The notes below the pieces were generated by a model that made no database searches, was not told where the DNA came from, and worked only from the letters and a program-made list of their open reading frames with translations. DNA of 42,519 nt from IMG/VR virus record IMGVR_UViG_3300010379_000014, positions 1-42,519 of that record. One strand, written 5' to 3'. This stretch comes from a virus. Shown here in pieces: positions 1-42,519 of this stretch; the stretch's first letter is position 1, and each line of letters starts with the position of its first letter. The translations under genes and the position numbers were made by a program.

Positions 1-1
1 T

Positions 2-151
2 CATTGGACGAGTATGCTGGAAGTATCAAAGCTGAGTTTAAGAGAAAAAAGCTGTTGTAAGCCTTGCAACTGGGCAAAGGCGAAGATGACCTATAAAGAA
101 TTTCTTGCATGGGTCAAACGAGTACACACCAATCTATTCAAATCAGAGTAA
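2..151 (+). CDS. 3' end of HNH homing endonuclease (partial)
   Basis: The frame is open from the left edge and ends at TAA 149-151. The last ~30 residues (CCKPCNWAKAKMTYKEFLAW...) match the usual C-terminal tail of phage HNH endonucleases: a CxxC-CN pair followed by AK and a helix used in HNH genes elsewhere in this window (compare 15567-16358). The first 18 codons do not look like the preceding HNH core, so an upstream frameshift or decay is possible. The active site lies outside the window. Confidence 0.55.
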   Translation, partial: HWTSMLEVSKLSLREKSCCKPCNWAKAKMTYKEFLAWVKRVHTNLFKSE

Positions 152-311
152 TATAGGGATGTGGCTGTCTACTCGGACGCTATCTGCGTTAGGTTAGTGA
201 CCCCCTTGATACGAATTCACTTGCAGGTATCAGGGAGCAGGTCGCCATCCGTATAGGGGGCCACAATTTTCCTTGAGGTGCTTTCTCTACCCCGCAAGAA
301 CCAGAAGACTG
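152..311 (+). other. Intergenic region with hairpin
   Basis: No convincing gene is seen. CCCTTGATAC and GTATCAGGG flank a short loop (about 212-240) and form a stem with one bulged T. Outer bases GGATG (157) and CATCC (near 250) could close a larger fold. Function is unknown; a leader or processed RNA for the following gene is possible. Confidence 0.3.
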
Positions 312-1034
312 ATGGACGTTACTCTTCTCACATACGATGACCTGTTCTGGCCGTTAGGCCGTCAAGAGAGCACCCCGGAGTATCGACTGGGATGTGGCAA
401 TTGGCCTCGGAGCCACAAGATTGACCCGTATCCCTGCTACACTCACGATGTAGAGAAGGTGCGGGAACTCACGGCTGAGTGTGAAGAAGCTTTCCCTCTC
501 ACCGGCACCAAGACTGCTTGCTATCTTCTCTCACACGAAGACATTGACCGCATCAACGGCGTCACATTCAGTGACACACTCTACAAGCAAAAGGGAGAGT
601 CAACGAAATGTGGTTGTGGTTGCGACCGCGACGTTACCCTTCATCCACTGGCGACGTGGATAGTGCTTCCCGGCAAACGCATCCCCCCTCACCCAGCGAT
701 GACTCGTTACCTCATCTCTCATGAGTATGGGCACATGGTCTGGAACCACATCCTTAAGATGTTGAAATACAGCGACGGATGCGAGAATAAACTCTACGAG
801 CTTTACATGAAGACCCGTGGTGTGGCAGACTATACTACAACCTACTCTGGGGGCAAATGGCACCTAAACCCCGGTGAGATTATGGCGAATGATTTCCGCC
901 TTATCTTTACCAACCAAGAACGCGAGTTCTGGCCGCACCCAGTGCCGCTTCCAGAAGAGACACCCATCGTTGAATGGTGGGCGAACATTCACATACAAGC
1001 CACGGGAGGGAATGATGGAAAATCCAGCGGATAA
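312..1034 (+). CDS. Putative zinc metallopeptidase (HExxH)
   Basis: A 240-aa protein counted from ATG 312; a TTG at 273 would add 13 residues but has no better ribosome site. Residues 137-141 are HEYGH, the HExxH zinc-binding and catalytic motif, inside a helix (SHEYGHMVWNH). The later GEIMANDFR (Glu about 189) fits the third zinc ligand of gluzincin-like peptidases. A CGCGC cluster near residue 100 may bind a second metal. The substrate is unknown; related phage peptidases are small cytoplasmic enzymes. The 3' end overlaps the next gene by 23 bp, so the two are probably co-translated. Confidence 0.65.
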   Translation: MDVTLLTYDDLFWPLGRQESTPEYRLGCGNWPRSHKIDPYPCYTHDVEKVRELTAECEEAFPLTGTKTACYLLSHEDIDRINGVTFSDTLYKQKGESTKCGCGCDRDVTLHPLATWIVLPGKRIPPHPAMTRYLISHEYGHMVWNHILKMLKYSDGCENKLYELYMKTRGVADYTTTYSGGKWHLNPGEIMANDFRLIFTNQEREFWPHPVPLPEETPIVEWWANIHIQATGGNDGKSSG

Positions 1035-1233
1035 GCCACCGTACGATTTCAGCGATTATGAGGAGTACGTTCCTCACGAAGACTCGAAGATTCCGCCGAA
1101 GTCCTGCTCATGTTGCCCTACGTCGAGTCCGAAGTGGGAGATTGGACCTAACCTCTCCGTTATTCTTTTCGTTGTTGCCCTCATGTTGGGGATGGCTCTC
1201 TTCGTCTTTGTCAGTGGCAAATTTCCCCACTAA
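1012..1233 (+). CDS. Small C-terminally anchored membrane protein
   Basis: A 73-aa protein that starts at ATG 1012 behind GGGAGG. It has an acidic N-terminal half, a CSCC cluster around residues 32-35, and one hydrophobic segment of about 20 residues near the C-terminus ending in SGKFPH. The likely topology is a single membrane span with the Cys-rich part in the cytoplasm. I do not recognise a family. The start lies inside the preceding peptidase gene, as in a translationally coupled operon. Confidence 0.6.
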   Translation: MMENPADKPPYDFSDYEEYVPHEDSKIPPKSCSCCPTSSPKWEIGPNLSVILFVVALMLGMALFVFVSGKFPH

Positions 1234-1297
1234 AACTGAGAGAATTCTTCGTGAGGCAAAAATTTTCCGATTTTAGCTCTCTTGGGTAGAGGGCATA

Positions 1298-1903
1298 ATG
1301 CACTACACGGAACTGTATTCAGGTGATGAGGAGCGACTTAAGGATGGATTGACTATCCTTGAGAGGGTCGTAGACCGCAGCCTATTAGACATCTGGATAT
1401 ATGGGATTACATCTGACCCCGCCATCCTTGACGTTGCAAAAGAAGCCATCGTCGCCGACACTGAAGGCAGTGAACTAACACTTGACGAAAGCGACATTGA
1501 ACTCACCGAGGTCGCACTCGCTCTACCCGCTTCTAGTGACTCCCTAAATCTTCTTCTCGGAAGTGGTTACCCGCTTCGCGACCTCACCTTCCTATATCAG
1601 GGAGGAGAAGGAGAAGGGATAAGAGACGTGACGTTCTCCGGTTCTCACACCACTTCTGGAACTGTTACAATAGACAAGTTAGGTAAACGAGCCCTCGCAG
1701 AGAGCAACACTTATCTGGATGAGTTCCTGAGGAAAAGAGGCAGTGGAACCATGGCACAGATTCCCAAGAAGGTACAGCGGAGTGAGGAAGCAACAGTGAA
1801 TGCTCCACATGTACCGGAGCCACCGGCACTACAAACACCACAGCCTGTAGCCAAGCAAACGTCACTCAATATATCGGCACTCGTGGAGGACTTCCTTGGG
1901 TAG
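1298..1903 (+). CDS. Hypothetical phage protein, 201 aa
   Basis: Starts at ATG 1298 behind GAGGGC. The first ~125 residues look like a globular alpha/beta domain. Residues 145-185 are a proline- and lysine-rich linker, followed by a short amphipathic tail (ISALVEDFLG). The last codons overlap the TTG start of the next gene, so the pair is coupled. No family is recognised. Confidence 0.6.
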   Translation: MHYTELYSGDEERLKDGLTILERVVDRSLLDIWIYGITSDPAILDVAKEAIVADTEGSELTLDESDIELTEVALALPASSDSLNLLLGSGYPLRDLTFLYQGGEGEGIRDVTFSGSHTTSGTVTIDKLGKRALAESNTYLDEFLRKRGSGTMAQIPKKVQRSEEATVNAPHVPEPPALQTPQPVAKQTSLNISALVEDFLG

Positions 1904-2249
1904 AACAGAACTCAAACCGGGAGTTTCTGAGGCGAGGCCGATTGCACCCTTACCCCAACCGGGACTTGCGCCTGAAAAACCCGGCTACGTAAAAGTTCGT
2001 CTCCTGTATCTGACTCCTGAGCCCCAACACCTTCGCAGCTTGCAATTAGCGTACGCCTACAGCATCCGCCCCCCATATAATGAAGAAGTTGCCATCCTCC
2101 TGCCTCGTATGAAAGTGTTCACCCTTCTTGAGACTTTCATCCCGTTTTTCGAGACGCTTCAGAATTCCGGCGTCATCTCCAAAGACTCCAAGTTGCGGGA
2201 TTTCCGTATCCTAGATGAAGATAATTTGACCCTCTCTTATATTTTTTGA
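1896..2249 (+). CDS. Hypothetical protein, 117 aa, TTG start
   Basis: Starts with TTG at 1896, correctly spaced behind GGAGGA (1885-1890) inside the previous gene; this ribosome site decides the start. The N-terminal ~30 residues are proline-rich and the rest looks like a compact fold. The same P-rich character at the end of the upstream protein hints that the two interact or were once one gene. Function unknown. Confidence 0.55.
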   Translation: MGRTELKPGVSEARPIAPLPQPGLAPEKPGYVKVRLLYLTPEPQHLRSLQLAYAYSIRPPYNEEVAILLPRMKVFTLLETFIPFFETLQNSGVISKDSKLRDFRILDEDNLTLSYIF

Positions 2250-2257
2250 CAAAATAC

Positions 2258-2287
2258 TAGCCAAAATGCCTGTCGCTCTCGTATACT
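2258..2287 (+). promoter_or_regulatory. Phage promoter, type A
   Basis: TAGCCA (2258-2263), 18-bp spacer, TATACT (2282-2287). It matches the same element at 8366, 11183, 12766, 23772, 27906 and 28500. It should drive the small-gene operon from 2297 on. Confidence 0.65.
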
Positions 2288-2296
2288 TGGGGGTAT

Positions 2297-2377
2297 ATGG
2301 GCAACCTGCCAAAGCGTGATACACTCGGCGACCGGCTCGTGAAAAAAGCAACCGGGAACTGGCCGTTAAGACCATGA
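2297..2377 (+). CDS. 26-aa leader peptide or small gene
   Basis: ATG 2297 lies 9 nt after the -10 element and the frame ends with TGA directly abutting the ATG of the next ORF. The peptide is basic (MGNLPKRDTLGDRL...). Too short to identify; position and junction are the only support. Confidence 0.35.
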   Translation: MGNLPKRDTLGDRLVKKATGNWPLRP

Positions 2378-2569
2378 ATGGTGTTCGCGCCTCTCTTGGC
2401 TTGCCCCCACTGCCTAAGCAACAGGTGCAGTAGCGGAGACCAAGCGGCACAATCTGATGAATTCATTTTGTGGCAGCTTCCACTTCATGTTGTTGATGGG
2501 TTTGTATACCCACTGGATGTTGTCAAGTTCGTATCCTCGGTTGGACCAAGTTTGAGCGGCTACACATGA
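2378..2569 (+). CDS. Small protein with CPHC motif, 63 aa
   Basis: Starts at ATG 2378 immediately after the stop of the 26-aa frame. Contains CPHC at residues 9-12 and another Cys at 17; the rest is hydrophobic and not Cys-rich, so a full zinc ribbon is not obvious. Its stop overlaps the next start as ATGA, supporting translation. No family recognised. Confidence 0.4.
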   Translation: MVFAPLLACPHCLSNRCSSGDQAAQSDEFILWQLPLHVVDGFVYPLDVVKFVSSVGPSLSGYT

Positions 2570-2727
2570 AGAGCATGAAGTATCTCATGCGTAGCTTCCA
2601 GCCGTCGTCCTCGTCTATCTGGTGGACCTTCATTCTGTCTGTGGTGCTCAATCTCGGTCTGGCTATCCTTTGGGTTAAGCTGGACCTTGGAGAACAGCAG
2701 AGCCGGGGCTATCAGGACTACTATTGA
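2566..2727 (+). CDS. Small single-span membrane protein, 53 aa
   Basis: ATG 2566 overlaps the previous stop (ATGA). The N-terminal ~18 residues are basic and Ser-rich. A ~21-residue hydrophobic span (WWTFILSVVLNLGLAILWV) follows, then a short polar tail ending QDYY. Likely inner membrane. It sits just before a LemA-like membrane protein. Confidence 0.55.
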   Translation: MKSMKYLMRSFQPSSSSIWWTFILSVVLNLGLAILWVKLDLGEQQSRGYQDYY

Positions 2728-2766
2728 GTTCGGTCAAAACGTAGTATCATTGAAAGGGAGAGAATC

Positions 2767-3357
2767 ATGAGCAAAGCTTTAATCGCAGTGTTGGGTGTCT
2801 TCGGGGTGTTCGCCCTGATAGGCGTAGGGTTGGTCGTCGGGTATGTCGGTTTCTCGAACGATGCCAACGCATTCGAAGTGGACATTCCTGCTCAGTATCA
2901 ACAGATGAAGAACGTCTACGACAACGGCTGGAAACAGGTCATGGAGACCGCACAGGTTCCGCAGAACTACACTGAGGATATGCAGAAGGTGTGGCAGGGC
3001 GCTCTCACGGGTCGCTATGGTGCCAACGGCTCTCAGGCTACGCTTCAGTTCATCAAGGAAGCAAACCCGCAGATTGACGCCAGCCTGTACAAAAAGGTGC
3101 AGGAGCAGATTGAGTCGTTCCATGCCACCTTTACGGCGGCTCAGACGAAGATTATCAGTGAGAAGCAAGCCTATGGTCTCATGCTGAAGGCGACGACCTC
3201 CGGGCGCTTCTACAACACGATTGGCAGCTATCCTCACATCCAGTGCGGTGTACCGGATGGTGCGGAAGACAAGTATGCCATTCTGACATCGGACAAGACT
3301 GAGACCGACTTCCAGCTTCACAAGGCTGACGCTCTCGACCTGCGTCCCAAAAAGTAA
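2767..3357 (+). CDS. LemA-like membrane-anchored protein
   Basis: A 196-aa protein with ATG 2767 behind GAAAGGGAG. Residues ~5-28 form an N-terminal membrane span. The rest is mostly helical with the pattern YDNGWKQVMETAQVPQ, RYGANGSQAT and AQTKIISEKQAYG, which recalls LemA-family proteins carried by several phages (N-terminal anchor, outward helical bundle). The role of phage LemA-like proteins is unknown; a host-envelope effect is an inference. A UUCG hairpin follows the stop. Confidence 0.55.
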   Translation: MSKALIAVLGVFGVFALIGVGLVVGYVGFSNDANAFEVDIPAQYQQMKNVYDNGWKQVMETAQVPQNYTEDMQKVWQGALTGRYGANGSQATLQFIKEANPQIDASLYKKVQEQIESFHATFTAAQTKIISEKQAYGLMLKATTSGRFYNTIGSYPHIQCGVPDGAEDKYAILTSDKTETDFQLHKADALDLRPKK

Positions 3358-3362
3358 ACTTC

Positions 3363-3380
3363 GCGGGACTTCGGTCCCGC
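3363..3380 (+). promoter_or_regulatory. UUCG-capped hairpin between LemA-like and lipoprotein genes
   Basis: GCGGGAC, TTCG, GTCCCGC form a 7-bp stem with the very stable UUCG tetraloop. No T-run follows, so it is not a standard terminator; transcript stabilisation or processing is more likely. Confidence 0.6.
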
Positions 3381-3402
3381 CCCAACTTCTCCGGAGATAA
3401 TC

Positions 3403-3888
3403 ATGAAATTCGCATCGACTCTGTTACTGGCTCTCGTTAGTCTTGTTCCCTTGACCGGATGCACCAAGCTGACCGGCTCCGGAGAGAAGGTGGGCTCCGT
3501 TATCAAGGTTGCCCATGAGGGGTTCTTCTTCAAGACGGATGAAGTGGAAATCGTTCGTGGTGGAATGAACAATGGCTCTGGTGCATTCTCAACCACCCCG
3601 CTTAATGGCACGGTGAATGACGACGCCCTACTGGCCCAGTTGAAGGATGCTCTCAACAACCAGTACGAAGTGAAGGTGCAGTACCGGGATTACTGGTGGA
3701 CACCCCTCTCCTCCGACAGTAACAGCCGATACATTGTGGCTGTGCAGAAACTGGATAAGGTGCAGACACAGCCAACCTCTCAACCGGCTGCTCCGGGACC
3801 AACCTCCCCGACTGACAGTGTGATTGATAACCCCGTATTTGAAATCCACAATGGGTCGATTGTTATTCGACAGAAGGATAAACCATGA
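3403..3888 (+). CDS. Phage lipoprotein
   Basis: A 161-aa protein starting at ATG 3403 behind CCGGAG. A signal peptide ends in the lipobox LTGC (Cys 20). The segment GEKVGSVIKVAHEGFFFKT followed by RGGMNNGSG is shared by a lipoprotein family common in tailed phages, sometimes mislabelled 6-phosphogluconate dehydrogenase. The C-terminal third is Pro/Thr/Ser-rich. Probably a lipid-anchored envelope protein made during infection. Its stop overlaps the next start (ATGA). Confidence 0.65.
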   Translation: MKFASTLLLALVSLVPLTGCTKLTGSGEKVGSVIKVAHEGFFFKTDEVEIVRGGMNNGSGAFSTTPLNGTVNDDALLAQLKDALNNQYEVKVQYRDYWWTPLSSDSNSRYIVAVQKLDKVQTQPTSQPAAPGPTSPTDSVIDNPVFEIHNGSIVIRQKDKP

Positions 3889-4019
3889 AGTACAGATTTC
3901 TTGTTCTCGCGGTAGCTCTCATTGCAATCATCATGCTGGCGGCGGTAGCTCCTACGCTTCACGCTCAGAGCAGCAGTTCCAGCAGCACGCCGGTATGGCA
4001 TTCTGGTGGCAGGTCATGA
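3885..4019 (+). CDS. Small secreted or membrane peptide, 44 aa
   Basis: ATG 3885 overlaps the lipoprotein stop. It has Lys at residue 2, a ~22-residue hydrophobic core, then AHAQ resembling a signal peptidase I site, then a Ser-rich tail. ATGA overlaps at both ends support it as a real gene. Confidence 0.55.
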   Translation: MKYRFLVLAVALIAIIMLAAVAPTLHAQSSSSSSTPVWHSGGRS

Positions 4020-4096
4020 AGCGGCTGTTCTTCGGCTATCAGGTTCTCGACAAGAAGGAAGGTCGCACGAAGACGTACAAGCGTCAGGAACCGTGA
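4016..4096 (+). CDS. 26-aa basic peptide
   Basis: ATG 4016 overlaps the previous stop (ATGA) and its own stop overlaps the GTG of the next gene (GTGA). MKRLFFGYQVLDKKEG... is strongly basic. Support is positional only. Confidence 0.4.
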   Translation: MKRLFFGYQVLDKKEGRTKTYKRQEP

Positions 4097-4371
4097 AAAA
4101 TGCAGACGCTTGGAGAGCCTTCCTGAATAAGGAAAAAGCGGTGAGAGCCAAGACCCCCGCCTTCATACTCCAAGCAATCGCCACTCGTCGTGTGCCTGTT
4201 GAAACCAAGAACATTGGAAAGTATTATGGCGGAACGTGGTTCACTGTTTACGGCGGGTTGGTTAATCAGTACCTGTGCTTGAACGGTAAAGACTATGCCA
4301 CGTACCCGGCTGCATTTCCCGCTGCGGCTACGGAATTGGGTCGCAAATTCGGTATCATGGTGGAGTGGTGA
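4093..4371 (+). CDS. Hypothetical protein, 92 aa
   Basis: Starts with GTG 4093 in a GTGA overlap. The chain has a basic helix (FLNKEKAVRAKTPAF) and a Gly/Tyr-rich beta segment (KYYGGTWFTVYGGL). No family recognised. Ends in a TGATG junction with the next gene. Confidence 0.55.
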   Translation: MKNADAWRAFLNKEKAVRAKTPAFILQAIATRRVPVETKNIGKYYGGTWFTVYGGLVNQYLCLNGKDYATYPAAFPAAATELGRKFGIMVEW

Positions 4372-4595
4372 TGAAAAAGAAAACGCTCAAGAAAATTCTC
4401 GCTATTGAATCCATCCTCACCGAACTTATAGTGAGAAGTCACGATGGCCCAGCTTGGTCCTCGCGAGTGCAAGCCGAACGCATTTACGAAGCAGTGACGA
4501 ATAAGAAGGCTCGGGAGAAACTCAAAAAACCATGGGAACACATGGCGATAACTTTGCCCGGTGATAGTATTAAAGGGCATGGCTGCACAGACTGA
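4371..4595 (+). CDS. Hypothetical basic protein, 74 aa
   Basis: ATG 4371 shares a base with the preceding stop. Lys-rich N-terminus, mostly helical. Function unknown. Confidence 0.5.
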   Translation: MKKKTLKKILAIESILTELIVRSHDGPAWSSRVQAERIYEAVTNKKAREKLKKPWEHMAITLPGDSIKGHGCTD

Positions 4596-5124
4596 CAACA
4601 ATACCTTCAAGAAGTTGAGTACCGAAGAACGGGTATTCTCAACTGGAGCACAACGAGACACAAGCAATGGAAAGGGAGCCTTCCACTGGATGCCATGGAC
4701 GGCTCTTTTTCTTGTGTCCCGCATTTACGAAAATGGCAACAAGCAGCGGGGCATCCGCAATTGGGAAAAGGGGATGCCAATCTCCGAGTACCTCGACTCA
4801 GCCATGCGGCACATCACCCGGTACCTCTCGGGGGAGCGCAGTGAGCCTCACCTGTCTCAGGCCACTTGGAACCTGTTGGGAGCCCTCCAGACAGCCGTTT
4901 GGGTGAAGGCGGGGCTTCGTCCCAAGGAACTGAACGACCTCCCCGACCACTATACGGGTAGGGAGCCCGGAGAGATTGACACGCTATCCCCACAAGAGGC
5001 AGAATGGCTTAAGCCTTGGGGTATTGATTTTGACACCAAGGTTGTGGAGACCCATCATACCCGAATTGAAGAGGGTATCGTAGAGGAAGCCGCGAAGACG
5101 GGACTTCTGGAAGTGGAAGACTAG
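4579..5124 (+). CDS. dATP/dGTP pyrophosphohydrolase-like protein (DUF5664)
   Basis: A 181-aa protein from ATG 4579 (GTG 4561 is an alternative). The motifs GAQRDTSNGKGAFHWMP, YENGNKQRGIRNWEKG and LDSAMRHITRYLSGE, followed by WNLLGALQTAVW, are the signature of the phage domain named dATP/dGTP diphosphohydrolase N-terminal (DUF5664), a MazG-like all-alpha fold. In some phages a relative (MazZ) clears dGTP or dATP in the 2-aminoadenine pathway, but no PurZ or DatZ is seen here, so Z-DNA synthesis is not supported. Likely cytoplasmic nucleotide-pool control. Confidence 0.7.
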   Translation: MAAQTDNNTFKKLSTEERVFSTGAQRDTSNGKGAFHWMPWTALFLVSRIYENGNKQRGIRNWEKGMPISEYLDSAMRHITRYLSGERSEPHLSQATWNLLGALQTAVWVKAGLRPKELNDLPDHYTGREPGEIDTLSPQEAEWLKPWGIDFDTKVVETHHTRIEEGIVEEAAKTGLLEVED

Positions 5125-5167
5125 GGTAATACCCTACTTGCCGAGGTTTGGTAAAAGAGGTTTGAGT

Positions 5168-5410
5168 ATGTTGAGCTACAAGTACATCGGCAAGGCGGTC
5201 CCAACGGAGATTCGCAACGCTCTGGATATTTTGATTGAACGGTTCGATTTGGAGTATGCAGACACCTACCGCTTTTCTCCTCTGGACGACCCGCAGGGCA
5301 TGGAAGAGTTCGAGTTTATCTCTAACCATGGCTGCTGTGGGTCGTTCGAACACGAAGTTGACGACTCCACCGGACGTAAGTGGATGGTGGGTTGCAACTA
5401 CGGGCATTAA
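5168..5410 (+). CDS. Hypothetical protein, 80 aa
   Basis: Starts at ATG 5168 behind AAGAGG. Contains SNHGCCGSFEHEV near the C-terminus, with vicinal cysteines and histidines that could bind metal. A 10-bp hairpin follows the stop. No family recognised. Confidence 0.5.
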   Translation: MLSYKYIGKAVPTEIRNALDILIERFDLEYADTYRFSPLDDPQGMEEFEFISNHGCCGSFEHEVDDSTGRKWMVGCNYGH

Positions 5411-5420
5411 AAACAATTTC

Positions 5421-5462
5421 GGGCTTCCTTTATAGATGCGTATTTCCACTGTAAGGAAGCCC
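5421..5462 (+). promoter_or_regulatory. Hairpin sequestering the ribosome site of the 617-aa gene
   Basis: GGGCTTCCTT (5421-5430) is the exact complement of AAGGAAGCCC (5453-5462), with a 22-nt loop. The 3' arm contains the only AAGGA ribosome site for ATG 5467, so the folded RNA should block initiation. Confidence 0.65.
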
Positions 5463-5466
5463 ACAC

Positions 5467-7320
5467 ATGCCTTTCGCCAAAGTATCGTACGTCGCTCACG
5501 TTCCCGGCCACCACAACTCCAAGGGGGAACTTGCTGAGTGGGTCGTAAAATCCCATGAAACTGGGAAAATTCTTACCAGCTATGGCTCAGAAGAGGCCGC
5601 TAAAAAGGGGCTGCAAAACATGCACGCTCACTCCGGCTCTTTGAAAACGGCGGTGACGACCTCTGTCAATGCTCTCGACCCCTTCACCCGTGCTTACATC
5701 GAAGCGGCTCTCTGGTCGTCCACCGACGATGACGGCACGCCGCTGGATTCCAAGTATGGAGTGGAGGATTTTGCCCCCGATACCCTCAAGGCCATGATTG
5801 AGGACTGCAAGCAGTTTCAACAGCAGAACTCCCCTCTGTTCACCGACTGCCGACGCAGCAACGAGTACACCGACGATGAGATGGCTGGTCATGACTTCTG
5901 GTTGACTCGTGACGGGCACGATGCCGGTTTTTGGGACGGTGACTGGCCGACGACTGGCGACCAGCTTACAGCGGCTTCAAAGAAGTTTGGTGAAGCTGAC
6001 CTGTACATTGGTGACGATGGGTACATTTACCAATATGGTAAAGAAACTCCCGGTCCTGTTCCACCCCGTGAAGATTACAACCCCACCCAAGAGGAACTAG
6101 CTGACTTGAAAGCGATGGGAATTCAAGGTTCGAAGAAGACGGCCATCTACATCGAAGAACAGTGGGAAGACATTCTCCAGAAGAAAGGCTACGTCGTAGA
6201 TGAGAGCAAAGACTCTGACTGGAATGACACGATGTATGTCAACCCGCAGATGCCTGAAATCTCCGTGATGATTCATGAAGGCGGCGGGGATGAGTCTTAC
6301 TTTGTTGTTGAATTTAACGGGGGGCTTTTGGAGCAGGGCGAGAATCCTGATACCCTCTGGCAGACCTTGGATAAGGCGGTGAAACTCTACCGTGATTCCA
6401 TCAAGCATGAACGCGAGTTCAATGATGCTGATAAAGAAGAACTCAAGACCATGGGTGTTCTCGGTTCCAAGAATCCCCTGCTCCAGAAAAAGAAGGCACT
6501 ATTGCCAACGCCCAAGTACGATTACGAGGCTAACGGCAATGACGTAGTGCTCATCTCCCCGCAGCACGCAACCAAGTTGCTGGAGGGGAACGATGCGAGG
6601 GACTTTTGGGTTGCTCTTGACGCTCTTGAGGATGAAGACATTACAGGGGCTGAACTTCGGTTGCAACAGTTAATTCAATCCTTCATGAGCAAACAGCCCC
6701 ACGCGGTCTCTGCCAGCTACATGATTCAGGTCGAAGCCAGCACGTTTCTCAACAAGAAAGCGACCGCCTCTCCTGTATTCATCTCCAACGTTCAGTACAA
6801 GGACAATCGGATTGAAAAATTCCGCTTCACAACCAACCTCAAGAAGGCTAAGGTCTTCTCACGCATGGCAGCGGTGAGTGTTCAGCGTCAGTTAGCCGAC
6901 TTCCGCATGGGTGGAAGTTTGAAACTCGCCGATGAATCCCTTGAAGAAGTCAAGGAGGAGGACTACGGGCAGGAAGTGATTATCGACATCCACGGCGTCC
7001 CACCTGAGTTCTTCAACAAGAACGATGTCAGAAAATTTACTGAGGCGTTGTGTGACGCAATCGGGATGAAGCGCGGCCCCAACTATGTGTGGGGTGACGA
7101 CAACGAACTGGGAACCATGCACAATCCCAAGGCAGATGGAATTAGCTGTGTGCAATTTCTGTACTCCAGCAGCATTACTATGCACGCCATTGATGAACTG
7201 CAAAAAGTGTTTATCAATGTCTTCTCATGTAAGACATTCGATTCGGAGATAGTGAAGAAATTTGTCGAAGAGAAAATCGGCGGACAAATCGTAAGCTTCC
7301 ACGACTTCAAGAGGATATAA
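5467..7320 (+). CDS. Large multidomain phage protein, 617 aa
   Basis: Residues 1-55 form a small domain (PGHHNSKGELAEWVV...). Residues ~70-190 are a conserved phage domain found in many tailed phages (DPFTRAYIEAALWSS, GHDFWLTRDGHDAGFWDGDW). Two near-repeats, DLKAMGIQGSKK (~215) and ELKTMGVLGSKN (~330), each precede a further domain, so the protein looks built from duplicated modules. The last ~150 residues are a separate fold ending SFHDFKRI. Function unknown; acidic and cytoplasmic in appearance. Expression is probably controlled by the hairpin at 5421-5462. Confidence 0.65.
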   Translation: MPFAKVSYVAHVPGHHNSKGELAEWVVKSHETGKILTSYGSEEAAKKGLQNMHAHSGSLKTAVTTSVNALDPFTRAYIEAALWSSTDDDGTPLDSKYGVEDFAPDTLKAMIEDCKQFQQQNSPLFTDCRRSNEYTDDEMAGHDFWLTRDGHDAGFWDGDWPTTGDQLTAASKKFGEADLYIGDDGYIYQYGKETPGPVPPREDYNPTQEELADLKAMGIQGSKKTAIYIEEQWEDILQKKGYVVDESKDSDWNDTMYVNPQMPEISVMIHEGGGDESYFVVEFNGGLLEQGENPDTLWQTLDKAVKLYRDSIKHEREFNDADKEELKTMGVLGSKNPLLQKKKALLPTPKYDYEANGNDVVLISPQHATKLLEGNDARDFWVALDALEDEDITGAELRLQQLIQSFMSKQPHAVSASYMIQVEASTFLNKKATASPVFISNVQYKDNRIEKFRFTTNLKKAKVFSRMAAVSVQRQLADFRMGGSLKLADESLEEVKEEDYGQEVIIDIHGVPPEFFNKNDVRKFTEALCDAIGMKRGPNYVWGDDNELGTMHNPKADGISCVQFLYSSSITMHAIDELQKVFINVFSCKTFDSEIVKKFVEEKIGGQIVSFHDFKRI

Positions 7321-7327
7321 ACAGAAA

Positions 7328-8329
7328 TTGACCAACCTAAACGGGGTCTTCATCATACCAACTGGATTGGGTTGTTCTTTGGGCGGCGATGCAGCATTCA
7401 ACCCCGGAGTTAAGCTGCTTGCCGCTTGTTCGAAGAACTTAATCGTCAACCCTAACGCAGTCAACGCAAGCGACATCAACGAGCTTCCCAACAATGCTTT
7501 GTACGTAGAGGGCTCGACCATCGACCGCTTCTTGGAAGGCAAGCTCAGTCTTCGCGAAGTCAAGACACACAATCGCATTCTGATGGCAGTCAATTCACCC
7601 GAAGCCGCAGTCAACACCAACTCCATGAACGCGGGAATTTGGGGACTGGGAGCGGAGATACAGACAGTGGCTCTCGATACCCCCTTGGTGATGAGAGCTA
7701 CGTTGAATGCAGACGGAACAGCAGGTGGAACCTGTTCCGGCGTCGATGAACTTGTTGAACAACTCTCAGAATATAGCTACGACGCACTCGCCTTGCACAC
7801 CCCGATTGAGTGTGACATGGATGTGGCGACCAACTACTGGGTCAATGGCGGGGTGAACCCATGGGGCGGTGTGGAAGCCAGGGTGAGCCGGTTGATAGCC
7901 GAGCGAATAAACAAACCCGTGGCTCACGCTCCGATTGACCCTGTGGCCGAAGATGCAGCATACGCCAACTTCGTAGTTAAACGTTCTATGGCTCCTGAGA
8001 TTATCTCCAACACATTTCTCTTCTGCGTGCTCAAAGGTCTTCACCGTTCTCCTCGTCTTGAATTCATCCCTCGACCCTCTCTCGAAGGACTTGTAACCCT
8101 CTCGGATATCGACTTTATGGTCTCGCCTCATGGGTGTTGGGGACGACCGCACGCAGCTTGCTTTAAGGCGGGAATTCCGATTATCATTGTCAAGGAAAAC
8201 CGAACCTGTTTCTCAAACGGGTTTGTCTACCCAGCGGGGGGTAACATCTTTGTCAACAACTACCTTGAGGCCGCTGGGGTGGTCATGGCGATGAGCAGCG
8301 GAGTGGATTATCGAACGGTAATCCTTTGA
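7328..8329 (+). CDS. DUF3326 family protein
   Basis: A 333-aa protein starting with TTG 7328, 7 bp after the upstream stop. The opening VFIIPTGLGCSLGGDA, then NLIVNPNAVNAS, PNNALYVEGSTIDRFL, and the late SPHGCWGRPHAACFKAGIPIIIVKEN match DUF3326 proteins known mainly from cyanobacteria, other bacteria and plants. Length is normal for the family. Biochemical function is unknown to me. It follows the 617-aa gene almost directly, so the two are probably co-transcribed. A promoter lies just after its stop. Confidence 0.7.
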   Translation: MTNLNGVFIIPTGLGCSLGGDAAFNPGVKLLAACSKNLIVNPNAVNASDINELPNNALYVEGSTIDRFLEGKLSLREVKTHNRILMAVNSPEAAVNTNSMNAGIWGLGAEIQTVALDTPLVMRATLNADGTAGGTCSGVDELVEQLSEYSYDALALHTPIECDMDVATNYWVNGGVNPWGGVEARVSRLIAERINKPVAHAPIDPVAEDAAYANFVVKRSMAPEIISNTFLFCVLKGLHRSPRLEFIPRPSLEGLVTLSDIDFMVSPHGCWGRPHAACFKAGIPIIIVKENRTCFSNGFVYPAGGNIFVNNYLEAAGVVMAMSSGVDYRTVIL

Positions 8330-8365
8330 AAATAAAGCGTTTGAAAAATTTTCCCTAAAAAAGGG

Positions 8366-8395
8366 TAGCCAAACTGGGTGAGCCTCCGGTATACT
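8366..8395 (+). promoter_or_regulatory. Phage promoter, type A
   Basis: TAGCCA (8366-8371), 18-bp spacer, TATACT (8390-8395), directly upstream of the HD hydrolase gene. The predicted transcript begins around 8402, inside or just before the first codons. Confidence 0.7.
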
Positions 8396-8399
8396 ATGA

Positions 8400-8888
8400 G
8401 TGTCTATGAGTATGCTAGAGAGCGCAATCCGAGTAGCGTCTGGTGCCCACGACGGGCAACTCGACAAACAGGGGGAGCCTTATATCCTGCATCCTCTGCG
8501 TGTAATGTTCTTCGCCGCCGAATCCTACAGGCTTAACCCCATTCCAGAATTTTCCCTCGAAGAGATTATGGTTGCAGCTATTCTGCATGACGTTCCAGAA
8601 GACACGGACGTTAAGCTGCCTCAAATCCTCGCTCTGTTTGGCGTTCGCATTCACTCCATCGTTGATGGTTTGACGAGACGCAAGGCTGAGGGCGAGTCTT
8701 ACAAGGCATACGTTTTGAGAGCCAAGAAAAACCCCGGCTCTCGATTTATCAAGCGGTTTGGCGACCTTCGCGACCACATGAACCGCATTGATGGTTTGTC
8801 AGCCAAAGAACAATCAATTCGTCGGCGATACGATGACGCTCTACTGGTCCTAGCCGACGACGATAAAATTGAAGGGAGCCAGACATGA
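8400..8888 (+). CDS. HD-domain hydrolase, (p)ppGpp hydrolase-like
   Basis: Up to 162 aa from GTG 8400; ATG 8406 or 8412 may be the true start because the promoter -10 ends at 8395. Motifs: AHDGQLDKQGEPYILHPLRV (His 31), ILHDVPED (His 63-Asp 64, Glu 67-Asp 68), and FGDLRDHMNRI (Asp 122). These are the metal-binding HD-box positions of SpoT/MESH1-type alarmone hydrolases, at about the MESH1 length. It may remove host (p)ppGpp or a related 3'-phosphorylated nucleotide. The stop overlaps the next start (ATGA). Confidence 0.7.
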   Translation: MSMSMLESAIRVASGAHDGQLDKQGEPYILHPLRVMFFAAESYRLNPIPEFSLEEIMVAAILHDVPEDTDVKLPQILALFGVRIHSIVDGLTRRKAEGESYKAYVLRAKKNPGSRFIKRFGDLRDHMNRIDGLSAKEQSIRRRYDDALLVLADDDKIEGSQT

Positions 8889-9625
8889 AATATCGTGTCT
8901 CTTTTTACCGAAAGGCTGAGGTAGTGGCTGGTCGTGCGCCCCGGTACATGGTCGATTTTGAGGCCGACACACTGGAGCAAGCGAAAACTCATTTCGAACG
9001 GCAACCTGATGTGGTTGTTCGGAGTGTGTACAAGGCTCCTGACAAACCCATTCGTAAGAAACCGAGCTATGTGTTCGAAACTGCCGCCGACCGCAACAAG
9101 TGGTACAGCAGCCACAAGACAGCACAGAAGGAACGGCTCTGTCACAAGTGCAAGAAGAACGAGGTCGAACGCTACAAGCGACTCTGCACCAAGTGCGAAG
9201 CCCTTCGCGAAAGTGCGGCCAAGAAAACGTGTGTGGAGTGTGCGGCTACAATCCCGGCGTCTTCTCGCCGTCGCTATTGCGATGCCTGTGCAACGAAGCG
9301 CAAGGAGTCTCAGGAGAAGTTCCACCGCGAGAAGAGGGCGAAGCAGCACACCATTGACCGTATCGAGGAACAGGTTGCTTGGGCGAAGTCAAAGCTGCCG
9401 ACCACGGTGACTGAGTTCTGCAAGCTGTCGTCCCGGTATCAAGGTCTTCGCACCCCGCATGTGAGTGATGGTGGCATTCGCTGCCGTGCTTGCTTGCTCA
9501 AGTTCATCGAAATTCAAACCATCTATCTGGAGAATCTCAAGGCTGAGAACGTCATGACAACTCTCCCGGTAAATGAATTTCTCACGGAGGAATTACGTGC
9601 CCACGCTGCAAGCAACGCAAACTAG
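8885..9625 (+). CDS. Zinc-ribbon protein, 246 aa
   Basis: Two Cys4 units are visible: CHKCKKNEVERYKRLCTKC (residues ~86-104) and CVECAATIPASSRRRYCDAC (~116-135). A third pair CRAC lies near 201, with a long basic helix between. The N-terminal 50 residues look like a small alpha/beta domain. This build suggests nucleic-acid binding, but no catalytic motif is seen. Starts in an ATGA overlap with the HD hydrolase gene. Confidence 0.6.
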   Translation: MKYRVSFYRKAEVVAGRAPRYMVDFEADTLEQAKTHFERQPDVVVRSVYKAPDKPIRKKPSYVFETAADRNKWYSSHKTAQKERLCHKCKKNEVERYKRLCTKCEALRESAAKKTCVECAATIPASSRRRYCDACATKRKESQEKFHREKRAKQHTIDRIEEQVAWAKSKLPTTVTEFCKLSSRYQGLRTPHVSDGGIRCRACLLKFIEIQTIYLENLKAENVMTTLPVNEFLTEELRAHAASNAN

Positions 9626-10043
9626 GAATCAGTTCAAAGTCGGCGACCCGGTTCTCTACGAATTCAGGGAAATGAAAGTAGAGAGGCTTGATGAAGACGG
9701 GTTTGTAGTGTCCGTTCGCGATGATTACTTTAGCATCGGGTGCGGTCGTCAGGGTAATGTGTTTCCTATGTCGGAAGAGGGGCAGAAGATTGCTTTCTTC
9801 TTCAAGAAGCACGAAGACTACCTTCACCTGATTGATGGCGTTGGTGGCGGGATTTTCAACTGGCCGAGTGTTGCAGGGTATCTTGAAAATTTGTTTGACC
9901 TAGCCATGTTCGCTCTGTACAAAGGGGAGTCGGTTGATAGCGTGATGGCGAAGGCTAACGGTTTCGTCTCTTTGGCTGTGGACTACCACGACCGTGCCAA
10001 GGCTTTCTGTGTGGATGGAGTGTACGTAATCGGGAGGTGGTAA
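9597..10043 (+). CDS. Hypothetical protein, 148 aa
   Basis: GTG 9597 is chosen because GGAGG (9586-9590) is ideally spaced; an ATG at 9573 lies upstream of that site. The N-terminal FKVGDPVLYEFREMKVERLDE resembles a small beta-barrel (KOW/SH3-like). The C-terminal half is helical. Function unknown. The stop overlaps the next start (TAATG). Confidence 0.55.
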   Translation: MPTLQATQTRNQFKVGDPVLYEFREMKVERLDEDGFVVSVRDDYFSIGCGRQGNVFPMSEEGQKIAFFFKKHEDYLHLIDGVGGGIFNWPSVAGYLENLFDLAMFALYKGESVDSVMAKANGFVSLAVDYHDRAKAFCVDGVYVIGRW

Positions 10044-10282
10044 TGGCTTGTGCTTGTGGTAGCAATCGCACCTTACTATCGGTCTCTGGCAAGACCAGTG
10101 ACATGTGTTCCGCAACTTATGGGAACGCGGCGGCGTCGGAAAGTGATTACGTCCCCTCCGGTTTGAACATCGGCGGCGGGGACTATCTTGAATTCAAGAT
10201 GTGTCTGGACTGTGGGCGGGTACAGGGTAAGGTTCAATATCCCATTTCCGAAGACGCAGTGCTGGAGGCTCTCAATGGCTGA
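10043..10282 (+). CDS. Small zinc-binding protein, 79 aa
   Basis: Starts at ATG 10043 behind GGGAGG. CACGS at the N-terminus and CLDCGRVQG near residue 52 form a likely split Cys4 zinc ribbon. Probably nucleic-acid or protein binding; no catalytic residues. Confidence 0.5.
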   Translation: MACACGSNRTLLSVSGKTSDMCSATYGNAAASESDYVPSGLNIGGGDYLEFKMCLDCGRVQGKVQYPISEDAVLEALNG

Positions 10283-10658
10283 CGCATACGTTTGTTTGGT
10301 TCAGACCGGCGACATGACCGGCCTGATGATGACAAAAACACCCGAGGGTCCGTACAACATTCAAGGCTTCGAGTCTTTGGGTGATGGGCTCCGCTACTTT
10401 GAGGATGCCTACAACCGGGCTCACGGTCGCAGCTATGAGGCGTCCATGTCGGCTTGCATTAACGCCATTTCGTTCCGCCCATCCATCCTCAGGCTGTCCA
10501 TCGACACCATCAAAGAACATCTGGCCGAGGGAACGGGCGTCATCACCGTTCGTAACGTATCCGGTTCCATGTCCTTGCTGCCACTGGTGGACGCCGAGCA
10601 GCTTTGGGAATCGGGAGAGAAGCCGAAACTGATTTCGGATGAAGTGGCGGTGAACTAA
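10275..10658 (+). CDS. Hypothetical protein, 127 aa
   Basis: ATG 10275 lies inside the end of the previous gene, downstream of GGAGG. Alternating beta and helical segments; no recognisable motif. The stop overlaps the next start (TAATG), continuing the coupled operon. Confidence 0.5.
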   Translation: MADAYVCLVQTGDMTGLMMTKTPEGPYNIQGFESLGDGLRYFEDAYNRAHGRSYEASMSACINAISFRPSILRLSIDTIKEHLAEGTGVITVRNVSGSMSLLPLVDAEQLWESGEKPKLISDEVAVN

Positions 10659-10843
10659 TGGAAGCCGCCCTGTCTCCGATACCGATTGACCACACCTTTG
10701 TGACGGTGAGCCGGAGCTACGAGACCATCACAACGTGGACTCTGTTCAACCACCGGGTTCTTCACCACACTGAGGAAGTATTGGTCTGCACCAAGTGTGG
10801 GAAGGTCGTCAACCCGTGGGAAAAAGAGGACGACAATGGTTAA
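10658..10843 (+). CDS. Half zinc-ribbon protein, 61 aa
   Basis: Contains LVCTKCGKVVNPWE near the C-terminus (one CxxC knuckle) and a His-rich stretch (FNHRVLHHTEE) before it, so a mixed Cys/His site is possible. Overlaps both neighbours. Confidence 0.5.
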   Translation: MEAALSPIPIDHTFVTVSRSYETITTWTLFNHRVLHHTEEVLVCTKCGKVVNPWEKEDDNG

Positions 10844-11027
10844 GTTGGGGCTCATACTCGCACTTTTCCTCTTTGCATCCTGTCCGCCACACGCACTCTG
10901 CCCGGAACATGGAGTCAACGCTGCCGCGACAGGAAACAGACGGGTTGCTGACCGGCAAACCTACTGCGAGTATGAACACCCGCTACCCACCGGGGGGATG
11001 CACAAGTTTTGGGAGGGGTGTAACTGA
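10836..11027 (+). CDS. Small lipoprotein, 63 aa
   Basis: ATG 10836 follows AAAGAGGA. A hydrophobic signal ends in LFASC (Cys 16), a lipobox-like site. The mature part has four further cysteines (CPEH, YCEYEH, EGCN), fitting a disulfide-bonded periplasmic mini-protein. No family recognised. Confidence 0.5.
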   Translation: MVKLGLILALFLFASCPPHALCPEHGVNAAATGNRRVADRQTYCEYEHPLPTGGMHKFWEGCN

Positions 11028-11028
11028 A

Positions 11029-11157
11029 ATGACGACGCCGGATTTGAGCATTTGGGAGATTGAAAAAGCTGCGGTGGTTGTGGTGGTGCCATCACTGGTA
11101 TCTATGGGTGGGGTCTCTCGCTTTGGCCTTCATTATCGTGGCTTTAAGCGGTCGTAA
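11029..11157 (+). CDS. Small ORF of uncertain frame, ~42 aa
   Basis: Two overlapping frames compete. The ATG 11029 frame gives 42 aa with a Val-rich stretch. A TTG at 11060 gives a 34-aa peptide ending at 11164 that looks more natural: basic and Trp-rich N-terminus, one hydrophobic span (LALAFIIVAL), then GRKR. Only one is likely real and I favour the second. Neither has an ideal ribosome site. Confidence 0.3.
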   Translation: MTTPDLSIWEIEKAAVVVVVPSLVSMGGVSRFGLHYRGFKRS

Positions 11158-11182
11158 AAGGTAGAAAAAATCACGAAAATTG

Positions 11183-11212
11183 TGTCTAAAACCCCTGTCA
11201 GGCTGGTATACT
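11183..11212 (+). promoter_or_regulatory. Phage promoter for ligase N-terminal fragment
   Basis: TGTCTA (11183-11188), 18-bp spacer, TATACT (11207-11212). The ATG of the ligase fragment is at 11219, exactly 6 nt after the -10, so the mRNA should be leaderless. Confidence 0.65.
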
Positions 11213-11218
11213 GTCTAT

Positions 11219-11539
11219 ATGGGAACCGATAATCCGCAACTTGAAGCCAAAGTCCGTGACCTGAACGAGCAGCTTGAAAAGGCTCGTAAAGCCTACTACG
11301 TAGACGCCACCCCCATCATGACCGACGCCGCCTTTGATGTACTCGAAGGCCGTCTCCGGGGACTCATTCAGACCAGCCCATGGCTTGCCTATTTGGCGAC
11401 TTCCCTTTCTACCGTGGGCAGTGACGCGACCGGCAAAGACCGCATCAAGCACATCCGCCCGATGCTCTCGATTGAGAACCAGTACAAGAAGGAAGACGTG
11501 GTGGCGTTTTTTCTTGAACTTCAACCAAAGAAAGGCTGA
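11219..11539 (+). CDS. ligA: NAD+-dependent DNA ligase, N-terminal fragment (domain Ia)
   Basis: A 106-aa protein. EARKAYYVDATPIMTDAAFDVLEGRL corresponds to LigA domain Ia, which binds the NMN half of NAD+, and HIRPMLSIENQYKKEDVVAFF aligns with the E. coli LigA stretch just before the adenylation domain. The frame then ends (LQPKKG stop). The rest of the enzyme is in separate frames at 12814 and 14657. If active, this piece must associate with the others in trans to supply NAD+ recognition. Confidence 0.75.
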   Translation: MGTDNPQLEAKVRDLNEQLEKARKAYYVDATPIMTDAAFDVLEGRLRGLIQTSPWLAYLATSLSTVGSDATGKDRIKHIRPMLSIENQYKKEDVVAFFLELQPKKG

Positions 11540-11641
11540 ATGATGAAAGCACTCGCGTTCTTTCTCTTGTCTTTAACCTTGGGGGGTCTTCTTGAAATTC
11601 GTGCGGGAATCAACTACCGTATAAATACGAGAGGTAATTGA
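11540..11641 (+). CDS. 33-aa membrane or secreted peptide
   Basis: ATG 11540 abuts the ligase fragment stop, behind AAAGG. Hydrophobic core (LAFFLLSLTLGGLL) then a short polar tail. Support is the junction and the composition. Confidence 0.4.
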   Translation: MMKALAFFLLSLTLGGLLEIRAGINYRINTRGN

Positions 11642-11642
11642 G

Positions 11643-12008
11643 ATGGAATACAGAAAAGACGCATGGAAAAAGCCGAAACTCCTGAGCAGCTGGGAAGTTG
11701 AAGGGGTGCGCTCTAATCCGCATCATGTTGTTCAATATGGCGACGTTCCATCGGTAACTACTGCCAAGCGCCGGTCTATTTGCAGGGCTTGCGGTCAGTC
11801 GATAATCAAGGGCGAACAGCGGCTTTCTTTCTTTTGGGATTTCACGGGGTGCGGTTCGTGGACAGCCCAAGAGGTACATATTCACACTCATGATTGCACC
11901 CATGTTCTCGACGAGGAGAAACCATGCTTGAACTCGGCGAACGATATTTCGCTGATTGCAAAACTTGAACAGGTTTGCGGGATTACTTCAAACCCACCTG
12001 AGAAGTGA
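11643..12008 (+). CDS. PARP-type zinc-finger-like protein, 121 aa
   Basis: ATG 11643 follows GAGAGG. The segment CRACGQSIIKGEQRLSFFWD, then WTAQEVHIHTHDC, has the C-x2-C...H-x-C spacing and GxxR turn of PARP-like zinc fingers, which bind DNA ends or nicks in known families; here that role is only inferred. The last 26 bp overlap the end of the antisense GIY-YIG gene, so the C-terminus may have been altered by that insertion. Confidence 0.5.
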   Translation: MEYRKDAWKKPKLLSSWEVEGVRSNPHHVVQYGDVPSVTTAKRRSICRACGQSIIKGEQRLSFFWDFTGCGSWTAQEVHIHTHDCTHVLDEEKPCLNSANDISLIAKLEQVCGITSNPPEK

Positions 12009-12762
12009 TGCGGCCACAGACAAACCCGGCTGGCACTATGGCATCGGGTGAGAGTCGTTTACTAACCTGCCCGTTGTTGTACCATTTTTTGCCAATGCAA
12101 GAAACCCTCAAACGAGCCTTCGCCTGTTCCGACACACCACGTTCCTTCGCCTTAGCAGACTGGAGCATTCGACTTTCTTCTGTGTGGTGCCATCCAGTCC
12201 TGACATTACCTTGTTCGCACCGCAGTTTTTGGGCTTTGGAAATGTTTGTCCGCCCCACTGAGGACATGGGTTTATGCTTCAATCCTGTGTGAGCCGCCGA
12301 CAACTTCGCTTTAACCTCAGCCGACCGGGTTTCTCCTTTTCGCCTACGATTAGACTCGGCGATTTTCTCTTTCGATTCCTCGGTGTGCCGGAAGGTTTTC
12401 ATTCGCTCTCTGAGAATGGTTATTGCACGAGCAGATGGTTTCCGCCCAGTCATGGGAGCGAGGGGGCTGAGAGCCATGTTGTACCCGAGGTTCAAAGTAT
12501 TAAGTTTGTTGATGTACTCTTGTTCCTTGTTGCGGAGGGTGATTTCGGGGGTACTTGAAGGCAGGGTTTCAAGGATTTCGAATGCAAACGCAGCCTGACC
12601 GTATTTGTTCCAAGACGCTTGTAAATGCAGGTTGCTATGTTTTCCTTTAATGAGGTCATTTTTATGTTTTGGAAATCTCTTCTGAGTCCAGAGGGAACTC
12701 CCGATGTACAGCTTCCCGTTTACTAGGTTTCGTATCTGGTAGATGGAAATAAGTTTCAACAT
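11983..12762 (-). CDS. GIY-YIG homing endonuclease with NUMOD3-like repeats
   Basis: A 259-aa protein on the minus strand (ATG at 12762). Residues 6-23 (SIYQIRNLVNGKLYIGSS) form the GIY-YIG core. RHTEESKEKIAESNRRR and later HTEESR/SEQAKARL units are the small DNA-binding repeats (NUMOD3 type) found behind this nuclease domain. It lies antisense in the gap between ligase fragments one and two. Its start region overlaps the promoter of the middle ligase fragment on the opposite strand. Probable free-standing mobile endonuclease. Confidence 0.8.
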   Translation of the reverse strand: MLKLISIYQIRNLVNGKLYIGSSLWTQKRFPKHKNDLIKGKHSNLHLQASWNKYGQAAFAFEILETLPSSTPEITLRNKEQEYINKLNTLNLGYNMALSPLAPMTGRKPSARAITILRERMKTFRHTEESKEKIAESNRRRKGETRSAEVKAKLSAAHTGLKHKPMSSVGRTNISKAQKLRCEQGNVRTGWHHTEESRMLQSAKAKERGVSEQAKARLRVSCIGKKWYNNGQVSKRLSPDAIVPAGFVCGRITSQVGLK

Positions 12763-12765
12763 TTG

Positions 12766-12795
12766 TAGCCAAACCTTCTGTATACTTGGTATACT
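12766..12795 (+). promoter_or_regulatory. Phage promoter for ligase middle fragment
   Basis: TAGCCA (12766-12771), 18-bp spacer, TATACT (12790-12795). A direct repeat GTATACTTG (12780, 12789) gives a second -10-like copy. A separate promoter here arg­ues that the middle ligase fragment is an independent gene, not an exon. Confidence 0.65.
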
Positions 12796-12813
12796 TGAAA
12801 TAGGAGAATCAAG

Positions 12814-13731
12814 ATGGGGTCACCAGTGAGTTCCTCTACAATGAATCCTGTAGTCTGTTTATTTGAGGCCAAGCAGGATGGGATTTCGGCGGAGCTAGTT
12901 TATATAGACGGGCGGTTGAAACAGGCTGTCACTCGCGGTACAGGCACCGAGGGTGAGGACATGACCGCTCAGGTCAAAGCCCTTCGAAGCGTCCCTCAGT
13001 TTTTGGTTCATGCCCCCCTGCTTGACATGGCTTCAGAGATTCGTGTTCGCGGGGAACTGGTTATGCGCGACGGTGAACTCGACCGCATCAACGCTGAAGC
13101 CACCGCGAAGGGCTTGAAGACTTATGCCAGCACGAGAAATCTCACTGCGGGTACCATGAAACAAAAAGACCTATCGGTGGTTGCCAGCCGGGAGATTATT
13201 CTGATGCCGTGGGATATGTACTCCCCAACTGAGGACAGCAACCTACCAGACTCTGCCTACGACCGGATGAGGCTTTTGGAGTCCGTGGGATTTTCTGAGT
13301 ACAAAGGGGTCAAGGTGGATAAGGCGTCTGAGGTCATTCCAGCGATTGACACTATCCTCGCTCTCAATGCCAAGTCCAACATCCGGGCAGACGGCGTAGT
13401 TATCAAGGTGGACAGTCACAAGCTTCGCAAGGAACTCGGCGTGGCGTCGAAGTTCACCAACTGGATGACTTGCTTCAAGCCGCAGTCGTCAAAATCCACC
13501 ACGCACTTACGTGAAGTCGTGTGGCAGGTCGGTCGGTCGGGGAATGTCACCCCTGTTGGGATTGTGGACCCTGTTGTATTAGCTGGGGCGACGGTCACTC
13601 GCGTTACATTGAACAATGAGACGTGGATTGAGACTATGGGATTGCGTTTGGGTTGTACTGTGGAGATTTGCCGGAGCGGGGAGGTAATTCCGTTAATAAC
13701 AAAAGTTTACCCCGAGCCCGACGAACTATGA
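12814..13731 (+). CDS. ligA: NAD+-dependent DNA ligase, adenylation and OB-fold fragment
   Basis: A 305-aa protein from ATG 12814 behind TAGGAG; ATG 12841 is an alternative. FEAKQDG (Lys 20) is nucleotidyltransferase motif I, the residue that carries AMP. RVRGELVM, ADGVVIKVDS and CFKPQ match motifs III, IV and V. WQVGRSGNVTPVG to CRSGEVIPLI is the OB fold. The first ~11 residues have no LigA counterpart. The stop falls exactly between the OB fold and the zinc finger. The last 98 bp overlap the antisense endonuclease gene. Confidence 0.8.
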   Translation: MGSPVSSSTMNPVVCLFEAKQDGISAELVYIDGRLKQAVTRGTGTEGEDMTAQVKALRSVPQFLVHAPLLDMASEIRVRGELVMRDGELDRINAEATAKGLKTYASTRNLTAGTMKQKDLSVVASREIILMPWDMYSPTEDSNLPDSAYDRMRLLESVGFSEYKGVKVDKASEVIPAIDTILALNAKSNIRADGVVIKVDSHKLRKELGVASKFTNWMTCFKPQSSKSTTHLREVVWQVGRSGNVTPVGIVDPVVLAGATVTRVTLNNETWIETMGLRLGCTVEICRSGEVIPLITKVYPEPDEL

Positions 13732-14605
13732 AGTTCATTTGGTACCCCGCTGCTCGACAGGCATGGTACTTAGCCAGATTTCTGGTCTTCTCCAGTGTGA
13801 ACGTATAGGTGCTTTTAACCTCGATAATCCACCTGAGCCGAGGGACAAAGAAGTCAGGGATGTATTTGGAGGGGTTACCATTCTCATTCGTGTAGGTGAA
13901 TGAGGGGAACTTGGAAAGCGAGAAATCAAAGTCAGATTCTTGTAACCCTGTACGAAGAAGTTCATCCAGTATGTATGGCTCGTACCCTGACAGAAACACA
14001 GTTTCACCGGAGGGTAATTGAAACTCTCGACGTTGAAGTCCATGTTTGAGCGCCTTGTAAGCGATGCCCCGGTTTTGCATGGGGTGGGGGGCTCCATACT
14101 TAACCAAGTTCGTCTGTCGTGCCTTGCTCTGCAACGCTGGACTCTTTGTTGGATTGGTTACTCCAAAGTTCTTCTTACAAGTGTTGACTTTCTTCTGTTT
14201 TATTTCCTGATTGCCAGAAGGGTTCTCCACGCCATAGCGTTTAAGGTTGGTGGTTTTAATCCTCGCTTTAACAGAGTTAACAGAGAAGGGGTTGGCAACC
14301 CCGTAACGTCCAATCACGGTACCGACAGCCTTAGTTCGTGTCTCAGGGTTCTCAAAAGGGGTTGCGTACCCAGTTTTCTCTAGGCTCTTCTTCTGAAGAC
14401 TTTGTTGGTATTCAGGGTTTTTCATTAACAGGTTTTGCGGTCTCCTTGCAAGCACTATTGGGCATCGAGAAGAGTGGGATTCACAACACAAATTCCCACT
14501 CTTCATTTGAAACTTGGCACTTTGCCCACAACCATAACCACACAAACCTACACCCTCATACGGTACTGGTTTACTAACTTTCCAGCTTCTACCCTTGGTT
14601 GGCAT
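13634..14605 (-). CDS. PD-(D/E)XK-like homing endonuclease with YGV-NP repeats
   Basis: A 323-aa protein on the minus strand, with an N-terminal Cys cluster (LCGYGCGQ...CCESH). About five copies of a ~30-residue unit with core RYGVANP, RYGVENP, NFGVTNP and KYGAPHP follow, a pattern of modular DNA-binding segments in phage mobile endonucleases. The C-terminal YIPDFFVPRLRWIIEVKS fits the PD...(D/E)xK nuclease motif (Vsr/EDxHD-like relatives are known among phage homing enzymes). It occupies the second ligase gap, and its 3' end covers the end of the middle ligase fragment. Confidence 0.7.
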   Translation of the reverse strand: MPTKGRSWKVSKPVPYEGVGLCGYGCGQSAKFQMKSGNLCCESHSSRCPIVLARRPQNLLMKNPEYQQSLQKKSLEKTGYATPFENPETRTKAVGTVIGRYGVANPFSVNSVKARIKTTNLKRYGVENPSGNQEIKQKKVNTCKKNFGVTNPTKSPALQSKARQTNLVKYGAPHPMQNRGIAYKALKHGLQRREFQLPSGETVFLSGYEPYILDELLRTGLQESDFDFSLSKFPSFTYTNENGNPSKYIPDFFVPRLRWIIEVKSTYTFTLEKTRNLAKYHACRAAGYQMNFIVRRARGKLLLLTELPPRSGKSPQYNPNAIP

Positions 14606-14656
14606 AAAACGTCTCCTTACCCAAGGATTTGAAAGTTGAGTTTTTAAGGATTACCG

Positions 14657-15619
14657 ATGCTGGCACCGATTGTTCCACCCACAGAATGCCCCGAATGTAC
14701 CTCCACCCTTGTTGTGTGGACAGACAAGACCAGCAGCATCACGACCCGCTTCTGCGAGAACATTGAATGCCCCGGTCGCGTCCGTGGAACGCTGAGCTAC
14801 ATCGGTGGTCGCGACATCCTCGAAATCGACGGTCTGGCAGATGACATGGCATCCAAGCTGGAGAAGAACGGCTATGCCCGGAACCTCGGCGAGTTGTTTG
14901 AGTTCCAAGTGGAAGCCCTCGAAAACATCCGCCTGTTGAAGGCGAAGTACGGCGAAGAGCAGGGCGAAGACCAATTCACGCTCCGCATGGCGAAGCAGGG
15001 ATTCAGCGTTATCATCCTGCGTATGCTCAAGTCACTGGAGACCGCGAAGACTGCGGGATGGGACCGTTGGATTTCAGCCCTCGGTATTCCGTTCGTAGGC
15101 CGCACATTGGGCAAGCTGCTGGCAAAGGAACTCAAGCTGGAAGCCGACGATATGCCGAACCTCTGCACGAAGCTGGAAGCGGCTGCAAATCGCAGCATTG
15201 ACGGTTTGGGCGATGTCAAGAGTGACATCCTCCGCAAGTGGTCGCTCGACCCGGTGAATCGTGACATGTGCATTGCTCTGTTCAACTCTGGCGTTCGCCC
15301 CAAGGCCACTGTGACGAAGGTCGCAGACGGTGTGGGTGAACCCTTAAAGGGGACATCTTTCTGCATAACCGGAACCTTTGATGAAGACCGGGAAGTGCTG
15401 ACACAGAAGTTAGAGAGTCTCGGTGCTGTAGCCAAGTCAGGGGTATCAAAGAATTGCACCTTGTTAATTTGTGGCAGTGATTGTGGAAAATCAAAGCTAC
15501 AAAAAGCTGAGAGTTTGAGTATCAGTGTAGTAAAGGAGGACTGGCTAGACCAGACCTTTACTCAGTATGGTATCCCATTCAAGCGCAACTCAACCGGATT
15601 CACCGTCGAAGAAGTCTAA
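14657..15619 (+). CDS. ligA: NAD+-dependent DNA ligase, zinc finger-HhH-BRCT fragment
   Basis: A 320-aa protein with ATG 14657 behind AAGGA, so it is separately translated. CPEC...CENIECPG (Cys 11, 14, 33, 38) is the LigA Cys4 zinc finger. RDILEIDGLADDMASKLEK and ALGIPFVGRTLGKLL belong to the helix-hairpin-helix region that grips nicked DNA. Residues ~227-300 (LKGTSFCITGTF...ESLGAVAKSGVSK...VVKEDW) are the BRCT domain. All three pieces together cover a complete LigA, about 730 residues versus about 670 in E. coli. Confidence 0.8.
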   Translation: MLAPIVPPTECPECTSTLVVWTDKTSSITTRFCENIECPGRVRGTLSYIGGRDILEIDGLADDMASKLEKNGYARNLGELFEFQVEALENIRLLKAKYGEEQGEDQFTLRMAKQGFSVIILRMLKSLETAKTAGWDRWISALGIPFVGRTLGKLLAKELKLEADDMPNLCTKLEAAANRSIDGLGDVKSDILRKWSLDPVNRDMCIALFNSGVRPKATVTKVADGVGEPLKGTSFCITGTFDEDREVLTQKLESLGAVAKSGVSKNCTLLICGSDCGKSKLQKAESLSISVVKEDWLDQTFTQYGIPFKRNSTGFTVEEV

Positions 15620-16358
15620 TCAACCACTACCTTTCCAGAAATTCGGGAGATTGACTCTTCTTGAAAGAAAACGAGAACACGGTCGCACCTATTGGAAGTG
15701 TCAATGTGATTGTGGGGCCGAAGCGTCTGTGGTTGAAGACGCCATTAAACGGGAGCTAACTCGTAGTTGTGGTTGCCTTCGCAGGGAAGTAACTTCTCGT
15801 ATCAAGAGCACGGATTTGACCGGGAAGAGGTTTGGAAGATTGCTGGTTGTATCTCGCTCTTCACAGAAGAGAAAGAGCCGGTTCATTGTCTGGAAGTGCC
15901 TGTGCGATTGTGGTAAGACTACCTATGTGGTCACCAACAATTTAACCAGTGGAAACGGGAACACACGTAGTTGTGGTTGCCTTCACAGTGAATCGGTGAA
16001 ACGACCTCGGTTGGATTTAAGGAAGCGCCCCTTTGAATGGCTATACAGGGTTTTTCTCAAGAGTGCAAGGCGGGACGAACGAGAATGTGACCTAACCTAT
16101 GCCGAGTTTGTGCTGTTCACAAAAGTCTCGGAGTGCTTCTATTGTGCAAGACCCATCTCTTGGATGGAGTTTACTCCATCTAGTACAGCGGCGAAGAAGG
16201 GTGGGGCATACAATCTTGACCGGATGGATGCTTCAAAAGGGTACATTAAGGGTAACGTTGTGGTTTGTTGCCCTCGCTGCAACTGGGGTAAGAGCGACCG
16301 TTTTTCGTTTAAGGAATGGGTCGTTATGACAAGGGCACTACGCGAGTTGGAGGTCTAG
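15567..16358 (+). CDS. HNH homing endonuclease with tandem CDCG...SCGC DNA-binding units
   Basis: Up to 263 aa; ATG 15567 lies inside the ligase gene and the true start may be closer to 15640. Two copies of a ~55-residue unit (FGRLTLLERKREHGRTYWKC, then FGRLLVVSRSS...VWKCLCDCG), each closing with RSCGCL, are the AP2-like DNA-binding modules of phage HNH genes. The HNH core is CFYCARP, NLDRMDASKGYIKGNVVVCC and CNWGKSD at residues ~190-245. Inserted at the 3' end of the last ligase fragment. Confidence 0.8.
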   Translation: MVSHSSATQPDSPSKKSNQPLPFQKFGRLTLLERKREHGRTYWKCQCDCGAEASVVEDAIKRELTRSCGCLRREVTSRIKSTDLTGKRFGRLLVVSRSSQKRKSRFIVWKCLCDCGKTTYVVTNNLTSGNGNTRSCGCLHSESVKRPRLDLRKRPFEWLYRVFLKSARRDERECDLTYAEFVLFTKVSECFYCARPISWMEFTPSSTAAKKGGAYNLDRMDASKGYIKGNVVVCCPRCNWGKSDRFSFKEWVVMTRALRELEV

Positions 16359-16359
16359 C

Positions 16360-16554
16360 ATGAAGATTACACCGAAGGTTAACATCGAACAAGTCATGGA
16401 AGCGGTCGAAGCCGATGACAATCTTGGCTTCTGCCTTGCTTGTGGAGCAGAGGCATACAACGTGGAGCCCGACGCTCGTAACTATGATTGCGAAACCTGT
16501 GGTGAGCCCAAGGTGTTCGGTGCCGAAGAACTTTTGATGATGTTGGTGGGATAA
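16360..16554 (+). CDS. Small zinc-ribbon protein, 64 aa
   Basis: ATG 16360 almost abuts the HNH stop. CLACGAEAYNVEPDARNYDC with CETCG makes a compact Cys4 ribbon, a common orphan protein in tailed phages. The C-terminal FGAEELLMMLVG is a short helix. Role unknown. Confidence 0.6.
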   Translation: MKITPKVNIEQVMEAVEADDNLGFCLACGAEAYNVEPDARNYDCETCGEPKVFGAEELLMMLVG

Positions 16555-16563
16555 GAGGCTTTC

Positions 16564-16758
16564 ATGGATTTGCAGGATTTGATTTCGATGAACAAGGCTA
16601 TTGCTTGGGAGCAAGCAAAGTGTGCCCTGAGAACCATAGTGGCAATTGAAGGTCAGAGACACTCTGACGACCACAACGAAGAGCCTCCGTTCTTAGCAAT
16701 CGAGAAGACGGTTGAACACTTCATCAAGGGGTTTGAAGATAAGGGTTTCGCAGAATGA
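16564..16758 (+). CDS. Hypothetical helical protein, 64 aa
   Basis: Two predicted amphipathic helices, no cysteine pair, no family recognised. The stop overlaps an ATG (16755) that opens a frame interrupted by TAA. Confidence 0.5.
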   Translation: MDLQDLISMNKAIAWEQAKCALRTIVAIEGQRHSDDHNEEPPFLAIEKTVEHFIKGFEDKGFAE

Positions 16759-16925
16759 GAATATCGCCGGGTGCGATGGCCCGGTAACCCGCCGCAAGGC
16801 CGCAGGAGAAGCAGTGGAGCCGATTGAACATCCGCCAGTCGCTTAAGAGGCTGGTACAAGGTGGAGGCGTGGAATCTGTCCTGCCAAACCGCCAGCCGGG
16901 AGCGTATCCCGGCACACATATTTGA
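16755..16925 (+). pseudogene. Small frame with in-frame TAA, or structured RNA
   Basis: ATG 16755 overlaps the previous stop (ATGA). Apart from TAA at codon 11 (16785-16787) the frame is open to TGA 16923-16925, giving 56 codons. The same DNA is rich in stems: CCGGG/CCCGG near 16767-16785, CCAGTC/GGCTGG near 16833-16852, and GCCGGGA (16895) with TCCCGGC (16907). A similar CCCGGA/TCCGGG stem with the same flank (CCGCCAGC) occurs near 25030. It could be a decayed gene, a recoded gene or a non-coding RNA. Confidence 0.35.
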
Positions 16926-16933
16926 GGTGACAC

Positions 16934-17113
16934 GTGGTCGGTTTCCTGTGGTGGCATATCGGACTCCCTCTCTGGCGTAAATTTGCTCGTCGGCATCCGC
17001 AGGGGTACGTCAAGAACCAACTCTCGTGGATGTCACTTGATTGCCATGAGAACACGCTGGCTGGTCACTACGAATACCTGAGAGCCCACCCTAATTGTGA
17101 GATGGACAAATGA
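16934..17113 (+). CDS. Hypothetical protein, 59 aa
   Basis: GTG 16934 follows GAGGTGA. The N-terminus is Trp-rich and hydrophobic (FLWWHIGLPLW) and then basic (RKFARRHPQG). The C-terminal half is polar with three His and two Cys. The stop overlaps the next ATG (ATGA). Not recognised. Confidence 0.5.
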   Translation: MVGFLWWHIGLPLWRKFARRHPQGYVKNQLSWMSLDCHENTLAGHYEYLRAHPNCEMDK

Positions 17114-17385
17114 ATCGAGTTCAGCTTGTATGTACCAATCACGGGCACTATGTCAGCGGTGAAGGCGTTCGTGGCATCGAGATAGTTGCTCGTCTCTACG
17201 ATAAGAGGGGGTTATACTTCGAGGGTAAAGGCAGCACTGATGCCGAGGCAATTGGTTCTCTCATTTGCCACTGTCCAGAAAAGTTCAATGCACGGTTCGA
17301 CATTCGAGCCGAATTCGAGGAATCCGATGGCAACGTGGAAAGTAGTAGCAGACAAGATTCAGTTGTTCCCACACCCAACCTCTGA
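17110..17385 (+). CDS. Hypothetical protein, 91 aa
   Basis: Begins in an ATGA overlap. LVCTNHGHYVSGEGVRG and SLICHCPEKF give scattered Cys/His that may bind metal. The last ~59 bp overlap the RNA ligase start in another frame, so its C-terminal tail is probably not conserved. Function unknown. Confidence 0.5.
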   Translation: MNRVQLVCTNHGHYVSGEGVRGIEIVARLYDKRGLYFEGKGSTDAEAIGSLICHCPEKFNARFDIRAEFEESDGNVESSSRQDSVVPTPNL

Positions 17386-18418
17386 CCGGCTGCGTATCGG
17401 CAAGGTCGGGAAGTTTCAGGTTGTGGTGAACACAGACAACCCGTGTGTAGATGGCGACGTTGTTGTGTTCGCCCCGGAGCGTTCAGTCCTACCCGAAGAG
17501 ATTCGTGGTGAGTACGTCAACACGGTTACGGGAGCCTCGTACCTCCAAGGGGACAATCACGACCGTGTAGGTGCCATCAGACTCCGTGGTGAGCTATCTG
17601 AGGGGGCAACCTTGCCGCTCGATTGGGTCCGCCGCAAGCTGGCCTCCGTGGTCATTCCCGGAGCAGAAACGAGAGACTTTATCCCCTTGGGTGTTGACCT
17701 GTCGGAGTACCTTGGCATCACCAAGTACATCCCACCGATTCCCGATGAGTTGGTTGGCAAAGTCACGCACATGGACGAGACTGCATTCGAGAACCGCTTC
17801 GTGCGGCATGACGTGGAATTGTTCCACATGTTCAAGGATGAATTCACCGAGGGTGAACTGGTTGACTTAACCGAAAAGGTCCACGGGTCTCAGGTGAATG
17901 TGATGCGGAGCGAGGGTGGGGTTGTTACCCTCACCAGCAAGTATCTCGGTCACGATGGGTTTGTCATTGACGAAGACTACGCCAACAAGTATTGGCAAGC
18001 AGTTCGCAACTCAGGATTACTCGACCGGCTGCGTAGCGACACGTACGCAGGGAAATCTGTTCAGGTGATAGCCGAAGCCATCCCATTCCACAAGGGCTTC
18101 TCCTACGGCTGCACAGAGCCCACGTTGAGGGTGTTCAAGTTGGTCATTGATGGCGAGGTTATCACGTTAGACCAAGTGGGCTATAGCCAAACCTACTTCC
18201 CTGACCTGTGGGTTCCCATCATCGCTCGTATGCCGTTTAACCCGGCTGTGTTCCACGTTTACGCCGATGGAAAAGAACAGGTGAGCGGCAAGGAAATCCA
18301 CATCCGCGAGGGTGTGGTTATCACGCCGGTCACTCCGCGTCTCGATTCTGAGGGGCACGGGCTGGCTATCAAATACCTCAACTCAAAGTTCAAGGGTGCG
18401 CCCACGGATTTCGCATGA
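17327..18418 (+). CDS. RNA ligase, DRB0094/Rnl5 type
   Basis: A 363-aa protein with ATG 17327 behind GAGG (17317-17320). Residues 1-110 form an N-terminal OB-like domain (HPTSDRLRIGKVGKFQVVV...AIRLRGELSEGATLP) typical of the DRB0094/Deinococcus RNA ligase family. The nucleotidyltransferase domain has motif I EKVHGSQ (Lys 184, AMP carrier), motif III-like LRVFKLVI (~267), motif IV REGVVI (328-333) and motif V LAIKY (Lys 349). It seals 3'-OH/5'-phosphate RNA nicks in known relatives. Next to a tRNA array, repair of cleaved tRNAs is a reasonable inference. The stop overlaps the next start. Confidence 0.8.
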   Translation: MATWKVVADKIQLFPHPTSDRLRIGKVGKFQVVVNTDNPCVDGDVVVFAPERSVLPEEIRGEYVNTVTGASYLQGDNHDRVGAIRLRGELSEGATLPLDWVRRKLASVVIPGAETRDFIPLGVDLSEYLGITKYIPPIPDELVGKVTHMDETAFENRFVRHDVELFHMFKDEFTEGELVDLTEKVHGSQVNVMRSEGGVVTLTSKYLGHDGFVIDEDYANKYWQAVRNSGLLDRLRSDTYAGKSVQVIAEAIPFHKGFSYGCTEPTLRVFKLVIDGEVITLDQVGYSQTYFPDLWVPIIARMPFNPAVFHVYADGKEQVSGKEIHIREGVVITPVTPRLDSEGHGLAIKYLNSKFKGAPTDFA

Positions 18419-19089
18419 GAAAGCATAAATACCAGTTCGGCGAAGAGTTCGGCTTGAAGACGGCTGTCGTGCTGATTCCATTGTTGGAGATTTGGAATGG
18501 GTACGTCGGTCTTCCTCTCGGCCATCCTCTCTATGGTCTGGAACTGGATAACGTGGACGATCTAGCCAACGTCCATGGCGGTATCACATGGGCAGACTGC
18601 TCACTGCCGGGTAGGGAACCGGACGGTAACTGGTGGCTTGGGTTTGACACGGCTCACCACGGGGACACAATTCCGGGGATAGACAACCTACCTGCGGAGA
18701 CGCGGGATAGAATCAAGAAAAGGGCTCGTGAATTCGTGGCTGCTCTCTTCGAAATTGACCCGGAAGAGTTAGACCAGATGGATGAAGTGGAACCGGAGTT
18801 CAAAGACGCACGTTATGTCGCTGCTGAGGTTTCGTTTTTCGCTTCTCAGCTATCGGTTATGAACTTGGACAAGGGGGAAGCCAATGGAACTGTTGAGATA
18901 AATAGAGGAGGGGAGGTAATCTTTCAGCCAGTTCTCAAACAGATAATGAGACGAGTCGCTGACGATGTTGGTTGGCTTCATCTTGTAGATGTCGTTCGGC
19001 GAGTAAATGGGTCGAGCCGCGTCCTCCTCGGTTTCCTTTTTAGTCTCTATGAGAGGCTGGTTGGAAGGGGCAGATGGGAACCGGGTTAA
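18415..19089 (+). CDS. Conserved phage protein of unknown function, 224 aa
   Basis: WNGYVGLPLGHPLYG, then VHGGITWADCSLPG and WWLGFDTAHHGD, define a family I recognise from many tailed phages, usually ~140-170 aa ending soon after ARYVAAEVSFFASQLS. Here about 75 extra residues follow (VMNLDKGEANG...GRGRWEPG) that lack that family character, so the C-terminus may be a readthrough after a frameshift or a fusion. No catalytic role is known to me. Confidence 0.6.
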   Translation: MRKHKYQFGEEFGLKTAVVLIPLLEIWNGYVGLPLGHPLYGLELDNVDDLANVHGGITWADCSLPGREPDGNWWLGFDTAHHGDTIPGIDNLPAETRDRIKKRAREFVAALFEIDPEELDQMDEVEPEFKDARYVAAEVSFFASQLSVMNLDKGEANGTVEINRGGEVIFQPVLKQIMRRVADDVGWLHLVDVVRRVNGSSRVLLGFLFSLYERLVGRGRWEPG

Positions 19090-19107
19090 ATAAAAGTCAA
19101 AAATAAG

Positions 19108-19137
19108 TTGCTGTTTTTTGACTTTCCATGGTATTAT
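19108..19137 (+). promoter_or_regulatory. Promoter upstream of tRNA-Ser cluster
   Basis: TTGCTG (19108-19113), 18-bp spacer, TATTAT (19132-19137) preceded by GG. It probably drives the first tRNA cluster; an ATG peptide and a terminator hairpin lie between. Confidence 0.5.
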
Positions 19138-19146
19138 ATAAGTACG

Positions 19147-19227
19147 ATGAAAAACATGATATCCATATCGTCCTCCTCAAGTTCATCCAGTACATCTGGA
19201 TGGGACGGCATGGGTGTCTGCGCCTAA
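19147..19227 (+). CDS. 26-aa serine-rich leader peptide
   Basis: ATG 19147 is 9 nt after the -10 element. The frame encodes MKNMISI followed by eight serines in a row and then TSGWDG. A strong hairpin plus T-run follows 26 nt after the stop, which is the layout of an attenuator leader. The downstream cluster is rich in tRNA-Ser genes. Confidence 0.4.
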   Translation: MKNMISISSSSSSSSTSGWDGMGVCA

Positions 19228-19253
19228 CGCGAAGTAAGCAGAACTACCCGGAA

Positions 19254-19278
19254 GCCGTCCACTCGTTGGACGGCTTTT
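19254..19278 (+). terminator. Intrinsic terminator or attenuator
   Basis: GCCGTCCA, loop CTCGT, TGGACGGC (8-bp stem, 19254-19274), followed by TTTT. Located between the Ser-rich peptide and the first tRNA-Ser. Confidence 0.65.
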
Positions 19279-19295
19279 GGTTTTGTGGTACAAAT

Positions 19296-19380
19296 GGAGG
19301 AGTTGAGTAGTGGTAGCTCACCCGCTTGGAAAGCGGACGGTCCCTAACCGGCCATAGGGGTTCCCCCCTCTCCTCCGCCA
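19296..19380 (+). tRNA. tRNA-Ser(GGA), shortened T-loop
   Basis: Acceptor GGAGGAG pairs with CTCCTCC, followed by G73 and CCA. The anticodon loop is TTGGAAA in a CCGC/GCGG stem, with a long variable arm. The T-arm reads AGGGG-TTCC-CCCCT, so about 3-4 bases of the usual TTCGAAT loop are missing; the tRNA may be inactive. Confidence 0.7.
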
Positions 19381-19409
19381 ATTCTGTAGGCTCCGCAAAA
19401 CTCGACTTT

Positions 19410-19432
19410 CAATGTTGTTAGTATGGACATTG
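19410..19432 (+). promoter_or_regulatory. Hairpin over HNH start codon
   Basis: CAATGT (19410-19415) pairs with ACATTG (19427-19432). The ATG at 19423 lies in the 11-nt loop. One of six such structures at endonuclease starts. Confidence 0.5.
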
Positions 19433-19950
19433 TTTGTAGAGTATGCGGAGACCCAAAACCTGAGGGGCAGTTTTATACCTCATTGAGTGGCGGAAGAATT
19501 TACCGTCGAAAGATTTGCATCGGTTGTGACAAAGAAAACAGGGGAGCGAGACCGTGGTCTCCCGCAACACCTAAAGCCAAGGCAAACCGGCTTTTAGGTG
19601 AACAGCGACGGCGTAAGGATTCGTCTTTTGCAGCGAAGTATATCGTGCAGGATAGTCGGGCTTCTGACAAAAAGAAGGGTCGCACAAACGACCTGAGTCG
19701 GGAGTGGGTGGAACAGGAAATTGCGAATGGGTGTTCGTACTGTGGGGAAACCCAATTACGAATGACGCTAGACCGCATGGACAACTCCAAGGGGCACACG
19801 AAATCCAATGTGAGGGCCGCGTGCATTAGATGCAACTATCTGAGAAGAGATACCCCCTTTGCCGCATGGTTGCTGCTTGTGGGTGGTCTCCGAATGGCTA
19901 GAGAATGTGGGGCATTTGGCGATTGGGATGGTTCACCAAAGCGATTTTAA
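19423..19950 (+). CDS. HNH homing endonuclease with zinc ribbon (copy 1)
   Basis: A 175-aa protein. The N-terminal CRVCGDPKPEGQFYTS with CIGC forms a zinc ribbon. The HNH core is GCSYCGETQLRMTLDRMDNS, GHTKSNVRAACIRCN (residues ~102-140). It is a clear sister of the gene at 20910. It lies between tRNA-Ser(GGA) and a broken tRNA-Ser(CGA) that begins 2 bp after its stop. Confidence 0.8.
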   Translation: MDIVCRVCGDPKPEGQFYTSLSGGRIYRRKICIGCDKENRGARPWSPATPKAKANRLLGEQRRRKDSSFAAKYIVQDSRASDKKKGRTNDLSREWVEQEIANGCSYCGETQLRMTLDRMDNSKGHTKSNVRAACIRCNYLRRDTPFAAWLLLVGGLRMARECGAFGDWDGSPKRF

Positions 19951-19951
19951 T

Positions 19952-20031
19952 GGAGTAGTGGACGAGTTGCCGTAAAGTCACCAGTCTCGAAAACTGGCGT
20001 GCGTACCGAAAGGTGCCACCGGGGGTTCGTG
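19952..20031 (+). pseudogene. tRNA-Ser(CGA) truncated in the T-loop
   Basis: GGAGTAG acceptor, D-arm, CCAGT-CTCGAAA-ACTGG anticodon arm and a long variable arm are intact, but after GGGGGTTCG the T-arm and 3' acceptor are missing and a protein-coding sequence begins (GTG 20029). Compare tRNA-Ser(GCT) at 20780, which has the same acceptor and continues AATCCC.... An intact Ser(CGA) exists at 21451. Confidence 0.7.
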
Positions 20032-20475
20032 AACGCTGAAATTGATTTTAACGCGGTAGATATGTTGTGCTGCCACTGCGGTGCCGATAAAATTTACGGT
20101 GCCGAGTTCGAACGCTGTGTAGCCAGTTCCATGGCACGAGGATCGACGCGAGAGGAAGCTGAACAATACTTTCGTCGTGAACTCTACAGTGAGTGCCCGA
20201 CGCCCGAGAAGCACAAGAAGGGGATGATTCCCTTTGAGGAATTGGAACACGGGGCGTACTATCTTGGAAGTTGCCGGAATGCGAGTATCGCCCGGTGGAA
20301 TGCAGAGAAGCAGTGGTTCGTGTATTGGCGTCAGAAGTTTGACAACGTGTTCGCAGAAGAGATTCGATACTGGGTTGACGCGCTACCCGGTCAGCATAAG
20401 TTTGATGAATACAAGCCGTACTGCAAGCGGGAGAATCCGCCGTTTGAGATTCCGCTGGTGGCTTGGGAAAGATAA
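20029..20475 (+). CDS. Phage protein with N-terminal zinc motif, 148 aa
   Basis: GTG 20029 uses the GGGGG of the truncated tRNA T-stem as ribosome site. CCHCGADK near residue 13 and CPTPEKHKK near 55 look metal-binding. The C-terminal LEHGAYYLGSCRNASIARW, then YWRQKFDNVFAEEIRY, is a domain found in many phage proteins of unknown role. The gene begins exactly where the tRNA is broken. Confidence 0.6.
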   Translation: MNAEIDFNAVDMLCCHCGADKIYGAEFERCVASSMARGSTREEAEQYFRRELYSECPTPEKHKKGMIPFEELEHGAYYLGSCRNASIARWNAEKQWFVYWRQKFDNVFAEEIRYWVDALPGQHKFDEYKPYCKRENPPFEIPLVAWER

Positions 20476-20489
20476 GTGAAGGGTGGAGC

Positions 20490-20590
20490 GGTAAGTCTAG
20501 GTGGCCGAGTGCCCGGTGGCTTACCGTGCGAGACGCGAGGGGTTCCTCACCAACTGGCATTCAGATGGAAACCCGAGTCGCCCAAAAAGT
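20490..20590 (+). other. tRNA-like remnant
   Basis: GTGGCCGAGTG resembles a class II tRNA D-arm, CGGTAAG pairs with CTTACCG, and GAGGGGTTC resembles a 5' T-stem. No cloverleaf can be closed. The T-loop seems to be interrupted after TTC, as in the two broken Ser tRNAs nearby. Confidence 0.3.
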
Positions 20591-20595
20591 TTTAT

Positions 20596-20689
20596 GGCGG
20601 GATGGCAGAGTGAACTATTGCACTGGTCTTGAAAACCAGCGTGCCTCCTCAGACGAGCACCGTGGGTTTGAATCCCACTTCCGCCGCCA
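20596..20689 (+). tRNA. tRNA-Ser(TGA)
   Basis: Acceptor GGCGGGA/TTCCGCC, G73, CCA. Anticodon arm CTGGT-CTTGAAA-ACCAG, long variable arm, T-arm GTGGG-TTTGAAT-CCCAC. Complete class II tRNA. Confidence 0.9.
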
Positions 20690-20693
20690 ATAT

Positions 20694-20772
20694 AGACGTG
20701 TAGCTGTTAGTGGTATGTAGCAGTCTCCTTATAAGAGACCGACTCCGGGTTCGACTCCCGGCGCGTCTACCA
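20694..20772 (+). tRNA. tRNA-Ile(TAT)
   Basis: Acceptor AGACGTG/CGCGTCT, A73, CCA. Anticodon arm GTCTC-CTTATAA-GAGAC; T-arm CCGGG-TTCGACT-CCCGG. Reads AUA. Confidence 0.85.
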
Positions 20773-20779
20773 AGTTTTT

Positions 20780-20868
20780 GGAGTAGTGACAGAGCCCGGT
20801 ATTGTGCCGCTTTGCTAAAGCGAGGCCTCCTTCGGGATGCGGGGGTTCGAATCCCTCCTACTCCGCCA
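20780..20868 (+). tRNA. tRNA-Ser(GCT)
   Basis: Acceptor GGAGTAG/CTACTCC, G73, CCA. Anticodon loop TTGCTAA; long variable arm GGCCTCCTTCGGGATGC; T-arm with TTCGAAT. Complete. Confidence 0.88.
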
Positions 20869-20892
20869 AATAAGGTTCCGCCAAATATGAAC

Positions 20893-20922
20893 TTTCAGTA
20901 TTCATTAGTATGGACACTGAAA
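20893..20922 (+). promoter_or_regulatory. Hairpin over HNH start codon
   Basis: TTTCAGT (20893-20899) pairs with ACTGAAA (20916-20922); ATG 20910 lies in the 16-nt loop. Confidence 0.55.
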
Positions 20923-21461
20923 AAATCATTTGTAAACAATGCGGAACCCCGAAGCCTGAAAACGAGTTCTACACCAACCGAACTGCTGGTAAGGAGTATC
21001 GGAAAAAGGTTTGTAGCACTTGTGATAACAAGAAAAGAGGTAAGCGTAGGGTACGCTCCTACGCACATCGATGTTTGGACCCTCTTTTTAAACAGAAAGC
21101 ATCAGCATGGCAAAAGAAGTATCGTAGTGACCCTAAGAACGTGGCCGCTTTAATCTACAAAGACAGTAGAAAGGGGGACAAAAAACTTGGGCGTGACAAC
21201 GACCTCGACCGTGCATGGATTAAAGAAACAATTGCTGATGGGTGTTCCTATTGCGGAGAGACCGAACTCAGAATGACCCTCGACCGCATGGACAATACAA
21301 AAGGGCATACGAAAGACAATGTGAGGGCCGCTTGTATTCGATGCAATTTCATAAGACGGGCAATGCCGTTTAGTGCTTGGCTTTGCATTGTTAATGGGAT
21401 GCGCGAAGCTCGTGAACAAGGGGCTTTTGGTGATTGGGTTGGAAGTATATGGAGAGGTTAG
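20910..21461 (+). CDS. HNH homing endonuclease with zinc ribbon (copy 2)
   Basis: A 183-aa sister of the gene at 19423: CKQCGTPKPENEFYT/CSTC zinc ribbon, then CSYCGETELRMTLDRMDNT and NVRAACIRCN. Both lie directly upstream of a tRNA-Ser(CGA). Here the last 11 bp, including the stop TAG, are inside the tRNA acceptor and D-arm region, so the gene uses the tRNA sequence as its 3' end. Confidence 0.8.
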   Translation: MDTEKIICKQCGTPKPENEFYTNRTAGKEYRKKVCSTCDNKKRGKRRVRSYAHRCLDPLFKQKASAWQKKYRSDPKNVAALIYKDSRKGDKKLGRDNDLDRAWIKETIADGCSYCGETELRMTLDRMDNTKGHTKDNVRAACIRCNFIRRAMPFSAWLCIVNGMREAREQGAFGDWVGSIWRG

Positions 21462-21538
21462 GCATGTGGCAAGCCTACCCGTTTCGAAAACGGACGTACC
21501 GAAAGGACTTGCGAGTTCAACTCTCGCTCTCTCCGCCA
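21451..21538 (+). tRNA. tRNA-Ser(CGA)
   Basis: Acceptor GGAGAGG/TCTCTCC, G73, CCA. Anticodon arm CCGT-TTCGAAA-ACGG, long variable arm, T-arm GCGAG-TTCAACT-CTCGC. Its 5' end overlaps the HNH stop. Confidence 0.85.
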
Positions 21539-21559
21539 AAAATTCAAAGGAGCTAATTT

Positions 21560-21781
21560 ATGGCTTGGTATTATCCTGAGTGTGATTCACGAAGCCTGTT
21601 CTTCAAGAACCTTCCACTGAAGTCGTTTGACAGTGATGGAGAAGCCGTACAGCACTACAGGGCAAAATACGGAAGTAAGTTGATGGCAGTGGTCAAGGAC
21701 AATGACCCGGAGATTACAGCAGTATACGAACGGGCTTGTATCAATTGCAACAGTGAGGGTTGCCCGATTTGCAAACCTTAG
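21560..21781 (+). CDS. Hypothetical protein, 73 aa
   Basis: ATG 21560 behind AAAGGAG. The C-terminus CINCNSEGCPICKP is a tight four-Cys cluster, probably a zinc knuckle. Overlaps the start of the DUF5522-like gene. Confidence 0.55.
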   Translation: MAWYYPECDSRSLFFKNLPLKSFDSDGEAVQHYRAKYGSKLMAVVKDNDPEITAVYERACINCNSEGCPICKP

Positions 21782-21933
21782 AGCCTGAGGATTTCTACAT
21801 CGAGGATGGAAAGTACGTTCTCACGGCGGCATATCTCCTGAAGCGGGGCTACTGTTGTGGCAACATCTGCCGACACTGCCCGTATGGTGAAGACATTCAA
21901 CGGGCGGCTAGTAAACGGAAGCCTGAAGCATAG
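21769..21933 (+). CDS. DUF5522-like mini protein, ~54 aa
   Basis: TTG 21769 is the favoured start, TTG 21760 an alternative. The body YVLTAAYLLKRGYCCGNICR followed by HCPYG matches the DUF5522 signature (YxLKRGYCCGNxCRHCPY), a four-Cys metal-binding peptide widespread in bacteria with unknown role. Confidence 0.6.
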   Translation: MQTLEPEDFYIEDGKYVLTAAYLLKRGYCCGNICRHCPYGEDIQRAASKRKPEA

Positions 21934-21959
21934 TGTATACTGTAGTTGGAGGCTCCACT

Positions 21960-22250
21960 ATGGTAGACGGTAATGTAGCAATCATCTCACGACCGGGCGA
22001 ACCCTCGCTCTTGAGTACCGATGTTGGGAACGGGACAGTTCTCGTTCAACTGGTAGAGTGGCTACGCAAGCAGGGCTTCACACCCTTGTTTGATACCAAC
22101 AGCGTTTGGCTTGCTCGTCACACAGTTCGGGAATGGAAGCGACCTAAGGTTTTATCGAACGAGCAGTTGGCTTCAGTTCAATTGGAATTGGCGATTGTTC
22201 TTGGCGGTGATGGTACGGTCCTTGGTGCTTGGAGTTCACTACCATCGTGA
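21960..22250 (+). CDS. NAD kinase N-terminal fragment
   Basis: A 96-aa product from ATG 21960 behind GGAGG. NVAIISRPGEPSLL opens a Rossmann-like half, and LELAIVLGGDGTVLGAW is the GGDGT ATP-binding motif of NAD/diacylglycerol kinases. The frame stops five residues later, whereas NAD kinases continue ~180 residues with the NAD-binding and catalytic NE/D region. No continuation is seen in another frame. A TATACT (21936-21941) lies upstream. Probably inactive or a partial-domain protein. Confidence 0.6.
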   Translation: MVDGNVAIISRPGEPSLLSTDVGNGTVLVQLVEWLRKQGFTPLFDTNSVWLARHTVREWKRPKVLSNEQLASVQLELAIVLGGDGTVLGAWSSLPS

Positions 22251-22304
22251 GACTGAACAGGATGAGTGGGTTCGAGTTTCCGGCGAAACCAGTATTATAT
22301 GAGC

Positions 22305-22574
22305 ATGGCCGAGGACAGTAAATCGCTCTCTGACGAGCAAGTAGACCGGTTGAATAGCTACGAGCCCGTCAAACTGGCAAGGATGAATTTGCTTCAGGCG
22401 ACAACAGCGTACGTGAAGAATCGTACCCCTGAGTTGTTTGAGGCGGCTCAACAGGCAAACGAAGAATACGCAAGAGTGTTCTCCGAGCGTCTCACGGAAG
22501 TGTTAGAGCACCCACCGCAGCCAAAGTCGGTAGCTGCCCTATCACAGGACAAACTCAAAGGATTCAAGAAGTGA
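22305..22574 (+). CDS. Hypothetical helical protein, 89 aa
   Basis: ATG 22305 (or in-frame ATG 22299) has no ribosome site but stands exactly 6 nt after TATTAT (22293-22298), the spacing seen at other leaderless starts here. Helical, charged (EAAQQANEEYARVFSERLTE). The stop overlaps the next GTG (GTGA). Confidence 0.5.
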   Translation: MAEDSKSLSDEQVDRLNSYEPVKLARMNLLQATTAYVKNRTPELFEAAQQANEEYARVFSERLTEVLEHPPQPKSVAALSQDKLKGFKK

Positions 22575-22747
22575 AGAAAAGCGAAAAGGCTCATTTGGCT
22601 GGCGTGGTAGACAACGAGGGATTCGATTATGCCTTTCGCTACTACAGCAGCTTTGACGACATCAAGGACCCCAAGTTTCACGAACTACGCAAGGCTTATG
22701 TAGAAGCTGCAAAGGCACTGAGCGACTACATTGGATTGGAAGATTGA
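22571..22747 (+). CDS. Conserved phage small protein, 58 aa
   Basis: GTG 22571 in a GTGA overlap. NEGFDYAFRYYSSFDDIKD, then KAYVEAAKALSDYI, is a pattern I recognise from short proteins in many tailed phages; function unknown. Confidence 0.55.
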   Translation: MKKSEKAHLAGVVDNEGFDYAFRYYSSFDDIKDPKFHELRKAYVEAAKALSDYIGLED

Positions 22748-22786
22748 AATGACCCGATTACCCGACTTACGAATACCCCTTTTTAT

Positions 22787-22873
22787 GGGGCTGTAGAGAA
22801 TGGCATATCACGCGGACTTAAAATCCGATGGTCCGTTTCGACGGTGTGGGTTCGAATCCCACCAGCCCCACCA
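22787..22873 (+). tRNA. tRNA-Leu(TAA)
   Basis: Acceptor GGGGCTG/CAGCCCC, A73, CCA. Anticodon loop CTTAAAA in a CGGA/TCCG stem, long variable arm, T-arm GTGGG-TTCGAAT-CCCAC. Confidence 0.88.
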
Positions 22874-22886
22874 TACCAACCTTCAA

Positions 22887-22977
22887 GGTGGGGAGCAGAG
22901 GATGCGGAGGAGCCTTATAAACTTCATAGACGGTAGATGACCGTTTCCAGAGGGTTCGATTCCCTCCCCCACTTCCA
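22887..22977 (+). tRNA. Atypical class II tRNA, possible TAT anticodon
   Basis: Acceptor GGTGGGG/CCCCACT (first pair G-U), T73, CCA. T-arm GAGGG-TTCGATT-CCCTC and a variable arm ACGGT-AGATG-ACCGT are clear. The best anticodon arm is GGAGC-CTTATAA-ACTTC with a C-A mismatch, giving TAT. The identity is uncertain and the D-arm is poor. Confidence 0.5.
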
Positions 22978-23018
22978 ATTTTTCCTCTTCGAGCGTATTA
23001 TGGTTCAGAGGACTCTCG

Positions 23019-23531
23019 ATGCTCTGGTTCAAAAGCAAAGCCAAAAAAGAAGACGCTTCATCCGAAACTTTCTGGTTCAATGGCAAGAAAGTCAAGAAGG
23101 AAGAAATTCCGCCCGAGGTACTCGCTCATCGCGATAAATTCCAAGCGATAGTTGAGCCCCTTCTCAGACTTGAGCCTGTTCGCGAATACAACGACCTCAT
23201 CCCTCCCTCCAATCCCCTCTATCCATGGAAAGCCGATGGTTGGGAAGTGCTGTGTTACTACTGCCATGTTTGCGGAGTTCGCACTCCGCCGCACGGGGGC
23301 TTCTGCTCCGTGGGTGGACCCCCGTCATTCCATGCAACACCAATGAGTCAGAAGGAAAGCGAAGTGACTCGTTGGGCAGAAGCCGAGCGTGGCAAAGAGA
23401 TGCACATTGCTCTATTCGATTTGCTTCAAGTGTATGAGGGCAAGCCCTCGTATCAGCGAGAAGGTTTGTCGCTCAATGAAGCTGTCCGTCACGTACTCAA
23501 GGCATCACCATGGGGGCACAGCGTAAAATGA
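23019..23531 (+). CDS. Hypothetical protein with CxxC knuckle, 170 aa
   Basis: ATG 23019 behind GAGGA. Basic N-terminus. The middle part LCYYCHVCGVRTPPHGGFC offers Cys and His for zinc. The C-terminal half is helical. Its stop overlaps the next ATG (ATGA). No family recognised. Confidence 0.55.
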   Translation: MLWFKSKAKKEDASSETFWFNGKKVKKEEIPPEVLAHRDKFQAIVEPLLRLEPVREYNDLIPPSNPLYPWKADGWEVLCYYCHVCGVRTPPHGGFCSVGGPPSFHATPMSQKESEVTRWAEAERGKEMHIALFDLLQVYEGKPSYQREGLSLNEAVRHVLKASPWGHSVK

Positions 23532-23755
23532 CTGTGAGATGTATGCAACCTACTGATATCGAAATCGGCGACCACGTTCTCCTGAAAGAGAACTCCTACC
23601 CCTACAACACGGTTGAAGTGCGGATTACCAGAATCGCCGGTACCTCATTTCAAATCCACTGTTGGAATCCCTTCAACGTTGATTTCTGGCGTCAGTGGCT
23701 CAATATGAGTGACTACACCTACATCGGCAAGGTCAGAAACGTCCCAACGAAATAA
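23528..23755 (+). CDS. Hypothetical protein, 75 aa
   Basis: ATG 23528 in an ATGA overlap. IEIGDHVLLKENSYPYNTVE looks like a small beta-barrel opening (SH3/KOW-like). Function unknown. Confidence 0.5.
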   Translation: MTVRCMQPTDIEIGDHVLLKENSYPYNTVEVRITRIAGTSFQIHCWNPFNVDFWRQWLNMSDYTYIGKVRNVPTK

Positions 23756-23771
23756 AAATTTCCAAGAACAC

Positions 23772-23801
23772 AGGCTAAATTGCCCCTCACCCCGGTATAC
23801 T
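23772..23801 (+). promoter_or_regulatory. Phage promoter, type A
   Basis: AGGCTA (23772-23777), 18-bp spacer, TATACT (23796-23801). A leader with GGGAG precedes ATG 23820. Confidence 0.65.
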
Positions 23802-23819
23802 TTGGACAAGGGAGAAACC

Positions 23820-24182
23820 ATGGGACGTGAACTCAAGAGAGTTGCCCTCGATTTCGATTGGCCGAGGAAGAAGATTTGGGAGGGCTGTGGTCGAAGGGGC
23901 TGTGGTCGAAGGGGCTGTGGTTGTCGTGGCCGGATTCCTGCCATGAGTGGCGGATGGTTGGGAGACCCGGAGAGTACCCCGTGTGAGATGGGCGGAGGTC
24001 CGGTGGTGGAGTATCCTAAAGATGCCCCCAAGGACGACGCTCCTGCATTGCGGGTATTGGCGTTGTCACGGAGATTGTTGAAGGCTGCTTCCAGTGCCCT
24101 CAAGAGTTACCAGTACGGAAACAGTTCGCCGGAGTTGGCGAAGGAAACTTCCGAAGCGATTGACAAGTTTCTTGGAGAGTGA
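23820..24182 (+). CDS. Phage protein with 15-bp tandem repeats, 120 aa
   Basis: MGRELKRVALDFDWPRKKIWEG is a familiar opening of small tailed-phage proteins. Three near-identical 15-bp units (from 23882, 23897 and 23912) then encode GCGRR, GCGRR and GCGCR, giving a Cys/Arg-rich loop where relatives usually carry a CxxC element. The C-terminus is helical. The repeat number may vary between strains. Confidence 0.6.
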   Translation: MGRELKRVALDFDWPRKKIWEGCGRRGCGRRGCGCRGRIPAMSGGWLGDPESTPCEMGGGPVVEYPKDAPKDDAPALRVLALSRRLLKAASSALKSYQYGNSSPELAKETSEAIDKFLGE

Positions 24183-24183
24183 A

Positions 24184-24330
24184 ATGTTCAACGGTGAACT
24201 AGTTGCGGTGGAAGTGTACGGAGCAGAGGAATTGCTTTTAATGATTCCCGAGCCAGATAGGCCGAGCCCGGAGGATTACTACGACGGGCAGGCGGATGCC
24301 ATGCAAACCTATGAACCGAGGTCGATATGA
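24184..24330 (+). CDS. Small acidic protein, 48 aa
   Basis: ATG 24184 behind GGAGAG. Acidic, with AEELLLMIPEPDRPSPED. The stop overlaps the next start (ATGA). Confidence 0.5.
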   Translation: MFNGELVAVEVYGAEELLLMIPEPDRPSPEDYYDGQADAMQTYEPRSI

Positions 24331-24755
24331 GTGACTTCAAGTTTTTCCAGTGTCTAGACTGCGGGTACAGCGGCTCGGGCAGCGAGACCGAGATTGCGAA
24401 GCACAGGTCACGCTGTAGTACCGGACCAACTGCGCCGCTCAAGTATCAGATTCCAGACGACCTGAAAGCTCTTTATGGTTTCGCGTTGAAAGGCGATTAC
24501 CGCATTTGCTGCTTTGATACCTATGTCGGCGAATACCGGCCATCAACCATTCCCGTCACTCTGCAAGGGCTGATTGAGCGAATCGCCTCCTTGGAAGTTG
24601 AAAATCAAACCCTCAAGCCGGAGATTGACGAATTCAAACGTAATCAGCCATTCACCGAGGCGTTAATCCACGATCTCAATCAAGAGATCACTAGGCGGGA
24701 CATGGCTGAGTCGCAACTGCCGCCGGACGGCCTATTCCGATTCGAGGATGACTGA
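24327..24755 (+). CDS. C2HC zinc-finger coiled-coil protein, 142 aa
   Basis: CLDCGYSGSGSETEIAKHRS with a final Cys is a C2HC finger at residues ~9-30. Residues ~85-130 form a heptad-like helix (LIERIASLEVENQTLKPEID). Likely a DNA- or protein-binding dimer. ATGA overlaps on both sides. Confidence 0.55.
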   Translation: MSDFKFFQCLDCGYSGSGSETEIAKHRSRCSTGPTAPLKYQIPDDLKALYGFALKGDYRICCFDTYVGEYRPSTIPVTLQGLIERIASLEVENQTLKPEIDEFKRNQPFTEALIHDLNQEITRRDMAESQLPPDGLFRFEDD

Positions 24756-25120
24756 TGAATACCCAGCCTAGCCCGCAGTATGTTGCCGAAGTATTGGCTG
24801 AAGTTGACCGAAGAAACCAACAAAGATTGAAGCCCTGCAAACGCTGCACGCCGCTGATCGGGAACGGCGTGTTACTGACGCTCTTTCACATGACCGAATC
24901 CGACATCGGCGGTTACTATCCGGCCAGCGTTATGTGCGAGCAATGTCATCGGCAGATATGGGGCAGAAAGACGGACGAAAGTGCAATCGTAGCGTGGAAC
25001 AAAGCACAGCAATATCCCACTCAACCGCCAGCCCGGAGCGTTATCCGGGTAATCAACCTCACAAGGAGCAGCAAAAATGGAACGATGCTCGACCACTGGA
25101 ACAGAGAAGGGCACCTATAA
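24755..25120 (+). CDS. Lar-like zinc protein (restriction alleviation family)
   Basis: A 121-aa protein. LKPCKRC, then VMCEQCHRQIW, then DESAIVAWNKAQ follows the Lar/Ead pattern (LKPCPFCG...CxxCG...AIxxWN). Lar of the Rac prophage eases type I restriction; many phage relatives carry only the zinc fold with unproven function. The tail after residue ~90 overlaps another frame and is probably not part of the fold. Confidence 0.55.
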   Translation: MNTQPSPQYVAEVLAEVDRRNQQRLKPCKRCTPLIGNGVLLTLFHMTESDIGGYYPASVMCEQCHRQIWGRKTDESAIVAWNKAQQYPTQPPARSVIRVINLTRSSKNGTMLDHWNREGHL

Positions 25121-25716
25121 TGTCAACTGGATACACAGAAACGCTGGTGGAAGAGGGGCAATCTTTCAAGGATTTCGTGATGACCTGCGCTCGTGCGTTC
25201 GGTCCCATGATTGAAATGAGAGACCTGCCCCTCGACGCCCCGATTCCTGAAAGCTTTGGCGAGGAAAGTTCTTATCACAAGGAAGGTCTCACCGAGGCTC
25301 AGGAAGAGTTAAAACGGCTTCAACGGATGAGCGACCCGGAGCGTGAAGCTTACGGCACAGCGCATCAAAATGACGCTATCGCCTCTTATGAAAGTGCCAT
25401 CGAGAAGGTCACGGCTCAGTATCAACGAGTCGAAGAGATGGAGCAGCGGGTAAATGCGTGGAACCCACCTGCGGCCTACTCTGGCTTGAAAGAGTTCATG
25501 CTTTCCCAACTGAGCATGTCGAAAGACAGTCCGAATAGTCTTATTCGGATGTTGAATGAGACAAGGGAGTCCAAGCCAATGGACTACTGGAATGCGTCAG
25601 TTGAATGCGCCCTGAGGGATATCAGCTACCACAAGCAGGAACTGGCCGGTTCGAAGAAGAACGCTGAGACCAGCACCAAGTGGGTTCGGAATCTTCAACA
25701 GCTTTTGAAAGATTGA
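25120..25716 (+). CDS. Conserved phage protein, 198 aa
   Basis: ATG 25120 in a TAATG overlap. The N-terminus (TGYTETLVEEGQSFKDFVMT, then CARAFGPMIEMRD) matches a protein family common in tailed phages, followed by a long helical region with YHKEGLTEAQEELKRL. Function unknown. Confidence 0.6.
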   Translation: MSTGYTETLVEEGQSFKDFVMTCARAFGPMIEMRDLPLDAPIPESFGEESSYHKEGLTEAQEELKRLQRMSDPEREAYGTAHQNDAIASYESAIEKVTAQYQRVEEMEQRVNAWNPPAAYSGLKEFMLSQLSMSKDSPNSLIRMLNETRESKPMDYWNASVECALRDISYHKQELAGSKKNAETSTKWVRNLQQLLKD

Positions 25717-25742
25717 CGCAACTGTAGTTGGTGGAGTATTGT
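25713..25742 (+). promoter_or_regulatory. Promoter upstream of radical SAM gene
   Basis: TTGACG (25713-25718), 18-bp spacer, TATTGT (25737-25742). This is the best sigma70-like -35 in the window. Confidence 0.5.
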
Positions 25743-25759
25743 ACGAAGTGAGGTAAGCT

Positions 25760-27211
25760 ATGAAGATTCACAACATCCGAATGGGGTTGGCAACCAACTC
25801 CTCGTCCACTCACTCGCTCATCTTCATGAGCCCTGCTAACTACAAGAACACAAGCACCGATGAATACGGAGACTTTGGTTGGAGTTTCTTCACGGCTGCA
25901 AACAAGACCTCGAAGGAAAACTACCTCGGGTACACCCTGATGAGTAACCTCGAACAGGTTATGGGAAAGCAAAACGCGGCTGTCATTATGGCCTCCCTCT
26001 TTCCTTCTCGGGGCAAGGACTTCGCCAATCAACTCGACCACGGTGGATACGGCATCGACCACCAGAGCATGATGACCCTCCCGGTGAACTGGAATGGTAA
26101 GGGCATCGACTTGGAATTCTTCCGGGCTTTCCGCGATTACATCCTCAAGAACCCAATCGCCATTCTCGGCGGCAATGACAACGACGACCACGCTCATCCG
26201 TTGGCTGGCTCCGGCGTCCATGTGGACATGGGTCTCCCCGAAGACTACGGATATGGCGAGTCTGCCGGTCTTGTTGCTCGTCAGGACGGCGACCACTGGG
26301 TGGTTTTCAATCGCAATTCCGGGGCGAAAGTACGTCTATCTTTTTCCAGTAAGACTGGAAAAATCGCAGAGGCAAACAAGGGCAAAGCACCAGAGTTGGT
26401 TGACATCAAGATTACCGACTACTGTCCCTTCGGTTGCCCCTTCTGCTATCAGGGCTCGACCACAGAAGGCGTACACGCCGACAGGTACAAGATAACCGGC
26501 CTCGCGTATGTGCTGGCCGATATGAAGGTGTTTGAAGTCGCCATTGGCGGCGGTGAGCCGACGCTGCATCCTCACTTCATTGAGATTCTCGACTCCTTCC
26601 GTACGCAGAAAATTGTCCCCAACTTCACCACCAAGAACCTCGCGTGGATGAATGACGACAAGCTGCGTCCCCAAATTCTGGACCTCTGTGGGTCTTTTGC
26701 TTACTCGGTTCACGACCGGGCTGACGTTGCCAAGTTGAATGCGTTGCTGGAAAAGTACAAGCTTGAGAATCACTGGAGCTACGGACACAGCAAGGCATCG
26801 GTGCAGTACGTTTTGGAAAGTGGGGGCGACTTGTACGGTGTACTTGATGAAGCGAAGAAGCACTACACCCGTGTTACCCTCCTCGGTTTCAAGACGACCG
26901 GCTTTGGTAAGGATTTTCCCACCGTTCCAGAAGACTGGATTGAGACCGTCAAGAAAGTGCAGGGCGAGAACGGATGGCTCAATCTCGGTGTGGATACTGC
27001 AATCATCCAGAAGTACGGTCCTAAAATCAAGGACGACCTCAAGGTTCGTGAGGAGTTGATGACTGCGGAAGAGGGGAAGTTCTCAATGTACATCGACGCT
27101 GTGAGCCAAAGGATGGCTCCAAGTTCGTACTGTGACGAGAGCCTGTACGTTCCTTACACTTCCAATGACCTTTCTCCAATTGACGTTGAGACGGCCTTCC
27201 AACAGTGGTAA
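25760..27211 (+). CDS. Radical SAM enzyme with novel N-terminal domain
   Basis: A 483-aa protein, ATG 25760. Residues 222-229 (CPFGCPFC) are the CxxxCxxC site that binds the catalytic [4Fe-4S] cluster. AIGGGEPTLHP (261-271) is the SAM-contacting GGEP motif. The ~200 residues before it form a separate domain starting IRMGLATNSSSTHS, with HGG and HAHP motifs, whose function I do not know. No SPASM-type extra Cys cluster is seen. The substrate could be a peptide, nucleotide or RNA. Small genes follow closely. Confidence 0.75.
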   Translation: MKIHNIRMGLATNSSSTHSLIFMSPANYKNTSTDEYGDFGWSFFTAANKTSKENYLGYTLMSNLEQVMGKQNAAVIMASLFPSRGKDFANQLDHGGYGIDHQSMMTLPVNWNGKGIDLEFFRAFRDYILKNPIAILGGNDNDDHAHPLAGSGVHVDMGLPEDYGYGESAGLVARQDGDHWVVFNRNSGAKVRLSFSSKTGKIAEANKGKAPELVDIKITDYCPFGCPFCYQGSTTEGVHADRYKITGLAYVLADMKVFEVAIGGGEPTLHPHFIEILDSFRTQKIVPNFTTKNLAWMNDDKLRPQILDLCGSFAYSVHDRADVAKLNALLEKYKLENHWSYGHSKASVQYVLESGGDLYGVLDEAKKHYTRVTLLGFKTTGFGKDFPTVPEDWIETVKKVQGENGWLNLGVDTAIIQKYGPKIKDDLKVREELMTAEEGKFSMYIDAVSQRMAPSSYCDESLYVPYTSNDLSPIDVETAFQQW

Positions 27212-27231
27212 GTTAGTTCTGTGGAGAACTG

Positions 27232-27453
27232 ATGAAAGTTCGTCGTGTGGTCATTGAAATCGAGGCACCGTGGACAGTTAATCTGGAAGCGGTATTGGAG
27301 TTAATCAAGGGAGTTTTGACCAATGCGAAAATTCCGCATCAGGCACAAATCCTCGCAACCGTGAAAAGCGACAACGACACATTACCTACTCCTGAGGGGT
27401 ATGTTGGACTTGAAGTTCTCATGAGTCGGTACAACTTGGGGAGGAGCGCATGA
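27232..27453 (+). CDS. Hypothetical protein, 73 aa
   Basis: ATG 27232, 20 bp after the radical SAM gene, behind GGAGAAC. A beta-alpha-beta-like small fold (VRRVVIEIEAPWTVNLEAVL). It could be a partner of the radical SAM enzyme, by position only. Confidence 0.5.
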   Translation: MKVRRVVIEIEAPWTVNLEAVLELIKGVLTNAKIPHQAQILATVKSDNDTLPTPEGYVGLEVLMSRYNLGRSA

Positions 27454-27527
27454 AGGCGGCAGAGGCAAGAACACTCGCTCAGAAGAACGCCCCTATCGTG
27501 GGTGTTGAAGGTGAGTTGGTAACATGA
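27450..27527 (+). CDS. 25-aa peptide
   Basis: ATGA overlaps at both ends tie it to its neighbours. The opening MKAAEARTLAQKNAP is a frequent start of phage small proteins; the usual longer C-terminus is absent. Confidence 0.45.
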   Translation: MKAAEARTLAQKNAPIVGVEGELVT

Positions 27528-27751
27528 GCTATCAACTTTTGATAACCACAACCACAACGAAGTACAACTATATTGAAGTGGGGTATGGTTCATATCGCCG
27601 GGGTAGCATCGGCGGCGTTGCATCCAGCACCACCACCGTTTCGTTTGACACCCGCAAGGAAGCGGACGAAGCCGCCGATTCTCTCAAGGGAGACGACGAC
27701 GTAACAGTCAAGAAACTCTACAAGACAACAAAGAGGGGGCTCAATGAGTGA
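27524..27751 (+). CDS. Hypothetical protein, 75 aa
   Basis: Starts in an ATGA overlap. Thr-rich beta strands, then TRKEADEAADSLKGD resembling a ferredoxin-like helix found in many small phage proteins. Function unknown. Confidence 0.5.
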   Translation: MSYQLLITTTTTKYNYIEVGYGSYRRGSIGGVASSTTTVSFDTRKEADEAADSLKGDDDVTVKKLYKTTKRGLNE

Positions 27752-27896
27752 ATGTGAACACATGGACTGTCACGTGTGCCATCGGATTGTACTCCCGATT
27801 GTAACGGAGTCCCGGATGTTCATTACCAAGTATTGTCCCTATTGCGGTACGTGTCTCTACGACATAGCCAAGCCTGATGAGGAAGAACGGGCATGA
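27744..27896 (+). CDS. Small zinc-binding protein, 50 aa
   Basis: ATG 27744 lies in the end of the previous gene, behind AGAGGGGG. CEHMDCHVCHR and CPYCGTC give a compact Cys/His cluster typical of zinc ribbons. Confidence 0.5.
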   Translation: MSECEHMDCHVCHRIVLPIVTESRMFITKYCPYCGTCLYDIAKPDEEERA

Positions 27897-27905
27897 CAAG
27901 CGGAC

Positions 27906-27935
27906 TAGCCAAAACCGGTAGACCCTTGGTATACT
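27906..27935 (+). promoter_or_regulatory. Phage promoter, type A
   Basis: TAGCCA (27906-27911), 18-bp spacer, TATACT (27930-27935); the closest match to the consensus. Confidence 0.7.
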
Positions 27936-27984
27936 GTAGGTGTTGGCGGGCTCAACCCCCCAAAATCAACACAAGGAGCCACAA

Positions 27985-28146
27985 ATGGATTTTCCTGTGG
28001 GCAGCGCCCTGATCCTTCTTTTGGTGTTTGTCGTCGCCCTTTCCGTCTATTTCCTTCCGACGGCCATGGATGCTCTCTCACGTCGCGGCTCCATCGCGTG
28101 TCGTAGCATCAGTAAACTTCACACAACTACTGGACTAAGGCAATGA
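27985..28146 (+). CDS. Small membrane protein, 53 aa
   Basis: ATG 27985 behind AAGGAG. One N-terminal membrane span (ALILLLVFVVALSVYFL) followed by a basic tail. The stop overlaps the next ATG (ATGA). Confidence 0.55.
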   Translation: MDFPVGSALILLLVFVVALSVYFLPTAMDALSRRGSIACRSISKLHTTTGLRQ

Positions 28147-28325
28147 CAAAAGAAGAGGCTATAAGGGAGTTGAAGTCCCTCGCTGAGGCTGCGTCCGTGA
28201 TGGCGGAGAACCAACAAAGATGTGGTTGGACTGTAAGCCCTTTCGTGTTTCAGAATTGGATATTGAGACTCAACAGGATTATTGCAGCGTTGGATTTTTC
28301 AGACCCCGAAGCCAACACAAGGTGA
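28143..28325 (+). CDS. Hypothetical helical protein, 60 aa
   Basis: ATGA overlap at the start. EEAIRELKSLAEAASVMAEN forms a long helix; no motif recognised. Confidence 0.5.
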   Translation: MTKEEAIRELKSLAEAASVMAENQQRCGWTVSPFVFQNWILRLNRIIAALDFSDPEANTR

Positions 28326-28345
28326 GCCCGGTTGGAGAGAACCAA

Positions 28346-28441
28346 ATGAAAACTTGTAAGTGTGGACGCTAGTATAACTCGCTTAAGAAACTGTGCCCTA
28401 TCTGCTTCCGGGCTCTTCTGGAAGAAATCGAGCCGAACTGA
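28346..28441 (+). pseudogene. Zinc-ribbon peptide with in-frame TAG
   Basis: ATG 28346 to TGA 28441 reads MKTCKCGR, TAG (28370-28372), YNSLKKLCPICFRALLEE... Without the TAG this would be a 31-aa Cys4 ribbon (CKC...CPIC). No amber-suppressor tRNA (CTA anticodon) was found in the window, so decay is more likely than recoding, but the frame after the TAG is intact. Confidence 0.45.
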
Positions 28442-28499
28442 TTCAAAACTAAGGAGCAGCAATATCGTCCTCACCGCCCCAAAATTTTTCCAATAACAC

Positions 28500-28529
28500 T
28501 GGCTAAATCCGCCTTCGGTTTGGTATACT
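28500..28529 (+). promoter_or_regulatory. Phage promoter, type A, leaderless start
   Basis: TGGCTA (28500-28505), 18-bp spacer, TATACT (28524-28529). ATG 28536 follows after exactly 6 nt. Confidence 0.7.
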
Positions 28530-28535
28530 GTAGAC

Positions 28536-28757
28536 ATGAAATCGCCTCCATTGCAGCACCAGAAGTGTGCCGATACTTATTGGCAAGAAGTGGTGCTGGA
28601 CTGTAACAAGCGGATTGAAGACGGCAGGATTATTGAGGAAGCCAGCCGGTTGTTCTACAGGGACCGAGCGAGGACGAAACGCACCAGCAACCAGATGAAG
28701 GAGAACTTGGTTACTATCTACAACGACGGAGAAATTGCAGTTCAAGACCAGAATTAA
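28536..28757 (+). CDS. Hypothetical protein, 73 aa, leaderless mRNA
   Basis: The ATG falls on the predicted transcription start, so there is no room for a ribosome site. A charged helical protein (YWQEVVLDCNKRIEDGRIIE). Not recognised. Confidence 0.55.
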   Translation: MKSPPLQHQKCADTYWQEVVLDCNKRIEDGRIIEEASRLFYRDRARTKRTSNQMKENLVTIYNDGEIAVQDQN

Positions 28758-28760
28758 ATT

Positions 28761-28971
28761 TTTAAATCTTTAACTCAACTATGGTATTATACAGATGTGA
28801 GGGAAACCTTACCGGGTAGCTCCCGTTCCGTCGTCTCATCCGCGACTACATAGACGGAGATTCTGGAGAACAGAGGAAAAGCAAACCCCAAAGGAAAGCG
28901 AGAAGGAACGCCTTCTCCGCCATCGTGCGACACTGCTTGAGGCGTCGTACAATCTACGTCTTCTTGACAAG
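28761..28971 (+). promoter_or_regulatory. Promoter-like element and unassigned open frame
   Basis: GGTATTAT has its -10 at 28785-28790 with a weak -35 (TTTAAA, 28761-28766). ATG 28795 is followed at once by TGA. After that TGA the frame stays open into the gene at 28972 and reads like protein (EKERLLRHRATLLEASYN...), so the true gene may start upstream by an unusual codon or be damaged at codon 2. Confidence 0.4.
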
Positions 28972-29250
28972 ATGGTGAGCACTCGCTACTTCGCCAACAC
29001 CCCGGATTCGCCCAAGGTGAAGGGAATGATTTGGGACATGACGTGGAAGGGACAACTGGACACCTATGGGAAGATTTGGGTGGAGGTTGCGGAGATTGAA
29101 GAAATCCTCCGCACCAAGTACCATGTTGATTTCCTGAACGCAGGGCACCTTGAAGACATAAGGCTCGACCTGTTGAGCAGCAACATCAAGAGGGCAGAGT
29201 ATGACAGGCCAATGCCGACTATGCAGCAGGGACAACCAGCGGTTAACTAA
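28972..29250 (+). CDS. Hypothetical protein, at least 92 aa
   Basis: The first in-frame ATG is 28972, but coding character extends ~170 bp upstream, so the annotated N-terminus may be short. Contains WDMTWKGQLDTYGKIWVEVAE and a helical C-terminus. The last 50 bp overlap an HNH gene in another frame. Confidence 0.45.
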   Translation: MVSTRYFANTPDSPKVKGMIWDMTWKGQLDTYGKIWVEVAEIEEILRTKYHVDFLNAGHLEDIRLDLLSSNIKRAEYDRPMPTMQQGQPAVN

Positions 29251-29488
29251 GCACCATCTGATACCACGTTCGAGACACAACAAAAAGGTTAGGCGAGAAC
29301 TGGAGACGGCTGAACGGAACAAGACGGAGTTGATTTGCCGTCCGTGCCACAGTCAAATACATGACCTTTTCACTGACAAGCAGCTTGAACGCGAGTTCAA
29401 CACGATTGAGTTGCTACTGGCTCAAGAGTCAGTTCAGACGTGGGTTAAGTGGGTGCAGAAGCGCAACGTTGGACTGGAGTTGAAATGA
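29201..29488 (+). CDS. Small HNH nuclease-like protein, 95 aa
   Basis: ATG 29201 behind GAGGG. CRLCSRDNQRLTKHHLIPRS, then ICRPCHSQIHDLFTD, is a minimal HNH fold with two CxxC/CxxCH knuckles and the HH catalytic pair. This short type is common as an ordinary phage gene rather than a homing element. The stop overlaps the ATG of the porin frame. Confidence 0.7.
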   Translation: MTGQCRLCSRDNQRLTKHHLIPRSRHNKKVRRELETAERNKTELICRPCHSQIHDLFTDKQLEREFNTIELLLAQESVQTWVKWVQKRNVGLELK

Positions 29489-30951
29489 GTTGGGTTGAGC
29501 GGGACGCGCAAGACTTGCCCAACTGTCGCACCATTTCGGCCATTGCTGCGCTTGCTCTGTGGGGTTTCTGTGCCTGCGGCGGGGCGCAAGAGACGGCTGC
29601 GCCGGTTGCGAGTCAGGAGCCGCAGACCGTCGATGCGACGGCACCAGTGCTGACGATGGCTCCGCACACGGAGAGTGGGCGGTACTGGGTGTCAGGACAG
29701 GCGAACAGCATTTTTCAGATGCACGGGCATTTCCACTCGCCGTATGAGGGTGTGAACAGCCTGCAGGACACGTTTGAGACGAAGGCGTCGGAGGTGGCGA
29801 CGCTGTATCTGGGCTGGCAACTGCGGCCGAATACGCGGTTTAACACCGACTTGATTCTGGACATTGAAAACGCGGGCGGGCGAGGGGTTTCGCAGGCGCT
29901 AGGGCTGGCGGGCGAGACGAATCTGGACGTGGTGCGGAACCCGAATTTGAGCACAAAACCTTACCTTTCACGGGGAGAGATTCACCAGATTCTGGGGCTG
30001 ACGGATGAGATGACGGACCAGGAGCGCGGGCCGTTTGCGCTGGCGACGAAGGTTCCGGTGCGGCGGTTTGAGATTCGTGTGGGGAAGATGGGGCTGCCGG
30101 ACACGCTGGATATCAACTCGGTGGGGTCGGACAGCCATCTGCAATTTACGAACTGGACGATTGATAACAACGGCGCGTGGGACTACGCCGCCGACACGCG
30201 CGGCTACACGGTGGGCGGGGTGCTGGAGTACGACGACCGGGTGTGGTCGGCGCGGTATGCGATTGGGGCGATGCCTGTGGTGGCCAACGGGATCGACCTC
30301 GACTGGGCGCTGAGCCGGGCGAATGGGCAGAACTGGGAGTTCGAGCTGCGCAAGGGGCTGCTGGGACGGTTGTTGAGCAGCAAACGGCAGGGCGCGGTGC
30401 GGGTGCTGAGCTTTGTGAATCATGCGCACATGGGGGATTACCGGGAGTCAGTGCAGCAGTTTCTGGCGGGGAGGGTGAAGACGCCGGATATTACGCAGAC
30501 GGAGAAGTTTGGGACGGTGAAGTATGGGTTTGGGCTGAACACCGAGCAGGAAGTGACGGACAGTTTGCGGGTGTTTGGACGGTTTGGATGGAATGAGGAT
30601 CAGCACGAGTCGTTTGCGTATACGGAAGTGGGGCAGACGGTGCTGGTGGGCGGGGACTACAAGGGGAGCGAGTGGAAGCGGACTAACGATAAAGTGGGCG
30701 TGGCGTTTGTGTCGAATGCGATCAAACGGGACCACCAGAATTATCTGCATTACGGGGGGCTGGGGTTTCTGCTGGGAGACGGCGGGCTGACGTACGGGCG
30801 GGAAAACATTCTGGAGTGGTACTACAACGCGCATATCTGGCGTGGGTTTTCGGCGATGACGGGCGGATCGTGGATTGTGAATCCGGGGTATAACCGGGAT
30901 CGCGGACCGGCGGTGTATGTGCCGACGGTTCGAGCGCATGTGGAGTTTTAG
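29485..30951 (+). CDS. OprB-like carbohydrate porin in GC-rich insert
   Basis: Up to 488 aa from ATG 29485. The first ~12 residues may be phage sequence. A signal-peptide-like hydrophobic stretch (ISAIAALALWGFCACGGAQ) is followed by a beta-barrel domain with alternating strands and a C-terminal Phe (RAHVEF), the outer-membrane sorting signal. NTRFNTDLILDIENAGGRG, VGKMGLPDTLDIN and NPGYNRDRGP recall OprB-family carbohydrate porins of soil bacteria. GC content is visibly higher than around it and third positions are mostly G or C. Almost certainly of bacterial origin. Confidence 0.7.
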   Translation: MSWVERDAQDLPNCRTISAIAALALWGFCACGGAQETAAPVASQEPQTVDATAPVLTMAPHTESGRYWVSGQANSIFQMHGHFHSPYEGVNSLQDTFETKASEVATLYLGWQLRPNTRFNTDLILDIENAGGRGVSQALGLAGETNLDVVRNPNLSTKPYLSRGEIHQILGLTDEMTDQERGPFALATKVPVRRFEIRVGKMGLPDTLDINSVGSDSHLQFTNWTIDNNGAWDYAADTRGYTVGGVLEYDDRVWSARYAIGAMPVVANGIDLDWALSRANGQNWEFELRKGLLGRLLSSKRQGAVRVLSFVNHAHMGDYRESVQQFLAGRVKTPDITQTEKFGTVKYGFGLNTEQEVTDSLRVFGRFGWNEDQHESFAYTEVGQTVLVGGDYKGSEWKRTNDKVGVAFVSNAIKRDHQNYLHYGGLGFLLGDGGLTYGRENILEWYYNAHIWRGFSAMTGGSWIVNPGYNRDRGPAVYVPTVRAHVEF

Positions 30952-31042
30952 AGGCAGGGAATAGGGAGTAAGGATTAGGGCTCGCTGGCGCGACTCGCGG
31001 TTCAAGAGCGGGAGCTAAGATGGACAAGAGGAGCGCTCTGAA

Positions 31043-31456
31043 TTGAATCGCATTGTACGGGCTGCTTATAAGCGTCTTGGCATTATCCATGTTGGCAGGC
31101 GGCGGGTCCGGGACCTGACGGACTTTATTGAAGACCGCAGGATTGACACGGTAATCGACGTGGGCGCGAACGTGGGTCAATTTGGGGAATCGCTGCGTGC
31201 CGAGGTTCCGGAGACAAGTTCCTCACCAGCACGACTGAATTTGCCATTTCCAGAGAAGGCCGGCTCTACCTCTCCCTGCTTCCATGGTGTCAGGTATGGT
31301 GTCTGCTTGAACTGCGGGAAGCAAATCTACAGTGCATACCAAGGCCCGTGGAGCACACGCCCATGGAGAAGATGTGTGGCACTGCAAGACGAGTTGACCT
31401 CGGTCTCTGAACAACGTGACAGGTTTGCACTTCAACTGTTGAACCGCGAAGGATGA
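31043..31456 (+). pseudogene. FkbM methyltransferase 5' fragment fused to phage sequence
   Basis: TTG 31043. Residues 1-~55 (LGIIHVGRRRVRDLTDFIED...TVIDVGANVGQFGESLRAE) are the N-terminus and SAM-binding start (DVGANxG) of an FkbM-type methyltransferase. After about 31205 the match stops and lower-GC sequence continues in frame with CLNCGKQIYSAYQGPW, a phage-like zinc motif, and a coiled tail. The right edge of the bacterial insert therefore lies near 31205-31220. Confidence 0.65.
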
Positions 31457-31498
31457 AATAGGGTTTTCCACAGCTTTTTGAAAATAATCAAAAAACAG

Positions 31499-31528
31499 TG
31501 TCCAAAAGTTCCGACTTTCAGGTATTAT
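31499..31528 (+). promoter_or_regulatory. Phage promoter
   Basis: TGTCCA (31499-31504), 18-bp spacer, TATTAT (31523-31528). First phage promoter after the insert; leads into the second tRNA region. Confidence 0.6.
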
Positions 31529-31613
31529 GTATATGAGGGCAACAGCGCAGCCGGGAAAAGCGAACGGTCACCGTAGCGCATTCCGACAAAGCGGGAGCCC
31601 AAAGGATTTTATC

Positions 31614-31712
31614 ATGACTATGAAACAGACCAATTCGATGCGGCAGTGGCAGAAGCGAAATCATCGCCGTGCTACGGGTCTGTGCTCCGTCATGAGGGAC
31701 ATCAAGTGGTAA
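31614..31712 (+). CDS. 32-aa basic peptide
   Basis: ATG 31614 behind AAAGGA. In-frame ATG 31533 would make it 59 aa but lies 4 nt after the -10. Basic (QWQKRNHRRATGLC). A terminator follows 34 bp after the stop, suggesting a short leader transcript. Confidence 0.4.
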   Translation: MTMKQTNSMRQWQKRNHRRATGLCSVMRDIKW

Positions 31713-31745
31713 GACACTGATACCCACAGGATTGAGATTCAACAG

Positions 31746-31770
31746 ACCCTCGGCTTAGTCCGAGGGTTTT
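31746..31770 (+). terminator. Intrinsic terminator
   Basis: ACCCTCGG, loop CTTAGT, CCGAGGGT, then TTT. Like the one at 19254, it separates a short peptide from a tRNA/HNH region. Confidence 0.65.
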
Positions 31771-31795
31771 GTGCGTTTAGGCAGTATTTGAATCC

Positions 31796-32230
31796 ATGGC
31801 TACAAAAGCGTGGAAACTGGCAAATGTCAATAAGCTGAGAGAATACCGGCGACGGCATTATGCCAACAACAAAGAGGTGTACAAAGAACGAGCGGTTCGA
31901 CGCAGACGAGAGGCTAAGAAGTGGATTCGGGAATTGAAGCAGTCTCTAAAGTGCAGTCGTTGTCCAGAAAAGTTTTGGGCGTGTTTGGAGTTTCACCACG
32001 TTGACCCGAGTACAAAAGAGGTTGGGTTGGCCGAGATGTACCAACGTGGTTGGTCGAAAAAGAGAATGCAACAGGAAGTTGATAAGTGTGAAGTGCTGTG
32101 CGCTAACTGCCACAGAAAAGAACATTTTAGGGGTGAAGCATTGTTGGGAATGCAGCGGTCTCCAAAACCGCCGTCTTCGGACACTGAGGGTTCGAGTCCC
32201 TCCGCCCCTGCCAAAGATTTGAGGATGTGA
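31796..32230 (+). CDS. HNH homing endonuclease overlapping a tRNA
   Basis: A 144-aa protein, ATG 31796. The N-terminal half is a basic helix. The HNH core is CSRCPEKFWACLEFHHVDPS with CANCHRKEHF (residues ~49-111). Everything after residue ~111 is the translated tRNA gene at 32129-32213. The nuclease domain is therefore complete before the tRNA begins, and the stop comes just behind the tRNA. Confidence 0.78.
   Translation: MATKAWKLANVNKLREYRRRHYANNKEVYKERAVRRRREAKKWIRELKQSLKCSRCPEKFWACLEFHHVDPSTKEVGLAEMYQRGWSKKRMQQEVDKCEVLCANCHRKEHFRGEALLGMQRSPKPPSSDTEGSSPSAPAKDLRM
32129..32213 (+). tRNA. Class II tRNA with CCA (Trp) anticodon
   Basis: Acceptor AGGGGTG/CGCCCCT, G73, CCA. D-arm GCAT...ATGC, anticodon arm GCGGT-CTCCAAA-ACCGC, T-arm GAGGG-TTCGAGT-CCCTC. 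The variable region is 14 nt and holds a stem GTC-TTCG-GAC, which tRNA-Trp should not have. Long variable arm plus G73 is the usual serine identity set. A normal tRNA-Trp(CCA) is at 36767. Confidence 0.75.
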
Positions 32231-32415
32231 TGCGAGTTATCTGGCGTAAGGACGAAGAGAAGAAGGTTCTGGTTCCGCACATCGAACAGGCCAGATGTTG
32301 CAAGGAGTTCATGGGATACGTAAATGTCAACAGAGGAGCAAGGCGACTAGGCAGCATGAACGGAAAAATGACCGGATGTCTGTGTCACGTGCTTTACAGA
32401 AGAAACGTGCCATAG
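32230..32415 (+). CDS. Hypothetical protein, possibly truncated by HNH insertion
   Basis: ATG 32230 shares a base with the HNH stop (TGATG). MRVIWRKDEEKKVLVPHIEQ looks like phage coding sequence. From ~32320 the frame runs across the start of the next HNH gene and loses that character. Confidence 0.35.
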   Translation: MRVIWRKDEEKKVLVPHIEQARCCKEFMGYVNVNRGARRLGSMNGKMTGCLCHVLYRRNVP

Positions 32416-32621
32416 AGTACAAAGGAGGGAAGTGCGAGGTATGCGGGTACTCACGCTGTCATCGAGCACTAAAGTTCCATCACCTAAATCCGGCTGAGAA
32501 GGAATTTTCAATCTCTTCCTCTTTTCGTTACTGGGATGCGATTAAAGCGGAACTTGATAAGTGTATTCTTGTGTGCGGCAATTGTCACGATGAGATTCAT
32601 GCAGGGGTTATTTCGGTGTGA
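32295..32621 (+). CDS. HNH homing endonuclease, short form
   Basis: At most 108 aa; the true start is unclear. AIEYKGGKCEVCGYSRCHRA, then LKFHHLNPAEKEF and CGNCHDEIHAG, is the HNH core and closely matches the C-terminal part of the gene at 33939. The N-terminal HTH and zinc modules of that relative are missing. It ends 6 bp before tRNA-His. Confidence 0.7.
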   Translation: MLQGVHGIRKCQQRSKATRQHERKNDRMSVSRALQKKRAIEYKGGKCEVCGYSRCHRALKFHHLNPAEKEFSISSSFRYWDAIKAELDKCILVCGNCHDEIHAGVISV

Positions 32622-32627
32622 TTCATG

Positions 32628-32702
32628 GTGGGGTTAGTTCAGTGGCAGAACGCGGCTCTGTGGAAGCCGTTGTCATGGGTTCGAATCCCATACCCCACCC
32701 CA
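32628..32702 (+). tRNA. tRNA-His(GTG)
   Basis: Acceptor GTGGGGT/ACCCCAC with G just before it (G-1) and C73, the histidine identity pair, then CCA. Anticodon arm CGGCT-CTGTGGA-AGCCG. Confidence 0.88.
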
Positions 32703-32724
32703 AGAGATGAGTAACCCACCTTCC

Positions 32725-32871
32725 GGTGAGAGAGGTAACGTGGACATTCTGTCCTGCTCTCACCGGGGTTCGGAAAGAGTTAGTGAGAGCAAAGACGCAG
32801 AGGGAAGTATTAGGGCCTCAAGCGACACTGGTAGCGGACGGCGTTCCGGGACTGAAGACCCGGCTCTCACT
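32725..32871 (+). ncRNA. Candidate structured RNA between tRNA-His and tRNA-Arg
   Basis: No ORF of note. GGTGAGAG (32725) pairs with CTCTCACC (32757), and AGTGAGAGC (32782) pairs with GCTCTCACT (32863). Because the two helices share sequence, the first and last or the two middle segments can also pair, giving alternative folds. Inside lies CCGGG-ACTGAAGA-CCCGG (32846-32863), recalling a tRNA-Phe anticodon arm, but no T-arm follows. Confidence 0.4.
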
Positions 32872-32878
32872 TTAAGTT

Positions 32879-32954
32879 GCATCCGTAGCTCAGTGGATAG
32901 AGCGGCTCCCTCCGAAGGAGTAGGTCGTGAGTTCGATTCTCACCGGGTGCCCCA
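32879..32954 (+). tRNA. tRNA-Arg(CCG), C73
   Basis: Acceptor GCATCCG/CGGGTGC, C73, CCA. Anticodon arm GCTCC-CTCCGAA-GGAGT (last pair G-U type), T-arm GTGAG-TTCGATT-CTCAC. C73 is unusual for arginine. Confidence 0.83.
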
Positions 32955-32955
32955 G

Positions 32956-33020
32956 TTTAATGGCGTGATTGTGGCGCGATTCAAGTTTTAATGGCGTGAT
33001 CCAGTTTTTGATTGCGCGAT
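32956..33020 (+). repeat. Short direct repeats between two tRNA-Arg genes
   Basis: TTTAATGGCGTGAT occurs at 32956 and again at 32987, and GGCGCGAT/TGCGCGAT at 32973 and 33013, a period of about 31-40 bp. No coding. Confidence 0.6.
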
Positions 33021-33023
33021 AAT

Positions 33024-33100
33024 GTGCCCGTAGCTCAGCTGGATAGAGCGAACGCCTCCGGAGCGTTAGGTCGGGAGTTCGAATCTCTCCGGGCACACCA
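33024..33100 (+). tRNA. tRNA-Arg(CCG), A73
   Basis: Acceptor GTGCCCG/CGGGCAC, A73, CCA. Anticodon arm AACGC-CTCCGGA-GCGTT. Second Arg(CCG) within 150 bp, with a different body. Confidence 0.88.
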
Positions 33101-33199
33101 AGTTTGGGCAGAGGATTCTCTGGCGGATAGGCAGTGACCACCACGGTGGTTTGAGTAAGTCCAAGTTTCGTTCCGGGTACAGTCCCGGCTTTAAGATGT

Positions 33200-33275
33200 G
33201 GCTCCGTCGTCCAATGGATTAGGGCGCAGGTCTACGAAACCTGAAATCACAGTTCGACCCTGTGCGGGGCTACCA
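33200..33275 (+). tRNA. tRNA-Arg(ACG)
   Basis: Acceptor GGCTCCG/CGGGGCT, A73, CCA. Anticodon arm AGGT-CTACGAA-ACCT. The ~95 bp before it hold ACCAC-CACG-GTGGT and CCGGG...CCCGG stems but no cloverleaf. Confidence 0.85.
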
Positions 33276-33540
33276 AATTGCCACAAGCGAAGAACTCGCG
33301 ACTACAAGTTTAAGAGTTTGAGTTGTGGGCTGTCCGTTGGTACGGAGAGCGCAAGGTGAGTTCAAATCAATCTCATCCAGTCCACCATAAGCAGCAGGAA
33401 ACGCGGGTTCGAATCCCGCCGAAGATGGCCGAGTGAGTAAGTCCATCTTGAGAGTTTTCATGAGACTCTAAATGCTATCGGAGTGATGGCACGTCGTCCA
33501 GCGGATAGGACGCTTGCGTAAGTTTAAGAAAGAGAGAAAG
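33276..33540 (+). other. tRNA scrap zone: fragments without a complete cloverleaf
   Basis: Pieces seen: a GGGCTGT...CCAGTCC-A-CCA body ending 33387 with a T-loop enlarged to 11 nt and no anticodon arm; an orphan T-arm GCGGG-TTCGAAT-CCCGC (33403-33419); a hairpin AGAGTT-TTCATGA-GACTCT (33451-33469) that looks like a CAT anticodon arm; and a 5' tRNA-Arg-like half GGCACGT-CGTCC... (33488-33518) cut off before the anticodon by the next gene. Confidence 0.5.
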
Positions 33541-33542
33541 AC

Positions 33543-33740
33543 ATGGCGTGCATTTTGAGAGTACCGAATACGTCTAACTACGTTGCAGATGCCGCGACCA
33601 TGAAGTTTGGATACCGTTATGAGGCGAAGCACTACGATGACTACGAGAAGGCTTTCGAGGTCGCCGTGGAAGTGATGGACAGAAAGAAGAATGTCCAGAT
33701 TGAGATTGAAGAAGTTTTGAGTTGTTCACTTTTAGCTTAA
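33543..33740 (+). CDS. Hypothetical protein, 65 aa
   Basis: ATG 33543 behind a purine-rich leader (AAGAGAGAAAG). DDYEKAFEVAVEVMDRKKNV is a helix in a small alpha/beta fold. The last 15 bp, including the stop, lie in the acceptor of tRNA-Asn; the upstream side cuts a tRNA half. Not recognised as a nuclease. Confidence 0.5.
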   Translation: MACILRVPNTSNYVADAATMKFGYRYEAKHYDDYEKAFEVAVEVMDRKKNVQIEIEEVLSCSLLA

Positions 33741-33800
33741 AGGCAGAGCGCGACCCTGTTAAGGTCGGAGGTCTCAGTTCGATTCTGAGAAAGTGAGCCA
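33726..33800 (+). tRNA. tRNA-Asn(GTT), copy 1
   Basis: Acceptor TCACTTT/AAAGTGA, G73, CCA. Anticodon arm CGACC-CTGTTAA-GGTCG, T-arm CTCAG-TTCGATT-CTGAG. The 5' end overlaps the preceding CDS stop. Confidence 0.87.
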
Positions 33801-33807
33801 AAGTTGT

Positions 33808-33882
33808 TCCGAGGTAGCCAAGAGGCAAGGCCGCACACTGTTAATGTGCTCACCGCAGGTTCGAATCCTGCCCTCGGAGCCA
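33808..33882 (+). tRNA. tRNA-Asn(GTT), copy 2
   Basis: Acceptor TCCGAGG/CCTCGGA, G73, CCA. Anticodon arm GCACA-CTGTTAA-TGTGC. Different body from copy 1 seven bases upstream. Confidence 0.88.
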
Positions 33883-33910
33883 AAATTTAGTAGCTTTGTA
33901 TTCTGTGAAT

Positions 33911-33934
33911 ACCAACCTCTATTATAGAGGTGGT
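33911..33934 (+). promoter_or_regulatory. Hairpin at HNH ribosome site
   Basis: ACCTCTA (33915-33921) and TAGAGGT (33925-33931) form a stem extended by ACC/GGT. The AGAGGTGG ribosome site for ATG 33939 is in the 3' arm. Similar to the palindrome at 36013. Confidence 0.6.
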
Positions 33935-33938
33935 TCGA

Positions 33939-34676
33939 ATGCAAGCTAAGTATGAGCAACAGCAGGAGGCAATTAACCTTCGAGTTAATGAGCGACTCTC
34001 CTTGAAGGAGATAGCGAAACAACTAGGGGTCGCCAAAAGTTCCGTAAGTCTCTGGGTCAGAAATGTTCCTTTGACTCACAATGAAATCGCAGCTAAATAC
34101 AAGCACTATCCTGCACTACAAGAAACTTGTGTGGAATGCAGAAACCAGTTTGTGAAGAAAAACCCGGTTCAAGCATATTGTACCAAAAAGTGTCAACGAG
34201 TAGCAAAGCATAAAAGGAGAAACCCTGAACGAGAGGTGACATGCTTAAGGTGTGGTATGGGGTTTCAAACTCGTCGCACACGGAAGCGGTACTGCTCCCC
34301 TAAGTGCCAGAAGGTTGAAAAGGGTAAACGTCAACGGCTGCTCTCTAAAGCACAAAGTGTTGTAAATTGGAGGCAGCGGCTCAAACTACGGGCGGTAGAA
34401 TACAGGGGAGGAAAGTGTGAAGTATGCGGGTACTCTCGCTGCATACGGGGGTTAAAATTCCACCACCTTGACCCGAGTCAGAAAGATTTTGGTATTAGCA
34501 GCAAGGGTGAGGGGAGGTCGTGGGAGAGAGTGAAAGTCGAACTCGACAAATGCATTTTGGTCTGTGGCAACTGCCATGATGAAATTCACGAAGGTTTGAT
34601 TAGTAAAAGTTTGGATGTCTACGCCGTTAGTGTACAGGAAGCACACCGAGGGAAGAAAGTTCGGGGAATAGCTTAG
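33939..34676 (+). CDS. HNH homing endonuclease with HTH and two zinc ribbons
   Basis: A 245-aa protein from ATG 33939 (GTG 33930 in frame). SLKEIAKQLGVAKSSVSLWV is a helix-turn-helix. CVECRNQFVKKNPVQAYCTKKC and CLRCGMGFQTRRTRKRYCSPKC are two zinc ribbons. CEVCGYSRCIRGLKFHHLDP and CGNCHDEIHEG form the HNH. The C-terminal end runs into a tRNA-like sequence; the stop TAG lies in its D-arm. Confidence 0.8.
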   Translation: MQAKYEQQQEAINLRVNERLSLKEIAKQLGVAKSSVSLWVRNVPLTHNEIAAKYKHYPALQETCVECRNQFVKKNPVQAYCTKKCQRVAKHKRRNPEREVTCLRCGMGFQTRRTRKRYCSPKCQKVEKGKRQRLLSKAQSVVNWRQRLKLRAVEYRGGKCEVCGYSRCIRGLKFHHLDPSQKDFGISSKGEGRSWERVKVELDKCILVCGNCHDEIHEGLISKSLDVYAVSVQEAHRGKKVRGIA

Positions 34677-34771
34677 GTGTGGCAAAGCGTCAGCGTAGTA
34701 AAGGCCGACCGGAAGCGCCGGGGAGCCGAAGCTGAAAGTTATCACGGGTTCGAATCCCGTTCCCCGCATCA
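34661..34771 (+). other. Degenerate or enlarged tRNA-like gene
   Basis: Acceptor TCGGGGA/TCCCCGC (first pair mismatched), D-arm AGCTT...AAGC, T-arm ACGGG-TTCGAAT-CCCGT, 3' end ATCA instead of CCA. The middle is ~55 nt with a mismatched GTCAGC/GCCGAC stem and CCGG-AAGCG-CCGG; no standard anticodon loop is found. Confidence 0.4.
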
Positions 34772-34787
34772 TTCAGTATTACGTTGT

Positions 34788-35099
34788 ATGAAGAATGATT
34801 TTGCAGAGATGTTTAACCGACTGACGAAAGAGCAGAAGCTGGCGGCTTTCAAAAAGGTGATGGCGGATATGCCTGAAGCGTTACCCATTGTTGCTTCGAC
34901 CGAACCGAGGTTCAACTACTGTGTCGGTGCTTACTGGGAACAGAACATCTTCAGTGATGGTCACGCCATCGGGACTTACACGTATCACAACGATGTGTTC
35001 TACGGAACCATGACCGAGGCGGAAGAGTTCTTGGCCTATGTGAGGCGGCAGAGTCCTGACAAGGACTGGCAGATTTTCAAGGTGGTACCTCTTTTATGA
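34788..35099 (+). CDS. Hypothetical protein, 103 aa
   Basis: ATG 34788. Helical N-terminus (LTKEQKLAAFKKVMADM), then YCVGAYWEQNIFSDGHAIGT, then EAEEFLAYVRRQSPDKDWQI. Not recognised; one of the few non-nuclease genes inside the second tRNA array. Confidence 0.5.
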   Translation: MKNDFAEMFNRLTKEQKLAAFKKVMADMPEALPIVASTEPRFNYCVGAYWEQNIFSDGHAIGTYTYHNDVFYGTMTEAEEFLAYVRRQSPDKDWQIFKVVPLL

Positions 35100-35109
35100 C
35101 TTTCTAACT

Positions 35110-35132
35110 CATACATAGGGGGCTATTGTATG
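35110..35132 (+). promoter_or_regulatory. Hairpin with HNH start codon in its arm
   Basis: CATACA-TAG pairs with CTA-T-TGTATG (9 bp, one bulge); the GGGG ribosome site is the loop and ATG 35130 is inside the 3' arm. Confidence 0.6.
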
Positions 35133-35489
35133 AGTAACCGAAACAAGGAAGCACAAGCTAGGTCAGCGAAAAAGCACTACGAAGCGAACAAAGAAGCTAT
35201 GAAGGCTAGGGCAAAGAAATACACCAAGGAAGTTGCAACGGTAAGAAATCGGGCGTACATCAAAGCATACAAAGAAGCGCATCCGTGCCTTGATTGTGGA
35301 GAGCCCGACATTGTTGTACTTCAGTTTCATCATCGAGGAGACAAAGATTCCAATGTATCAGACAGTCAGGTTCTTGGTTGGTCACTCGCCAGACTGATTG
35401 CTGAAATTGAAAAATGTATCATGCTTTGTGCTAACTGTCACCTAAGGCGACACCACAAAGAAAGATGCCTCAGTCGTCAAGTGGTCTAA
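35130..35489 (+). CDS. HNH homing endonuclease overlapping tRNA-Met
   Basis: A 119-aa protein. Basic helical N-terminus, then CLDCGEPDIVVLQFHHRGDK and LCANCHLRRHHKE (residues ~53-110), the HNH fold with two knuckles. The last seven codons and the stop TAA lie in the acceptor and D-arm of tRNA-Met. Confidence 0.77.
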   Translation: MSNRNKEAQARSAKKHYEANKEAMKARAKKYTKEVATVRNRAYIKAYKEAHPCLDCGEPDIVVLQFHHRGDKDSNVSDSQVLGWSLARLIAEIEKCIMLCANCHLRRHHKERCLSRQVV

Positions 35490-35543
35490 GACACGGCTCT
35501 CATAAGGCCGCATTCGGTGGTTCGAATCCACTCTGAGGTACCA
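35467..35543 (+). tRNA. tRNA-Met(CAT) or tRNA-Ile(CAT)
   Basis: Acceptor GCCTCAG/CTGAGGT, A73, CCA. Anticodon arm CGGCT-CTCATAA-GGCCG. Without lysidine information the Ile2 identity cannot be excluded. 5' part overlaps the HNH gene. Confidence 0.82.
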
Positions 35544-35544
35544 A

Positions 35545-35923
35545 AGTTCCAAGGGGAGGTTGGGCTAGAACCCCATCCTCTAAGGAGTGACAAGCGGAGG
35601 ATAGTAGGTCTAGCGCGACCGAATTCAAGGGTCTGGACACGGTTTTGAGGGTGCATCAAAGTCCAGCGTATAACCGCAGGGAGTGTGAACGGAGTACCTG
35701 AGTAGTTCGACAGTAGGCTTTAGCTCCCCGGTAACGGGGTCAGTATCCTCCTACATCGGCGATTCGGCAAACTTGTAGCAAGATATAGTTTTGCCCACAC
35801 ATTACGAGAGGAACTGTGGGTCTGATTGGGAACGGGGAGACAAGACACCTTTACCCTTGTACTGAGACGACCATATCGGCCCTTAGAGTCTTTAGCTGAG
35901 AGGCACACCTTTGGAGTATTTAT
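35545..35923 (+). ncRNA. Candidate structured RNA, ~380 nt
   Basis: No plausible gene on either strand. Helices seen: GGAGGATA (35596) with TATCCTCC (35744), a long-range stem; CTGGAC...GTCCAG enclosing TTTGA...TCAAA (about 35633-35665); CCCCG-GTAA-CGGGG (35726-35739), a GNRA tetraloop; GGCAAAC...GTTTTGCC (about 35767-35797); CCCACA...TGTGGG (about 35794-35822). Located between tRNA-Met and tRNA-Gln. No match to a known class made. Confidence 0.45.
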
Positions 35924-35999
35924 AGGGGGATAGTTCAGTTGGTAGAACGCCACGCTCTGACCGTGGATGTCGAGGGTTCAAGTCCTTCTCCCCCTGCCA
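35924..35999 (+). tRNA. tRNA-Gln(CTG)
   Basis: Acceptor AGGGGGA/TCCCCCT, G73, CCA. Anticodon arm CCACG-CTCTGAC-CGTGG. Confidence 0.88.
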
Positions 36000-36012
36000 A
36001 ATAAGTTGACTA

Positions 36013-36036
36013 TCGAACCTCTAATTAGAGGTTCGA
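36013..36036 (+). promoter_or_regulatory. 24-bp perfect palindrome at HNH start
   Basis: Arm TCGAACCTCT and its exact complement flank AATT. The AGAGG ribosome site of ATG 36038 is in the 3' arm. It can act as an RNA hairpin or as a DNA operator or cleavage site. Confidence 0.65.
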
Positions 36037-36037
36037 A

Positions 36038-36757
36038 ATGAGAAAGTCAACAAAATGGAGTCCCATCTGGAGGATGCCTTCAGATGAGTTTAGTCAGCTT
36101 GTAGCAAAGTCACATTCGTCTTCGGAAGTGCTCAGGCACTTCGGGTTCAATCGCTCCAGTCATCGGACTCTGAAGAGTCGCATATCTGCTGAGAGGATAA
36201 GCACAGCCCACTTTGTAATCAACTACCCACCGATTCAGAAAGCTGCTTCTCTTTCAGACATCATGACTGTTAATTCCTCGTACAGTCGTGGGCATTTGAA
36301 AACGAGATTGATTCGTGAAGGGCTGTTAAAGGAAGAGTGTTTCAAATGCGGTTGTGGTACTTCGTGGTGCGGGGAGCCATTGGTTCTCATCTTAGACCAT
36401 ATCAACGGTGTGAACAATGACCATCGTCTGGATAATCTGAGATTAGTGTGCCCCAATTGTAACAGCCAGTTGTCCACCTTCGCGGGTAGAAACGGGCGGG
36501 GTAAGTTCGTAAGCGCCACCCCGAATTCGGCGAGGCGGAGTTGTTTGGATTGTGGCAAGCAGTTGTCTGAGAAGAAGAGTGAGCGGTGCAAGCATTGCAG
36601 CAACACCCACAAGGGAGTACAAAGAAGGGTCATTGATTGGCCTTCATACGAGGCCCTTCAACAGAGGATTTCTCAGAGCAACAGGTCTGTGGTCGCCCGT
36701 GAGTTGGGCGTATCTGAGACGGCAGTGAGGAAGATGTTGAAGCGAATGCAGTATTAG
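36038..36757 (+). CDS. HNH homing endonuclease with C-terminal HTH
   Basis: A 239-aa protein. LILDHINGVNNDHRLDNLRL followed by VCPNCNSQ (residues ~125-152) is the HNH with its DHxNG...N catalytic pattern, preceded by CFKCGCG. A second ribbon CLDCGKQ...CKHC follows, and a C-terminal helix-turn-helix (RSVVARELGVSETAVRKML). It ends 10 bp before tRNA-Trp and starts 39 bp after tRNA-Gln. Confidence 0.8.
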   Translation: MRKSTKWSPIWRMPSDEFSQLVAKSHSSSEVLRHFGFNRSSHRTLKSRISAERISTAHFVINYPPIQKAASLSDIMTVNSSYSRGHLKTRLIREGLLKEECFKCGCGTSWCGEPLVLILDHINGVNNDHRLDNLRLVCPNCNSQLSTFAGRNGRGKFVSATPNSARRSCLDCGKQLSEKKSERCKHCSNTHKGVQRRVIDWPSYEALQQRISQSNRSVVARELGVSETAVRKMLKRMQY

Positions 36758-36766
36758 AAGTTATAC

Positions 36767-36842
36767 AGGGGCGTAAGCTCAGCGGCTAAACTGTCGGTCT
36801 CCAAAACCGAACTCGGGGGTTCAAATCCCTCCGCCCCTGCCA
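36767..36842 (+). tRNA. tRNA-Trp(CCA)
   Basis: Acceptor AGGGGCG/CGCCCCT, G73, CCA. Anticodon arm TCGGT-CTCCAAA-ACCGA, short variable loop. The normal counterpart of the class II tRNA at 32129. Confidence 0.9.
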
Positions 36843-36851
36843 AAAATTATT

Positions 36852-36881
36852 TTGTAAAATATTCAGGAAACGTGGTAACAT
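36852..36881 (+). promoter_or_regulatory. Promoter with leaderless start
   Basis: TTGTAA (36852-36857), 18-bp spacer, TAACAT (36876-36881). ATG 36888 follows after exactly 6 nt. Confidence 0.6.
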
Positions 36882-36887
36882 GTGAAT

Positions 36888-37751
36888 ATGTATCATGTGG
36901 TGCAGGACAACTTGTTCAATGAGTATGGGTTCCGCGAACTGCTCATGGCACTGGAAGAGAACGGATGCCGGTATACGGTAGTCAAGGTTCTTCCTCACGC
37001 TAGGAAGGGTGATGTCATCGAGCACAACTTCGATGAGAGCGTTCAACTCGCTCATGAGTTGGAGCTAGAACCCGATGAGACGGTGATGGTTTGGGGTGCA
37101 ACCACTCTTGGACACATCGCAGTGGAGAAGGGCTGGAATCCGGGGCGGTTCCAGAATGAGAAGTTTGACATGCGGTATCTGAACAAGCGATTCGGACCGC
37201 ACATGCTGAACGCAGACGCAAAGTTCTGTACGTTCGGTGAGTTGGATTTTGAGGGCTTGAAGTTCATCCGCCCGGTGCATGATTCAAAGTCGTTCAGTGG
37301 TGTTGTCATGGACGGGGTTGAGTTGGCTGCGTGGAAGCAGAGGGTGCTAGACGTATCTGATGGGTACGCAACCTTGAGGCCGGAAACAGAAGTGATGTAC
37401 GCGGAGCCGCAGAACATTGACCTTGAGGCTCGATTCTTCATCGTGGATGGTACCGTAGTTTCAGGTAGCTCCTACCGTAGTTTGGGGAGGCAGCTACTCT
37501 ACCAAAGGATTGATGGCAACAACCCGCTGTTCCGACCGATGGTGGATTTTGTACGGGACATGCTGGTGGTTGACTTCACGGAATCCGACTCGTACGATTC
37601 GAGTTATGCTGAACCGATTGCCAAGGCGTTCGTGATGGATATCGGTCAGGTAGGCGACAAGTACAAGGTGGTGGAAATCAACACCATCAACAGCGCCGGG
37701 TTCTATGCAACCGATATGGGAGCCGTTGTAAGGGCTCTCGAAAATATGTGA
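36888..37751 (+). CDS. ATP-grasp protein, R2K-like family
   Basis: A 287-aa protein. FIRPVHDSKSFSG near the middle, EARFFIVDGTVVSGSSYRS, and FVMDIGQVGDKYKVVEINTI followed by NSAGFYATD near the C-terminus are the nucleotide- and Mg-binding parts of the ATP-grasp domain (R2K/DUF4343-like). ATP-grasp enzymes join carboxylates to amines through acyl phosphates; the substrate here is unknown. The first ~110 residues are a family-specific domain. Transcribed from its own promoter, probably leaderless. Confidence 0.72.
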   Translation: MYHVVQDNLFNEYGFRELLMALEENGCRYTVVKVLPHARKGDVIEHNFDESVQLAHELELEPDETVMVWGATTLGHIAVEKGWNPGRFQNEKFDMRYLNKRFGPHMLNADAKFCTFGELDFEGLKFIRPVHDSKSFSGVVMDGVELAAWKQRVLDVSDGYATLRPETEVMYAEPQNIDLEARFFIVDGTVVSGSSYRSLGRQLLYQRIDGNNPLFRPMVDFVRDMLVVDFTESDSYDSSYAEPIAKAFVMDIGQVGDKYKVVEINTINSAGFYATDMGAVVRALENM

Positions 37752-37779
37752 AAAGGGGAGTATTAAATCCCTAAGTAGT

Positions 37780-37855
37780 GCGCTCGTAACTCAATTGGCA
37801 GAGTACCTGACTCTTAATCAGTAAGTTGTCGGTTCGACTCCGACCGAGCGCACCA
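37780..37855 (+). tRNA. tRNA-Lys(CTT)
   Basis: Acceptor GCGCTCG/CGAGCGC, A73, CCA. Anticodon arm CTGA-CTCTTAA-TCAG. Confidence 0.9.
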
Positions 37856-37871
37856 AGTTTGAAGGAGAAGC

Positions 37872-38039
37872 ATGGCAGATGCAGTGGGTTTGGCAGCAGC
37901 CTTGACAGCAGCAGTGGAGAAGATTTTGCAAACGGCGAACACCACTCCTGTTCGACTTCTTGCCCCCTTTGTTTGGGAAGAAGGCTCCAGTTTTGAGGAA
38001 CTCGTTCCTCGCATCGAAATCGAGTGGAAGCGGGACTGA
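37872..38039 (+). CDS. Small protein, 55 aa
   Basis: ATG 37872 behind AAGGAGAAG. Ala-rich helix (ADAVGLAAALTAAVEKIL) then an acidic C-terminus ending EIEWKRD. Not recognised. Confidence 0.5.
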   Translation: MADAVGLAAALTAAVEKILQTANTTPVRLLAPFVWEEGSSFEELVPRIEIEWKRD

Positions 38040-38042
38040 TAC

Positions 38043-38468
38043 ATGGGCATGTACGACAACCTCCGTTGCAACTATCCACTACCGGGAGACCCCGGAGACA
38101 TTGAGTTTCAGACCAAGAGTTTTGATTCATTCTTGAACGACTACAGGATTACGGAGAGCGGCGAGTTGCTGGTCGAGGAGTACGACATTGAGGACCGCTC
38201 AGACCCGAACGCTAAGGGTATCATGCGAATCGTTGGGATGATGACAAGGATTCCCAAGGGCTGGAAATTGGTAGACTTCACCGGGGTGGTGAACTTCTAC
38301 GGTGACAAACACTCCGGCAAGTTGCTTTTGATTTCTCATGAAGGCACCAAGATGCTAGACGAGAATGGAAAAGAAGTTGAGAGGCCAGCGGCAGAGTGGT
38401 TTGAATTCAACGCCACCTTTGACCACGGGACTTTGGTTTCTGTTGAGCGGTGCGAAACGGGATTTTAA
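38043..38468 (+). CDS. Conserved phage protein, 141 aa (paralogue A)
   Basis: MGMYDNLRCNYPLPGDPGDI, then EFQTKSFDSFLNDYRITESG, is the start of a small beta-rich family common in tailed phages (MGMYDxLxCxYPLP). The C-terminus AEWFEFNATFDHGTLVSVER is well kept. A close paralogue follows at 38624. Function unknown. Confidence 0.6.
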   Translation: MGMYDNLRCNYPLPGDPGDIEFQTKSFDSFLNDYRITESGELLVEEYDIEDRSDPNAKGIMRIVGMMTRIPKGWKLVDFTGVVNFYGDKHSGKLLLISHEGTKMLDENGKEVERPAAEWFEFNATFDHGTLVSVERCETGF

Positions 38469-38593
38469 GCTGGCTGGATTCTTCATCCTTCGAGACGGCC
38501 ATTCAAAACGTCAGGGTAAGGGTAGTTGCTGGAGCGAGATTCAATCCAGTCGTCATGGGCTTAAAACTGCAAATAGGCTTGCTTGCGACGTGA
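38450..38593 (+). CDS. Possible 47-aa protein between the paralogues
   Basis: GTG 38450 lies inside the end of paralogue A; the frame has an alternating hydrophobic pattern (VRVRVVAGARFNPVVMGLKL). No ribosome site stands out. It may be only an open frame. Confidence 0.25.
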   Translation: MRNGILSWLDSSSFETAIQNVRVRVVAGARFNPVVMGLKLQIGLLAT

Positions 38594-38623
38594 TTAAAGA
38601 GAAGCCGACGAAATTTGGTAAAC

Positions 38624-39061
38624 ATGGGCATCTACGACTACGTTCACTGCGAGTACCCGCTGCCGGGATTGCAAGACCCGACGAAGATTGAGTTTCAGAC
38701 GAAGAGCATGGACACGTTCTTCGACAACTACCGGATAACAGCGGAAGGGAAGCTGGAGGTTGAAGACTATGATGTCGAAGACCAAAGTGACCCGAACGCC
38801 GAAGGAATCATGCGACTGGTTGGTAGTTGCACCAGAATTCCAAAGGGGTGGAACCCTGTAGATTTCTCAGGAACACTGAACTTTTACGGGGATGTGAACT
38901 CAGGAAATCTGTTTTTGATTTCCTTTAAAGAGGGCACCAAGGTTGAAATGTTGGGTGAGGACGGGAATCCAGTCCCGAGACCCAAGGCAGAGTGGTTTGA
39001 GTTTAACGCCACATTCGACCACGGAACACTGACCTCCATAAATCGACTTTCAGTATCATAG
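38624..39061 (+). CDS. Conserved phage protein, 145 aa (paralogue B)
   Basis: ATG 38624; about half identical by eye to paralogue A (MGIYDYVHCEYPLPG..., AEWFEFNATFDHGTL). The two were probably made by tandem duplication. Its last residues differ (TSINRLSVS) and its stop sits in the hairpin that precedes the GIY-YIG gene, so the end may have been replaced at insertion. Confidence 0.6.
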   Translation: MGIYDYVHCEYPLPGLQDPTKIEFQTKSMDTFFDNYRITAEGKLEVEDYDVEDQSDPNAEGIMRLVGSCTRIPKGWNPVDFSGTLNFYGDVNSGNLFLISFKEGTKVEMLGEDGNPVPRPKAEWFEFNATFDHGTLTSINRLSVS

Positions 39062-39081
39062 TAGAGGGGGGTTGTACTATG
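39057..39081 (+). promoter_or_regulatory. Hairpin with GIY-YIG start codon in its arm
   Basis: CATAGTA (39057-39063) pairs with TACTATG (39075-39081). The GAGGGGGG ribosome site fills the loop and ATG 39079 is in the 3' arm. Confidence 0.62.
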
Positions 39082-39891
39082 GTGCGAGGGTCGGTGTACA
39101 CGGTGTACAAAACAACGAATGTAGTGAACGGTAATTACTACTTCGGCGTTCACAAAACAAAAAACCCATACGATAGCTATTTTGGGTCCGGTACATATAT
39201 CAAACATGCAGTTGCAAAGTACGGAGTTGGTGACTTCCGTAAGGACGTACTGTTCATCTACCTTGATGCTGAGTCAGCGTTTGCAAAAGAAGATGAATTA
39301 GTTCAGTGCTATCGAATTGACGCACTCTGTAAGAATCTTCGAAAAGGGGGCTCGGGGGGATTCGACTACATCAACAAGAACTTACCTCGTGGGCCACAGA
39401 AACTAAATGACGAAAGCGTCGTTGAAATACGGCGGCTGGCTGTTGAAGAGGGTAAGTTCGCAAAGGAATTAGGGGAACAATTCAGCGTAAGCCCCCGAAC
39501 TGTTCTAGCAATTTTAAGGGGCACCGCTCCTTCTTGGGAACATGTAACAAAGGGTACACCTGTGGTTCCAGCGCATCGCGCCCCTAAACGAGGGGGCTGC
39601 TACACCGAGGAGCACAGAGGGAAGATAGGTGAAGCCCAGCGGAGATATTTCAAAGACAATGTAGCTGCCCGTGCTGCAACGGGGGAGCGTTTTAAGAACT
39701 ACTGGAAAGGGAGACAAAAATCTGCGGATCATTGCAAGAAACTTGGGGACGTAAACCGCAGAAGAAAAAACCCAATCCTCGGTAGAGTGTGGATTAACAG
39801 CGCAGGATTTAAAAAATTGGTTCTCCCCGAAGAGGTTGAATCGTTTACTCAACAAGGATGGAAGGAGGGGATGTCATGCAGGACTGTTTAG
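39079..39891 (+). CDS. GIY-YIG homing endonuclease (Seg-like)
   Basis: A 270-aa protein. SVYTVYKTTNVVNGNYYFGV is the GIY-YIG core, with the T4 Seg-like continuation HKTKNPYDSYFGSGTYIKHA. Residues ~115-155 (FAKELGEQFSVSPRTVLAIL) form a helix-turn-helix, and a NUMOD3-like unit follows (YTEEHRGKIGEAQRR). The end overlaps the next HNH gene by 16 bp. Confidence 0.8.
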   Translation: MVRGSVYTVYKTTNVVNGNYYFGVHKTKNPYDSYFGSGTYIKHAVAKYGVGDFRKDVLFIYLDAESAFAKEDELVQCYRIDALCKNLRKGGSGGFDYINKNLPRGPQKLNDESVVEIRRLAVEEGKFAKELGEQFSVSPRTVLAILRGTAPSWEHVTKGTPVVPAHRAPKRGGCYTEEHRGKIGEAQRRYFKDNVAARAATGERFKNYWKGRQKSADHCKKLGDVNRRRKNPILGRVWINSAGFKKLVLPEEVESFTQQGWKEGMSCRTV

Positions 39892-40448
39892 TGTTGGATT
39901 CAAACTGGATGCCTCAATCCTTTTGTTCTTGGAACACAGCAATCAAGCTTTACTGGGAAGACCGCGCAAACATTGTCAAGGAAGACGAGAGCGGTAAACT
40001 TCTTCACTCCCCCTCATTCGAAATGGGGATGCCGAGAGTGATTCAAGTGAAGAACGCTTGGACTAAGAAGCGGAGGATGTCTGTCCCCTGTTCTCGTCGT
40101 AACCTTTACATGAGGGATGAAGGTACCTGCCAATATTGTGGTAAGCATGTCTCGACTGAGGAATTCCAGATTGAGCATATCACTCCTCGCTGTCAAGGGG
40201 GGACTACTCACTGGATGAACGTGGTGTGTTCTTGTCTACGTTGCAATAAGAACAAGGCAGGTAACACTCCGAAGCAAGCAGGTATGAAACTTATCAGGGA
40301 GCCATTCGTACCAAAGGTCGATGACCCCCGGTTCAACTTCAAGCTGCACATTAAGAGCATCAGACCTGAATGGTCAGATTGGCAGAATTACCTGTATGCC
40401 GAAAAAGCATCTTGGGCATATTGGAACATTACCCTTGATGACCACTAG
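39876..40448 (+). CDS. McrA-like HNH endonuclease
   Basis: A 190-aa protein, ATG 39876 behind AGGAGGGG. MQDCLVLDSNWMPQSFCSWN opens a family widespread in bacteria (LVLNxxYxPxxVCSW). CQYCGKHVSTEEFQIEHITP, then NVVCSCLRCNKNKAGNTP, is the HNH with its HxxP and CxxCN elements. It differs from the tRNA-linked HNH genes and may be a functional nuclease rather than a mobile one. Confidence 0.75.
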   Translation: MQDCLVLDSNWMPQSFCSWNTAIKLYWEDRANIVKEDESGKLLHSPSFEMGMPRVIQVKNAWTKKRRMSVPCSRRNLYMRDEGTCQYCGKHVSTEEFQIEHITPRCQGGTTHWMNVVCSCLRCNKNKAGNTPKQAGMKLIREPFVPKVDDPRFNFKLHIKSIRPEWSDWQNYLYAEKASWAYWNITLDDH

Positions 40449-40457
40449 GAGAATACA

Positions 40458-40712
40458 GTGGGGCCTGTCGAGTATGCAGGACAGGATAACTGCCACAATC
40501 CCGGGTTACGCCCAGCGCAAGGCGACCAGTTGGTCTCCTGGTCTTCGATTCTCGATTTTCTTGCCAGTCGCCGCGGCTTGCTCGATGCCGTTGTTTTCTC
40601 GGGGGGCGAACCCACGCTTCAGACCGCCCATCTGACCGAGAAGCACCCGGACTGGATGACCGACGGTGAAAACATCGTAGCTCTCCCAAACGGTAGTTTG
40701 ATTGTGGTTTGA
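40458..40712 (+). pseudogene. Anaerobic NTP-reductase activase (NrdG-like) core remnant
   Basis: GTG 40458 behind [25 protein letters not shown], then [14 protein letters not shown], matches the stretch of NrdG-type radical SAM activases from the last cluster Cys (CHNP) through GGEP. The preceding segment with the other two cluster cysteines is absent and the rest of the enzyme is replaced by unrelated residues ([13 protein letters not shown]...). It cannot bind the Fe-S cluster as written. Confidence 0.55.
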
Positions 40713-40717
40713 AATAT

Positions 40718-40795
40718 GCCCCCGTCGTCCAATTGGAACAAGGGCACCGGCCTTCTAAGCCGTGGATACGGGTTCGAGTCCTGTCGGGGGTGCCA
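40718..40795 (+). tRNA. tRNA-Arg(TCT)
   Basis: Acceptor GCCCCCG/CGGGGGT, G73, CCA. Anticodon arm CGGC-CTTCTAA-GCCG. Confidence 0.88.
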
Positions 40796-40810
40796 GTTTA
40801 GGAGAGCAAC

Positions 40811-40897
40811 ATGGAGGTAGTCAACTGCATACATCCTTCGTTATTTCCAAACAGTCGTGGTCGAATTCCCAATGGTGGTTACGACATAGTTGGATAA
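40811..40897 (+). CDS. Short ORF, 28 aa, opposite HNH 3' end
   Basis: ATG 40811 behind GGAGAG. The frame lasts 28 codons and its end overlaps the antisense HNH gene. It may be a phage gene cut by the insertion. Confidence 0.35.
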   Translation: MEVVNCIHPSLFPNSRGRIPNGGYDIVG

Positions 40898-41450
40898 GGT
40901 TGGTTGAATGGTTTACCTCACCCAAAGTCGCTGTTTTAGAGAAGCCGGTTATGGGGTCAAGGTGACACAATTCAACATGAAGGGTATATCTGCAAATAGC
41001 GCAGGGGAGTTTAAGCATGGATTTATTCCAGCTTCTTGCGAAACCTCGGACTTGGGCGTGGAGCCAGCTTGGATGTTTACCCTTTAGGTGTAGCTGATTT
41101 TCAAGCTGCTCTAATGTGATACTCATGTAATGATTTTGATTTTCTTTGGCGGCAAGCCCTTGTTCTCTTTTCTCATTGTGGGTATGACGCGCAGGTCGAG
41201 GGTACCCTCTTGTAGCATCCTTACTTGATTTACATGAGGGACAGAAGCGGAGGGACCGATGTCCCGTGTAGCTATTGGTGTATTGTTGCCCACATGTTTT
41301 GCATGTTCTAATCTTTGGCGGGTTGGGTTGCTTTCCAGCACGATAGAAAGTGTTAGAGCACTTTTTTGAGCAGAAGCTGTTTTTAGTGCGATTGATTTCA
41401 GTTGGGGATTTTTTAATTTCCATGGAGCAAAAAGCACATTGTAAAAGCAC
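40821..41450 (-). CDS. HNH homing endonuclease with zinc ribbons (antisense)
   Basis: A 209-aa protein with GTG start at 41450, 8 bp from tRNA-Arg(CCT) on the other strand. CAFCSMEIKKSPTEINRTKN with FCSKKC, then CKTCGQQ...CPSC, form two ribbons. CAICRYTLHVELCHLDPITGF followed by NLIQLCRNHHWEFDHDCL is an HNH-like nuclease fold with HLD and CRNHH. It fills the space between tRNA-Arg(TCT) and tRNA-Arg(CCT). Confidence 0.75.
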   Translation of the reverse strand: MLLQCAFCSMEIKKSPTEINRTKNSFCSKKCSNTFYRAGKQPNPPKIRTCKTCGQQYTNSYTGHRSLRFCPSCKSSKDATRGYPRPARHTHNEKREQGLAAKENQNHYMSITLEQLENQLHLKGKHPSWLHAQVRGFARSWNKSMLKLPCAICRYTLHVELCHLDPITGFSKTATLGEVNHSTNLIQLCRNHHWEFDHDCLEITKDVCS

Positions 41451-41457
41451 TATGATT

Positions 41458-41540
41458 GTCCTCGTATCCGGTCTCGCCTCCTAAGCGAGGAACCGTAATT
41501 GGAGATGAAAATGTGAGTTCGAACCTCACCGAGGACACCA
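41458..41540 (+). tRNA. tRNA-Arg(CCT) lacking a normal D-arm
   Basis: Acceptor GTCCTCG/CGAGGAC, A73, CCA; anticodon arm CTCGC-CTCCTAA-GCGAG; T-arm GTGAG-TTCGAAC-CTCAC. Only 8 nt (TATCCGGT) separate acceptor and anticodon stems, so the D-arm is absent. The variable region is 23 nt and contains AATTGGA, which looks like a displaced D-loop. Confidence 0.65.
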
Positions 41541-41640
41541 TTCCAACTAGCGCCTCTAAATATAGAAAGCGATAGTTGGAAAACTAGGAGTTTAATGTTC
41601 ATTTCGAAGAGAGATACAATGAGGACGTGAGGCTCAAAGT

Positions 41641-41937
41641 ATGATTGAAACATCAGATTGGACCAAGACGTATGCAGAGTGGGAAGCCAAGGCCATGGCA
41701 TTAGCAAAGCGTGACCTTGTCCTCGACCTGCTGGAGTGCCGCAAGTTCTTGGCTGCTGGTGATAAGGACAATTTGAAGGTCATGGTGGCCTACTGCCAGT
41801 TACGGGCTTTACAATTGAAAGCAGCCGGAGTAAACTGGAGACTACACAGAGTTCGGTCGAAGCAGTACAAGGGGTACTTGGGCGCGTTGTTCAATGAGTT
41901 CATCCCGTACCAATCGAAGACAATGAAGGCAGTATGA
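41641..41937 (+). CDS. Hypothetical protein, 98 aa
   Basis: ATG 41641 behind GAGG. Helical (KAMALAKRDLVLDLLECRKF) with a basic C-terminal third. Not recognised. The stop overlaps the next ATG (ATGA). The 100 bp before it (41541-41640) hold no gene. Confidence 0.5.
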   Translation: MIETSDWTKTYAEWEAKAMALAKRDLVLDLLECRKFLAAGDKDNLKVMVAYCQLRALQLKAAGVNWRLHRVRSKQYKGYLGALFNEFIPYQSKTMKAV

Positions 41938-42059
41938 CTCAGGCACACATCGAAGGGCTCGGCTGGTTTCTCATCGCCGGGTTCATCCTAGCGGATTTAA
42001 TTGGAGACGTTATGCAGTTCACACGAAAACACGCAAAACGAAAGTGTGGACGGGTCTAA
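41934..42059 (+). CDS. Small membrane protein, 41 aa
   Basis: ATGA overlap at the start. One membrane span (LGWFLIAGFILADLIG) followed by a strongly basic tail (RKHAKRKCGRV). Confidence 0.5.
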   Translation: MTQAHIEGLGWFLIAGFILADLIGDVMQFTRKHAKRKCGRV

Positions 42060-42094
42060 GAAACTAGACACGCCCACACGGTTATATGTGCATT

Positions 42095-42185
42095 GGGCGT
42101 GAAGTGTTACGGCTGCACAGCGGACTTTTAATCCGTATACTCGAAAGAGCTAATGGTGAGGGTTCGAATCCCTCCACGCCCACCA
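42095..42185 (+). tRNA. Class II tRNA with TTT (Lys) anticodon
   Basis: Acceptor GGGCGTG/CACGCCC, A73, CCA. D-arm GTGT...GCAC, anticodon arm CGGA-CTTTTAA-TCCG, T-arm GAGGG-TTCGAAT-CCCTC. The variable region is ~21 nt with a CTC-GAAA-GAG stem. A long variable arm with A73 is a leucine-type body. A normal tRNA-Lys(TTT) follows 2 bp later. Confidence 0.75.
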
Positions 42186-42187
42186 GT

Positions 42188-42261
42188 GAGACCGTAGCTC
42201 AAGGGTAGAGCAGTGGGCTTTTAACCCATCGGAGAGGGTTCAATCCCCTCCGGTCTCACCA
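42188..42261 (+). tRNA. tRNA-Lys(TTT)
   Basis: Acceptor GAGACCG/CGGTCTC, A73, CCA. Anticodon arm TGGG-CTTTTAA-CCCA, short variable loop. Its right half is also the coding sequence for the C-terminus of the HNH gene on the minus strand. Confidence 0.88.
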
Positions 42262-42519
42262 CTAATTTTTCCCTTCTTTCTTTAGCCCACTGACTGACCA
42301 ACTTATACATCTCTCGACCTTTTCCCTTTCCTACATTCAATCCACGAAATGTGGGTGTCAACGAGTGATGGTTGGGGCACAGGAGTTCCACATTCTCATA
42401 ACAGTTGTTTTTGTAATTTCCATCCTTATGTTCTAGTTCAACGGGAATCGTATTCGAATAGGGATTGCGTTCAGCCCATCCGCATCTTTCGCACTTCTTA
42501 CCCTTCTCATGAATAAGCA
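42221..42519 (-). CDS. HNH homing endonuclease, partial, antisense over tRNA-Lys
   Basis: Open at the right edge; ends at 42221 on the minus strand. HEKGKKCERCGWAERNPYSN, then PVELEHKDGNYKNNCYENVE and LLCPNHHSLTPTFRG, is a typical HNH core (ELEHxDG...NHH). The last ~14 residues are encoded by the complement of tRNA-Lys(TTT), the mirror image of the sense overlaps at 32129 and 35467. Confidence 0.75.
   Translation of the reverse strand, partial: LIHEKGKKCERCGWAERNPYSNTIPVELEHKDGNYKNNCYENVELLCPNHHSLTPTFRGLNVGKGKGREMYKLVSQWAKERREKLVVRPEGIEPSPMG

Follow-up and report, generated by a model that had tools for sequence, protein, structure and literature searches.

The window, that is, the whole 42,519-nucleotide stretch of the IMG/VR virus record IMGVR_UViG_3300010379_000014 analyzed here, comes from a soil-type phage and contains three separate ORFs on the plus strand, at positions 11219–11539 (piece 1), 12814–13731 (piece 2), and 14657–15619 (piece 3), that together make up a complete NAD+-dependent DNA ligase (LigA). 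Searches with NCBIfam and Pfam models showed that the Ia, adenylation, OB, zinc finger, HhH, and BRCT domains are all covered, and the LigA profile NF005932 is tiled without overlap by pieces 1, 2, and 3 (positions 2–91, 103–387, and 395–662 of 664, respectively). This tiling, together with the retention of the key residues, bears out the proposal of an initial annotation that LigA is completely encoded at the locus as three pieces, each translated separately. An RNA ligase family protein (Pfam PF09414, PHA02142 OB fold) is encoded shortly downstream of the pieces (17186–18418, plus strand), and 19 tRNA genes on the plus strand between 20596 and 42261 are consistent with a large phage.

Piece 1, a protein of 106 residues, corresponds to domain Ia followed by ~35 residues from the start of the adenylation domain. 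It matches LigA models of NCBIfam (5e-12) and ligases of PHROG (2e-14) and gave no Pfam match by itself; its counterpart in the related viral contig L005 matches Pfam Nlig-Ia at 2e-10. When the predicted fold of piece 1 was compared with solved NAD+ ligases, it matched domain Ia with a probability of ~1.0 and with weak E-values, as is expected for a short helical domain; ~50 columns were aligned with the Ia structures, and the rmsd was ~1 Å in several of them. The helical Ia core is modeled confidently, and the pLDDT falls below 50 at residues 67–87, which fits a tail that might be disordered until it docks on piece 2. The NMN-site residues YY..D...D (Y-Y and F-D) are kept in the alignment and are the same as those of Mycobacterium tuberculosis LigA, F standing where Escherichia coli LigA has Y35. 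Piece 2 (305 residues) comprises the adenylation domain from just before the KxDG motif, here EAKQDG, and the OB fold (PF01653, 5e-45; PF03120, 1e-25). Its active-site residues K/D/G, E, R, D, and K align to those of E. coli LigA, and the loss of catalytic residues that the initial annotation had named as an argument against its proposal was not seen. Piece 3 (320 residues; NCBIfam LigA, 1e-42; BRCT, 2e-14) consists of the zinc finger, HhH, and BRCT domains, and its four Cys residues are invariant in the alignment.

The ribosome-binding sites that had been assigned to pieces 2 and 3 are recognizable as the Shine-Dalgarno-like sequences aggag and aagga, respectively, and the promoters assigned to pieces 1 and 2 coincide with a bipartite motif, CYAAANCC-N10-TGGTATACT, which is a predicted promoter and not a mapped one. 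The motif lies before piece 1 without mismatches (11186–11212, plus strand) and before piece 2 with one mismatch (12769–12795, plus strand), and with up to one mismatch it occurs at four sites in the window and at none in 30 shuffles. The remaining two sites are at 27909 and 28503 on the plus strand. The element GGTATACT is also found 6 nt upstream of the piece 1 ATG in L002, a contig described below. With no ribosome-binding site and an ATG that begins 7 nt past TATACT, piece 1 is probably leaderless; the ATGs at 11219 and 28536 both lie within 6–7 nt of the motif, which suggests leaderless messages. Piece 3 is preceded only by a weak promoter candidate (14548, two mismatches), and its expression may depend on read-through from piece 2.

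The initial annotation placed both cuts exactly at domain borders, which holds for cut 2, located between the OB and zinc finger domains, but not for cut 1, which interrupts the adenylation domain ~35 residues from its start, immediately ahead of the strand in which the catalytic lysine of KxDG is located. The Pfam adenylation domain of intact relatives begins at residue 67–78, directly after Ia, and covers profile positions 6 to 249, whereas piece 2, like the second piece of L005, starts at position 39–40 of the 253-position PF01653 profile. Alignment with the intact relatives places cut 1 in a short loop that leads from a helix ending in "...VVAFF" to the strand E-[AP]-K-x-D-G, and each of the three phages with this cut has it within the nucleotidyltransferase domain.

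The gaps between the pieces contain antisense endonuclease genes of two different folds, as had been noticed initially. Gap 1 encodes a GIY-YIG + NUMOD3 homing-type endonuclease (11983–12762, minus strand; Pfam, 3e-7; PHROG homing endonuclease, 2e-26; NCBIfam grpIintron_endo, 2e-22) with an intact GIY-YIG catalytic motif, and also a 121-residue ORF (11643–12008, plus strand) that was assigned to no family, with no match in Pfam or PHROG and none in L001 or L002. An antisense GIY-YIG gene whose start adjoins that of piece 2 is present at all three cut-1 loci (the window, L002, and L005), the genes of the other two loci being 66% and 36% identical to that of the window. These genes and the GIY-YIG gene of L011 form a supported group (96% SH-aLRT), in which the L005 gene is closest to the L011 copy. 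L011 is a short contig from which piece 3 is missing; its copy of this lineage lies antisense just upstream of ligA (5943–6587, minus strand), which is uncut there. A scan of viral contigs for GIY-YIG proteins returned a broad family, and among the matches listed L011 was the only further copy adjoining ligA.

Gap 2 is occupied by a gene for a DUF7487 endonuclease (13634–14605, minus strand; Pfam DUF7487, 2e-52; PHROG homing endonuclease, 1e-17), the last 98 bp of which are antisense to the end of piece 2. The protein is composed of helical repeats and a PD-(D/E)XK-type nuclease in which PD...EVK is invariant. A fold search with its low-confidence model (pLDDT 68) gave weak matches only, including the PD-(D/E)XK nucleases Hjc and RecE and the Vsr endonuclease, and a scan for DUF7487 added nothing beyond L010. 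An antisense DUF7487 gene, with its 3′ end overlapping the end of piece 2 by ~80–100 bp, exists at three cut-2 loci (the window, L010, and L036), and L010 and L036 each have a second copy directly after piece 3. The gap-2 copies share 42–49% identity and the copies after piece 3 share 46%, compared with 32–35% between the two positions within a genome; in the tree, the pair after piece 3 is supported at 93/99 and the gap-2 trio, more modestly, at 78/81. The copies thus tend to group by insertion position rather than by genome, which is the pattern that allelic, site-specific homing would leave, and DUF7487 is probably a family of homing endonucleases. The DUF7487 proteins of L010 and L036 show helical YG-x-NP repeats and the PD...EVK nuclease, with several copies per phage. 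A third endonuclease type at ligA is represented by an HNH-type ORF (15567–16358, plus strand; PHROG HNH endonuclease, 4e-35) that begins inside piece 3 and overlaps its end by 53 bp. For the sites concerned, the scans and profile searches recovered both intact, insert-free homologs and insert-bearing ones.

Relatives of the ligase were gathered by scans of viral contigs and six-frame profile searches, and no direct DNA relatives of the window were found in the phage collection. In the close viral clade, ligA is intact in L006/7, L008/9, L016, L040, L043, L046, L047, L073/75, and L084–87; it has cut 1 without cut 2 in L002 and L005 and cut 2 without cut 1 in L010, L036, L080, L198, and the Tunturiibacter phage Tunturi_5 (L001). 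Both cuts are present in the window alone. The search for shared breakpoints that the initial annotation had suggested reveals a natural series of states among the relatives: intact, cut 1, cut 2, and both. No second three-part LigA was found among ~65 viral contigs or 80 cellular loci, in accordance with the earlier remark that such an arrangement is unusual, and all of the 79 cellular LigA loci untouched by a contig end are single ORFs. Cut 1 was not seen among distant viral ligases or cellular genomes, and cut 2 recurs among the more distant viral ligases of L012–14 and T5. The distant jumbo-phage LigA of L012 and L013 (8954–10204 in both) is split at the OB/zinc finger border, with a same-strand glycosyltransferase-like ORF. 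On a tree of 28 adenylation + OB sequences, in which the window and L002 are sisters (support 100/99), cut 1 requires two changes and cut 2 requires six, although such counts cannot separate gains from losses. A viral scan for stand-alone Ia with the Ia alignment added one contig, L198, which is unbroken at cut 1, and a viral fold search for Ia returned full-length ligases and two short candidates, a 75-residue "DNA ligase" of ctDyb2 and a weak match of 104 residues in Enterococcus phage iF6. For the second of these, no LigA part is annotated in iF6 at 12–156 kb. T5-like records in which an additional "hypothetical protein" lay under the match proved to be two-part ligases of the ordinary kind that have a small ORF overlapping them. 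The stand-alone piece 1 of L002 (3126–3518) has a 31-residue insertion relative to that of the window.

Piece 2 is a mosaic in its 3′ part. DNA identity between the window and L002 is ~70–86% up to about codon 240 of piece 2 and then falls to 54%, whereas that between the window and L005 rises from ~50% to 83% after the same point. A maximum chi-square analysis of 311 informative sites located the switch at 13534–13536 (chi-square of 70.5; none of 2000 permutations as high, p = 0.0005), across which the share of L005-like sites increases from 17% to 71%, and the tract of ~200 bp (13535–13731, plus strand), which resembles L005 instead of L002, ends at cut 2. Such a tract is expected if the second endonuclease moved in along with flanking DNA, and co-conversion tracts have been described for free-standing homing endonucleases (PMC2988022). 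The putative tract fits co-conversion, in which cleavage would have been made by the endonuclease. Because the DUF7487 insert is missing from L005 itself, it would have come from an insert-bearing relative of that phage.

Several other explanations of the three pieces were considered. The ligase might be decaying, its gene having been disrupted and its work being done by the ligase of the host. The dN/dS values against L002 are 0.34, 0.09, and 0.20 for pieces 1, 2, and 3, respectively; they are rough because dS is near saturation, and only their direction, which is that of constraint, is safe. All pieces are under purifying selection, with piece 1 the least constrained. Decay could be read from the high value of piece 1, from the F at the E. 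coli Y35 position, and from the end of piece 3, which diverges from that of L002, but the low value of piece 2, the absence of stops, the retained key residues, and the conserved start signals argue against it, and the same Y-Y and F variants are found in M. tuberculosis LigA; we consider decay unlikely. Searches of the contigs of the window, L002, L005, L036, and L080, which are possibly incomplete, revealed neither a second NAD+ ligase nor an ATP-dependent one, and L010 gave one ATP-ligase-type match. It is also conceivable that each gap represents a self-splicing intron containing ORFs in antisense, so that the mRNA is joined to encode one chain. Antisense ORFs are possible within introns, and the model matched by the GIY-YIG protein is the "group I intron endonuclease" of NCBIfam. 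Rfam, however, gave no intron match between 10500 and 16800 up to E = 5, nor any in the whole window; the 0.7-kb gap of L005 and the 1-kb gap of L010 correspond almost exactly to the endonuclease ORF, so that a ribozyme would not fit; the gene content of gap 1 differs between the window and L002; and stops, ribosome-binding sites, and ATGs are found at the ends of the pieces. Split inteins were rejected because the end of piece 1 and the starts of pieces 2 and 3 lie within ~20 residues of LigA homology, where intein halves have no room. From these sequence features, introns and split inteins both seem unlikely, and splicing of the mRNA deserves very little credence. An artefact of assembly, which might be suspected in a metagenome-derived virus record, is more improbable still because each type of junction recurs on independent contigs (L002, L005, L010, and L036).

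We consider it quite likely that the locus specifies one NAD+ ligase in the form of three polypeptides that reassemble noncovalently, and that its gene was broken twice at the sites of antisense endonucleases. Together they probably form a functional enzyme. Piece 1 would supply the NMN-binding domain Ia and the N-terminal segment of the nucleotidyltransferase fold; it would load NAD+, while its flexible tail would dock on piece 2 to complete the catalytic fold. Piece 2 would supply the catalytic lysine together with the OB fold, and piece 3, through its zinc finger, HhH, and BRCT domains, would act as the clamp on DNA. Subdomain 1a is required for NAD+ binding and adenylation and is dispensable once the enzyme is adenylated (PMC5052709), and the zinc finger and HhH domains bridge and close the ligase clamp (PMC8123306). 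As for the order of events, the first break, common to L002, would be cut 1, made along with the free-standing antisense GIY-YIG homing endonuclease, and the later one would be cut 2, for which the antisense DUF7487 PD-(D/E)XK-type endonuclease would have been brought in, along with adjoining ligA DNA, from a donor resembling L005. The endonucleases may well have caused the breaks, but it is possible, if somewhat doubtful, that the breaks arose by other routes, such as insertion of unrelated genes or rearrangement at tolerant linkers, and that the endonucleases settled in the gaps later, with the same outcome for the protein. Cut 2 also exists without a resident endonuclease, being filled by unrelated ORFs in L080 and L198 and by the glycosyltransferase-like ORF in L012–14, associated with promoters only in T5, and present as separated genes in Tunturi_5, so that at this site the endonuclease may have settled afterwards. 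The six tree changes for cut 2 and the sister GIY-YIG gene of L011, which immediately precedes a ligA with no break at cut 1, point in the same direction, and the same doubt has been voiced for gene 43 of Aeromonas phage 25 (PMC2988022). On the other hand, every known cut 1 is accompanied by a GIY-YIG gene, these genes sharing their orientation and belonging to a single supported lineage, the gaps of L005 and L010 contain nothing but the endonuclease, and the recombination tract ends at cut 2. A more speculative and rather improbable idea, which the position of cut 1 inside the nucleotidyltransferase fold brings to mind, is that piece 1 is an exchangeable NAD+-loading subunit with a tail that completes the catalytic domain, and that its separate and probably leaderless expression would enable the phage to control ligase adenylation apart from DNA binding and sealing.

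Parts of this picture are already known, namely, two-part LigA in T5 and the splitting of phage genes by homing endonucleases; the genes of large phages are often fragmented, as in the Jug phages. The two-part NAD+ ligase that the initial annotation mentioned is indeed annotated as ligA/ligB in T5 (AY543070; PHROG pair phrog_3359/phrog_3498), and like the ligase of the window it consists of separately translated parts divided at the OB/zinc finger border, with promoters annotated between them, but it has neither the cut in the adenylation domain nor an endonuclease in the gap. The related ligase of Tunturi_5 (gp116/gp108, PP885688; 45% in piece 2) is likewise split at cut 2, but its parts are 3.2 kb apart with unrelated genes between them, and cut 1 is absent. 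L002 (IMGVR_UViG_3300037278_000114) has the sister ligase (79% in piece 2) and cut 1 with the same antisense GIY-YIG gene, whereas its pieces 2 and 3 are fused as one ORF of 624 residues. Essential genes of DNA metabolism are split at a free-standing homing endonuclease in Aeh1 (nrdA, mobE), T4 (gene 39/60, mobA), and Aeromonas phage 25 (gene 43, seg), and the split Aeh1 NrdA and phage 25 gp43 are functional, which, together with T4 gp39/60, provides precedents of functional split enzymes (PMC2988022). Those cases concern other enzymes with one break per gene (PMC2988022), in contrast to the two breaks of the window and its endonucleases of two folds, both antisense. As far as the collections searched show, the three-part NAD+ ligase, the cut in its catalytic domain, the living intermediates, and the association of a single gene with endonucleases of two folds, each at its own site, are new. 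The locus and its relatives would provide a widely used enzyme that is already divided within its catalytic fold and, with all of the intermediates at hand, a natural experiment on how mobile endonucleases may convert an essential enzyme of one chain into one of several subunits.
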